A stretch of DNA of 44,675 nt from Candidatus Kapaibacterium sp. Its GTDB lineage: Bacteria; Bacteroidota; Ignavibacteria; Kapaibacteriales; UBA4661. The translations under genes and the position numbers were made by a program. Location of the stretch: assembly GCA_025358765.1 (NCBI GenBank), contig JANYIG010000236.1, positions 1 to 44,675 of the forward strand, given 5' to 3'. Below the pieces are notes generated by a model that saw only the letters and a program-made list of their open reading frames with translations, ran no database searches and was not told where the DNA came from. Positions within the stretch are counted from its first letter, which is position 1, and the number at the start of each line of letters is the position of its first letter. Below are positions 1 through 44,675 of the stretch, in pieces.

Positions 1-1337
1 CCAAGAAAGATAAATCCGATGGATTTGAAAATCTGTGTTCTGCTCCGAAGATCGCGTACAGTATAGCCAGCAAATGTTCCCGCCAATAGCGCACCAATAG
101 CCGTTTCGTAATCATTACCACGAACGCTTGCCATCATTAGCGCCATCGTCACTGTTGCAGTGAACGTCGTCCGAGAATCGAACAAAATAGCAATGAGCAT
201 GGACATTACCGGAATGCCAATGAAGTATTGAAGTGGAAGCGGCGATTGGACAACAGTGGTCAGCCACGATACGAACGCAATCACAACAATTGGCAGACTC
301 ACGCCTAACAACTGCGCGTTGTCATAATAAATTTTCTTACGAATGATAAAAAGATAAATTACAAACAACGCATAGAGTGCTGCAGCATGGATGAAGTTTC
401 CGAGCAAACCCGTAATGCTATAACTGCCTTTGTTGTAAAGGAATCGCGTGTACTCGGAAGAGCGAATTTTCTGCATCGTTGCTTCGGTAAGAGGTTCGCC
501 TTTAGCAACGATGATCTCGCCTTTGCGAACGATAGACGTTGTGCGCGGCACCGATTTTTCGGCTAATACGGCTGCTGCCTCGGAATAGTCGTAGGAATAG
601 ACGAGGTTTGTTTGTAAAAGTTTGGGCAAAAGATCATTGACAACATTAACTTCCGCGCCCTCGAACCCTTCCTGCACAAAGCGCTCCCACTGCGCTCTGT
701 ATAGTGATGAATCCATCAACTGTGAGGTAGGAAGTACTTGTTCCACCGTTGGCGAAATACGAACAATAATCGCTGGTGTTTTGATAAACGAACGTTGAAC
801 GTTTACTACGCCTCTGGCATACACTGTTCTCTGAAAACGGAGTAATGTGCCACAAATGGAGCGAACAAGTTGTTCACGGCGGGCAGGTGGAAATGCCATC
901 AAACGACCGATAGTCTCTGAGGAAAGAGCAGTAGTGCGCTCTGTGGGTAACTGCTCCGAATTCGTACCGAAAAATGAGGCGGTCACGGATTGTAGAATTT
1001 TTTCGCTTTTATCTAACATTCCATTGTCTGTGAATACAGGCAGCACGGAATCGCGGGCAGCCACAAGCTCCTTTGTATATTCTTGCTGTGGTTTATACAC
1101 TGGAAACGGGTATTCGGCAATAAGCGTTTCATGCTGCCATTCAGCACCAACGGACAAACGTTCGTTGGAACCAAAGCCCGTTGGAAAAAAGACAGTACAT
1201 AGAAGCACCGTCACAACGGCAATAACAATCCGCCCATACAGCGCATAGCGAACACCCTCTTGAGATTGCTCTTCTTGCGTTGTTTTTTCAGATTCTGTTT
1301 CTAATTTCTCGAACAGTGTTTGTTCACCTTTACCCAT
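1..1337 (-). CDS. 7TM-HD (PgpH-like) membrane protein, N-terminal extracellular and TM part; runs off the left edge
   Basis: Reverse-strand translation from ATG at 1337 (MGKGEQTLFEKLETESEKTTQEEQSQEGVRYALYGRIVIAVVTVLLCTVFFP...; later VPRTTSIVRKGEIIVAKGEPLTEATMQKI..., then multiple TM helices) is open to the window edge. The ORF is absent from the ORF track because it is incomplete. The 'V.KGE.I...G..lt' region and following TMs resemble 7TMR-HD proteins. Confidence 0.75.
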   Translation of the reverse strand, partial: MGKGEQTLFEKLETESEKTTQEEQSQEGVRYALYGRIVIAVVTVLLCTVFFPTGFGSNERLSVGAEWQHETLIAEYPFPVYKPQQEYTKELVAARDSVLPVFTDNGMLDKSEKILQSVTASFFGTNSEQLPTERTTALSSETIGRLMAFPPARREQLVRSICGTLLRFQRTVYARGVVNVQRSFIKTPAIIVRISPTVEQVLPTSQLMDSSLYRAQWERFVQEGFEGAEVNVVNDLLPKLLQTNLVYSYDYSEAAAVLAEKSVPRTTSIVRKGEIIVAKGEPLTEATMQKIRSSEYTRFLYNKGSYSITGLLGNFIHAAALYALFVIYLFIIRKKIYYDNAQLLGVSLPIVVIAFVSWLTTVVQSPLPLQYFIGIPVMSMLIAILFDSRTTFTATVTMALMMASVRGNDYETAIGALLAGTFAGYTVRDLRSRTQIFKSIGFIFL

Positions 1338-1491
1338 GGCAGATCAAAACTAAGGATGGTGGAAATGCGTCTGAATTGTTACAAAACAGATGTGTTCACA
1401 AACAACCATTCCAGAGCCTATCCATTGTTCTCTGTCAATGGAAATTAGGCGGTTATTTGAAGGGACATCGGTCACCCAAAATAGTCATAAA

Positions 1492-1638
1492 TTAATTCAC
1501 AATCACGCCCCAATTCGGAGCTGCGCCTTCGCTTGCCATATTCGTCACCATAAGATAAACTCTGGAAGCGGCTTCTCTTGACAACCGAAGAACTGTAACA
1601 GAAAATAGCAATAGCGATTGAATGGTAAGTACGTACAT
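1492..1638 (-). CDS. possible 48-aa small membrane-type protein (MYVLTIQSLLLFSVTVLRLSREAASRVYLMVTNMASEGAAPNWGVIVN)
   Basis: Short ORF in the gap between the Sua5-like gene and the 7TM-HD gene, with a hydrophobic N-terminal segment. No family recognised. Confidence 0.25.
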   Translation of the reverse strand: MYVLTIQSLLLFSVTVLRLSREAASRVYLMVTNMASEGAAPNWGVIVN

Positions 1639-1701
1639 CGTCTGTCGTTTTGCTATCGCGGTTCGTTTTTCTCGTCATACTTTCTGGAACACCGTCGTTT
1701 T

Positions 1702-2748
1702 TTACTTCCTGCTTGCCGCCTTCTGAATTCGGTTCATCAAACCCTCATTGTTTCTCACGTGTGGGTCGCAAACGAGAATAAGTGTGCCCACATTTTGCGC
1801 GTCGGCATTACGAAACATTGCATAGAGTGTTTGTTCGGAAAGAAGAAAGATGTCATGTTCAGGCTTTTTTACTGAATTTGACAGAATCCAAACCAGATTG
1901 CCCTGTTGCCCTTCAATTCCACGTGCGGTTTGCAGCGCTTCTGCCATTGAATCCACCAGTATAATCCTTGCTTCGGGCGCATAGTGGCGATATTTCATGC
2001 CGGGTGCAAGGGTAGGAAAACTTACCTCGGAAATCCCATCATTGCTTGTTTTAATGGCATAACTACCATGAACAACCTCATATCCTACCACGTCTTCCAA
2101 CATTTCTTTCGTGATGCTGCCCGGGCGCAAGATAACGGGCGGGTTCGTGAGGATATTTAGAACGGTAGATTCAATCCCCACTTCGCACGAGCCGCCGTCA
2201 ATCACAGCGGCAATACGCCCAGCAAGGTCATTCATCACGTGCTGCGCTTGTGTGGGGCTTGGGCGACCGGAGCGGTTTGCCGAAGGCGCTACGAGCGGCT
2301 CTCCGGCAGTACGGATAAGCGTTTCGGCGACGGGATGGGCGGGAAAACGCACCGCCACAGTGTTCAAGCCAGCCGTGACAGCATCGGGAACGGCAATGTG
2401 GCGCTCAAGCAACATTGTGAGCGGTCCCGGACAAAATCGTTCAAAAAGTGCATCAAACAATGGCGGAATGTTTATCGCAACGCGTTCCACATCCGTGCGA
2501 TCGGCACAATGCACGATGAGCGGATTGTCCGAAGGGCGACCTTTTGCCGTAAAAATCGCTCGCACTGCGCTTTCATTGAACACCATTGCACCCAAACCAT
2601 ATACCGTTTCGGTTGGAAACGCAACAAGTTCGCCCGCACGAAGCAAGTGTGCAGCATGGAGGATGTCGCCAGTAGAAGTCGAGAGCGATTGCGTTTGCAT
2701 GGAAAATGGAGCCTGAAGACGGTGTGTGAATTTCCTATTCAATTTCAA
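1702..2748 (-). CDS. L-threonylcarbamoyladenylate synthase (Sua5/YciO/YrdC family)
   Basis: Motifs GELVAFPTETVYGLGA, KGRPSDNPLIVH, APSANRSGRPSPT, VPSGSI-like 'ILRPGSIT', SPGMKYRHYAP-like 'APGMKYRHYAPEA', plus a C-terminal Sua5 domain. Start may be the Met at 2700. Confidence 0.93.
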   Translation of the reverse strand: MKLNRKFTHRLQAPFSMQTQSLSTSTGDILHAAHLLRAGELVAFPTETVYGLGAMVFNESAVRAIFTAKGRPSDNPLIVHCADRTDVERVAINIPPLFDALFERFCPGPLTMLLERHIAVPDAVTAGLNTVAVRFPAHPVAETLIRTAGEPLVAPSANRSGRPSPTQAQHVMNDLAGRIAAVIDGGSCEVGIESTVLNILTNPPVILRPGSITKEMLEDVVGYEVVHGSYAIKTSNDGISEVSFPTLAPGMKYRHYAPEARIILVDSMAEALQTARGIEGQQGNLVWILSNSVKKPEHDIFLLSEQTLYAMFRNADAQNVGTLILVCDPHVRNNEGLMNRIQKAASRK

Positions 2749-3472
2749 ATGCCTGTTTGCGCCGCAATAATGCTTGGTGGCGGGGTTTTATGCGTTTTTT
2801 TTGCAGTATGCCACGCATAATTGTCAGAATGTCGCCAAACGTCGAGTACGGATAATGTGGAATGCGATTACGGTTGCAGTAAGCGGCAAGAGCTTGTTTT
2901 GCAAAGATTATATCTGCGTGTTCGGCGGCACAAAAACCTGAGTATCCATCACCGATATAGACGATGAGCGCCTCTGGTGCAGCACTTTGTAACAACGCAT
3001 TACGTTTACATGAACCGCACATACATTGGCACGATTCGTTTGCCCCCCAAAATACAGGCGTAGCAGTGCTTTTATGTTGAGTATCACGGATGCTAAGATG
3101 ATTGCAAAAAACAGGAATATCACCTGCACCCTCGCGTTCCAGCACGGGCTTAATATAGGCATCGAAGCCATCACTCACGACGGTAAGCGGAATGGCACAT
3201 TCACGGCAGAATGCCACAAACGCCGGGAAATAGGGATCTGCGGGGTGTTCTAATGCCCACGTACGAATGCTTCCCAACGTTACGTCCGGCGAAAGCGATG
3301 CACACACCGCCCGCCAGTACTCCGTTACTGTCCATTCACCGCTTACAAGGCGTGGATAACAACCATCAAAATCGCCAAAATCCACAAAGAGTTTGTCGCC
3401 TAAGTCGCGTTGGCTGATTGTACCGTCAAAATCGCTAAAAATATGGATGGGGCGCAGAAGTCGAGTATTCAT
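2735..3472 (-). CDS. HAD-superfamily phosphatase, MtnX-like (2,3-diketo-5-methylthio-1-phosphopentane phosphatase-related)
   Basis: MNTRLLRPIHIFSDFDGTISQRDLGDKLF... DxDGT motif, VVSDGFDAYI, VYIGDGYSGFCAAEHADIIFAK. Start chosen at internal Met 3472. Confidence 0.8.
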   Translation of the reverse strand: MNTRLLRPIHIFSDFDGTISQRDLGDKLFVDFGDFDGCYPRLVSGEWTVTEYWRAVCASLSPDVTLGSIRTWALEHPADPYFPAFVAFCRECAIPLTVVSDGFDAYIKPVLEREGAGDIPVFCNHLSIRDTQHKSTATPVFWGANESCQCMCGSCKRNALLQSAAPEALIVYIGDGYSGFCAAEHADIIFAKQALAAYCNRNRIPHYPYSTFGDILTIMRGILQKKRIKPRHQALLRRKQAFEIE

Positions 3473-3479
3473 GCAGATA

Positions 3480-3692
3480 TTAGAGTGTTTGGGTGGGTTC
3501 TGTTGCCGATACGCTTGATGCCTCGGTGGTTTGCATTCGCACTTCCTCACGAACAGCTTTGGCAAACGCTCGCAATACTTGCATCTTCTTTCGGAGCCGC
3601 ACACCAGCTTCTTTATTACCTTTATCGTAACATTTTATGAAATCTTTCTCGAACGACTGTACTAATTCTTGCAGTTCTTGATAACGGTTCAT
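3480..3692 (-). CDS. small histone H1/Hc1-like basic protein
   Basis: 70 aa: 'SFEKDFIKCYDKGNKEAGVRLRKKMQVLRAFAKAVREE' resembles the KD....KGNK.AG.R.RK pattern of Bacteroidota Hc1-like proteins. Confidence 0.55.
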   Translation of the reverse strand: MNRYQELQELVQSFEKDFIKCYDKGNKEAGVRLRKKMQVLRAFAKAVREEVRMQTTEASSVSATEPTQTL

Positions 3693-3719
3693 AATACTAC
3701 GTGTAAAAACGGTTGATGA

Positions 3720-6602
3720 TTAACGATTGATAATGAACGGTACAAATTCATTCTTTTCAGCCGAACGCAAGCGAACAAAATACATTCCTGCGCCTAACCG
3801 AGCGGCGTTAAGGCGCGTTTGTTGTTTGCCAAGCGAGGCAGTGCCGACAAACGGCGTAGCAACAACCTGTCCAAGCATATTTACAACATCAAGCGTTATA
3901 TTTTGTTCTTTGCTGAGTTCGTACTCGAACGTTGCCACGTCATTCGCTGGGTTGGGCAAGACCGTAAGGTTTGGAGCGCCCCGATACTGCGCTGTTTGAG
4001 CAATCGTCCGCAATTCCTCGAGGCTCCGTCCAGCCAAAATCGCAAACGAAACTATCGTCGTTTGCCCGCGCGATAGCTGCATCGGTCCCGCTCCAATCAC
4101 GTCGGCAATATCCGTTATGGAAGAACGTTTTCGCCCGATGCCGCTCGAAAGTGCTTTCCATTTATCTGAGCGAGCAAAGCCATTTTCGGTAGCAATCGTA
4201 CTGTCCGGCGCGTTGCTGTTGTCCAGGGCGTAAAAATTCACTTTTTGGGGCGTGAGCAACTTCATCCCGATGAACGGCTGCGTCAGGTCTGCTTTGCTTT
4301 GAGCGATGGCGCAATTGCATTGGTCATCAAAAAACGTTTGATTTTTATCGTAATCGTCGCCTATGTCCCAATCAAAATATAATCCAACATACAGCGCCGA
4401 AAAGTCGCGGTTCGATGTGTTTGTAACGGCGTAAGATGTAATGATAAAATCTTGTGCTTCCGTGGTTGTGGATTGACTGATAGTCTGTTCAACGCTCACA
4501 CCCGCTTGGTTGTTTAGGTTGCGGTCGTGGAACCGTGCGGTGGCTGTGAGAATATTGCCGCTTTGTGCCATAGAGACAGTGAGCAATGTTGAACTAACAA
4601 AGTCGCGGTCGTTTGCACGTGAGTTGAGGCGAGCAACATTGGAAAGGCTGTCTTTGCCGCTTGCAATCATCAACGCGCCTTCGTAAAGCAGGTTCGGACT
4701 GCCTCGATAGCTAAAACCATCACCTTGTTTATTCGCTGGATAATCATTGAACCCAATGCTTCCTGTGCTATTGAGCGTCGAAGTGATGTTGTTCGCCGCG
4801 ACTGTTTTAAACGAGGGATTTACCAATAGCGTAATGGTTTCATTGCCAAGAATTTTGCCACTTCCATCCACAAACGAGACCACAAGCGGCAACGAAAAAT
4901 TCTCCGATGCGTTCACGGGCATCGTCAGCGCAAGGCGCGTGGTAATCGTACGCTCCTCGTTTGTCGCAAAGGAGCCGAGCGCGATGGAAGGCGTGGTTAT
5001 CTTCGGCGCATTTTGCCCGCTGAGTGTTGGCGTTGTTATCACGGCGCGAGCGTTGGTAACGCTTGCAAGCAAGTTTTTTACCGTGAGGATGATTTCGACA
5101 GATTCGCCGGATTCTAAAAAGCCATTTCCGCTTGCGTCTTGCACCGCCGTGCGTGACAACTTCATCCTCGCCGCATTGGTAATACTGACGGCGTTGAAGG
5201 CGTTGACGCGCCCCGTGCCGATAAGCCCAATATAATCGCTGTTTAGAGAGTCAATGTTGTCGGCAGTGGCTTGGAGTTGTGCCATAATTTGTTCGCCCGT
5301 CATGCTTGGAAAGCGCATCTTGACGAGCGCTGCAACACCAGCGACAACAGGAGAAGACATGGAAGTACCATTGTCTGCGCCATACAAATTGCCGGGAAAT
5401 GTAGCAAAAACACTTTGTCCGGGAGCAGCAATACCAACGCTTGCGTGGAAGTTCGAGAACCCTGACTTATAATCGAAATTGTCCACCGATGCCACGGACA
5501 ACACGCCCGGATATGACGCGGGGTAATTTTCTTCATTTGTGCCGTCATTGCCAGCGGCGGCAGTAATGATGCTCCCCATAGCAAGCGCCATTTTCACAAG
5601 TTCATGCTCGGCGTTTGCACTGCCCGTCACACTCCAACTACAGTTGATGACGTGAGCGCCCATGGAAGCCGCATAAAGAATGGCTTGGAAGCCTTTATCA
5701 ACGTTTCGAGAGGGTGTGTCTGTGCTGATTTTGATTGGCAGCAATCGAAGACGCGGTACATCGCCTGCTACACCCGCCGCACCAAGAGCGTTGTTCGTCA
5801 CGGCTCCTGCAATTCCCCCAACGTGCGTTCCATGCCGATGACCGGGCTTCGGGTCGTTATCCGCCATTGTACCATCTGCACCAATAAAATCCCAGCCATG
5901 CCAGTCATCTACTTTGCCGTTGTTATCGTCATCCACGCCGTTCGAGCGTTTGTCACGTCCTTGAGCATCGGTTCCCATTTCCCCCGCATTTGTGAACATA
6001 TTCGCTGCCAAATCTTCGTGGTCGTAGTCAATACCCGTATCAACAATTGCCACAATCACGGCGGAGGAATCTTTTTTGAATTTTTTCACTTCATCCCACG
6101 CCTCAAAAGCGTGGATAAGGGACAGATGCCCCTGCGAGCCTACAAATGGGTCATTCGGTTTGTCCGTGAGCGTCTGTTGGTTCATTGGTTCGGCGTATTC
6201 CACATCGCGGAGCGACGACAGTTTGCGAGCGGTGCCGAGGATATCAAGTGTGGATGCCACATTGACGACGCATATCCGTGTGATGCCCTCCACGAACGCC
6301 TTCGGGTCTTGTTCCGTGTGGTCTGCCACAAAACGCTTCACACCTTGCAACAAGCCATCATCCACAAACGGTTCGGTGGTGTGATTCCCCACAAAACGCT
6401 TGAGCGTTGGAACCTCGCCTGTGCGCCCAGCACGGAGCCACGCGCTGCCAAAGTCAGAATTTGCGCGAAATTTGATGACAAGTTTGTTCGGCACATACTT
6501 CGCAGAAGTCGCGTTTGCTACTGCTGTGATTGGTGATTGAGCATACATGCTGGTTGTGAGGTTTACAAAACAGCACAGTGTCAATATAAAAAAGGTTTTC
6601 AT
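3720..6602 (-). CDS. secreted S8 (subtilisin-family) serine protease with T9SS type A C-terminal sorting domain
   Basis: Signal peptide; catalytic motifs IVDTGIDYDHED, GHRHGTHVGGIAGA, NGTSMSSPVVAGVAAL. C-terminal PNPANDVATFEYEL...VVNMLGQVV...LGAGMYFVRL matches the Por/T9SS CTD. Confidence 0.95.
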   Translation of the reverse strand: MKTFFILTLCCFVNLTTSMYAQSPITAVANATSAKYVPNKLVIKFRANSDFGSAWLRAGRTGEVPTLKRFVGNHTTEPFVDDGLLQGVKRFVADHTEQDPKAFVEGITRICVVNVASTLDILGTARKLSSLRDVEYAEPMNQQTLTDKPNDPFVGSQGHLSLIHAFEAWDEVKKFKKDSSAVIVAIVDTGIDYDHEDLAANMFTNAGEMGTDAQGRDKRSNGVDDDNNGKVDDWHGWDFIGADGTMADNDPKPGHRHGTHVGGIAGAVTNNALGAAGVAGDVPRLRLLPIKISTDTPSRNVDKGFQAILYAASMGAHVINCSWSVTGSANAEHELVKMALAMGSIITAAAGNDGTNEENYPASYPGVLSVASVDNFDYKSGFSNFHASVGIAAPGQSVFATFPGNLYGADNGTSMSSPVVAGVAALVKMRFPSMTGEQIMAQLQATADNIDSLNSDYIGLIGTGRVNAFNAVSITNAARMKLSRTAVQDASGNGFLESGESVEIILTVKNLLASVTNARAVITTPTLSGQNAPKITTPSIALGSFATNEERTITTRLALTMPVNASENFSLPLVVSFVDGSGKILGNETITLLVNPSFKTVAANNITSTLNSTGSIGFNDYPANKQGDGFSYRGSPNLLYEGALMIASGKDSLSNVARLNSRANDRDFVSSTLLTVSMAQSGNILTATARFHDRNLNNQAGVSVEQTISQSTTTEAQDFIITSYAVTNTSNRDFSALYVGLYFDWDIGDDYDKNQTFFDDQCNCAIAQSKADLTQPFIGMKLLTPQKVNFYALDNSNAPDSTIATENGFARSDKWKALSSGIGRKRSSITDIADVIGAGPMQLSRGQTTIVSFAILAGRSLEELRTIAQTAQYRGAPNLTVLPNPANDVATFEYELSKEQNITLDVVNMLGQVVATPFVGTASLGKQQTRLNAARLGAGMYFVRLRSAEKNEFVPFIINR

Positions 6603-6680
6603 GGCGCTTATTCTGGTACGATGTGGTGCGGTGCAATGTGATTATGAGTGAACATGATTGTACGAATGTACAAAAATAAC

Positions 6681-6722
6681 AAGTCTGCTCCAACGGAGTT
6701 ACAATCCGTGTGAAGCAGACTT
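6681..6722 (-). terminator. hairpin downstream of TonB-dependent receptor, putative Rho-independent terminator
   Basis: aagtctgct(c)caacgga-gttacaa-tccgtgtgaagcagactt: 9-bp plus 5-bp paired arms. Read on the minus strand it is followed by GTTATTTTTG. Confidence 0.6.
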
Positions 6723-6745
6723 AAGGCAAACAGCGTGAATGGGAT

Positions 6746-9571
6746 TTAGAACGTAAACGAAATCTTTCCGTAGAGGAAACGTCCGTTGAAGCCAAAGGGT
6801 GAACCACCCGGATACGGCAACGTAGAGCCGGCAAGCGATCCTGAGTTGACAAAAGCACCTGTAAAAGGATTGGTCACTAAGCGCTGTTCTTGAAACTTAT
6901 CGGGATAGACATCAAAAATATTGTTCATACCAAACGACAGACGCAAACCTTTGATGAGCGCGAAGGAAATATCAATATCGCTGACCCATTTTGCGGAGAA
7001 AGTCTGGTCAAAAATATAGATTACTTCTTTTGTTGTTGGATTCGTTACTGTTGTATTATCAAACGATGTAAATTCGCCAAAGCGTACCGTACGGAGCATA
7101 ATCGCAAGGTCTTGGAAGCTCTTCAGGTTGTAGTTCAACGTCAGTTGCAGGTTTGTTTGGGGTTGACCATGTTCAAAACGACCACGTTCAACATGGTCAA
7201 ATAAGTTCGCACCTACACCAATAAGCTGTGACGGCGTTGCGGAGACACGGGTTACTTCGGTTTGATTCCAGCTGAACCCGGCAGTAAGGCGCAACAAACC
7301 AGCGTCGGCTAAATCCAGACCGTAGCGAGCAACAACCTCTACGCCGTTAGTGCGTGTGTCAATGGCGTTCGTGAAATATCGCCCACCTGCCACGCCTAAT
7401 ATACCATTGCGAGCAAGAAGGGCAAGAACCGAGTCGCCCGTGAAGTTGCCAGTAAACACGATGCGGTCAGTGATGCTGATGTTGTAATAATCTGCCGTGA
7501 TGGATAGATTTTGTACAGGCTCAAGTGCAAAACCGCCACTGATGTTCAGCGATTTTTCTGCTTTCAAATCCTGAGCGCCCATCAAACGTCCGGCAGCACT
7601 GGTAACGGGAAAGCTGGAAATATCAAACGGAACGCCGCCAATAAAGTTGGTAGCGGTTGCCGAATAATATGTTTGTTGAAGCGATGGTGCACGGAAACCC
7701 GTACTCACACCACCGCGGAAGGCGAATCCGGGTGCAAACTCGTAGCGTGTGGCAAATTTACCCGTAACGGTCGAGCCAAAATCACTATAATTCTCAAACC
7801 GTGCTGCTACACTTACTAACCATTGCTCAGTGAACTTTGTTTCCAAGTCCGCATATAGCGAAATGTTATTACGCGAAGCATCCGTAAGGTCTTTGGGTTG
7901 ATAACCCGGAAAGCCTTGCGCTCCTGCGGCTGGAGCACCACCGGCTGGAGTTTTATTGATAGTGATACCCTTTGCGCCAACATTGCCCGGTTGATTCACC
8001 CATGAAGCTGAATCGCCCGCTTGGATTTTGTAATTTTCCGAACGGAACTCCGCGCCAAATGCCACATTGAGCGGTGCGGCAAGTCCGGCATTAAAAGCAC
8101 GGAAAATGTCGAAGTTGAGGGAATTTTGGGTGTAGATAAGCGTACCGGCGTAAAACTGTGTTGGGCTGCTTGTGCCGAGCGAAGCGTTCACACTGTTTGT
8201 CACGTCATATCGGAGATTATTACGTCCGAAGCTCTCACTCAGGTCGTATGTCCAGCCTCCAATGTCACCTTTGGAACCAACAGCAAAGGAAAGGTCGTAA
8301 ATATCTGCTTTGATATAGGGTAAAAAGCCATCAGGAAAAATAGAAGGGACGTTGTTTGCATTGCTAGCAACGCGGAAGTTTGCTGCGGACTCGCCTTTGC
8401 GAATGGTGTAGCCACCGAACGCATAAAGGTTCACTTCTTGCGAAATGGGAAGATTCGCATTGATCATGCCTCCGCCATCGGTCGTTGCAGCATCACCCAA
8501 ACGAAAGCGTTGAGGCCACGTGCTTGCATCGGTGCTAACAGGATTTTTGAGCGAAGGGTTTGTCGCGAGTTGTGCCGCGGAGTATTGCGAGCGAAAATCT
8601 CCCGCCGCGCGGTTAGTATAGCCCCTGTCGCGGTATTCGCCAGAGATGTGAACGCCACCGCCATTTGGCAGCGCAAAACCGTAATCGCCTGTAAGGTCAA
8701 TCACCTTGCCGTCGCCAACCGAGCATTGCCCGACCTGTCCCGACAGGTTTAATGCGTTATCATTACGAAGAATAATATTGATAACACCAGCAATAGCATC
8801 GGAGCCGTATTGAGCAGCTGCACCGTCGCGCAAAACTTCAATGCGGTCTATAGCATTGCCGGGAAGAGCATTCATGTCAACGCCTGCCGAACCGCGTCCA
8901 ACAGTGCCGTTCACGTTAATGAGTGCCGAGCTATGACGGCGTTTGCCGTTGACAAGTACTAACACCTGATCGGGTCCTAATCCGCGAATCGTTGCGGGGC
9001 GCACGTGGTCAGAGCCGTCTGCAATCGAAGGGCGCGGAAAGTTGAACGAGGGTACAGCAAACTGAATCATTTGATTTACCTCCGTAAGCCCTGATTGGCG
9101 CATTTCGGCAGCAGGAATCACATCCACCGGTACGGGAGCCTCCACAACAGTACGGTCAGAGCGGCGTGTACCCAGCACGACGGCTTCCGCTGTGCGAACA
9201 AGGTCTTCTTGGAGTTCAAAATTTTGCTCCGTTGTTTGTCCGGCGGTAATTGTAACAGATCGTTTTGCACCTTTGTACGACGTAAAACTCACTTGTACGT
9301 CGTAGGTTCCGGCTGGAACATCGAACGAATAGGTTCCATCAGGTTTTGCAGCCGCGCCGCGTCGCACACTGGCGATGTAAACCCGTGCGGAAAGTGCTTC
9401 TTTCGATTTCACATCCATAACTTTGCCTTTAAGCGTACCGTTTTGAGCGCGAATCGAGGGTGCACATAGCATACACACGCCAAATGCAGCCGCAAGCCAG
9501 AGCAATGGAATATACGTTGCACGATGCTTGGTGTGCTTCGTGTGCTGAGAAAAATGTAGAGAATTGGTCAT
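6746..9571 (-). CDS. TonB-dependent receptor with N-terminal carboxypeptidase-like regulatory domain
   Basis: NGTLKGKVMDVKSKEALSARVYI... (CarboxypepD_reg), plug ('TIRGLGPDQVLVLVNGKRRHSS...VEVLRDGAAAQYGSDAIAGVINIIL'), beta-barrel ending in KISFTF. Confidence 0.95.
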   Translation of the reverse strand: MTNSLHFSQHTKHTKHRATYIPLLWLAAAFGVCMLCAPSIRAQNGTLKGKVMDVKSKEALSARVYIASVRRGAAAKPDGTYSFDVPAGTYDVQVSFTSYKGAKRSVTITAGQTTEQNFELQEDLVRTAEAVVLGTRRSDRTVVEAPVPVDVIPAAEMRQSGLTEVNQMIQFAVPSFNFPRPSIADGSDHVRPATIRGLGPDQVLVLVNGKRRHSSALINVNGTVGRGSAGVDMNALPGNAIDRIEVLRDGAAAQYGSDAIAGVINIILRNDNALNLSGQVGQCSVGDGKVIDLTGDYGFALPNGGGVHISGEYRDRGYTNRAAGDFRSQYSAAQLATNPSLKNPVSTDASTWPQRFRLGDAATTDGGGMINANLPISQEVNLYAFGGYTIRKGESAANFRVASNANNVPSIFPDGFLPYIKADIYDLSFAVGSKGDIGGWTYDLSESFGRNNLRYDVTNSVNASLGTSSPTQFYAGTLIYTQNSLNFDIFRAFNAGLAAPLNVAFGAEFRSENYKIQAGDSASWVNQPGNVGAKGITINKTPAGGAPAAGAQGFPGYQPKDLTDASRNNISLYADLETKFTEQWLVSVAARFENYSDFGSTVTGKFATRYEFAPGFAFRGGVSTGFRAPSLQQTYYSATATNFIGGVPFDISSFPVTSAAGRLMGAQDLKAEKSLNISGGFALEPVQNLSITADYYNISITDRIVFTGNFTGDSVLALLARNGILGVAGGRYFTNAIDTRTNGVEVVARYGLDLADAGLLRLTAGFSWNQTEVTRVSATPSQLIGVGANLFDHVERGRFEHGQPQTNLQLTLNYNLKSFQDLAIMLRTVRFGEFTSFDNTTVTNPTTKEVIYIFDQTFSAKWVSDIDISFALIKGLRLSFGMNNIFDVYPDKFQEQRLVTNPFTGAFVNSGSLAGSTLPYPGGSPFGFNGRFLYGKISFTF

Positions 9572-9783
9572 CGTATTTCTCCCGAAAGACTGTTAAAGAA
9601 TAATGGAAACAGGGTCGGTAATATGCAATAAATCTTTGCAAGAATCAATAGCTATTGCACGTTTGTGATATGCTATAGAATGAAGGAAGAAAAAGTTTGC
9701 ACATCTGCCTTAACCGTGCGATTTTGCAGACAGAATCATCGTCTTGAAAACCAGTCTTGAACACACGTTTGAAGGAGTCATTT

Positions 9784-10104
9784 ATGTCCGCAATGCACAC
9801 GTACCCCGTTCTAAATATTTCCGAAACCTACATCCGCCAGTGCGTGTATGATACGTTGCCCGAAGAAGTCCGCAGCGCCATGAATTTCGAGGAGTTTCGC
9901 GCCCAGATGAACCCAGAGGATTATCGCTATTTTGCGGCATCACTCTCTGATTTGATAAACGATTACGTGGTCGAAAACGACCTGTTCGCACAGTTCTTAT
10001 CGCAAGCGGTAGATGACACAGTATCCAAAAGCGAGGTACTCTCAAAACTCTACTTGAATAAAAACATTGATCGAACGACGGAAGATGATATGAACGGGAA
10101 ATAA
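9784..10104 (+). CDS. hypothetical acidic protein
   Basis: 106 aa ORF from ATG 9784 (MSAMHTYPVLNISETYIRQCVYDTLPEEVRSAMNFEEF...), intergenic location, no overlap with other convincing genes. Confidence 0.6.
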   Translation: MSAMHTYPVLNISETYIRQCVYDTLPEEVRSAMNFEEFRAQMNPEDYRYFAASLSDLINDYVVENDLFAQFLSQAVDDTVSKSEVLSKLYLNKNIDRTTEDDMNGK

Positions 10105-10201
10105 GGGTTGGGAATATAGGAAGATGAATATGGGGAGATTGTGTGTGGGAGTTTTTCTCTAACTCGTCAGATAACTTATGAACTGAGCAAGAATCCGCTC
10201 C

Positions 10202-10250
10202 TGAGCCTGTCGAAGGATGGAAAGCATTACGGTACCCTTCGACAGGCTCA
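10202..10250. repeat. palindromic REP-like element (TGAGCCTGTCGAAGG ... CCTTCGACAGGCTCA)
   Basis: Perfect 15-bp inverted repeat at 10202-10216 / 10236-10250 between two convergent genes. Confidence 0.8.
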
Positions 10251-10277
10251 AGATTCCTGATCAATCATACAAATTCT

Positions 10278-13274
10278 TTACTTCTTGCCTTTCTTTTTTG
10301 CTCCAGTAGAGTCCTCAGCCACCGTTTTATTCCGTACTTCCAGAATATTGCGTAAAAAACGCCCTGTGTGCGATTGTTCTACGCGTGCCACTTGTTCCGG
10401 CGTACCAGCTGCAACCAAGTACCCACCTTGTTCACCTGCCTCTGGTCCGAGGTCAATAATCCAATCGGCGCATTTCATTACGTCGGTGTTGTGTTCTACG
10501 ATAAGCAAAGAATGACCACGTGAAACAAGTTGCTTAAAGCAATTAATGAGCTTGGAAATATCGTCAAAATGTAACCCTGTCGTTGGCTCGTCAAAGATAA
10601 ACAGCGTTGGTTCGCCTGTTTTTTCGAGCAGATGCGAGGCAAGTTTGATGCGCTGTGCTTCACCACCAGAAAGCGTGGTGCCGGGTTGCCCAAGCCGCAT
10701 ATAACCAAGCCCTACATCTTGCAATGCCTTCAAACGAGACGTGATGCGATGTTCGAGCTTGAAAAACTCCACACCCTCGTCCACCGTCATGTTCAGCACG
10801 TCAACGATGGATTTGCCATTAAAAAAGATGCCGTGCGCTTCGCGTTTGTAGCGTGTGCCTCTGCATTCTTCGCATTGAAGATAGAGGTCGGCAAGAAATT
10901 GCATCTCAATTTTGACCACGCCATCGCCCTGACATACCTCACAGCGTCCGCCCGGCACATTGAACGAAAACGAACCCGCTTTCCATCCGAGTTGTTTTGC
11001 GGCTTGCGTGTCTGCAAACAGGTCGCGGATAAAATCAAATGCTTTCGTGTAGGTGGCTGGCGTGGAGCGCGGCGATTTACCAATCGGCGATTGGTCTATC
11101 ATTTCAATTGCTGCAATATGTTCGCCGCCTTCGATGCCCGCACATCTACCAACAGAGCTGACGGATTGCCCGCGTTGCCGCAAAAGATTATTGTGCAGCA
11201 CTTCATAGACAAACGTAGATTTACCGCTCCCGCTTACGCCCGTCAACACACACATTAACCCAAGCGGAATCTCGATGTCCGTGCCTTTAAGGTTGTTTTC
11301 ACGCGGCTCACGGACGATGAGTTTTTTACCATTACCGTCAGCACGGATTGCGGGAACAGCAATCGCTGAAATACCCGCCAAATACCTTCCGGTGAGCGAG
11401 AGTTTTGATTGCATCACCTCTTCCGGCGTTCCTTGCGCCACAATCATACCGCCGTGTTCACCCGCACGTGGTCCCATATCCACGATAATGTCTGCGCGAC
11501 GCATAATATCAGCATCGTGTTCGACCACGATAACGGTGTTTCCTAAATTCCGTAATTTTTCGATGATAGTCGTCATACGTTCGGTGTCGCGCGGATGTAA
11601 TCCGATACTCGGTTCGTCGAGTACGTAGAGCGCCCCGACGAGCGATGAACCGATGCTTGTGGCAAGATTGATACGTTGCGTCTCGCCGCCGGAAAGCGTG
11701 TGTGCAAGTCGGTCAAGCGTTAAATATCCCAAACCGATGTCACACAGCAGCTTTAAGCGCGAGGTAATCTCCTTCAAAATTCGCTCTGCCACAAACACTT
11801 GATATTCCGTGAGCTTCAGGCTATTAAAAAATGCAAAAGCATCGTCTAAGGTCATCGAAACCACGTCGGCAACCGCTTTCCCGCCCACAAACACTTGCCG
11901 TGCGGAGAGCTTCAGGCGTGAACCGTTGCAATCGGCGCACCGCGTGTAGCCACGATAGCGGCTTGCCAATACACGATAGTGCATTTTGTGGGATTTCTGT
12001 TCAACCATTGCAAAAAAGCCTTTTATGCCCGCAAATTCATCGCGTCCGTCGCGAACAAATTTCATCTCGTCTTTTGAAAGTTGGTCAATCGGAACGTTCG
12101 TGCGGATGTTATAGCGTTTTGCTGCTGCGATTAAATCGTCTTGAAATTCCATTTGTGTTGGCGTTTGAAATGGCTGAATCGCACCCGCAGAGAGCGATTT
12201 ACGGCGGTCGGGAATCACTAAGTCTTCATCAATGCCAATGCTACGTCCGAATCCCTGACACGTGGGGCAGGCTCCAAAGGGGTTGTTGAACGAGAACAAG
12301 CGTGGGTCTGGTTCATCGTAGGTAATGCCACAGGTGCAGGTATTGCATTTGAACGTCGTACTAAAGCGAAACTCCGCACCCGTTGTGATGTTGCGAACCA
12401 CGCATGTGCCACGACCTTGTCGAAAAGCGATTTCCAGCGAGTCAGTCAGACGGGAAACTGCTTCAGGGTCATCACGAAACACAACACGGTCAACCAACAC
12501 ACACACGTCGTCTTTGCTGGTGTTTGGGGACAATGATGTTTCGTTGAGGTCAACAAGGTCATTCGGCGCATTGGAAAGTGTCACGCGAAAAAAGCCTTGT
12601 TGTCCTATATTATCCACCTCGTCTGCAAGCGAATGGTTCTCATGGTTGGAGAGCGGGAATAAGATGTACAGCCGTTCGTCGGGTTTTGCAGATTGTCGGA
12701 TATCGTTTAATGCCGATTCCGGTGTGTCTTTCCGCACGAGCATCGAACGCGCTTCGCAATAGGTCTCGCCGATGCGACCATAAAGCAGGCGTAGATAATC
12801 ATACACTTCTGTTTGCGTACCAACGGTGGAACGAGGGTTACGCGAGATAGTTTTTTGTTGAATGGCAATCGCAGGCGGAATGCCCATGATAACATCCACA
12901 TCGGGCTTGTTCATACGCTCCAAAAACTGCCGAGCGTAGGCAGAGAGCGACTCTACGAAGCGACGCTGCCCTTCGGCATAAATCGTATCGAATGCAAGCG
13001 ACGACTTTCCGGAGCCGCTCACACCCGTGATGACGATGAGCTTGTTGCGCGGTAAATCGAGCGAGATATTCTTGAGATTGTGTTCACGAGCGCCGCGTAC
13101 AGACAATATCCGCGTGTTGGGAGCATTCGTCGAGGCGATGGAAGTCACCGGACTGGCTTTGGGCGAAGTCGCAGATGCCGTTCCATTACTTGGTTTCGTT
13201 GTTGTCTTGGTGCTGGCTTTCGATGGGGTTTTCAAGGCTCTTGAGTCGAATGTGAGAGAAATGGCAAACCACAA
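10278..13274 (-). CDS. uvrA: excinuclease ABC subunit A
   Basis: [50 protein letters not shown], two ABC signature/Walker sets ([24 protein letters not shown]), CxxC zinc motifs. Confidence 0.98.
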
Positions 13275-13405
13275 ATCTATGAAAAATGCAGCTCATAGAG
13301 AAAAGAAGGGATGGGCAAGACAAGAAAAATGTAAAGAAATAACTTCGAGGTTGCTTTTTACAGAGTTTTAGCCGTATTTTTGTATCTGTACAACGACCAC
13401 AACAC

Positions 13406-13487
13406 GGAAGGCTCGCATAATGGTATTGCAGCGGTCTTGAAAACCGCCGGGCGTAAGCCTGTGAGAGTTCGAATCCCTCGCCTTCCG
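13406..13487 (+). tRNA. tRNA-Ser (anticodon TGA)
   Basis: Acceptor GGAAGGC/GCCTTCC, D-stem gca/tgc, anticodon arm gcggt-cTTGAaa-accgc (anticodon TGA), long variable arm gggc-gtaa-gcct, T-loop TTCGAAT. No encoded CCA. Confidence 0.95.
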
Positions 13488-13490
13488 CTT

Positions 13491-13530
13491 AAAAACGGCT
13501 TGAAACAATAAGGTTTAAGCCGTTTTTTTT
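13491..13530 (+). terminator. Rho-independent terminator after tRNA-Ser
   Basis: aaaaacggcttgaaac-aataag-gtttaagccgtttttttt: stem plus T-tract. Confidence 0.8.
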
Positions 13531-13587
13531 ATGTCTTAGGATTCAAGCTATTGTTATTTGAAGCGGCTTGTTATTTATTTTCCATAC

Positions 13588-13617
13588 ATAAAAGGGAACA
13601 ACCGAAGCTGTTCCCTT
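13588..13617 (-). terminator. Rho-independent terminator of SOD gene
   Basis: Minus strand AAGGGAACAGCTTCGGTTGTTCCCTTTTATG: 9-bp stem and T-run just past the SOD stop. Confidence 0.75.
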
Positions 13618-13656
13618 GCTACCTTTACTTATAAAACCTTCACATCAAACGTCGAA

Positions 13657-14283
13657 TTATTTCGCAAATTTTTTGTAGCGATCGTTAACACGACCCCAAT
13701 GCAAATTCGCAAAGAAGTTATCGAGATATTTCGCACGAGCCGGACCATCTTTGTGATAATAAGCGTGCTCGAACATGTCGCACGAAATGAGCGGAATGCC
13801 GCCCCAAATAGCTCCGTAGTGGTGTTCGTCCACCAACACGTTCAACACACGACCGCTATAAAGTTGGTCGAGCGTCAGCACAGCCCACCCCGATAGCTTT
13901 GAAGCAATAGCAGTTGCTTTGAAATCCGCTTTCCAGTTATCCAACGAGCCAAACTCTTTTTCGATTGCAGCCACAACATCTGCGCCTTTGCTCGTGTCGC
14001 CGTCGCCCCCAAGCACCTCCCAATAAACATCATGCAGCACAGTACCAGCATGATTCCATGTTTGGCGACGTTTAAGTTCCCCGAAGTCCGACCAATTACC
14101 GTTTGCGGCGGATTTATCCGCGTTTGGCAATGCTGCTTCGATTTTATTCAAAAACGTCACATAGCCCTTGTGGTGCGTGTTGTAGTGCCAGTCGGTGGTC
14201 TCTGGGGAGAGCAAATCTTTCAACACAGTTTTTGCTTCATCGTCCGAGTATGGACGCGGGTTAAATTTCCATTCGTATGCCAT
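13657..14283 (-). CDS. superoxide dismutase, Fe/Mn family
   Basis: MAYEWKFNPRPYSDDE...HYNTHHKGYVTFLN...WNHAGTVLHDVYWEVLGGDG...CDMFEHAYYHKDGPARAKYLDNFFANLHW. Confidence 0.93.
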   Translation of the reverse strand: MAYEWKFNPRPYSDDEAKTVLKDLLSPETTDWHYNTHHKGYVTFLNKIEAALPNADKSAANGNWSDFGELKRRQTWNHAGTVLHDVYWEVLGGDGDTSKGADVVAAIEKEFGSLDNWKADFKATAIASKLSGWAVLTLDQLYSGRVLNVLVDEHHYGAIWGGIPLISCDMFEHAYYHKDGPARAKYLDNFFANLHWGRVNDRYKKFAK

Positions 14284-14329
14284 TTGTATAGCTCCAGTTG
14301 GTTTTGAGTAAAAGAATGAGGGGTTAGTT

Positions 14330-14620
14330 TTAAGCGTCGTAATCAATCACCACATCTGCCGTAAGTGGGTGGGATTGGCACGTGAGTACGTAGCCATCAG
14401 CGATTTCTTCATCGGTGAGCGCCTCGCGGTCGTCCATCACGATGTCGCCGGAGAGTTTTTTTGCACGGCACGTGCAGCACGAACCGATTTGACAGGCGTA
14501 CGGAGGATCGAGGCTTTGGCGGACAGCCGCCGCAAGGATGGATTCGTCGGGTTCAACCGTGATAGTTGCTGTTTTGCCGTAGAGCGTTACTTTTACGTCG
14601 CGGGTTACAATGTCAGCCAT
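14330..14620 (-). CDS. plant-type [2Fe-2S] ferredoxin
   Basis: 96 aa with ACQIGSCCTCRAKKLSG...YVLTCQSHPLTADVVIDYDA (CxxxxCCxC...C), PaaE/ferredoxin C-domain-like. Confidence 0.9.
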   Translation of the reverse strand: MADIVTRDVKVTLYGKTATITVEPDESILAAAVRQSLDPPYACQIGSCCTCRAKKLSGDIVMDDREALTDEEIADGYVLTCQSHPLTADVVIDYDA

Positions 14621-14742
14621 TGGAAAATGTTGAAGTTGTTGGAGGGTAAATTTGAATTGTTTACGTAGAGTCTTTTAGTATTTAATAAAAAACGTTCAAC
14701 AAGAGAGTGCAAATGTACGAAAAATCACTCACACAATAGCCG

Positions 14743-15072
14743 TCACATAAAGCCAAGCTCAAGCATTGCCACTTCACTCATCATGCTTTTTTCCCATGTC
14801 GGCTCGAACACAACATCCACCAACGCATCCGCAACGTCTTTGACGGATTTGATACGCTCTTCCACATCGCCCGGCAGCGAGCCGGCAGCAGGGCAGTTGG
14901 GCGAAGTCAGCGTCATGTCAACATGAACGTGGTTTTGTTCATCTACCGTCACGGTATAAATCAGCCCAAGTTCGTAGATGTCCACTGGTATTTCGGGGTC
15001 GTAACACGTTTTGAGTACGCTAACGATGCGTTGCTCCATTTCAGGAATCGTGCCGTTGTTGATAAATTCCAT
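14743..15072 (-). CDS. SufT-like/MIP18 (DUF59) family Fe-S assembly protein
   Basis: VLKTCYDPEIPVDIYELGLIYTVTVDE..VHVDMTLTSPNCPAAGSLPGDVEERI..VKDV..VDVVFEPTW..SMMSEVAMLELGF. Confidence 0.92.
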   Translation of the reverse strand: MEFINNGTIPEMEQRIVSVLKTCYDPEIPVDIYELGLIYTVTVDEQNHVHVDMTLTSPNCPAAGSLPGDVEERIKSVKDVADALVDVVFEPTWEKSMMSEVAMLELGFM

Positions 15073-15084
15073 AATGATGATTAC

Positions 15085-15513
15085 TTACGCTTGCTGCTGC
15101 AAAAGCGAAAATGCGATGCCGTAGGTTTTGATTTTTTTTATCATAGACGCAAAGCCATTCGTTCTATTCGGCGAAAGGTGCGTATCTAAGCCAATTTTTT
15201 GAATAAAATCCGGCTGCGTGGCAATAATATCCTGCGGCGTTTGGTGGGAATATACCCTGAGCGCAAGTGCTACCAATCCTTTGACGATAGCTGCATCGGA
15301 ATCACCCTGAAACACAACCTTGCCGTCGTTGAATTCCGCATGGAGCCACACTTGCGACTGGCATCCGCGCACTTTATTGTCCTCCGTGTGCAATTCGTCG
15401 GACATCGGCGGGATGTCTTTGCCGAGCTTGATGATATGACGATATTTGTCTTCCCAATCGTCGTAGCCGGAAAATTCTTGAACGATGAGGTTTTGTGCTT
15501 CGAGTGCTGTCAT
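15085..15513 (-). CDS. sufE: SufE family cysteine desulfuration protein
   Basis: YDDWEDKYRHIIKLGKDIPPM...NKVRGCQSQVWL...DSDAAIVKGLVALALRVYSHQTPQDI...FIQKIGLDTHLSPNRTNGFASMIKKIK. Confidence 0.95.
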   Translation of the reverse strand: MTALEAQNLIVQEFSGYDDWEDKYRHIIKLGKDIPPMSDELHTEDNKVRGCQSQVWLHAEFNDGKVVFQGDSDAAIVKGLVALALRVYSHQTPQDIIATQPDFIQKIGLDTHLSPNRTNGFASMIKKIKTYGIAFSLLQQQA

Positions 15514-15595
15514 TGGTTATTCCTTGAAATTCTGCTTTGCAATATCGTGTACGCCTGTATGGACGCAATATTCACGGCATGATTTTACTTTTTAT

Positions 15596-15892
15596 TTACT
15601 TCTGTCGCGCCGAGGTCTCCAAATGCGTAATGCGTCGTTCGTGGTCGGCGTAGATATCCGCGCTTATGCCCGCAGCTCGCGCTACCTGCACAAGAGATTC
15701 ACGCAAATGGTCAACTGCTTCGATGGTCGCGTCTGTCTTAGCATTCAACTTCACCAATTCAAGCCGGACGTATCGTTGCTCTTCACGCATCCCGTTCAAT
15801 TCCTCGCGTACGCCACTCAATTCCTCGCGCATTCCACGCTGCTCATGAAGCATTTCTGCTAAAAGCTCAATAATACGTTCATCGCTCGACAT
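15596..15892 (-). CDS. hypothetical coiled-coil protein
   Basis: 98 aa; repeated 'MREELSGVREELNGMREEQRYVRLELVKLNAKTDATIEAVDHLRESL' heptad-like pattern. Confidence 0.7.
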   Translation of the reverse strand: MSSDERIIELLAEMLHEQRGMREELSGVREELNGMREEQRYVRLELVKLNAKTDATIEAVDHLRESLVQVARAAGISADIYADHERRITHLETSARQK

Positions 15893-15978
15893 AATGCCTC
15901 CAAAATAGACAGTAAATATTCGCCTGCGTCTGCAAATCTACACAAAAAAACACTATTTTCCTTTGCTTACTGCCTCTG

Positions 15979-18720
15979 TTACTGCTTCACAAGCAATACG
16001 CGCTGCACCGCACCGGTGCTTGTTTTTACGGTACAAAAGTACGTCCCCTGCGCCCACGTAGCACCTACCACCTCTCGCATGTGCGAGCCTTGTGCCTGCC
16101 AACCTTCATCCATCACCAGCACCACACGCCCCAGCGCATCATACACCGTCATACTTACTTGTGTAGCACTTTCTAAGGTGTATTCTATCGTGGTGCTTTC
16201 GCTGAAAGGTTGGGGGTAAGCGCGGGTTGGAAAATTTTGTTTATCTACTGACACTGATGATATATCGGCTCCATGCACGATTGCTCCACTTAATGGTGCT
16301 AATATAATGCTAAAACTCATCTGATTTTGCCGCTTAATTTGAAGATTTCCAAGAACTAAATCTGGACGAATAATCTCGAATGGTCCCGCATTTATTGTTG
16401 TTGAGGCGGTATCACTCGTTAGATTGAAAATAACAATGTCTCCTGAGTTAGCATATACTTGGTTGATTATACTACGACCAGGATAGAAGCGCATTAATAC
16501 CAAGACATTATTGTTGCTTGTTTCTAATTTTGTTAAAGGTTGTTCTCTTAGACTTGCGCTAAAATATTTTTTAGACTGTAACAGCTGTTTGTAAAACTCA
16601 CTCAACCCCTTATCAAAATTCATGTCATCCACAGGGCGCGTGAATGCTGGCGAATGCGAGGCGGCTTGCGGAGCGAACGTGATATCCTCCCAGTTCATGG
16701 GCATTCGGTCGTCGGGGTCATTGCCGCCCCACAGCCCAGATTCTGTGCCGTAATACAGCATCGGCGCACCCACATACGTTGCTTGAAACAGCGCAATAAG
16801 TTTTTGCAGGTCGCGTTCCGGCTGCGTTGGTTTGCGGATTTGGTACGACGGTCGCCCCCATGCGTTGTTCGTGATGCCGGAAAGTGTGTTGTTCACAGTC
16901 ATCGAGGACAAACGCTCGGTGTCGTGCGAGTCCATCATGTTTTGCAACACCGCCTGAACGTCCGGCGAATAGGCGCTCCTACGCTGTTCCATCGTCTTCC
17001 AAAAATCCTGCGCCGTACCTTTTTGATTGACGAAAAAATCCTTCACAGGCAGCGTAAACGCCCAATAGTTCATCACCGCAGAAAAATTGCCGTTTTTGAC
17101 GGTCGCGGGCGAAGCATCCGTCCAGATTTCGGCGGTCGTGTAGGCATTTGGGTTTAGGCGGCGCACGTAGGCGTTCCACTCGTTCCAAAACGGCGTGGGC
17201 ATGTACGGCACAACGTCCAAACGCCAGCCATCTATGCCGTCGGACGGATCGCCATCACCATTCGGATCCATCCAACGTTTGGTGATGTCGAAGATGTATT
17301 GTTTCGGAGCATCCGCAAGCGTCCGTCCGTCGGCGCTGCGGGCAAATTCCGGCAACGACGTAAAACCTTCCCAGCTTTTGTACGCGAACTCATTTTGCGG
17401 CGTAGCGGGGTCGTCGAACTTGTTCACAACGTACCAATCTTTGAAGCGCGAGGCTTGCTGGTTTTTCTGAAGGTCTTGAAACGCATAAAATCTGCGCCCT
17501 GTGTGGTTAAACACGCCGTCAATGATGACGCGCAGCCCTCGTTTTTTTGCCTCGCCAAGGAATTTCAGAAATAGCGAATCGGCGCTCGTCCATTTCCACG
17601 TTTTTGGGTCGTAAGGCGCAGCACTGGCGTTTTCGCGGGCTATCTGCTCCAAATCTGCTTTTGGGTTCGGTCCGAAATATGGGTCAATGTGGTGATGTGC
17701 GTTGCCGTCGTATTTGTGCAGGGAGTTCGCGTAGAACATCGGATTTAAGTATAGTGCCGTAATACCAAGGTCTTTGAGGTAATCTAACTTGTCTATCATG
17801 CCCTGAATATCGCCCCCGTAGCGGCGGTGGAAAATAGCATTTGTATAAAAACTGCTGCCAAATTCTTTCTCCCAATCATCGCGGGTGAACCAATCGCTGC
17901 CCCAATCCTTCACGCGCCACTTGTCGGACACACCGTTGCCGAGTTCCAAACTCTCGCGGGTTGGGTCGTTGGATTTATCGCCATTACGGAAGCGTTCGGG
18001 GAAAATCTGATACCAGACAACATCCTTCGCCCACGACGGCACGGCATTGATGAACGAAAGAAACGTATAGGAAAGAGCATTTCCGGCATTATCGCTGGCA
18101 ACAATCCTGTATGTTCGACTGCGAGGCTGCGGCGAAGGCAGCGTATAGCGTAGAAGGCGTGTTGAGGTGTTGAACGTAGGTAAAACATTCGTCGAGTCAT
18201 TGTCAATCACAAGCGAAAGCCGTGTGACGGTGCTTGCCCCAACAATGCTGGCATTCACAGCTGTAACAGTTCCCTGCGCGTTTGTGTCGAGCGCCGGTTG
18301 GAACACAAAAAAATTCGAGACCTGTAGCGCAGAATTTTGATCGTTGCCTTCTTGCACATCGTTGAGCGGGTCAGGTGTCCACGTGTACTGCGAACCAGAT
18401 TGATTCGTGTGGTACTGGAATTTGTATAAATATTTTTTGCCGAGGTTCAGTTGCAGCGTTTTCGTCCAAGCGCCAGATGCCGCATCATAGCTCATTTCTG
18501 AAGGCGCTCCGGCAATAATTGCGCCACCACTATTTGGTCCCCAATTGTTGAACTCGCCCGGCACAAAGGCTCGAACGTAGAGCTTTTGCGGATCGGCAAA
18601 GCGGAAGGTCACGGGAGTAGTTTGTGCAGATAGTGATATTGCAAGGACAAGCATCGCGCAAATGATACAAGCCAGAACCTTGAGTTGATAAGGCTTGGAG
18701 AAAGACGTGACGGTATTCAT
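15979..18720 (-). CDS. secreted alpha-amylase-family glycoside hydrolase (GH13) with N-terminal glycogen-binding-like domain and T9SS C-terminal sorting domain
   Basis: 'VRAFVPGEFNNWGPN' (CBM48-like), 'VWYQIFPERFRNGD', 'YLKDLGITALYLNPMF', 'RGLRVIIDGVFNHTG', 'DGWRLDVV', 'MDSHDTERL'. C-terminal 'ARAYPQPFSESTTIEYTLESATQVSMTVYDALGRVV...QGTYFCTVKT'. Confidence 0.95.
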   Translation of the reverse strand: MNTVTSFSKPYQLKVLACIICAMLVLAISLSAQTTPVTFRFADPQKLYVRAFVPGEFNNWGPNSGGAIIAGAPSEMSYDAASGAWTKTLQLNLGKKYLYKFQYHTNQSGSQYTWTPDPLNDVQEGNDQNSALQVSNFFVFQPALDTNAQGTVTAVNASIVGASTVTRLSLVIDNDSTNVLPTFNTSTRLLRYTLPSPQPRSRTYRIVASDNAGNALSYTFLSFINAVPSWAKDVVWYQIFPERFRNGDKSNDPTRESLELGNGVSDKWRVKDWGSDWFTRDDWEKEFGSSFYTNAIFHRRYGGDIQGMIDKLDYLKDLGITALYLNPMFYANSLHKYDGNAHHHIDPYFGPNPKADLEQIARENASAAPYDPKTWKWTSADSLFLKFLGEAKKRGLRVIIDGVFNHTGRRFYAFQDLQKNQQASRFKDWYVVNKFDDPATPQNEFAYKSWEGFTSLPEFARSADGRTLADAPKQYIFDITKRWMDPNGDGDPSDGIDGWRLDVVPYMPTPFWNEWNAYVRRLNPNAYTTAEIWTDASPATVKNGNFSAVMNYWAFTLPVKDFFVNQKGTAQDFWKTMEQRRSAYSPDVQAVLQNMMDSHDTERLSSMTVNNTLSGITNNAWGRPSYQIRKPTQPERDLQKLIALFQATYVGAPMLYYGTESGLWGGNDPDDRMPMNWEDITFAPQAASHSPAFTRPVDDMNFDKGLSEFYKQLLQSKKYFSASLREQPLTKLETSNNNVLVLMRFYPGRSIINQVYANSGDIVIFNLTSDTASTTINAGPFEIIRPDLVLGNLQIKRQNQMSFSIILAPLSGAIVHGADISSVSVDKQNFPTRAYPQPFSESTTIEYTLESATQVSMTVYDALGRVVLVMDEGWQAQGSHMREVVGATWAQGTYFCTVKTSTGAVQRVLLVKQ

Positions 18721-18816
18721 ATCCTGTGAATAGTGAGGGCATTGATAAAAACCATGATGGGCAACGATATAATGAGCGTTAGGGCTGGTTGAAAGGAACA
18801 GCAGACCTTCGAAAGC

Positions 18817-19308
18817 TCATGCAAAAACTTCTTCAACGGGAAAGTGGATATCCAACGCCTCGTCCACGATGTCGCCTTCGGTGAAAAAACGTGGTTTTGC
18901 GCTTGCGTGAAGAATAGCAACCGTTTCCAGGGCGGGCAGGACTATCCACACAGAGCGCACACCAGCGGCAAAATATTGTTCTGCTTTTGCCTTCATCGTA
19001 TCCACCGATTGCGAAGGTGATTGAATCTCAATAGCAAGCAGTGGCGGAATGGTCATTTCTGTTTCGTTCACGTGCCAGTTGGAGGCATCGTTTGCATAGA
19101 GCGCAATATCCGGCACGAGTTTTTCATCAAGCAGTCGCAGCGAAAGCTCTGATAATGCCCGATACGCCGTTCCATAATACGTTCTGAGCAAAAAAATGAG
19201 GTTGCTCTGTGCAATGGCATGAGATTTTCCGGGCATAGGTTTCCCTCGTTCAATTTCGTATTCCGAAAGAACTTCTACTTCATCTTCTATTGCTGCGACA
19301 GCTTCCAT
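18817..19308 (-). CDS. Uma2 (DUF820) family putative endonuclease
   Basis: YEIERGKPMPGKSHAIAQSNLIFLLRTYY...KLVPDIALY...PPLLAIEIQSPSQSVDTMKAKAEQYFAAGVRSVWIVLP. Confidence 0.88.
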   Translation of the reverse strand: MEAVAAIEDEVEVLSEYEIERGKPMPGKSHAIAQSNLIFLLRTYYGTAYRALSELSLRLLDEKLVPDIALYANDASNWHVNETEMTIPPLLAIEIQSPSQSVDTMKAKAEQYFAAGVRSVWIVLPALETVAILHASAKPRFFTEGDIVDEALDIHFPVEEVFA

Positions 19309-19365
19309 AGCGCATCCTGACTACAACGTAAGGTATTCGATTCATTATTAGGTAGCTCGTCCACA

Positions 19366-19477
19366 GTACACGACAACTTTTTGTCACATTGCCCGCCAAG
19401 CCTGATAACAAGGGAGCATGCTCCCTTGTTCGATAAAGCGTGTATCCGTCAGGGTTGGAAGTGATTTTGTCGTGTAC
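19366..19477. repeat. MITE-like nested inverted repeat (11-bp ends gtacacgacaa/ttgtcgtgtac; central 24-bp perfect palindrome)
   Basis: gtacacgacaa at 19366-19376, reverse complement at 19467-19477; aacaagggagcatgctcccttgtt at 19407-19430. Confidence 0.7.
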
Positions 19478-19493
19478 CATATAGCTCGCCACA

Positions 19494-20717
19494 TCAATTT
19501 ACAAACATTCTGACGACTTTCCGTAGCCCTGCTGCCAGCGCATCAATTTCTTCTTTTGTGTTGTAAAAGGCAAACGACGCGCGGTTCAGCGCCGGAACGC
19601 CAAAGCGCTCCATAAGCGGCTGTGTGCAGTGGTGTCCGGTGCGAATGGCAATGCCGTCGTTGTCCAAAATAGTTCCCACGTCGTGCGGATGGATGTCGGC
19701 AAGCGCAAACGAGAGTACACCTGCTTTGTGCGCCGCCGTGCCGATAATCCGCAAACCCTCTATCTGCGAGAGTTGCTCCGTACCGTAGCGCAGCAGCTCA
19801 TCTTCATACTTGGAAATAGTCTCAAGTCCGATGCTCCAGACGTATTCAATCGCCGCGCCGAGCGCAATCACGCCCTCAATGTGAGGCGTGCCAGCTTCAA
19901 ACTTAAACGGAAGTTCATTGTACGTTGTTTTCTCGAACGAAACCGAACGAATCATTGCACCACCACCATGATACGGCGGCATTTTCTCCAACCATTCCGC
20001 CTTGCCGTACAAAACACCGATACCAGTAGGCGCATAGAGTTTATGCCCCGAAAACGTGTAAAAATCCACATCCAAATCCTGCACGTCCACCGCAAAGTGC
20101 GCTACGGCTTGTGCGCCATCTACAAACACAGGAATGCCGTACTTATGCGCCATTGCAGTGATTTCTTTGATGGGATTAATGGTTCCAAGCGTGTTCGAGA
20201 CATGTACGACCGACACAAGTTTTGTGCGCTCGTTCAGGAGTTTTGCGTATTCATCCAGAAGGAGTTCGCCCGCGTCGTTGATAGGAATGATACGAAGGAG
20301 AGCCTTTTTTTCTTCGCAAAGCATCTGCCACGGCACGATGTTCGAGTGGTGTTCTTGGGCGGAAATAATGATTTCATCGCCTTCGTTTACATGCAACGCT
20401 CCGTAAGAATGCGCCACAAGATTCATCGCTTCGGTGCAGCCGCGTACAAAGATAATTTCGCGGTCTTCGCGGGCGTTCAGGAATTTTTGGACAATGTGGC
20501 GGGCATTTTCCGCTTGATTGGTCGCAAGCTGGCTCAAAGTATGAATGCCGCGATGCACATTGCTATTGGTATGCGTGTAGTAATCCACAATCGTGTCTAT
20601 CACGGCTTGCGGCTTTTGCGTTGTCGCAGCATTATCGAGATAGACAAGCGGTTTGCCATGAACCGTTTCGTTCAAAATCGGAAAATCACGGCGAATAGCC
20701 TTAACATCGAAACTCAT
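19494..20717 (-). CDS. sufS: SufS-type cysteine desulfurase
   Basis: VKAIRRDFPILNETVHGKPLVYLDNAATTQKPQAVID...FVRGCTEAMNLVAHSYG...SAQEHHSNIVPWQ...DGAQAVAHFAVDVQDLDVDFYTFSGHKLYAPTGIGVLYGK...IRTGHHCTQPLMERFGV. Confidence 0.97.
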   Translation of the reverse strand: MSFDVKAIRRDFPILNETVHGKPLVYLDNAATTQKPQAVIDTIVDYYTHTNSNVHRGIHTLSQLATNQAENARHIVQKFLNAREDREIIFVRGCTEAMNLVAHSYGALHVNEGDEIIISAQEHHSNIVPWQMLCEEKKALLRIIPINDAGELLLDEYAKLLNERTKLVSVVHVSNTLGTINPIKEITAMAHKYGIPVFVDGAQAVAHFAVDVQDLDVDFYTFSGHKLYAPTGIGVLYGKAEWLEKMPPYHGGGAMIRSVSFEKTTYNELPFKFEAGTPHIEGVIALGAAIEYVWSIGLETISKYEDELLRYGTEQLSQIEGLRIIGTAAHKAGVLSFALADIHPHDVGTILDNDGIAIRTGHHCTQPLMERFGVPALNRASFAFYNTKEEIDALAAGLRKVVRMFVN

Positions 20718-20726
20718 AATGAATCC

Positions 20727-21521
20727 TCATAAATTGAATAAATACGCGGCTCCTACCGAGACCGATATTGGCTGCACACCAAGTGTACGCAAGCCCGCAA
20801 GCGGGTCAATACCGATTTGATTGAGAATAACAGTAAGGTCAAGGCGATTGGTCGGGCGTGCAAGCGAGGTGAGAACGTAGTTCCCTGCAATGCTAAATTC
20901 AAGCCGCCCCGATGCAATTGGCAGTGAGAATAGCGCCAATGAAAGCCCAGCATCAATCGCACTATTCATCGCACTTGTGGGCATCCTGACTGTCTGCTCG
21001 CCCATAAACGCATTGCCCGTTTGGAACAAATCTACCGTAGAAGTGTATGTGCCGCCAATCGGCACGTTGTAGCCAAACTGGATACTAATAACATTATTTA
21101 ACCGCAGACCAACACCAAAGCGAACATATTGCAAGTGTGTCACCAAACGAAAATCTGTGAGGGGTGTGCCACCAAATGGGTTAGAAGACAGGTTCTGCGC
21201 GGAGTATGTTACAAATCCCGCCATCACATTAACGCGAACATCTTGTTCGGCGGATGTGGATACAAGCGCAATCGCGCCGACATCGGGAAGATTTGCGAAT
21301 ACAAAATTGGAGGAGGTGATTGCAGAATTAATGGAATTAATACCTGCTTTGGCGGCAATATATGGACCAAGTGCTATACGGCTTTGTTCGCGGCTTCGCT
21401 CTTGAGCGAAACTTTGCATCGTTAAACTTTGCAAAGCCCAAAGCGCCACTCCAAGGATACGCCATGGAAATATTTTTTGGAGTATTTTTGCGTTAAAGTC
21501 TATTGTGTATGCAGTTTCCAT
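20727..21521 (-). CDS. putative outer-membrane beta-barrel protein
   Basis: N-terminal signal-like hydrophobic stretch (ILGVALWALQSLTMQSFAQ), alternating beta-strand pattern, C-terminal 'VSVGAAYLFNL'. Confidence 0.6.
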   Translation of the reverse strand: METAYTIDFNAKILQKIFPWRILGVALWALQSLTMQSFAQERSREQSRIALGPYIAAKAGINSINSAITSSNFVFANLPDVGAIALVSTSAEQDVRVNVMAGFVTYSAQNLSSNPFGGTPLTDFRLVTHLQYVRFGVGLRLNNVISIQFGYNVPIGGTYTSTVDLFQTGNAFMGEQTVRMPTSAMNSAIDAGLSLALFSLPIASGRLEFSIAGNYVLTSLARPTNRLDLTVILNQIGIDPLAGLRTLGVQPISVSVGAAYLFNL

Positions 21522-21527
21522 ACCTTT

Positions 21528-22307
21528 TTATCGTAAATCGTCGTACTCAAGATATAATGTTTTTACTACCTGTATTGTATGTTTCGACACCTGTTTCGGT
21601 GAGCCTTGCACGACACTTACGACACTTACACGGGCTTCGTCTTTCAAACCCTTATCATTTTTCACAGTGGGTAGGCTTACAAGTTTGCATTGTCCCTCAG
21701 TCGCCACATTAAGTTTTGCATCATTAAACGTTGCATCGGGTTTGACGAAAAGAATCTGATCGTAATCGGGTTTGGCAGAAATCAAATGCGCCGCAAAAAG
21801 CGCTTTACCGCTACCAAACACAAGAAACTGCGTGGTGTCTGAGTGTTGCGCTTTCGGGTCGAACTTTTTGACGTACAGTACCTTCGCAATCGTCACCGTC
21901 ATTGTATCGCCAATGGGCTTGCCACCACGCTCGAAATGTCCGCGATAAAGTCGTGCCTTGAATGGGCGCGGCTTTGCAAGCAGTTCTGGTAGAATAAACT
22001 CTTCAGGAACCAGCGTATAGACTTGTTCAAGCGGGAAATTTTTCCGGCTTTTGCCGTAAATTTTGCGCCCCATATCATCTAAACTGAGTTCGAGTAAGAC
22101 TTGGTAATCGTGCGGGCTACGGAAAAGCGGCAGGTGTGAGGCGTAAAGGCTTTCACCCTTTTGAGTGCTGCCAAACACGAACATGCCGTGAATTGAGGGT
22201 TTATCAGAGCTTGTGGTTGTGTGCGGGCTGTGCGTACTTTTGCTTGGTTGTGCGGAAGCCGTCAAAACGGCAACCATAAGTAAGAATGCTGTAACTACTG
22301 ATTTCAT
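21528..22307 (-). CDS. hypothetical secreted/periplasmic protein
   Basis: Signal peptide MKSVVTAFLLMVAVLTASAQ; start codon overlaps sufD stop (ATGA), supporting translational coupling. Confidence 0.75.
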   Translation of the reverse strand: MKSVVTAFLLMVAVLTASAQPSKSTHSPHTTTSSDKPSIHGMFVFGSTQKGESLYASHLPLFRSPHDYQVLLELSLDDMGRKIYGKSRKNFPLEQVYTLVPEEFILPELLAKPRPFKARLYRGHFERGGKPIGDTMTVTIAKVLYVKKFDPKAQHSDTTQFLVFGSGKALFAAHLISAKPDYDQILFVKPDATFNDAKLNVATEGQCKLVSLPTVKNDKGLKDEARVSVVSVVQGSPKQVSKHTIQVVKTLYLEYDDLR

Positions 22308-23677
22308 GCGGCTTTTAACTCCTCTTGGTGCAATCGTGCAGCAATGATGGTATCCACATACTCCCGAAGCGCTTCAATCCTTATTTTCTCTATAACCTCG
22401 CCCGCAAACGCATATAGCAAAAGCGCTTGCGCCCGTTCACGGCTCAAACCTCGCGCCCGGAGGTAAAACAGCGCGTCGCCATCTAACTGCCCAGAAGTAG
22501 CGCCATGACTACACTTTACGTCGTCGGCAAAAATTTCAAGTTGTGGTTTTGTATTCATCGTTGCGTTTGGCGAAAGTAGGATATTGCGATTTGACTGATA
22601 GGCGAGTGTTTTTTGAGCATCTTGGCGCACCATAATTTTGCCGTTAAACACGCCTATAGAGCGGTCGTCAAGGATGCCTTTGTATAATTCATTACTTGTA
22701 CAATGCGGCATTGCATGGTCGGCAAGCGTGTGATTGTCCACAAGCGTCTTGCCGCCAACCATATACAACCCATAAAAATGCGTGTCGGTGGCTTTGCCCG
22801 CCAGCATCGTGTTGAGATTGTTCCGAATTATGCCACCCGCAAGCGAGATTACAACGGAGTTGAACACACTTGAAGCCTCTTGATGTACCTGCGTAGCGCC
22901 GACGAACGTGGAATTTTCCGCATCGTTTTGGAGCTTGTAATGATGCAGCACAGCGTTTTCCTCCAGCATCACCTCGCCTACAACATTCATAAATCCTTGA
23001 TGTGAGCCGATAGTATGATAACTTTCCACAATCGTCGCCTCAGCATTTGCGCCAAGCAAAAAAAGATTCCGCGGCTGCGATAACACAGCATTTCGACGTG
23101 CATCGTTTACAAACACAAGGTGAAATGGCTCTTCTACGACAACACCCTCCGCAATGCCCACAAAAGCGCCGTTGTGAGCAAACGCCGTATTGAGTGCTGC
23201 CAGAGCATCATTCTCGAATGCTGCATGACGCGCAAAATGCTTCTGCACAAGTTCCGGCGAACGTTGCAGCGCTTCTGCAAAACTACTCACCGTCACCCCG
23301 TTTAAAGTCGTGATAATCGTGGAAAGTTCCGGCGCATAAGAATCATTCACAAACACCAGCACGTTCGCTTTCATGCTTGGAACGAGGAACGGAGCTACGT
23401 CTTTGGCTGTGAGCGTGGTTTTGAGTACTTGTGATTGCAGCCCATGCGACAACACGTATTCAGCTTTAAGCGCGGGCATCAGGTTGGTGTATTTCCATTC
23501 TTCGTTGCGAATCGTGGGAAAACCAAGTTCCGCAAAGCGCTCTATTGCTTGTTTACGAACGGCATGAAACGGCGTTTTGCTCTGCCCGTTCAAACTGGCT
23601 TCCAATGACTGAAAGTCGAGGATACATTTATCTTTAAGGTCGAGTGTTTCTGCGCTCATAGTCATAGTGCGTACCAA
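22304..23677 (-). CDS. sufD: Fe-S cluster assembly protein SufD
   Basis: 'RNEEWKYTNLMPAL', 'VEEPFHLVFVND', 'HYKLQNDAENSTFVGATQVHQEASSVFNSVVISLAGGIIRNNLNTML', 'MNTKPQLEIFADDVKCSHGATSGQLDGDALFYLRARGLSRERAQALLLYAFAGEVIEKI'. Confidence 0.97.
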   Translation of the reverse strand: MVRTMTMSAETLDLKDKCILDFQSLEASLNGQSKTPFHAVRKQAIERFAELGFPTIRNEEWKYTNLMPALKAEYVLSHGLQSQVLKTTLTAKDVAPFLVPSMKANVLVFVNDSYAPELSTIITTLNGVTVSSFAEALQRSPELVQKHFARHAAFENDALAALNTAFAHNGAFVGIAEGVVVEEPFHLVFVNDARRNAVLSQPRNLFLLGANAEATIVESYHTIGSHQGFMNVVGEVMLEENAVLHHYKLQNDAENSTFVGATQVHQEASSVFNSVVISLAGGIIRNNLNTMLAGKATDTHFYGLYMVGGKTLVDNHTLADHAMPHCTSNELYKGILDDRSIGVFNGKIMVRQDAQKTLAYQSNRNILLSPNATMNTKPQLEIFADDVKCSHGATSGQLDGDALFYLRARGLSRERAQALLLYAFAGEVIEKIRIEALREYVDTIIAARLHQEELKAA

Positions 23678-23725
23678 TGGGGAAATGATTAAGCTTGTGT
23701 CGGTTGCAAAAATTTTCGGTCATAG

Positions 23726-23905
23726 TCAAGTATCGTGGAGTGAATCTACCTGCCGCGAAGCATCAAGAATTTCGAGTGAGATAAAATTACCCTCAGCATC
23801 AAAATCAGCAATGACACCAGGCGCTATTTCATCGCTGTCAGCAATTGTTTTTGCATTAAGTTGTATAACTAAAATATCTACTTCTTGATCATAGCTGAGT
23901 TTCAT
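23726..23905 (-). CDS. DUF2283-family small protein (antitoxin-like)
   Basis: 59 aa, not in the ORF track: MKLSYDQEVDILVIQLNAKTIADSDEIAPGVIADFDAEGNFISLEILDASRQVDSLHDT, typical DUF2283 (YD...D.L.I.l...i..S.E...gvi.DfD.eG...giEILdAS). Confidence 0.85.
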   Translation of the reverse strand: MKLSYDQEVDILVIQLNAKTIADSDEIAPGVIADFDAEGNFISLEILDASRQVDSLHDT

Positions 23906-24081
23906 GGTATTTCTCCTTTCGAGCCAAGATATTTTTTGGTTTTTGATGTGAGATAGACGGTCAGAACAATAATTTCGCTTGATGTTTCCTCAAAAACTAC
24001 CCCTAACAACTGCGTCTTTCCTTTTGTACTGACCATAGGCAAATGTTTTTGAGCATGATCAGTTAGAAATATCGGCTTCAT
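23902..24081 (-). CDS. small DUF4258-like protein (toxin-like partner of DUF2283)
   Basis: 59 aa, not in the ORF track: MKPIFLTDHAQKHLPMVSTKGKTQLLGVVFEETSSEIIVLTVYLTSKTKKYLGSKGEIP. N-terminal 'DHA' and C-terminal 'gvv.......iiVlTvY.TSK..KY' resemble DUF4258. Overlaps the DUF2283 start by ATGA. Confidence 0.65.
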   Translation of the reverse strand: MKPIFLTDHAQKHLPMVSTKGKTQLLGVVFEETSSEIIVLTVYLTSKTKKYLGSKGEIP

Positions 24082-24087
24082 ACTTTT

Positions 24088-24852
24088 TCACGATGCTATT
24101 TCTTCCGCAAATTCCGCTTTAATCCAGTCGTAACCTTTTGCTTCGAGTTCGTGCGCGAGTTCTTTGCCGCCGGATTTGACGATGCGTCCTTTGTACAGCA
24201 CATGCACGAAATCTGGCACAATATGATCCAGCAAACGCTGGTAATGCGTAATCACGACGAATGCACGCTCCGGCGAACGCAATTTGTTCACGCCCGTTGC
24301 CACAATTTTGAGTGCGTCAATGTCCAAGCCTGAATCCGTTTCGTCTAACACGGCGAGCTTTGGGTCGAGCATTGCCATCTGGAAAATCTCATTACGTTTT
24401 TTCTCGCCACCAGAAAAGCCTTCGTTCACCGAACGACTCATCATTGTTTGGTCAATCTCCATCAGCGCTGCTTTTTCGCGGATAGTCGTTAAGAAATCTT
24501 TCGGCTCCATAGGCTCTAATCCACGCGCTTTGCGGACTTCGTTCACCGCCGCACGGAGGAAATTGGTATTGCTTACGCCCGGAATTTCGACGGGATATTG
24601 GAACGCAAGGAAAATTCCGGCTTGGGCACGCTCTTCGGGAGCCATTTCCAATAAATCCTCGCCCTCGAATGTGACGGAACCACCTGTAATTTCGTAATCC
24701 TCCCGCCCCGCAAGAACAGCCGCGAGCGTGGATTTTCCAGAACCGTTTGGTCCCATAATGGCGTGAACTTCGCCTTTGTTAATCTGAAGGTCAATGCCTT
24801 TGAGGATTTCTTTACCCTCGACGGCGGCTTGAAGATTGCTGATTGTGAGCAT
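24088..24852 (-). CDS. sufC: Fe-S cluster assembly ATPase SufC
   Basis: LTISNLQAAVEGKEILKGIDLQINKGEVHAIMGPNGSGKSTLAAVLAGREDYEITGGSVTF...FSGGEKKRNEIFQMAMLDPKLAVLDETDSGLDIDALKIVATGVN. Confidence 0.98.
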   Translation of the reverse strand: MLTISNLQAAVEGKEILKGIDLQINKGEVHAIMGPNGSGKSTLAAVLAGREDYEITGGSVTFEGEDLLEMAPEERAQAGIFLAFQYPVEIPGVSNTNFLRAAVNEVRKARGLEPMEPKDFLTTIREKAALMEIDQTMMSRSVNEGFSGGEKKRNEIFQMAMLDPKLAVLDETDSGLDIDALKIVATGVNKLRSPERAFVVITHYQRLLDHIVPDFVHVLYKGRIVKSGGKELAHELEAKGYDWIKAEFAEEIAS

Positions 24853-24914
24853 GAATGTAGGGTTTGGGATATGTTCAAGATAAAAGTTTAGAATGCTGTT
24901 GCCCTAAAAGATGA

Positions 24915-26378
24915 TTACCCAACGCTACCCTCAAGGCTGATAGCTAAGAGTTTCTGCGCCTCGACAGCAAATTCCATCGGCAGTTGGTTCATCACTTCCT
25001 TCGCATAGCCGTTGACAATCATCGCCACAGCTTGCTCAGTGTCTATGCCACGTTGATTAAAGTAAAAAATAATGTCTTCACCGATTTTTGACGTTGTAGC
25101 TTCATGTTCCACAGTGGCGGTGGTGTTGGCGACTTCGATGTACGGGAACGTATGCGCCCCACAACGGTCACCAATAAGCAAGGAATCACACTGCGAAAAA
25201 TTCCGTGCGTTGTCGGCAGTTTTATTCACACGAACCTGCCCGCGATAGCTGTTCTGGCTGCGTCCGGCAGAAATGCCCTTCGACACGATGCGGCTTTTTG
25301 TGTTTTTCCCCACGTGAATCATCTTGGTACCCGTATCCGCCTGCTGGTGGTTATTCGTCACGGCAACGGAGTAAAATTCACCTACAGCATTGTCGCCTTT
25401 GAGCGTCACACTTGGATATTTCCACGTGATTGCCGAGCCAGTCTCTACCTGCGTCCACGAGACTTTTGCGTTTTTGTGTGCTACGCCGCGTTTTGTCACG
25501 AAATTGTAAATGCCGCCTTTACCATTTTTGTCGCCCGGATACCAGTTTTGAACAGTGGAATACTTAATTTCCGCACCGTCGAGGGCAATCAGCTCTACTA
25601 CTGCCGCATGAAGCTGATGTTCGTCGCGCATCGGCGCTGTGCAGCCCTCCAGATAACTCACGTAGCTCCCTTCGTCGGCAATAAGCAACGTCCGCTCGAA
25701 CTGCCCCGTGTTTTCGGCATTGATGCGGAAATAGGTGGAAAGCTCCATCGGGCAGCGAACGCCCTTCGGAATATAGCAAAATGAACCGTCCGAGAAGACA
25801 GCAGAATTGAGCGCTGCAAAGTAGTTATCGTTCGTGGGGACAACCGTGCTGATATACTTTTTCACCAATTCTGGATGTTCTTGAATTGCCTCACTGATAG
25901 AACAAAAAACAACGCCAAGTTCTTTCAATTTTTCTTTGAACGACGTAGCAACCGAAACGCTGTCCATCACAAAATCCACGGCAATGCGCGGCGTACCTTC
26001 TACGCCGGTGATGCGCTTTTGCTCGTCGAGCGAGATGCCAAGTTTATCAAGCGTGGCGCGGAGTTCCGGGTCAATTTCGTCGAGGCTTTGTGGTTTCGCG
26101 CTTTGTTTGGGCGCGGCGTAGTAGCTCACGGCTTGGTAGTCAATGGGCGGAAAGGTGACGTTTTGCCATGTTGGTTCGCGCATCGTCAGCCAGTGCCGAT
26201 ATGCCTTCAAACGCCATTCCAGCATCCATTCTGGCTCGTTTTTTTTTGCCGAAATCATGCGGACAACGCCTTCATTCAAGCCTATTGGGATGATGTCCTG
26301 CTCAATGTCCGTCACAAAGCCGTATTTGTACTCGCTTGTGACGACTTCATCAAGAATATCAAATTCTTCGCGTGCCAT
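24915..26378 (-). CDS. sufB: Fe-S cluster assembly protein SufB
   Basis: [48 protein letters not shown]...[50 protein letters not shown]...[22 protein letters not shown]. Confidence 0.98.
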
Positions 26379-26407
26379 GAGTAGGTGGTAAGTATGGGGT
26401 TGTAAAG

Positions 26408-26893
26408 TTATGAATTGAATGGCAACGAGTATTCCTCCTCAAAAACCTCGTGCCATGAAAGACTCGTCACATCTGTTTTTTGTTCCATTTCATCCTCAGC
26501 ATATTGCCGCGCTTTGTCGAAAGCTATCTCCCAAAAAGAACGGATATTCTCATTGGTAATGCTGGGGGTTGTTTCTTGAATTTCTTGGATTTCTGACCGT
26601 GCATTGCGGATAGTTATTGTCCATGAACGCGAGCGTTTATCGGGCTGCGTTTTCCATTTAATGATGTGCATCATAAGCACCACTAAATGGCTTTTGATGG
26701 CTCGTCGATCTATTCTTGACATAGCATCCATAAGTTCCGTTGTGCCAAGCAGGGCGGCTTCGACGTTGCCATCTATCAATTCTTCCTTGATGGCAAGTGT
26801 CGTCAAGTAATGCGAGGAAAACACTAATTCTTGCCACTCTTGAAGGTTTCTGGCGGCTGATTTGCTGCTCGGATTGATTTGGAAACTATTCAT
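26408..26893 (-). CDS. DUF29 domain-containing protein
   Basis: [13 protein letters not shown]...[73 protein letters not shown]. Start 26893 overlaps the upstream DUF4177 stop. Confidence 0.85.
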
Positions 26894-27110
26894 GGCGCAA
26901 ATCCCGCTCAAAGATGAGTTCGTAATACTTGTCTGATTCGGCAATGTTATCATCTGTAGATGGTGCAAACACTTGTACCAAACGCCACCCTTCGCGGGCA
27001 TGTTGGTGGATAATTTGCTGATAATCCTCCTCAGCCTCGCTTTTGACCTTCAGCCACCCTTCGCCAATTCGCACGAACGTATATTCGTACTGTTGCCTAT
27101 CTTTTTCCAT
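26886..27110 (-). CDS. DUF4177 domain-containing protein
   Basis: [74 protein letters not shown]. Confidence 0.82.
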   Translation of the reverse strand: MEKDRQQYEYTFVRIGEGWLKVKSEAEEDYQQIIHQHAREGWRLVQVFAPSTDDNIAESDKYYELIFERDLRHE

Positions 27111-27149
27111 AACTCCCTCCCTTAGATAAAAAGACGGATAAAAAGACAA

Positions 27150-27524
27150 TTATACGCCAAACGAACTGCCGCAACCACAAGTTTTTGTGGAATTCGGGTT
27201 GTTGAATATGAAGCCGCGACCGTTCAAACCGTCAGTGAAATCAAGCTCTACGCCCATCAGGTAAAACAGGCTTTTTTTATCAACAAATACTTGCTGTCCT
27301 TGAACCTCGAGGATGGCATCGTTCTCGCGCGACTCCGCGTCGAAACCAAGCGTGTACGACAGCCCCGAACAGCCGCCGCCTTTAACACCCACACGCAGCC
27401 CGTAGGTTGTAGGAATATTGTTTTGTGCCTTGATTTTTTGGATTTCGCTGACTGCTTTCAGCGTTACCTTGATGTCATCAGCCGCGTCAGTACCGATGAT
27501 GCCAGTGGAAATTGTTTCTACCAT
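27150..27524 (-). CDS. A-type Fe-S carrier / HesB-IscA family protein (SufA-like)
   Basis: VSEIQKIKAQNN..TTYGLRVGVKGGGCSGLSYTLGFDAE...GRGFIFNNPNSTKTCGCGSSFGV (C...CGC ligands). Confidence 0.95.
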   Translation of the reverse strand: MVETISTGIIGTDAADDIKVTLKAVSEIQKIKAQNNIPTTYGLRVGVKGGGCSGLSYTLGFDAESRENDAILEVQGQQVFVDKKSLFYLMGVELDFTDGLNGRGFIFNNPNSTKTCGCGSSFGV

Positions 27525-27568
27525 GGTCGAACTCCGTGAATATTCCGAAAAATTACGTTAGGAATTGG

Positions 27569-28015
27569 TTAATTGCTTAATGAAAACCGTGTCACCGTGA
27601 TTCCATGCGAATCAGCGACCATCTGCTCAATCGTCATGGAATACAACGCTTCGTCAATGCGGCGTTGGATAATTGCCATCGGTGTTTTAATTGGGCATTT
27701 GCGGTCAAGTCCACATTTACCGTCGTTGCCCTCGCCGCAGCACTCGACCAAAAGCGGCTTGCCATCCACAGCCTCAATAACCTCGGCAACACTGGTCTCG
27801 TGCGGGTCTTTGAGTAGCATATAACCACCACTCACCCCTTGTTGCGATGTAATATATTTTTTTCGCATCAATATTTGAAGCGCCTTCGACAGAAATTCAA
27901 ATGAAATATCGTAATGCTCGGCAATTTCTTTTGCTGGCACCACGCGCCCTTTGTTCGATGCGATGTAGTGCATCGCAATCAAAGCATATTCCACTTTTTT
28001 TGACAGTCGTAACAC
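27569..28015 (-). CDS. Rrf2-family (IscR/SufR-like) transcriptional regulator
   Basis: From GTG 28015: VLRLSKKVEYALIAMHYIASNKGRVVPAKEIAEHYDISFEFLSKALQILMRKKYITSQQGVSGGYMLLKDPHETSVAEVIEAVDGKPLLVECCGEGNDGKCGLDRKCPIK. wHTH plus Cys cluster. The 28123 start in the ORF track gives an implausible N-terminus. Confidence 0.93.
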   Translation of the reverse strand: MLRLSKKVEYALIAMHYIASNKGRVVPAKEIAEHYDISFEFLSKALQILMRKKYITSQQGVSGGYMLLKDPHETSVAEVIEAVDGKPLLVECCGEGNDGKCGLDRKCPIKTPMAIIQRRIDEALYSMTIEQMVADSHGITVTRFSLSN

Positions 28016-28378
28016 GGAAAAATAGGATTGTTTCAGTCGTATTTTCTTACATACCAAAGAGTAAGGGAATCGACACAAGACAGGATTGCAAAAATACGAT
28101 GATTCATATCGCATTTCCAACAATTTTTACAAATCTCTATGGTTGCTTTGATGCTTAGACGATTTAGTGGCTAAATTGTTGAATTAAAGCGACACCTGTC
28201 TCTGTCACCAAAAGAATTATAGTCGTTACGAAATTTTGAACCAGACGATGTTTCAATGAATCCCTCGCTTTGCAAAGGTATGGCTTTTTTGTTGACGGCG
28301 TGAAGTGAAAGTTTGCGAAAGTTTAGTAACTTTGCTTCTCGAAAAACGCTCTTGTCTGACCGTCGAAACTAAATACCT

Positions 28379-29356
28379 TTGAAAACACTCACGATTCTCA
28401 TGCCTGTTTTTAACGACTGGCAATCCTTTATTTTGTTGGTCGAAAAAATAGACTCCGTGATTGCATCGTCCTCGCTTCTGCAAGCCTTGAGCATCAATAT
28501 CGTTGTGGTCAATGACGGTTCCACGCAGGAATATACGTTCGTAAATAACCAGTGGAGCGCTCTTCGGAATGTTCACAGTATTAATGTCGTACACCTGACA
28601 CGCAATATGGGACATCAGCGGGCGATTGCCATTGGTCTGGCGTACGTTCACGAACAAAAAAGCAGTGATGCCGTTGTTGTGATGGACTCCGACGGCGAAG
28701 ACAAACCAGAGGATATTTCAACACTCGTGCAAGCCAGTGCCGATGCACCGCATAAAGTCGTCTTCGCACACCGCGCCAAACGCTCCGAAGGAATTGCGTT
28801 TCGGGTGTTCTACAAACTTTACAAATTCACGTACAACTTGCTGACGGGAACTCAGATTTCCTTTGGAAATTTCAGCATCGTACCAGACTCACAGCTTGAA
28901 AAACTTGTGTTTGTCACAGAGTTGTGGACGAACTACCCCGCCGGAACGCTCAAAGCCCGCGTCCCTGTGACGACCGTCGCTACCGAGCGTGGCAAGAGGC
29001 TTGCAGGCGAATCCAAGATGAATTTTGTGTCGCTTGTGTTGCACGGATTGAGTAGTATCGCCGTCTATCTAGAGGTGGTGGCGGTGCGGATGTTGATCGT
29101 GTCGGCAGTATTTATTACGCTGTCGTTTGTGGGCATTGGGTTTGTGCTGTATTGGCGGCTGTTCACAGCATTGGCGATTCCGGGTTGGGCATCGAACGCG
29201 ATTGGTGTTCTTATCGGAATTTTACTTCAAGCACTATTGTTATCGGTTTTTCTGGTCTTTCTCGTACTGAACAGTCGTACACAACAAGTCTCCACGCCGC
29301 ACATACAGTATGCTCATTTTATTCGCCGTGTTGAATCACTATTTCACCGTTCGTAA
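28379..29356 (+). CDS. family 2 glycosyltransferase with C-terminal TM helices
   Basis: TTG start; LTILMPVFNDWQSF...INIVVVNDGSTQEY...HLTRNMGHQRAIAIGLAY...VVMDSDGEDKPEDI; C-terminal hydrophobic segments. Confidence 0.92.
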   Translation: MKTLTILMPVFNDWQSFILLVEKIDSVIASSSLLQALSINIVVVNDGSTQEYTFVNNQWSALRNVHSINVVHLTRNMGHQRAIAIGLAYVHEQKSSDAVVVMDSDGEDKPEDISTLVQASADAPHKVVFAHRAKRSEGIAFRVFYKLYKFTYNLLTGTQISFGNFSIVPDSQLEKLVFVTELWTNYPAGTLKARVPVTTVATERGKRLAGESKMNFVSLVLHGLSSIAVYLEVVAVRMLIVSAVFITLSFVGIGFVLYWRLFTALAIPGWASNAIGVLIGILLQALLLSVFLVFLVLNSRTQQVSTPHIQYAHFIRRVESLFHRS

Positions 29357-29397
29357 GAAACTTCGTAACAAGTTCGCCACAAGCCCGTAAAAATTGA

Positions 29398-30075
29398 ATG
29401 GTAGCAACACAACATCATATTTCCGTCACGCGGACGGCACGATATTTTACGCTTGGCGAGGCATCGCCAAAAACAACGGAAGTCTGGTTCGCCTGCCATG
29501 GCTACGGGCAATTAGCAGAATATTTTATTCGTCATTTTGTAGGTCTCGCAAACGAAAACCGGCTGATAGTGGCTCCCGAAGGATTATCTCGATTTTATGT
29601 AAAAGAATGGACACGCGTCGGTGCAACGTGGATGACCCGCGAAGACCGAGTGAGCGAAATCCAAGATTATGTTGCTTATCTTGATTTGCTCTACAGCCAA
29701 GTATTTGAGAGCCTTTCACGACAAGGGGTTCCACGAGATTCCGTAAAAATCGTCTTTTTTGCTTTCTCGCAAGGCGTAACAACGATGTGCAGATGGCTCA
29801 CCCTTGGTCAACAAATTCGCACAAATCCTGATGATAGACTTATTCTTTGGGCGGGTGGCGCTCCGATGGAAATGGACTGGGAACACCACAAAACATTGTT
29901 TCAAGGTCTCAAACCCCTGTTCGTTTACGGCAACAATGACGAATTTATTACCGGCGAAGCCATCCAGAAACAGCGCGACCTTTGGGCGCAACATCAGATA
30001 GAATGCCGCTTTGTGGAGTTCGATGGCGAACATAAGATTGAGCAGGATGTTCTGAAGCGCATTGTTGAGATGTGA
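29398..30075 (+). CDS. alpha/beta-hydrolase (phospholipase/carboxylesterase-like)
   Basis: 'VWFACHGYGQLAEYFIRHF', 'IVAPEGLSRFYV', 'KIVFFAFSQGVTTMCRW' (nucleophile elbow A-x-S-x-G), 'LKPLFVYGNNDEFI', late 'FDGEHKI'. Confidence 0.85.
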   Translation: MVATQHHISVTRTARYFTLGEASPKTTEVWFACHGYGQLAEYFIRHFVGLANENRLIVAPEGLSRFYVKEWTRVGATWMTREDRVSEIQDYVAYLDLLYSQVFESLSRQGVPRDSVKIVFFAFSQGVTTMCRWLTLGQQIRTNPDDRLILWAGGAPMEMDWEHHKTLFQGLKPLFVYGNNDEFITGEAIQKQRDLWAQHQIECRFVEFDGEHKIEQDVLKRIVEM

Positions 30076-30125
30076 AATGTACGTTGAAATGGAATCAATT
30101 TTCTCACAGCAAACCTCGTCTATCC

Positions 30126-30734
30126 ATGAAAATCCACTATAACTCTCCCGTTATCCTCACGTTTGCACTCGTTGCAGCCGTCGTGCAAGGCGTGAATAGC
30201 GCAACGAATGGTACATTTTCGCAAGCATTTTTTGCAACGGCTCCCGGAATGTCGCTTGCCGACCCATTTACCTATTTTCGTCTATTCTCGCATGTGATTG
30301 GTCACGCGAGCTGGGAACATCTGGTAGGAAATTTTTCGATAATCTTGCTCATTGGACCATTGCTCGAAGAAAAATACGGCTCAAAACTCATGCTCTGGAT
30401 GCTTGTTGCAACAGCATTTTCTACAGCGGTACTGAATAATTTCCTGTTTGCAACAGGCTTATATGGTGCAAGTGGCATCGTGTTTATGTTGATTTTGCTT
30501 AGTTCGTTTGCCAATATTAAATCCGGTCACATTCCGCTGACGTTCATAATTGTCGTGTTTTTGTATCTCGGCAAAGAAATTATGAACTCGCTGCGTCCTG
30601 ACCAAATCTCGCAGTCGGCGCATATTATCGGCGGTGTCTGTGGCGGCATCTTCGGCTTTGTCGCGCAGAACGCACTTGGTAAAAAGTTACCACAACCGAC
30701 ATCGCCCGTAAATCCGATGGATATGGGAATATAA
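30126..30734 (+). CDS. rhomboid-family intramembrane serine protease
   Basis: 'FSHVIGHASWEHLVGNFSIILLIGPLLEEKYG', 'LYGASGIVFMLILLSSF' (GxSG), 'AHIIGGVCGGIFG' (His), six-TM pattern. Confidence 0.9.
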   Translation: MKIHYNSPVILTFALVAAVVQGVNSATNGTFSQAFFATAPGMSLADPFTYFRLFSHVIGHASWEHLVGNFSIILLIGPLLEEKYGSKLMLWMLVATAFSTAVLNNFLFATGLYGASGIVFMLILLSSFANIKSGHIPLTFIIVVFLYLGKEIMNSLRPDQISQSAHIIGGVCGGIFGFVAQNALGKKLPQPTSPVNPMDMGI

Positions 30735-30743
30735 ATCACTATC

Positions 30744-32537
30744 ATGCGAATATTTTTTCGACTCTTCGTTGGTAGCGTTTGCTCCTTGCTCCTTGCTACG
30801 TGGGCGTTTGCTCAACAATCACCGCCACCCGTCACTCCTATTGCGCCGCCCCAACAAACTGATGCCGCACAGCAAGCACCGGAGCCACTCACGCTGCAAC
30901 ATGCTGACAGTCTTGTGGGTAGCATGACACCACAGGGCATGGTGCGAGAACTTATTGGCAACGTTGTTTTATTGCAAAATGCCGTTACCGTCACGTGCGA
31001 CCGTGCTATTCACTACATGACACTCAACAAAGCAGATTTGGTTGGCAATGTAGTAATGACCCAAAACACCGTTACGATGAAGGCTCCACGCGGAACGTAC
31101 GACGGCATGGCTCGCATTATTTATGGCTTGCAGGGCGTGTATCTGCAAGACCGTAATACGACGCTCACTGCCCGCGAAGGTGTTTATTCGACAGAAACAC
31201 GGATTGCACGGTTTTACAAAAATGTTCTGGTCGAGAATGACTCGCTCAAAATCTACTCCGATACGCTGGAATACCACCGCGAAACGCAGAACAGCTACGC
31301 CACAGGAACCGTCTCGGCGGCAGGTAAATTCACAAGCGCGTATTTGCAAGGCGATTCGTTAGTGAATATCCCTGATCGGCATTATACACGGGTTTCATGC
31401 TACAAACCCAGCACGAATGCCAGCGTCAGAGCAACGGGCGCGACGCTCAAACTACCCACCGCTACCGCCATCAAAGTATCTACCGCCGCAACCATCAAAA
31501 TGCCGTCAAAGCCTCTCTTAATCAGCCTCGTGCGCCAGCCGATGATAAGTCAAATTGATACGGTGCAAGTCGAAGAAGATATTATTCCTGCGGATTCCCT
31601 CAAACCAGTACCCAACTCGAAAAAAACACCGAAAAAATCTTCGTCAAATTCCGCAATCAGTTCGGCTGCAAATTCGCCGACAAAGCCTGCCAAATCGAAC
31701 ATTCAGACGATTGACTCTCTGTCGCTTCCCATTGCTATGCCCACAAAGCGCATCGTCAATCGCTTGGACACCTTGTGTATCGTGGGCGATGTGCTGGAGG
31801 CTTTCCGGGCGGACAAGCAGGAGCGCTACGTTGCGACGGACAACGTAAAACTCACACGCGGTGGCGGCAAAAGTTCGATTGCTGCCCGCGCTGGAACAGG
31901 AATTTATGAAAAAACGCTCGACCGAATCTGGATGCTCCAAACACCTGTTTTGTGGATTGATTCCACGCAGCTTCGCGGCGATTCCATCCTTATCAACGTC
32001 CGCGAAAAGCGCTTAGAGCGCGTTGTTGCCCACACGAACGCCTTTGCCGCAACGAAAAACGACACCACCCGCCAAGACCGCATTGACCAACTCACGGGCG
32101 ACAACATCATCATCAACACGCAGCAAGACACGCTCCGCTCTATCCTTGCTGAAGGAAAAGCATTTAATCTTTATTTTCTTACGACCGAAGATGATAGTAT
32201 AAAAACAAAAAAAAATGCGGACGGCGCGGCACGAAATGCGGCGGATACCATCAAAATTTGGTTTGACAAAGGTGAACCCGACCGCATTGTATGGCTCGGC
32301 AAAGTTGAAGGCGAGGCGATACCCGAACACATCGTCCAAAAAACACTGGCAGAACTGAAGCTCAAAGGGTTTCAATGGTTCACCAATAAACCACACTTAC
32401 AACGTTTTGATAAGAACGCAAAGCCTCCAAAACCAGTTATTCAAAACAAAGCAGAGACAGTAGTTGTGCCTCTTAAACGCAAAAACGCCTCTAAATCTAC
32501 AGTTCCGCGTATCGGCTCGCCACCAAAAATTCCGTGA
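30744..32537 (+). CDS. OstA/LptA-like domain protein (LPS-transport related)
   Basis: Signal peptide; repeated OstA-like beta units 'LTLQHADSLVGSMTPQGMVRELIGNVVLLQNAVTVTCDRAIHYMTLNKADLVGNVVMTQNTVTMKAPRGTYD', 'ADKQERYVATDNVKLTRGGGKSSIAARAG', 'GDNIIINTQQDTLRSILAEGKAF'. Confidence 0.85.
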   Translation: MRIFFRLFVGSVCSLLLATWAFAQQSPPPVTPIAPPQQTDAAQQAPEPLTLQHADSLVGSMTPQGMVRELIGNVVLLQNAVTVTCDRAIHYMTLNKADLVGNVVMTQNTVTMKAPRGTYDGMARIIYGLQGVYLQDRNTTLTAREGVYSTETRIARFYKNVLVENDSLKIYSDTLEYHRETQNSYATGTVSAAGKFTSAYLQGDSLVNIPDRHYTRVSCYKPSTNASVRATGATLKLPTATAIKVSTAATIKMPSKPLLISLVRQPMISQIDTVQVEEDIIPADSLKPVPNSKKTPKKSSSNSAISSAANSPTKPAKSNIQTIDSLSLPIAMPTKRIVNRLDTLCIVGDVLEAFRADKQERYVATDNVKLTRGGGKSSIAARAGTGIYEKTLDRIWMLQTPVLWIDSTQLRGDSILINVREKRLERVVAHTNAFAATKNDTTRQDRIDQLTGDNIIINTQQDTLRSILAEGKAFNLYFLTTEDDSIKTKKNADGAARNAADTIKIWFDKGEPDRIVWLGKVEGEAIPEHIVQKTLAELKLKGFQWFTNKPHLQRFDKNAKPPKPVIQNKAETVVVPLKRKNASKSTVPRIGSPPKIP

Positions 32538-32620
32538 GGCGGTTTTCCCCGAAAACGCTATATTGCTACGCTTTGACAAACTCTTTCAAACTTGAATAAA
32601 ACGTTGATGATAATTCCTCA

Positions 32621-34102
32621 ATGATAGAAATGATAGACACGCATTGCCATATTGACCACAAACAGTTCGATCCAGACCGTGCAGCTATGATAGAACGGGC
32701 ATTCGCCGATGGTATAGAAGCGATGGTTATTCCTGCGATTGAACCTGCACGATTTGATGCTGTGCGTGCGCTTGTTGCCTCCGACCCGCGTATCTATTGC
32801 GGTATGGGCATTCACCCGCATCATGCGACAGAGGCAACAGACGAAGCGCTTGCAGACGTAGAAAAACTGAGCTTTGGTGAACGTGTGCAAGCAATTGGCG
32901 AAATTGGTTTAGATTATCACTACGATTTTGCGCCACGTGATGTGCAGCAAGACGTGTTCCGCAAGCAAATCCGTATTGCGAAACGTCGTAATCTGCCGAT
33001 TATTGTTCACAATCGTGAATCCGACGATGATGTTCTGCGTATTATTCGTGAAGAGCAGGATGCGGCTCATGGAGAACTGCGAGGTGTATTGCATTGTTTT
33101 TCCGGTACGCCGGAACAGGCTGCACAGGCGGTTGCGCTCGGCTTTCATGTTTCGTTCACGGGCAACATCACCTTTAAAAAATCTATGTTGGACGAGACGG
33201 TTCGTTCACTTCCTTTTGACCGCATAATGATGGAGACCGATGCACCATACATGACTCCTGTTCCTTTTCGCGGCAAGCGCAATGAGCCTGCATTCGTGCG
33301 GCTTGTGGCTGAAAAACTTGCCGAAATTCGTTCCACTTCTTTGCAGGAGGTTTTTACCATGACGACCACAACAGCTCAACGTTTTTTCAACCTTCCAATG
33401 CTTACTGTGCTTGCAGTTACAGTATTGATTGTCACGTCGTTTGCAGCTACAGCGCAGACAACAAAACCAGCACAAGAGGAAGACGACGAACCCGCAACCG
33501 AAGCGGTTAATCCCTATCCCAAGAAGATAGGCATTGCGCCAATTTTGGGCAGTAATACTTTTGTTGAATCGTTTCAATCAACCGGACAACGCACGAGCGA
33601 CCGAGGGTTTTTGGGCTTTGGCGGTGGAGTATGGGTTCAACTGAGTGAATCATTCAATCTCGGCGCGTCCTATTTGCGCTACACCAATAACAATCCCACA
33701 AAACTCGACCCCAATACTGGTTTACCACGTCAGGAAAATCCCAACGTTCACGAGAGCATAGATGCCTATATTCAATGGACGTTCAATCCAGCAAACACGA
33801 TTAGTTTCTTTTTACTCGGCGGTCCGACTCGTCTTTCCAACGCCTTTGATTACAACGGTGGCGGCAACGGCAATACGTTTCGTTCGTTTTGGGGTATATT
33901 TGGTGCGTTTGGGTTGGGTGCTAATCTAAAAACTCCCTTGGGCTTGTTTTATCCATCGGCTGAGTTTCGTATTAGCACCTCGTGGGGATTAAGTGAAGAG
34001 CGTAAATATGCGCTTGGCAATAATCGCTTTGAAATATTGACTCAAACAGGCTTCACGTATAGTGTTGCGCGATTTTCACTCTGGTGGTTTCCGAATTTTT
34101 AG
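32621..34102 (+). CDS. TatD-family metal-dependent hydrolase continuing in frame into a signal peptide plus outer-membrane beta-barrel-like protein
   Basis: MIDTHCHIDHKQFD...GMGIHPHHA...AIGEIGLDYHYDF...PIIVHNRES...HCFSGTPEQA...METDAPYMTPVPFRGKRNEPAFVRLVAEKLAEIRSTSLQEVFTMTTTTAQRFFNL is a full TatD. It is followed without stop by PMLTVLAVTVLIVTSFAATAQTTKPAQEEDDEP... and a barrel-like region. Confidence 0.9.
   Translation: MIEMIDTHCHIDHKQFDPDRAAMIERAFADGIEAMVIPAIEPARFDAVRALVASDPRIYCGMGIHPHHATEATDEALADVEKLSFGERVQAIGEIGLDYHYDFAPRDVQQDVFRKQIRIAKRRNLPIIVHNRESDDDVLRIIREEQDAAHGELRGVLHCFSGTPEQAAQAVALGFHVSFTGNITFKKSMLDETVRSLPFDRIMMETDAPYMTPVPFRGKRNEPAFVRLVAEKLAEIRSTSLQEVFTMTTTTAQRFFNLPMLTVLAVTVLIVTSFAATAQTTKPAQEEDDEPATEAVNPYPKKIGIAPILGSNTFVESFQSTGQRTSDRGFLGFGGGVWVQLSESFNLGASYLRYTNNNPTKLDPNTGLPRQENPNVHESIDAYIQWTFNPANTISFFLLGGPTRLSNAFDYNGGGNGNTFRSFWGIFGAFGLGANLKTPLGLFYPSAEFRISTSWGLSEERKYALGNNRFEILTQTGFTYSVARFSLWWFPNF
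33359..34102 (+). CDS. possible separately initiated outer-membrane beta-barrel protein nested in frame in the TatD ORF
   Basis: Internal ATG 33359 preceded by AGGAGG (33345-33350, 8-nt spacer). Product MTTTTAQRFFNLPMLTVLAVTVLIVTSFAATAQTTK... has a signal-peptide-like start; C-terminus ends 'SLWWFPNF'. Confidence 0.6.
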   Translation: MTTTTAQRFFNLPMLTVLAVTVLIVTSFAATAQTTKPAQEEDDEPATEAVNPYPKKIGIAPILGSNTFVESFQSTGQRTSDRGFLGFGGGVWVQLSESFNLGASYLRYTNNNPTKLDPNTGLPRQENPNVHESIDAYIQWTFNPANTISFFLLGGPTRLSNAFDYNGGGNGNTFRSFWGIFGAFGLGANLKTPLGLFYPSAEFRISTSWGLSEERKYALGNNRFEILTQTGFTYSVARFSLWWFPNF

Positions 34103-34151
34103 GGAGAATAAGGGTCGAGAGTTTTTCATATATTATTGAGGCATTCACGGT

Positions 34152-34775
34152 ATGGTCACAGTTCTTGAGCATCCGCTCGTCCAGCGCGACATCACGATTT
34201 TACGCGACAAACTCACGAATACCCAAGAGTTCCGCGCCGCTATGCGTCGCATTGGGCGTGTGCTGGCGTGCGAAGCAGCAAAACATATTGAAGTACGTAA
34301 AGTCACCGTTGAGACACCGCTCGAAATGACTGAAGGATACAAACTTGCCAATGATGTCGTATTACTGCCGGTGCTGCGGGCTGGAAATGGTCTTGTGGAG
34401 CCGTTTACGGACGTGATACCCGATGCAAAAGTGGGCTACATTGGGCTTCGGCGCAATGAGGAAACCCTGCAAACCGAAGAATATTACTATAATGTGCCGG
34501 AACTGCATACAGCCTCATTGGTGATTATCCTCGACCCAATGCTCGCCACCGGAGGGAGTATTTGTACGACCTTGGACAAAATGTTTCACTCATCAGCTAC
34601 GCGCAAATGTGTGGTTGTATCTGTCATCGCCGCGCCGGAAGGTATTCAACGCATTGTTGCCAACCACCCCAATGTTCCCGTTGTGACGGCATCGCTCGAT
34701 CGTTGTTTGAACGATGTTGGTTATATTCTGCCGGGTTTGGGCGATGCTGGCGATCGCTATCACGGCACGATGTAA
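34152..34775 (+). CDS. upp: uracil phosphoribosyltransferase
   Basis: LEHPLVQRDITILRDKLTNTQEFRAAMRRIGRVLACEAAKHI...LPVLRAGNGLVEPF...VIILDPMLATGGSICTTLD...LPGLGDAGDRYHGTM. Confidence 0.97.
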   Translation: MVTVLEHPLVQRDITILRDKLTNTQEFRAAMRRIGRVLACEAAKHIEVRKVTVETPLEMTEGYKLANDVVLLPVLRAGNGLVEPFTDVIPDAKVGYIGLRRNEETLQTEEYYYNVPELHTASLVIILDPMLATGGSICTTLDKMFHSSATRKCVVVSVIAAPEGIQRIVANHPNVPVVTASLDRCLNDVGYILPGLGDAGDRYHGTM

Positions 34776-34797
34776 GACCGTATCTGTCCTTCGACAT

Positions 34798-34950
34798 TAG
34801 AGTGTATTCCGATTATTGCACAAGGCTGTCATTCCCGCGAAGGCGGGAATCCAGATGAGTGCGAACTGTGGATTCCAGCCTTCGCGGGAATGAACTGTCG
34901 TATAAATACCAAGATACGATGACATATAAACAGATTCGGAATACACTCTA
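34798..34950. repeat. MITE-like nested inverted repeat
   Basis: 15-bp perfect terminal IR tagagtgtattccga (34798-34812) / tcggaatacactcta (34936-34950) enclosing the palindrome cattcccgcgaaggcgggaatcca...tggattccagccttcgcgggaatg. Confidence 0.8.
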
Positions 34951-34988
34951 TTGTTCAGAGCGATACGTTTTTTATCCTTTCTTATCGG

Positions 34989-36374
34989 TCAGCGTACATA
35001 GATCATTTTAACATTCACAAACTCCCGAATCCCAAACGCTGCCATTTCCCGCCCGTAGCCAGACTGCTTTACGCCACCAAACGGCAAGCGCGGGTCAGAC
35101 CGCACGAATTCATTCACGGCACAAAAGCCAGCATTGATGCGCTCTGCGGCAATATACTCACCGCGTTCTCTATCCTGCGTGAACACCGCAGCACCTAATC
35201 CATAGCTTGTATCGTTGGCAATATGAATTGCCTCTTCTTCATCTTTCGCGGGGATAATTGCAGCAACGGGACCAAACGTTTCTTCCTGATACGCCGCCAT
35301 TCCTGCTTTCACATTCGTGAGAACAGTTGGAGGATAAAAATATCCCCGCCCAGTAGGAATTGCAGCGCCCAGTAGGAGTGTAGCGCCTTGACTAATGCTT
35401 TCGATGGCTTGACGGTGCAGATTGTCGCGCAAATCCGTACGCGCCATGGAACCAAGGTCGAATATTCCTTCTAATGGATTGCCGAAGGTTCGAGATTTCA
35501 TCTGCTCCACAAATGCCTCTTCAAAACGCTTCCGCACCGACTCCACAACGATAAAACGTTTTGCGGCAATACAACTTTGCCCCATATTCGTCAGACGCGA
35601 TTGAACACAACTCTCCGCAGCCCTCTCTATGTCTGCATCGTGAAGGATGATATATGGGTCACTGCCGCCAAGCTCCAATACCGATTTTTTGAGCGCTGCG
35701 CCCGCTTGTGCCGCAACCACAGCACCCGCACGACCGCTCCCCGTCAGCGTTACAGCCTGTACAAATGGGTGATGAATAATCGGCTCCACTTGCGACACGT
35801 CAATCACAACATTCGTTAGAACACCAGCAGGGAAACCGCTTGCTACCACGAGGTTTTCTAAGGCAATCGCACAGCCAAACGTGTTGGGCGCATGTTTGAG
35901 CAATACCACATTGCCCGCCATTGCTGACGGCGCAAAACAGCGAATCACCTGCCAAAATGGGAAATTCCATGGCATCACGGCAAGAATGCCGCCAAGCGGT
36001 TTGAACACGACGTAGTTTTTGTTTGTAGCGCTTGGTGGTGCATCCAGCACGTACTCCTGAGGGAGCAAAAAACTTTCTGCGCTCTGAGCAAAGTATTCGC
36101 AACATATCGCACACTTATCAATCTCAGCCACCCCTTGAGCAAGTGTTTTTCCCATTTCGCGCGTCATTAGCCGTGCCAAATCGTCCTTCTTTTCACGCAG
36201 GTTTGCAGCAAGCCGCAAAAAATACGTACTACGCTCGGCAAACGACAGTGCCGCCCAATCCGCAAAAGCGCTTTGTGCCTGATGAATCCGTGATTCTACC
36301 TCTGACGGCGTAAGAAACGAATACGTTTCGAGTGCCTCGCCCGTTGATGGATTGATAGTTGTGAAAACTCCCAT
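34989..36374 (-). CDS. NAD(P)-dependent aldehyde dehydrogenase (succinate-semialdehyde dehydrogenase-like)
   Basis: FTTINPSTGEALETY...LMTREMGKTLAQGVAEIDKC...VMPWNFPFWQVIR...LTGSGRAGAVVAAQAGAALKKSVLELGGSDPYIIL...GQSCIAAKRFIV...EETFGPVAAI...PFGGVKQSGYGRE. Confidence 0.95.
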   Translation of the reverse strand: MGVFTTINPSTGEALETYSFLTPSEVESRIHQAQSAFADWAALSFAERSTYFLRLAANLREKKDDLARLMTREMGKTLAQGVAEIDKCAICCEYFAQSAESFLLPQEYVLDAPPSATNKNYVVFKPLGGILAVMPWNFPFWQVIRCFAPSAMAGNVVLLKHAPNTFGCAIALENLVVASGFPAGVLTNVVIDVSQVEPIIHHPFVQAVTLTGSGRAGAVVAAQAGAALKKSVLELGGSDPYIILHDADIERAAESCVQSRLTNMGQSCIAAKRFIVVESVRKRFEEAFVEQMKSRTFGNPLEGIFDLGSMARTDLRDNLHRQAIESISQGATLLLGAAIPTGRGYFYPPTVLTNVKAGMAAYQEETFGPVAAIIPAKDEEEAIHIANDTSYGLGAAVFTQDRERGEYIAAERINAGFCAVNEFVRSDPRLPFGGVKQSGYGREMAAFGIREFVNVKMIYVR

Positions 36375-36407
36375 TATTCGTTGTTCTGATACATGGCAAA
36401 AATCGTC

Positions 36408-38195
36408 CTATTTTTTCACTGCGAGCGTAATACCAACTTCCTCCAACTGGCGCAAATTCACCTCCGACGGGCAATTGTCCATAAGTGACAGTCCGCTTGC
36501 GGTTTTCGGGAAGGCAATCACGTCGCGGATATTGCTAATACCCGCCAGAATCATGACCAAACGGTCAACGCCAAGCGCAATGCCGCCGTGCGGTGGAGCG
36601 CCGTATTTCAGCGCGTCGAGCAAGAAGCCAAATTTTGCTTGTGCTTCGTCGTGTGAAATACCCAAAAGCTCGAACATCCGCTGTTGCACAGGGTTTTGGT
36701 GAATCCTGATGCTGCCGCCGCCTGCTTCGTAGCCGTTTATCACAAGGTCGTGCGCCACAGCACGAGCGTTTTGCGGGGCAGTGTCTAAAAGCGGAATGTC
36801 CTCGTGCATGGGCGACGTGAACGGGTGGTGACGGGCGATGTAACGATTTTCTTCCTCTGAATACTCTAAAAGAGGGAAGTCCAGCACCCAATGAAATGAA
36901 AATTCGTTTTTCACTGCGTCCAAAATGCCCTGACGACGCGCTACTTCTGTTCTAAGCGCCCCCAAAATCGTGTAGCAACGCTCGTACTCCGCATCTGCCG
37001 CAAACAATAGCAAATCGCCCTCTTTCGCTTTCGTGGCTTGTTTGATGGCTTCAATTTCCGTTTCGCTCAAAAATTTTGCAATCGGTGAATTTACCTTGAG
37101 TTCGCCGCCTTCTGCCGTGAATTTCATCCATGCCAAGCCCTTCGCGCCGTATTTTTTCGCAAACTCCGTCAGCTCGTCTAAGGTTTTGCGCGAATATTCG
37201 CCGCATCCTTCAGCATTTAAGCACGCAACGACACCGTTTTTGGCGATTGCCTCCGTGAATACACTGAAACCACTGTCCTTCACGAGGTCTGTGAGCGTCG
37301 CAAGCTCCATGCCGTAGCGCAAATCGGGTTTGTCGCTGCCGTAGCGAGTGATGGCATCGTTGAAGCTCATACGCTTGAACGGAAGCACCACCTCCATGTT
37401 TAGCACCTCCTTCCAAAGCCGAGCAATGAAGCCTTCAATAAGATTCAGAACGTCGTCTTGTGTGACGAACGACATTTCCACGTCAATCTGCGTAAACTCT
37501 GGCTGACGGTCAGCGCGTAAATCCTCGTCGCGGAAGCATTTTACGATTTGCACATAGCGGTCGAAGCCGGAAACCATCAGAAGTTGTTTGAACAACTGTG
37601 GTGATTGCGGCAAGGCGTAAAACTTGCCTTTGTTGATGCGGCTCGGCACCAAAAAATCCCGTGCTCCTTCGGGCGTTGATTTTGTGAGCGTGGGCGTTTC
37701 GACTTCGAGGAAATCCCGTTCGGCAAAGTATTCATGCACGATTTGGTAGAGTTTATTACGAATGATAAAGTTACGCTGCAAGCTCTGGCGACGTAAATCC
37801 AAATAACGATACGTCAACCGTAAGTCTTCACCTGTGTTGGAATCATCAAGAATTTCAAACGGTGGTAGTTCTGCGCGGTTAATAATCTGAATATCACTCA
37901 CAAGCACTTCCACCATGCCCGTTGGCATATTCGGATTCGGGCTTTCGCGCTGTCGTACTATTCCTTTTATAGCAACGACGTACTCCGCACCAAGTTCCCG
38001 TGCGGTCTGCGTAATGCGCTCATCCGTTTCGGGAATCACCACTGCTTGTGTAAGACCATAGCGGTCGCGCACATCCATGAAAATCAAACCACCGAGGTCG
38101 CGTACCCGTGCTATCCAGCCGTTGAGGATGATTTCTTTTCCGTTGTGTTCGGGGCGTGATTCGCCGCAAGTTGCCGTTCGTTGCCAAAAACTCAT
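36408..38195 (-). CDS. aspS: aspartate--tRNA ligase (bacterial type)
   Basis: [28 protein letters not shown]...[57 protein letters not shown]...[42 protein letters not shown]. Confidence 0.97.
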
Positions 38196-38395
38196 TCTCG
38201 TACATTCTAAATGTGATACATACTTGGTTTGCATTCATAACAGAATGTAAAATTACTCAAACTTTCGCACAAAGTCCGTCTTGTCGGTGAGAATCGAGAG
38301 AAAATTTTTCAATTCTGGTGCAGAACTGCAACATGCTATGTGTTTTTGCGTTCATAAATGAAAGAACGTTTCGTAACTTGTCAGGGAGAACGTTT

Positions 38396-39280
38396 ATGCG
38401 TACAGCATCATTCAACACTTTCGAGCCGTTTCTTGGGAGAACAGCCATGAGCCGCAAATCATCATTCCAAAATTTTGACGACTGGTATAACCAAATCCAG
38501 CAGTTCCGCGACCGTTGGAGCGACGAGAAAAATAATCTCAAAGACGAATGGAACCGTGAAAAGCGTACGTGGTCGGACGAATGGAAAGAAAATATTGCTC
38601 ACACTCGTGCCCGTAATCGCCGCGCTGGAACGTCTCCACAGGGATTTTTAGCGGAAATCGTTACCTCCATTGTGGATGCCGTAGGATATGCAAAAGAATA
38701 CAAACAACACCAACAACCAGCGTCGCAGCGCACCAGTATTGAACGCGAACGCGAAGCCGCCCTTCAGCGCCGCGAGGAAGAATATCGCCGCCTCGTCCGC
38801 AAGATGGAAGTTGCAGAACGGCGCATTGAAAAGAAAAAACGCTCTGTAGCTGTGTTTACTATCTTTACGGGAATTTGGTCGGTGGCTTGGATGTTTGCCG
38901 ATAATGGCTTCGGTGCGCCCGCGTTGATTTTTGCGGGTTTGGCGGCATGGCAATTTTACAATGTGAAGGAACTCGAACAAAAATTCTTGAGGTTGCGTGG
39001 CGAATATGACCAATTTGCTCAACTCAACACCAACGTAAGCTACTCACCAAGCGGCGAAAAGGCTATTTTGCGCCACGCTTTCGACCACAAAGGGCGTGTC
39101 TATCCTGAAATGTTAGCGATTGAGTCAGATTTTTCGCTAGCAGAAATAGAACAAATGCTCGCAATGTGTGTGGAGAAGCGGATTGCCTGCATTGAATTAG
39201 ACGACAAAGGTCGCCGTTACTACTATTTTAGCAGTTTCGACAATTCCGACCCCTACGACAATATGACACCGCCAGCCTAA
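38396..39280 (+). CDS. hypothetical membrane protein: N-terminal coiled coil, two TM helices, C-terminal winged-helix-like domain
   Basis: 'REREAALQRREEEYRRLVRKMEVAERRIEKKKRSVAVFTIFTGIWSVAWMFADNGFGAPALIFAGLAAWQFYN' then 'EKAILRHAFDHKGRVYPEMLAIESDFSLAEIEQMLAMCVEKRIACIELDDKGRRYYYF'. Start may be 38447. Confidence 0.75.
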   Translation: MRTASFNTFEPFLGRTAMSRKSSFQNFDDWYNQIQQFRDRWSDEKNNLKDEWNREKRTWSDEWKENIAHTRARNRRAGTSPQGFLAEIVTSIVDAVGYAKEYKQHQQPASQRTSIEREREAALQRREEEYRRLVRKMEVAERRIEKKKRSVAVFTIFTGIWSVAWMFADNGFGAPALIFAGLAAWQFYNVKELEQKFLRLRGEYDQFAQLNTNVSYSPSGEKAILRHAFDHKGRVYPEMLAIESDFSLAEIEQMLAMCVEKRIACIELDDKGRRYYYFSSFDNSDPYDNMTPPA

Positions 39281-39418
39281 GGATTGGAAGGAAGATTACT
39301 CATTCCTGATTTGGGATTTGGGAATTGGAGACGAGAGGTTGTAAATTGCGTTGAAACAGAAACGCAAGCGCACAAAAATCGTTTATCATTCATTTTTAAC
39401 CCCAAATCTATAATCCTC

Positions 39419-40099
39419 ATGGAACTCTACATTGACTCTGCCAATATCAACGAAATCCGCGAAGTGGCAGCGCTCGGCATTATTTCCGGCGTTACGACCA
39501 ACCCCTCGCTTCTTGCCAGAGAAGATCCCAAAGTGAATGTGCGTCAGCGCATTCTGGAGATTCACACCCTTGTTGGCGGACATTTGTCCGTCGAGGTGAT
39601 TTCCACCGATGCCGACGGAATGCTTCGTGAAGCTGATGAAATTTTGGCGTGGTTCCCCGAGGCAACCATCAAAATCCCTATGATTGCCGAGGGCTTAAAA
39701 GCCGTGAGCAAACTTTCCGAACAAGGTGTAGATACAAACGTAACGCTCATCTTCAGCCCCGCACAAGCGCTTGCTGCAAACAACGCAGGTGCAACGTATG
39801 TGAGTGTCTTTGTTGGTCGCTTAGACGACATCAGTTTTGATGGAATGCAAGTCATCCGCGATGTACGCGAAATCTGGGATATTCAGGGTTTGAACTCGCT
39901 AATTTTGGCGGCATCTATTCGTCATCCAATGCACATCGTTGAATGTGCCAAAGCGGGCGCAGACATTGCCACCTGCCCGTACAAACCGATTATGCAATCG
40001 CTCAAGCATCCACTCACTGATTCAGGCTTGGCAAGTTTTCTGGCAGATCATCAAAAAATGCAGGCAGAAATCAAAAAATCATCCCTTAGCACGAATTAG
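39419..40099 (+). CDS. transaldolase / fructose-6-phosphate aldolase family (TalC/FSA type)
   Basis: MELYIDSANINEIREVAALGIISGVTTNPSLLARE...HLSVEVISTDADGMLREADEI...IKIPMIAEGLKAVSKLSEQGVDTNVTLIFSPAQALAANNAGATYVSVFVGRLDD. Confidence 0.96.
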   Translation: MELYIDSANINEIREVAALGIISGVTTNPSLLAREDPKVNVRQRILEIHTLVGGHLSVEVISTDADGMLREADEILAWFPEATIKIPMIAEGLKAVSKLSEQGVDTNVTLIFSPAQALAANNAGATYVSVFVGRLDDISFDGMQVIRDVREIWDIQGLNSLILAASIRHPMHIVECAKAGADIATCPYKPIMQSLKHPLTDSGLASFLADHQKMQAEIKKSSLSTN

Positions 40100-40152
40100 T
40101 CAGTACAAAACTTGAAGAGCCAAGAACGAATCATCAACTCACGACTTCAATC

Positions 40153-40836
40153 ATGAACTATCCTGATTTTATCTTCACTGACGGCTCAACGCTCCCCGTT
40201 GGAACGATGTATTGTATTGGTAAAAACTATGCCGCACATGCCCGCGAAATGGGTGGCGACATCCCGTCCGACCCGCTTGTTTTTATCAAGCCTCCGGCGG
40301 CGTTTGTAGCGGATGGCGGCTCCGTCCGAATTCCCACATTCTCGCAAAACCCGCATCATGAAGTGGAGCTTGTAGTCGTCATCGGGCAGGACTGTGCGAA
40401 CATCTCGAAGGCAGAAGCGTTATCGGTTGTGGCGGGTTATGCAGTTGGGATTGATATGACATTGCGTGACATACAAACCAAGGCGAAAGAACACGGTGAG
40501 CCGTGGTCGGTGTCAAAAGGCTTTGTTACTTCTGCGCCTGTGTCGGTGGTTGTGCCTGCTGCCCGTGTGACACTTGGAGGTGGTTCAGAACCGGTGTTTG
40601 ATCTGCAATTGCACGTGAACGATAAACTCCGCCAGTTCGGATCTACGTCCCATATGGAGCGTTCTATCACCACGATGATTGAATATTTATCGTCCGTATT
40701 TACGTTGCGGCGTGGTGATTGCATCTTCACCGGAACGCCCGAAGGTGTGGCAAAAGTGAGTAGTGGAGACATCCTCAGAGCAGAATTGAATGGCGATTTT
40801 TCAGAAACGGTTGTATTGCAGGTGGAAATCGCGTAA
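40153..40836 (+). CDS. fumarylacetoacetate hydrolase family protein
   Basis: GTMYCIGKNYAAHAREMGGDIPSDPLVFIKPPAAFVADGG...HHEVELVVVIGQ...VAGYAVGIDMTLRDIQTKAKEHGEPWSVSKGF...GDCIFTGTPEGVAKV. Confidence 0.95.
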   Translation: MNYPDFIFTDGSTLPVGTMYCIGKNYAAHAREMGGDIPSDPLVFIKPPAAFVADGGSVRIPTFSQNPHHEVELVVVIGQDCANISKAEALSVVAGYAVGIDMTLRDIQTKAKEHGEPWSVSKGFVTSAPVSVVVPAARVTLGGGSEPVFDLQLHVNDKLRQFGSTSHMERSITTMIEYLSSVFTLRRGDCIFTGTPEGVAKVSSGDILRAELNGDFSETVVLQVEIA

Positions 40837-40853
40837 AAACTGGAGTACAGTTT

Positions 40854-41306
40854 ATGGATTGGCATTCATTCGTGATGGGCTACGGCGCTTGGGGCTTGGG
40901 CGCAGCGGCATTTGTTTCGGCAACACTGTTGCCGCTCAGTTCGGAAGCGCTGATGTTGGGTGGCATTGCAGCGGGTGTACCTGTTGCAACGGCGTTTGTT
41001 GCGTCCTGCGTGGGCAACTGTCTTGGTTGTGTACTGAATTACGTATTAGGTGCGTGGTTCCGCCAGAAGATGCTACCAAAATTAGAGCAAAGCAAAAGCG
41101 GTCGGACTGCAATGCGTTGGATGGAAAAGCACGGAACCGTAAGTTTGTGGGGTTCATGGTTGCCGTTTGTCGGCGACCCACTCACCTTTTTGGCGGGTGC
41201 AGTGCGGACGAATGTGTGGATTTTTGCGGCAATTGTGTTCTCAACACGGATTTTGCGCTATGTCGCAACGCTTTACGGCGGCAGTTTTTTTGTGAAGTAT
41301 TCTTGA
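40854..41306 (+). CDS. YqaA-family (DedA/VTT-like) membrane protein
   Basis: FVSATLLPLSSEALMLGGIAAGVPVATAFVASCVGNCLGCVLNYVLGAWF...HGTVSLWGSWLPFVGDPLTFLAGAVRTNVWIFAAIVFSTRILRYVA. Confidence 0.88.
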   Translation: MDWHSFVMGYGAWGLGAAAFVSATLLPLSSEALMLGGIAAGVPVATAFVASCVGNCLGCVLNYVLGAWFRQKMLPKLEQSKSGRTAMRWMEKHGTVSLWGSWLPFVGDPLTFLAGAVRTNVWIFAAIVFSTRILRYVATLYGGSFFVKYS

Positions 41307-41585
41307 AAATCCCAACCAACTTCAGAAGTAGTCGCGTTCAAGTAGCTTCGAGGCGCTCCGCCAGTTGAAATAATACACCATCAATTGGTTGACAATGCCC
41401 TGCGAAAGCACCGCAAGTGCTTGAAGGCGGATAGCAACGAAGGTTTTCATAGCGCAAGCGAATGATGGTGATCGAATGATTGACTGTGTCGGTACGACGC
41501 TTAATTTACAAAAAAACTTCCTCACTCGCACATCAAAGAACAAACACATTTCCGAACGATTTGGTTACACTACAACGATTACACG

Positions 41586-42350
41586 ATGATGCGCTTCTTT
41601 GCAATTTTTGCGGTACTGGGGATGTCATGGATAGTGCTGCTCTTGTTACTCTCGCCTGTTCTGGCTCAACAACTCTTTGCTCAACAAGCAGCAACATTTA
41701 CCGGCTCGGCTGCATTAGAAGGCATTATTCAAGCGGGCAACGTGAATAGCAACCTGCTAACGTTGCGGTGGGACGTTGCTCGCCGCGACAGTACGCTCGG
41801 CATTCACAGCACATCAGCGTTTTCCTACGGCGAATCTGAGAGCGTGAAAATACAGCATGACGGCATCACAACGCTTTCGCTTGAACTCTTTCCCTTCCAA
41901 ACGATTTCATTGATAGCGTCGGGAACGGCTGAGTTCAATTTTCAACGCCAGATAACAGAACGCTTTCAAGGCGGATTGGGCGGAAAGTTTGATTTTATCC
42001 GTTCGGCAGACGAAGACGTTTCGCTTTCTGCATTGGTGCTGTTCGACCATACAGATTATTACGCTGAGTCTGGGCTTGCGAGTGCTTCGTCAGCACGGTT
42101 GTCGGTTCGCTTCAAAGGCAAACACAAATTATTTGGCGGAACATTATTGTTCACGCACCACACGTTTTACCAGCCGTCGTTCGCGTCCTTTGCCGATTAC
42201 CGCTTCAATACGCTTTTAACACTTGATGTGCCGCTCACAAAGGTGATAGCACTGCGGGTGTCGTTTTTGGATTCCTACGAAAGCATCGTTCCCGAAGACC
42301 ATAAACAAAACGACGCACGAGCGCAGTTTGGCGTGGCGGTGCAATGGTGA
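41586..42350 (+). CDS. DUF481-like outer-membrane protein
   Basis: Signal peptide; 'AALEGIIQAGNVNSNLLTLRWDVARRDSTLGIHSTSAFSYGESESVKIQHDGITTLSLELFPF' and alternating beta pattern to the C-terminus. Confidence 0.65.
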   Translation: MMRFFAIFAVLGMSWIVLLLLLSPVLAQQLFAQQAATFTGSAALEGIIQAGNVNSNLLTLRWDVARRDSTLGIHSTSAFSYGESESVKIQHDGITTLSLELFPFQTISLIASGTAEFNFQRQITERFQGGLGGKFDFIRSADEDVSLSALVLFDHTDYYAESGLASASSARLSVRFKGKHKLFGGTLLFTHHTFYQPSFASFADYRFNTLLTLDVPLTKVIALRVSFLDSYESIVPEDHKQNDARAQFGVAVQW

Positions 42351-42384
42351 CTACCGAAATGCTACAAATCCCTCATCAGACCCA

Positions 42385-42505
42385 ATGTCATTAAGTTAAG
42401 CCCCTCACCCAAACCCTCTCCCAGAGGTAGAGGGCTTCAAACCTCCCTCCTTCTCCCTTTGGGAGAAGGTCGGGATGAGGGAGATTCCTTAACTTAATGC
42501 CATTG
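42385..42505. mobile_element. non-autonomous MITE-like insertion flanked by 13-bp direct repeats
   Basis: Direct repeat ctcatcagaccca at 42372-42384 and 42506-42518; internal ends cattaagttaag (42389-42400) / cttaacttaatg (42488-42499); core of 'ccctctcccagagg'/'ccttctccctttgggagaagg' palindromes. Confidence 0.7.
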
Positions 42506-42528
42506 CTCATCAGACCCACTTACAATAC

Positions 42529-42567
42529 AAACCCTTGCAAAAAAACAACTTGCGAGGGTTTGTGTTT
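42529..42567. terminator. hairpin between DUF481 gene and hicB, possible bidirectional terminator
   Basis: aaacccttgcaa-aaaaacaac-ttgcgagggttt followed by gtgtttt. Confidence 0.5.
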
Positions 42568-42595
42568 TCATAATGGCTTTCTTCCTATTGCAACC

Positions 42596-42823
42596 TCATA
42601 GTAGTAAGGTGGCTTGATAGATAAGCGGTTTGTAACGGGCGGGCGGAATGGGTTTGTTTGCCGCTTGTGCCGCATCCAACCATGCTGTTTTTGCTTGCAA
42701 GACTTCCCGCAAGGCTTCATCAGGTGTTGCCCCAAACGCGGAGCAATGCTGCAAGTCGGGAATGTCAGCAATATAGCCCTCGTCTTCCTCACTGTAAAAT
42801 ATGTTGATGTGGTAATCACCCAT
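42596..42823 (-). CDS. hicB: HicB-family antitoxin
   Basis: MGDYHINIFYSEEDEGYIADIPDLQHCSAFGATPDEALREVLQAKTAWLDAAQAANKPIPPARYKP. 8-nt overlap with hicA stop. Confidence 0.9.
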   Translation of the reverse strand: MGDYHINIFYSEEDEGYIADIPDLQHCSAFGATPDEALREVLQAKTAWLDAAQAANKPIPPARYKPLIYQATLLL

Positions 42824-43073
42824 GGTTTTCCTCCAGTTGTAGATTGTATCGTTCCACAAGAGACAAAAATTGTTTGATTTGATATGGCTTTGCTTCACCG
42901 TGAACATTCTGCAAATTAACGAGTTCCGAAACGGCATCGTGAACAAAAATATGATGACTTCCGCTCACGCGCTCTAAACGAAATCCAAATGCTACCACAA
43001 GTGCCGTCATATCCGAAAAACGGACATTCTTTTGATTTTGCAGAATCGCCGCCAAGAGCTTACGCTTTTTCAT
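42816..43073 (-). CDS. hicA: HicA-family toxin (putative mRNA interferase)
   Basis: MKKRKLLAAILQNQKNVRFSDMTALVVAFGFRLERVSGSHHIFVHDAVSELVNLQNVHGEAKPYQIKQFLSLVER; GSHHI motif. Confidence 0.9.
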   Translation of the reverse strand: MKKRKLLAAILQNQKNVRFSDMTALVVAFGFRLERVSGSHHIFVHDAVSELVNLQNVHGEAKPYQIKQFLSLVERYNLQLEENHG

Positions 43074-43133
43074 GCAAACAGTTCCTTCTCAAATGCTGCC
43101 TTCGCGTCGCGGCGGAGCGGTTGGGTTTTTATG

Positions 43134-43160
43134 TTTGAGGTCGCAAATTGTGACCTCAAA
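43134..43160. repeat. 9-bp inverted repeat upstream of hicA (tttgaggtc...gacctcaaa)
   Basis: tttgaggtc-gcaaattgt-gacctcaaa in the 118-bp gap upstream of hicA. Confidence 0.5.
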
Positions 43161-43191
43161 GATTCATTGGTTGAAGTGCCAAATTGGTTCC

Positions 43192-44610
43192 TTAAATGCT
43201 CTCATTCTGCCTTGTTCGTGCTTTGTTTTTTTGCTGTTTTTTCGATTGTGCCTCCGCCGTCAGCGGCGCAGTATATTTTTCGTACAGCTCAAACAACAAC
43301 GTGATCCGCTCCTCGTCCGACGCAAACGCCTTCCCAGCGCGATAACACTTCTCTACCGCTCTGTCCAAGTCCTGATGCGCTTTCACGAGCGCAGGCGGCA
43401 TCGTGAGCGGGTCGTAGAGGTCGGCAAGCGAAGACTGCGGGAATGCCGAACGTGCATCCAGCACTGCCTGCGCTGAACGCTCCACGGCTTGCTTCTGTGC
43501 GTCGGTTGGGCTTTCTGCCCACGGAAAATTGTTATACACAATCGTGTTGGAGTAACGGTAATCACTCTTTAAGCGCCCACACACGTGCTTTACCCACGTG
43601 ATATGCAAGAGCGAGGAGAGTACGCCGAAGTGGTAGAGTGTGGCATTGGGGAGGATACGACAAAGATCGGTTGCAATAGTATCTTTAGGCATGAAACCAA
43701 TCGGGATGTACACTCTTCTTTCGGAGGAAACACCAGGTACAAGTAAATACGGTGCTTCTACGTGTCTAATTTCTCCAAAAAGTGTTGCGAAAGCAGCTAA
43801 ATCTTGGGTAGCTTTACGTATACTTTTCAATCTGTGCTTTCTTACAGCTTCGACCCTTCTCATTACTTCTGGCATTGCGCGTAAATCACTTGGCAACACA
43901 TCTTTAAGCCATAAACACCAGCGCTCTTCATTATTTATGAATTCTTGTGAACCATACAAACGGCGTAAGAATTTTTCTGATCGTGGTTCTTTAGCGACAA
44001 GTTCAACCTTTTCTGCTGAGTTTAGCAATAAATTACCACCGTCATTAGCCATACTTCCATAGATAAGTTCCGGCACATTGCAAAGCGGCGTAGAACGTGC
44101 TTGCACGAGGGTATTGCCCGCCGAAATGAGATAGGGACTGATGTTCGGCACTTCGCTCACGTGCGGCTCGGCTGTGGGTGTTTCGTATTCGTAGAGCAGA
44201 CGTGGAGCAATATTCTTAGCTCCCTCGCCCTTTGGGAGAGGGTTGGGGAGAGGGATTAACGCCTCGGCAATCCGTTGTAAAACACCCTGTATGTTTTCCA
44301 ACACTTCATTATTCCAGAATCGAATCACACGAATACTCTGATTATTTAGCCATTCTGTGCGCTGCATATCTAATTCTTGCTGTTCAGGTTCTCCGTGTCC
44401 ACTTCCGTCAAGTTCAACAGCAAGATGGGATTCGTGGCAGTAAAAGTCAAGGATGTAGTTTCCAATCGGGTGTTGACGACGAAATTTTGCCTTATGTAAC
44501 TGGCGGTTTCTGAGGAGCGACCATAAGAATTTTTCTGCTGTGGTTGATATTTTTCTCATTTCACGTGCTTTTGCGAGAAGAAGCGGTGGTAGAACAAGAC
44601 GTTTACCCAC
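43192..44610 (-). CDS. chimeric ORF: N-terminal DUF559 nuclease-like domain, repeat-encoded linker (PLPNPLPKGEGAK), C-terminal target-recognition/C-terminal part of a MmeI-like type IIG restriction-modification protein
   Basis: 'AREMRKISTTAEKFLWSLLRNRQLHKAKFRRQHPIGNYILDFYCHESHLAVELDGSGH...RTEWLNNQSIRVIRFWNNEVLENIQGVL' is DUF559. 'NISPYLISAGNTLV...PELIYGSMANDGGNLLL...PYLLVPGVSSERRVYIPIGF...NATLYHFGVLSSLLHITWVKHVCGRLKSDYRYSNTIVYNNFPWAESPT...SLADLYDPLTMPPALVKAHQDLDRAVEKCY' is MmeI-like TRD plus C-terminal domain. Confidence 0.85.
   Translation of the reverse strand: MGKRLVLPPLLLAKAREMRKISTTAEKFLWSLLRNRQLHKAKFRRQHPIGNYILDFYCHESHLAVELDGSGHGEPEQQELDMQRTEWLNNQSIRVIRFWNNEVLENIQGVLQRIAEALIPLPNPLPKGEGAKNIAPRLLYEYETPTAEPHVSEVPNISPYLISAGNTLVQARSTPLCNVPELIYGSMANDGGNLLLNSAEKVELVAKEPRSEKFLRRLYGSQEFINNEERWCLWLKDVLPSDLRAMPEVMRRVEAVRKHRLKSIRKATQDLAAFATLFGEIRHVEAPYLLVPGVSSERRVYIPIGFMPKDTIATDLCRILPNATLYHFGVLSSLLHITWVKHVCGRLKSDYRYSNTIVYNNFPWAESPTDAQKQAVERSAQAVLDARSAFPQSSLADLYDPLTMPPALVKAHQDLDRAVEKCYRAGKAFASDEERITLLFELYEKYTAPLTAEAQSKKQQKNKARTRQNESI
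44221..44255. repeat. palindromic repeat, left copy bounding the DUF559 cassette
   Basis: tccctcgccctttgggagagggttggggagaggga; inverted relative to the copy at 44617-44645. Confidence 0.75.
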
Positions 44611-44616
44611 GCCATA

Positions 44617-44645
44617 TCCCTCCCCAACCCTCTCCCAGAGCAGGG
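44617..44645. repeat. palindromic repeat, right copy bounding the DUF559 cassette
   Basis: tccctccccaaccctctcccagagcaggg; shares CCCCAACCCTCTCCCA with the reverse complement of 44221-44255. Confidence 0.75.
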
Positions 44646-44675
44646 CTGCTAAGTTCTAAAAGTTCTTTGAAAAAA

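What the first reader, a model, noticed from the sequence alone, without database searches (positions are those of the whole stretch)
32621..34102. TatD hydrolase runs in frame into a secreted beta-barrel, with an internal AGGAGG-ATG at the seam
Seen: the 493-aa ORF holds a complete TatD domain. Its usual C-terminal helix ('LQEVFTMTTTTAQRFFNL') is followed with no stop by 'PMLTVLAVTVLIVTSFAATAQ', a signal peptide, and then a barrel-like region. An ATG at 33359, in the same frame, has AGGAGG 8 nt upstream. Starting there gives MTTTTAQRFFNLPMLTVLAVTVLIV..., where the last TatD residues serve as the n-region of a Sec signal peptide. Inference: this is either a same-frame nested gene (one DNA segment, two products and two compartments) or a genuine fusion from loss of the TatD stop. 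A cytoplasmic metalloenzyme fused ahead of an outer-membrane barrel would be topologically odd. Caveat: AGGAGG also encodes the conserved Q-E-V of TatD, so it could be fortuitous.
Basis: partly seen in the sequence, partly recalled or inferred. Interest (0 to 1): 0.78.

Follow-up and report, generated by a model that had tools for sequence, protein, structure and literature searches.

The report
Nuclease gene containing a nested barrel gene
Across a whole bacterial order, one uninterrupted gene encodes a cytoplasmic nuclease followed by an exported outer-membrane barrel, and in most members selection has kept a second ribosome-binding site and start codon inside the nuclease part, so one stretch of DNA very probably makes two proteins for two cell compartments.

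Summary
One 493-aa frame (32621-34102) holds a complete TatD nuclease, a Sec-type signal segment and an 8-strand outer-membrane barrel with no stop between them. AGGAGG(T) lies 8 nt before an in-frame ATG at 33359. It is neither a local mutation nor an assembly error: 113 relatives from ten families of the order read through the same junction. One relative (G001) has the two halves as separate genes. In 60 ATG-bearing relatives the synonymous third base that makes the Shine-Dalgarno (SD) is G in 91%, against at most 44% at any comparable codon column. When that ATG is missing, a new ATG eight codons upstream carries its own SD at the same spacing (five f3 genomes, 15 of 19 f2 genomes). Ordinary genes here rarely use SDs. 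I conclude that this is a same-frame nested gene. The long chain gives TatD with a C-terminal membrane/signal segment, probably cut by signal peptidase I. The internal start gives the barrel precursor alone. Some families, including the window's nearest relatives, lack the internal SD, so the long-chain route must suffice there. Two products remain inferred.

The parts
32621..34102 (+). Single open frame: TatD - signal segment - outer-membrane barrel (493 aa). The TatD start may be 32621 or 32630 (MIDTHCH); neither has an SD.
   Evidence: order-wide homologues
32633..33391 (+). TatD_DNase domain, residues 5-257; HxH, E94, H130, H158 and D207 invariant in 45 fused relatives
   Evidence: Foldseek 6l25 TM 0.95
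33345..33351 (+). Internal Shine-Dalgarno AGGAGGT, 8 nt from AGGAGG to the ATG
   Evidence: selection shown in relatives
33359..34102 (+). Nested gene: barrel precursor from internal ATG 33359, 247 aa
33359..33454 (+). Signal peptide made from the TatD C-terminal helix (n-region MTTTTAQRFFNL) plus the hydrophobic segment; predicted signal peptidase I cut after A278, before Q279
   Evidence: Q279 nearly invariant; site and charge statistics; helix 258-276
33527..34093 (+). 8-strand outer-membrane beta-barrel; the chain ends just after it in an aromatic (NF) C-terminus
   Evidence: (NspA 1p4t TMt 0.80)
34152..34775 (+). uracil phosphoribosyltransferase-like gene (name from own knowledge) downstream; it directly follows the separate TatD gene in G001

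Best explanation
This is a same-frame nested gene pair. Ribosomes that start at 32621/32630 must read through into the barrel, because no stop can exist between them. They make TatD carrying a C-terminal signal-anchor helix and the barrel. The helix would insert N-in/C-out at the Sec translocon, and signal peptidase I would cut before Q279, leaving TatD on the inner membrane facing the cytoplasm and releasing the barrel to the periplasm and BAM. Ribosomes that start at the internal SD-ATG (33359) make only the 247-aa barrel precursor, in which the last 12 residues of TatD serve as the signal-peptide n-region. Shown: the frame, the order-wide conservation, the predicted folds, and selection on the internal SD-ATG in relatives. 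Inferred: that both products are made, the cleavage, and the topology. Function of the barrel: an NspA/OmpA-like small barrel; its substrate or partner is unknown, most likely a structural or adhesion-type OMP (a guess).
For: Fusion order-wide: every junction read in ten families runs through except G001. Third base of the codon 9 before the conserved Ala (the SD base) is G in 91% of 57 ATG-bearing rows, other K/E/Q columns at most 44%, with only 4 changes on the tree; 54 of 59 observed against 15.0 +/- 3.3 expected from same-gene codon use. SD counts beat the synonymous null only at the seam ATG columns: f3 40/41 vs mean 15.4 max 23; f2 15/15 vs 2.2 max 6; f8-f10 16/19 vs 5.8 max 12; no other conserved ATG column does. 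Start-site turnover: f3 genomes without the -5 ATG have a -13 ATG with GAGGT at spacing 8 (5 of 7 vs 0 of 41, Fisher 1.2e-5); f2 CGGAG with the -13 ATG 15/15, without it 0/4. The anti-SD is intact, and ordinary f3 genes seldom have SDs (2/51; 11/36). Natural split in G001: TatD with its own stop, and the barrel elsewhere with its own start and signal peptide. Gln after the cut site matches the Bacteroidetes Q rule (PMC5837995; Ignavibacterium album Q-value 77%).
Against: No ribosome profiling or proteomics. The window's eight closest relatives (f1, L002-L009) lack the SD-ATG, as do f5, f6, f7 and most of f4 and of f13/f19; f6 has no ATG in the tail upstream of the hydrophobic segment. So the internal start is not universal, and for the window itself selection cannot be shown from its own family. 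Counts are not phylogenetically independent: the independent-pairs test had only two supported pairs and no power.
Confidence: 0.73

Rival explanations
1. Polyprotein only: a single long chain is made and cut by signal peptidase I into membrane-tailed TatD and a periplasmic barrel (as in rhizobial FbcH, cytochrome b/c1; own knowledge). The internal SD is incidental in the window.
For: f6 and the f1 relatives have no SD-ATG yet keep the fusion, the signal segment and the cut site; Q279 conserved.
Against: Does not explain synonymous selection on the SD, its link to the ATG, or the -5/-13 turnover in f2, f3, f8, f9 and f10.
Confidence: 0.15
2. A true bifunctional fusion: uncut chain with TatD tethered to the envelope by its link to the barrel.
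For: The covalent link is conserved across the order, and the barrel family was found almost only as a TatD fusion in the phylum sample.
Against: A chain held in the inner membrane by a ~19-residue helix with ~25 disordered residues to the barrel could hardly reach BAM; signal peptidase sites are conserved; in G001 both halves live apart.
Confidence: 0.06
3. The GAGGT is a ribosome pause site that helps co-translational targeting of the signal segment, not a start.
For: It sits just ahead of the hydrophobic segment.
Against: A pause needs no ATG, yet the SD follows the ATG at fixed spacing when the ATG moves by eight codons.
Confidence: 0.04
4. Artefact: lost TatD stop by mutation or assembly error in this genome.
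For: None found.
Against: Same junction in 113 loci of ten families, and in f13 and f19 of the class.
Confidence: 0.01

Closest known systems
Cas11 made from internal starts in cas8/cas10 genes (PMC11899642 and references there)
   Same: In-frame internal start, own SD-like signal, separate functional C-terminal product, conserved.
   Different: Both Cas products act in one cytoplasmic complex; here the two halves are unrelated proteins bound for different compartments, and the internal product has a signal peptide.
N-terminal proteoform pairs with different localisation, e.g. Salmonella SseL, PagC, OmpX (PMC11005335)
   Same: Two in-frame starts, one with and one without an export signal.
   Different: Those are isoforms of one protein differing by tens of residues; here the long form adds a complete 250-aa nuclease, and the short form is the exported one.
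FbcH cytochrome b/c1 polyprotein of rhizobia (own knowledge; no paper found in the library)
   Same: One frame, an internal signal sequence, predicted signal-peptidase cut into two proteins.
   Different: FbcH partners form one complex and start with a membrane protein; here a soluble nuclease precedes the signal, and there is a selected internal start.
TatD family nucleases and TatD-radical SAM fusions
   Same: Complete TatD fold and metal ligands; the TatD C-terminus is also the fusion point for radical-SAM-like domains in sister families f18, f20, f23, f28 and f30 (domain named by reading its cysteine motif, not from a profile search).
   Different: The C-terminal partner is a signal peptide plus outer-membrane barrel.
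rpsU autoregulation by SD in Bacteroidota (PMC9976891)
   Same: A strong SD kept at a single gene in SD-poor genomes with intact anti-SD; rpsU in f3 also carries strong SDs.
   Different: The SD here lies inside a coding region and would drive a nested gene.

Membership tests
TatD nuclease (PF01026/TIGR00010) | Full-length profile match above cut-off | tested here: met
   PF01026 276.8 bits vs 27; TIGR00010 262 vs 206
TatD nuclease (PF01026/TIGR00010) | Metal-binding HxH, E, H, H, D | tested here: met
   H8, H10, E94, H130, H158, D207 invariant in A1
TatD nuclease (PF01026/TIGR00010) | Nuclease activity | not testable with these tools
   no biochemistry
Small (8-strand) outer-membrane beta-barrel | Eight-strand barrel fold | tested here: met
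   AF2 pLDDT 89.3; NspA 1p4t TMt 0.80, OmpA, Ail, OmpX among hits
Small (8-strand) outer-membrane beta-barrel | Curated family cut-off (PF13505 OMP_b-brl) | tested here: not met
   22.3 bits, cut-off 28.7; not filed as a PF13505 member
Small (8-strand) outer-membrane beta-barrel | C-terminal aromatic BAM signal | tested here: met
   window ends in F; F or W in 81 of 117 ends
Signal peptidase I substrate | n-region positive, h-region, small residues at -3/-1, Q at +1 | tested here: met
   site in 120/121, net positive charge 119/121; Q279 at least 90%
Signal peptidase I substrate | Cleavage shown | not testable with these tools
   no proteomics
In-frame nested gene / internal-start dual coding | Start codon with SD selected beyond the amino-acid sequence | tested here: met
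   (in f2, f3, f8-f10; not demonstrable within f1)
In-frame nested gene / internal-start dual coding | Two products detected | not testable with these tools
   no expression data
FbcH-like polyprotein | Internal cleavable signal between two proteins in one frame | tested here: inconclusive
   sequence features present; cleavage itself could not be tested

The most novel reading that the evidence does not exclude
Internal initiation is tied to the state of the ribosome. In these Bacteroidota-related genomes SDs are rare and may be read mainly by ribosomes lacking bS21, as shown in Flavobacterium for rpsU. In f3 both rpsU and the nested barrel carry strong SDs, so the barrel-to-TatD ratio would report or respond to bS21-deficient ribosomes: a two-compartment protein switch set by specialised ribosomes.
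Probability: 0.12. Interest if true: 0.92.

Novelty: new variant of a known kind. Interest (0 to 1): 0.78.

Why it matters
Conserved same-frame nesting of two unrelated proteins bound for different compartments is, as far as I know and could find, not described. It gives a case where selection on the internal start can be read from synonymous sites and watched moving between two positions. It also shows a way a soluble enzyme's own terminal helix can become a signal-peptide n-region. Genome annotation is likely to label the locus 'TatD hydrolase' and miss the outer-membrane protein across an entire order.

Tried and rejected
Local stop loss or assembly error: rejected. SD by chance of TatD coding: rejected by synonymous nulls and by 80 TatDs, nearly all from other bacteria. 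SD as general codon bias: no other conserved ATG column shows it. Phylogenetically independent pairs for ATG/SD covariation: only two supported pairs, no power. Finding unfused barrels in the phylum: only weak hits outside the order, f13 and f19. Naming the organism: only one order member could be named, HGW-Ignavibacteriae-4, from PGYR01000018.1. Literature: no paper on this locus nor on FbcH in the library.

Full report
WHAT IS THERE. The frame 32621-34102 (+) encodes 493 aa without a stop. Residues 5-257 are a full TatD domain (PF01026 276.8 bits, TIGR00010 above its cut-off). The last TatD helix runs directly into a second hydrophobic helix (258-276), a short disordered stretch, and an eight-strand barrel at 303-491 (AlphaFold2 mean pLDDT 90.5 for the whole, 89.3 for the barrel from residue 247). 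Foldseek matches the first half to TatD structures (6l25, TM 0.95) and the second to small outer-membrane barrels (NspA TMt 0.80, OmpA, Ail, OmpX). AGGAGG (33345-33350) lies exactly 8 nt before an in-frame ATG at 33359.

IT IS ORDER-WIDE. In 60 relatives (27 genera counted with the window's own) all have TatD, and nearly all have the barrel in the same frame. In the 127 held genomes of the order the same holds wherever the region is intact, except G001. I read 114 junctions directly: 113 run through. Sister families f13 and f19 of the class also have TatD + signal segment + barrel (f19 with an extra charged stretch), whereas f18, f20, f23, f28 and f30 carry a radical-SAM-like C-terminus and f11, f26 and f27 plain TatD. 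A phylum sample found the barrel family with strong scores only in the order and f13, weakly in f19. One order member could be named: Ignavibacteriae bacterium HGW-Ignavibacteriae-4. Family and genus labels (f1, g3 ...) are those of the genome search.

THE NATURAL SPLIT. G001, of the window's own family (a 70% complete assembly), has TatD ending ...HFFDVK-stop, followed by the same uracil phosphoribosyltransferase-like gene as in the window. Its barrel lies on another contig with its own ATG, a basic n-region and signal peptide, ending SIA|Q. So neither half needs the other covalently. Because fusion is found in every other family of the order, this looks like a secondary split. Bin contamination cannot be excluded.

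THE INTERNAL START IS SELECTED. In f3, f8, f9, f10 and the window the tail usually reads GAG-GTN-NNN-NNN-ATG-ACN. The third base of the first codon is free at the protein level, yet it is G in 91% of ATG-bearing rows. The highest other K/E/Q column has 44%, and most of these genes are AT-rich at third positions. From each gene's own codon use 15.0 +/- 3.3 would be expected; 54 of 59 are seen. Recoding each gene at random with its own synonymous codons gives SDs far less often than observed at the seam ATGs, and at no other conserved ATG column (f3 40/41 vs maximum 23 in 200 simulations; f2 15/15 vs 6; f8-f10 16/19 vs 12). Most telling is turnover. In f3 genomes without the -5 ATG, five of seven have an ATG eight codons upstream with GAGGT at the same spacing, while none of the 41 with the -5 ATG do (p = 1.2e-5; four of the five belong to one genus, so about two independent events). 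Family f2 uses that upstream site: the two synonymous choices that make CGGAG are present in 15/15 genomes with the ATG and 0/4 without. Among 80 TatDs taken from across bacteria, 3 have an SD-ATG in the tail, one of them a fusion of this order. The anti-SD CCTCC is intact wherever the 16S end was found. Ordinary genes in these genomes use SDs little: f3 flanks 2/51, f3 20-kb samples 11/36 with 4 nt or more. The mRNA is somewhat less structured at the seam, which is weak support.

THE SIGNAL. From the internal start the precursor has a 12-residue n-region (net positive in 119/121), a hydrophobic core, and a signal-peptidase-like site (120/121). Gln follows the cut at 90% or more. That is the 'Q rule' of Bacteroidetes signal peptidase I substrates, with a Q-value of 77% in Ignavibacterium album (PMC5837995). 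The protein usually ends in F or W, as BAM substrates do (rule from own knowledge).

HOW IT WORKS. Because the inner gene starts inside TatD in the same frame, no stop can separate them; every TatD ribosome must make the long chain. The invariant TatD metal ligands imply that this form, or its cut product, is active. I infer that the hydrophobic helix acts as a signal-anchor in the long chain and is cut by signal peptidase I, while internal initiation makes extra barrel precursor independent of TatD. Family f6, with no ATG in the tail ahead of the hydrophobic segment, suggests that the long-chain route alone can suffice, unless a GTG or TTG without an SD is used there.

LIMITS. No expression data exist. 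The window's nearest relatives (L002-L009) lack the SD-ATG, so for this genome the claim rests on its own perfect AGGAGGT and on the other families. Lineages are related: the tree-based column comparison controls for this, but the independent-pairs test had no power. No SignalP was available.

COMPARISON. Internal in-frame starts that yield a separate C-terminal protein are known (Cas11 from cas8 genes, PMC11899642), and proteoforms with different localisation are known (PMC11005335). FbcH is a known internal-signal polyprotein (own knowledge). I know of none that nests an exported outer-membrane protein inside a cytoplasmic enzyme gene across an order. I therefore call it a new variant of a known kind.

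Noticed in passing
L247-L256 (f3 rpsU loci); L235 (window genome, G000:C199): rpsU (bS21) starts with GTG or TTG and carries an SD of 5 nt or more in 9 of 10 f3 genomes (up to AAGGAGGTG), although SDs are rare at ordinary genes; this extends the bS21 autoregulation pattern of Bacteroidia/Chlorobia (PMC9976891) to this order.
   Followed up: partly
L072-L078 (f18, f20, f23, f28, f30), L148, L195, L201, L215: TatD fused in frame to a radical-SAM-like domain in sister families and in some Geobacter/Deltaproteobacteria and Myxococcota; the TatD C-terminus is a recurrent fusion point.
   Followed up: partly
L070, L071, L081 (f19): TatD-signal-barrel fusions of 600-640 aa with a long charged, coiled-coil-like segment between signal and barrel.
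   Followed up: no
L048, L050, L052, L054, L055, L057 (f6): Fusion kept with no ATG in the TatD tail ahead of the hydrophobic segment: a natural test of whether the long chain alone can supply the barrel.
   Followed up: partly
window 30744-32537: 597-aa LptA/OstA-like protein with its own signal peptide immediately upstream of the TatD frame; assignment from sequence reading only.
   Followed up: no

Follow-up and report, generated by a model that had tools for sequence, protein, structure and literature searches.

A DUF559 nuclease gene between inverted triplex repeats: a small, probably mobile cassette found in-frame within bacterial genes

Introduction

Near the end of a contig of Candidatus Kapaibacterium sp., a gene for a DUF559 nuclease lies between two inverted palindromic repeats and is fused in-frame to part of a restriction-modification gene. 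This arrangement raises the question of whether the nuclease gene and its repeats form a unit that moves, and how such a unit would enter a coding sequence. The window analyzed here is the whole stretch of 44,675 nucleotides (contig C254), and the contig ends at position 44675. We conclude that it holds a single decayed copy of a cassette that is small and probably mobile, a DUF559 nuclease gene flanked by inverted triplex repeats.

Results

Structure of the cassette

The features distinguished at the right end of the window are as follows:

43192..44220 (-): MmeI_TRD and MmeI_C domains of the host gene (Pfam E 1e-76 and 8e-34; alignment with PDB 5hr4)
44222..44254 (+): triplex motif (TM) copy 1 (0 mismatches to the motif of Holder 2015)
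44257..44610 (-): DUF559 (PF04480), a PD-(D/E)XK/Vsr-like nuclease (Pfam, alignments A1/A3, matches to PDB 3hrl and I-Bth0305I)
44618..44636 (-): TM copy 2, inverted, inner stem and tail only (inverted-repeat score, sequence)
44640..44675 (+): left end of an insertion sequence (IS), terminal inverted repeat GCAGGGCTGCTAAGTTC, in the hairpin loop of TM copy 2 (100% match to contigs C244 and C146)

The open reading frame at 43192-44610 (-) encodes DUF559 and then, in-frame, MmeI_TRD and MmeI_C; an earlier note, made from the sequence alone, had assigned these identities to one frame and Pfam agrees, with no intein domain detected in the frame. The DUF559 domain (E 2e-37; 123.9-127.8 bits against a gathering cut-off of 20.6) starts with a GTG codon at 44610 and has kept all of the invariant residues of the family. 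TM copy 1 comprises the hairpin CCCTCGCCC-TTT-GGGAGAGGG followed by the third strand TTG-GGGAGAGGG; its tail points toward DUF559 and it is translated as PLPNPLPKGEG. TM copy 2 retains its inner stem CCCTCTCCC (44628-44636) and the tail, and lacks the outer stem because the IS terminal repeat begins at 44640. The claim of the earlier note that DUF559 lies between inverted palindromic repeats is confirmed at 44222-44254 (+) and 44618-44636 (-), as is its translation of the inner repeat, PLPNPLPKGEGAK. Inverted matches across the gene reach a score of 18.5 at best, and none of 339 control positions reaches 14. The element is thus a TM-DUF559-TM cassette of about 0.45 kb, with the hairpins outside and the third-strand tails inside.

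Identity of the repeat

Its sequence identifies the repeat as the G/C-rich intrastrand-triplex motif (TM; Holder 2015, PMC4666352), which was published for E. coli as CCCTCNCCC-N3-6-GGGNGAGGG-N3-GGGNGAGGG and has also been named TMECO, PIT motif and box C. Hairpin and third strand are the same in both, and copy 1 of the window matches the motif without mismatch. TMs have been reported in more than 260 genomes and associated with genome instability, and triplex folding was described in vitro for the E. coli motif (PMC4666352). The 2015 survey found no mobility functions near TMs, and nucleases are absent from its text; the copies of E. coli K-12 were reported as always intergenic and never near mobility genes (PMC4666352), whereas those described here bracket DUF559 and occur in-frame within genes.

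Among the loci compared, the third strand fits the purine stem better as a mirror than as a direct repeat in 60, against 13, the mirror being what a fold-back purine triplex requires. At loci with non-canonical stems, the third strand fits its own stem with a score of 6.09, versus 5.44 for shuffled stems (sd 0.10). Overlapping k-mers are not independent, so the strength of these results is to be taken loosely.

Host gene and insertion sequence

The host part follows the cassette in-frame and joins it at MmeI residue ~586 (PDB 5hr4), between the methyltransferase and the TRD. Intact MmeI-type homologues are present in relatives (L037-L041) and are up to 75% identical over this part; the junction reads '...GFAAKEVLETAPRLLYEYETP' in one of the genomes compared (G007) and '...PKGEGAKNIAPRLLYEYETP' in the window. 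The N-terminal half of such a restriction-modification protein, a part that the earlier note had recorded as missing from the frame, does exist at the end of another contig (C185), where MmeI_N, hel and most of Mtase were found. This fragment stops ~45 residues before the junction, with the TRD and C-terminal domains on the window contig, and a physical join between the two contigs is therefore lacking.

One MmeI homologue (L040, G003:C24) carries an in-frame TM-derived peptide, CPHPTLSQRERASE...RLPSPSGRGS, in its methyltransferase part and no DUF559. The repeat is of the same kind as that of the window and occupies another position than the window insertion.

A full copy of the IS is found at locus L002 (1203 bp, inverted ends, DDE_Tnp_1 transposase), with no target-site duplication seen around that copy. 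Its end is repeated in contigs C244, C146, C300 and C209, and it is because of this recurrence that the window contig breaks at 44675. The second coding sequence that had been proposed to run into the right repeat is not a gene: FFKELLELSSPALGEG... is an antisense reading of the end of this 1.2-kb IS. The first stop upstream of DUF559 in its frame also falls within the IS, so prior to the IS insertion this frame ran uninterrupted through the right repeat, and the IS, rather than DUF559, probably split the mmeI-type gene. The interpretation of the earlier note is thus supported in part: there is strong support, drawn more from related loci than from the window alone, for a mobile DUF559 cassette that inserted in-frame into an MmeI-type gene, and none for a second coding sequence that runs into the repeat.

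The IS, with its GCAGGGCTGC ends, lies in a TM hairpin loop (44637-44675; the L002, L003 and L011 copies were also compared). The flanks of other copies resemble half hairpins, CCCCCTTGATAAAG in L003 and TTTCACAAGGGGGAGG in L011, so this IS may target palindrome loops.

Association of DUF559 with triplex motifs

The loci surveyed were DUF559 loci of the same class plus 80 from a genome collection searched with a consensus protein; they are the best-scoring ones, related by descent, and many come from metagenome-assembled genomes (MAGs). TMs were called with the published motif at up to 5 mismatches, and 339 shifted positions in the same loci served as controls. A TM lies within 200 bp of DUF559 at 94 of the 111 loci (2/339 controls), and TMs flank the gene on both sides at 67 (0/339). 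In 52 of these 67 two-sided loci the nearest TMs are oriented tail-inward. Inner distances cluster around medians of 54 bp upstream and 19 bp downstream of DUF559. No recognizable TM was found at 17/111 loci.

Chance palindromes in GC-rich DNA were ruled out as an explanation by shifted positions and by control loci encoding GIY-YIG nucleases. An inverted-repeat score of at least 14 is reached at 64/112 DUF559 loci and at 0/339 shifted positions; two-sided hairpins occur at 91/111 DUF559 loci, compared with 6/29 GIY-YIG loci and 8/226 shifted positions. Going by the titles of their records, the two-sided cases span at least 11 phyla: Chloroflexota, Pseudomonadota, Atribacterota, Gracilibacteria, Nitrospirota, Elusimicrobiota, Verrucomicrobiota, Planctomycetota, WOR-3, Cyanobacteria and Bacteroidota.

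Among 197 genomes of the class, TMs are present in 74/129 with DUF559 and in 8/68 without it, so that 8 of the 82 TM-bearing genomes have no detected DUF559. The corresponding odds ratio of 10 (Fisher p ~1e-10) ignores kinship and partly counts the flanking TMs themselves; all association statistics given here are descriptive, and the p-values carry no phylogenetic correction.

In the genome of the window, canonical TMs occur on both sides of DUF559 only at the window copy, and no near-identical copy of the cassette was found elsewhere in it. The earlier expectation that other DUF559 copies of this genome would share the repeat was not borne out, as L011 and the divergent L013/L014 lack canonical repeats. 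Despite these copies, the association across genomes is very strong.

Could the arrangement have been created by chimeric contigs joined at short repeats, or by annotation? Many of the loci are from MAGs, and the window contig itself ends in a repeat. However, the same arrangement is found in single-contig and isolate genomes (G164, G200, G012, Leptolyngbya PCC 6406), in thousands of complete E. coli genomes at the ycjD locus, and in-frame, which makes an artefact extremely improbable.

The DUF559 nuclease

Five candidate catalytic residues, E26, D55, E66, H72 and D81 (alignment A3), are invariant in 54 sequences including that of the window. Searched against the PDB, the family profile matches 3hrl (E 1e-33) and the homing endonuclease I-Bth0305I (3r3p; E 7e-7). 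The AlphaFold2 model (pLDDT 88) likewise matches 3hrl and I-Bth0305I, the latter with a TM-score of 0.74-0.75, and Vsr weakly. The catalytic domain of the EDxHD/Vsr-like I-Bth0305I is thus homologous to DUF559 by sequence and fold, and the logic of a mobile gene is common to both. The PDB annotates I-Bth0305I as a mobile-intron protein, whereas for the cassette no intron and mostly no intein was found, and its ends are TMs.

At one locus of the same genome as the window (L010, G000:C46), an intein with DUF559 as its nuclease domain interrupts a DNA methylase at 'VLDPT/C...HN/CGSGTT' (slashes mark the insertion), a DNA methylase motif. The intein itself carries an inserted TM-like repeat.

The DUF559 gene of E. 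coli is ycjD, situated between sapF and fabI (Pfam E 1e-49); its product has already been assigned to the PD-(D/E)XK superfamily, with a link to Vsr (PMC1189080). In strain KE47 the ycjD domain is followed after 12 bp by a perfect TM (L217, 3319-3353), with another beyond it; in the L222 strain the first TM has decayed (the protein ends in RRSPSP) and the second is intact. From its map position we infer that TMECO no. 9 (1351204-1351239, 29 min; PMC4666352) corresponds to this region. ycjD and the eef operon are alternative alleles at one locus (PMC12817139), and passages of a Legionella study describe transposase/DUF559 segments as recombination hot spots (PMC12308824). No link of DUF559, including YcjD and its Caulobacter relative VsrA of the same Pfam family, to triplex repeats was found in the open-access literature searched; subscription journals lie outside this scope and may hold a prior mention.

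The cassette as a unit

The best direct sign that the cassette is a unit comes from one genome (G090) with two paralogous DUF559 cassettes that are 85.5% alike over 490 bp. The match starts slightly outside the upstream hairpin and stops shortly past the downstream one; further out the two loci share no clear homology. The segment hairpin-tail-DUF559-tail-hairpin therefore appears, from this alignment, to be what was duplicated. In the paralogue search, other same-genome copies of DUF559 were mostly 65-75% alike, and a clean unit was obtained from G090 only. No clear target-site duplication of the cassette was found.

Presence/absence polymorphism at a fixed site was observed in the uvrC genes of a related genus, not at the window locus. 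At a single position, uvrC of this genus contains a short linker (empty site; G084, G075, G183 and G226), a TM array without DUF559 (G102 and G179) or TM arrays with DUF559 between them (G202, G157 and G093). All of these states are in-frame and they are scattered over the uvrC tree, in which one supported pair (G093/G226) differs in state and most other forks are weak. The filled alleles have TM doublets on both sides of DUF559 that resemble the gene-less doublet of their relatives, as would be expected had a cassette recombined into an existing TM site.

Pfam searches of long open reading frames located DUF559 inside uvrC, metH, hsdR, hsdM, hsdS-like, mmeI-like, GH2 and hrpA-like genes, and also inside genes for methionyl-, valyl- and leucyl-tRNA synthetases. 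By comparison with solved structures, the insert of MetRS lies in the linker ahead of the tRNA-binding domain, and that of LeuRS borders the editing domain, between 1h3n residues 236 and 243. HsdR has two sites; the loop 'FIVFEK...KLAAYHQ' is occupied by DUF559 at L105 and L119 and by nothing but a TM-derived peptide at L058 and L061. A nuclease insert of ~150 residues can therefore be accommodated in-frame by genes for aminoacyl-tRNA synthetases, UvrC and MetH. SahH (L134) and EPSP synthase (L091) were rejected as host genes; the cassette lies between neighbouring genes there, so both were left out of the intragenic count.

The LeuRS gene of a Prevotellaceae MAG (L149) has a second in-frame insert of ~57 residues (84-140 aa), at 1h3n residue 144.

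Discussion

A different origin of the association would be that DUF559 is a host Vsr-like DNA-repair gene and TMs are unrelated fragile repeats that attract rearrangements and insertions nearby. Caulobacter VsrA has indeed been interpreted as a mismatch-repair nuclease (PMC12907096), and the link of TMs to genome instability (PMC4666352) points the same way. This explanation is improbable, since the association is two-sided, oriented (52/67), of near-constant distance and spread over at least 11 phyla, and since DUF559 is found in-frame within a range of unrelated genes and its presence varies at one uvrC site. The two-sided, oriented arrangement is left unexplained by a repair gene and by an assembly artefact alike.

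The main rival to the reading that we prefer (homing-like spread, below) is a transposon-like unit, in which TM-DUF559-TM moves as a piece, the TMs act as its terminal inverted repeats, and strand transfer is the work of DUF559 or of a host factor; gene-less TM pairs would then be internally deleted derivatives mobilized in trans, comparable to REPINs and RAYT. Such a unit would account for ends that coincide with the hairpins at two non-homologous loci (the G090 pair) and for the tail-inward geometry, which recurs without a gene between in 4/5 of the E. coli TM pairs (Table 1 of Holder, PMC4666352). We nevertheless consider it unlikely: neither a target-site duplication nor a transposase fold was found, the nearest fold is that of a homing endonuclease, and the resemblance of the TM doublets in filled uvrC alleles to the gene-less doublet fits recombination into an existing TM site.

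REP/REPIN sequences with RAYT show a similar plan, a gene between inverted short palindromes whose gene-less copies are dispersed. The likeness to the cassette lies in exactly these two traits. RAYT is, however, a Y1 HUH transposase, whereas the cassette gene is DUF559, a nuclease of the PD-(D/E)XK fold and Vsr-like, and the palindromes here have a mirror third strand. Rickettsia palindromic elements are also palindromic repeats inserted in-frame within protein-coding genes, and are not known to carry a nuclease; their sequence differs from TM.

On the strength of these sequence comparisons, from which movement of the cassette is inferred, we think it fairly probable that the cassette is a homing-like mobile element, spread in the manner of a homing-endonuclease gene. 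Homing-like spread is favoured because the enzyme family has a homing endonuclease among its members, presence of the cassette varies at fixed sites, gene-less TM arrays occur at the same site, and the cassette lies between TM arrays. DUF559, as the putative mobility enzyme, would nick or break a site that carries a TM or lacks the cassette, and the cassette would then be copied in by repair, with the TMs serving as homology or as ends. Solo TMs and TM pairs could be landing sites or non-autonomous remains of the cassette. In the window, the cassette would have inserted in-frame at the methyltransferase/TRD junction of the MmeI-type gene, and the IS would later have entered one hairpin loop.

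It is possible, though we advance this only tentatively, that such cassettes constitute mobile elements of a new class, found in at least 11 phyla, in which a stand-alone Vsr-type nuclease uses intrastrand-triplex DNA (the structure, not only the sequence) as its target or as element ends, gives rise to the triplex repeats dispersed in bacterial genomes, and enters essential genes in-frame without a splicing domain. Hundreds of genomes contain the triplex/box C repeat, and DUF559 is a candidate enzyme for its spread. A consistent nuclease partner makes the question of how TMs spread directly testable, and E. coli K-12 already holds both parts, ycjD and 23 TMs. The association further suggests what this very common DUF may do.

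Other elements of the window

Two further TMs, with no DUF559, lie to the left of the MmeI fragment:

42402-42434 (-) and 42449-42481 (+): second TM pair, tails outward, within a short palindromic element

This element (42400-42490) has inverted ends, ATTAAGTTAAG...CTTAACTTAAT. Similar MITE-like elements were seen at L004, L007, L008 and other loci, several of them at contig ends of the same genome. Downstream of the MmeI fragment, the window also encodes a HicA-like toxin (42816-43073, -) and a HicB-like antitoxin (42596-42946, -).
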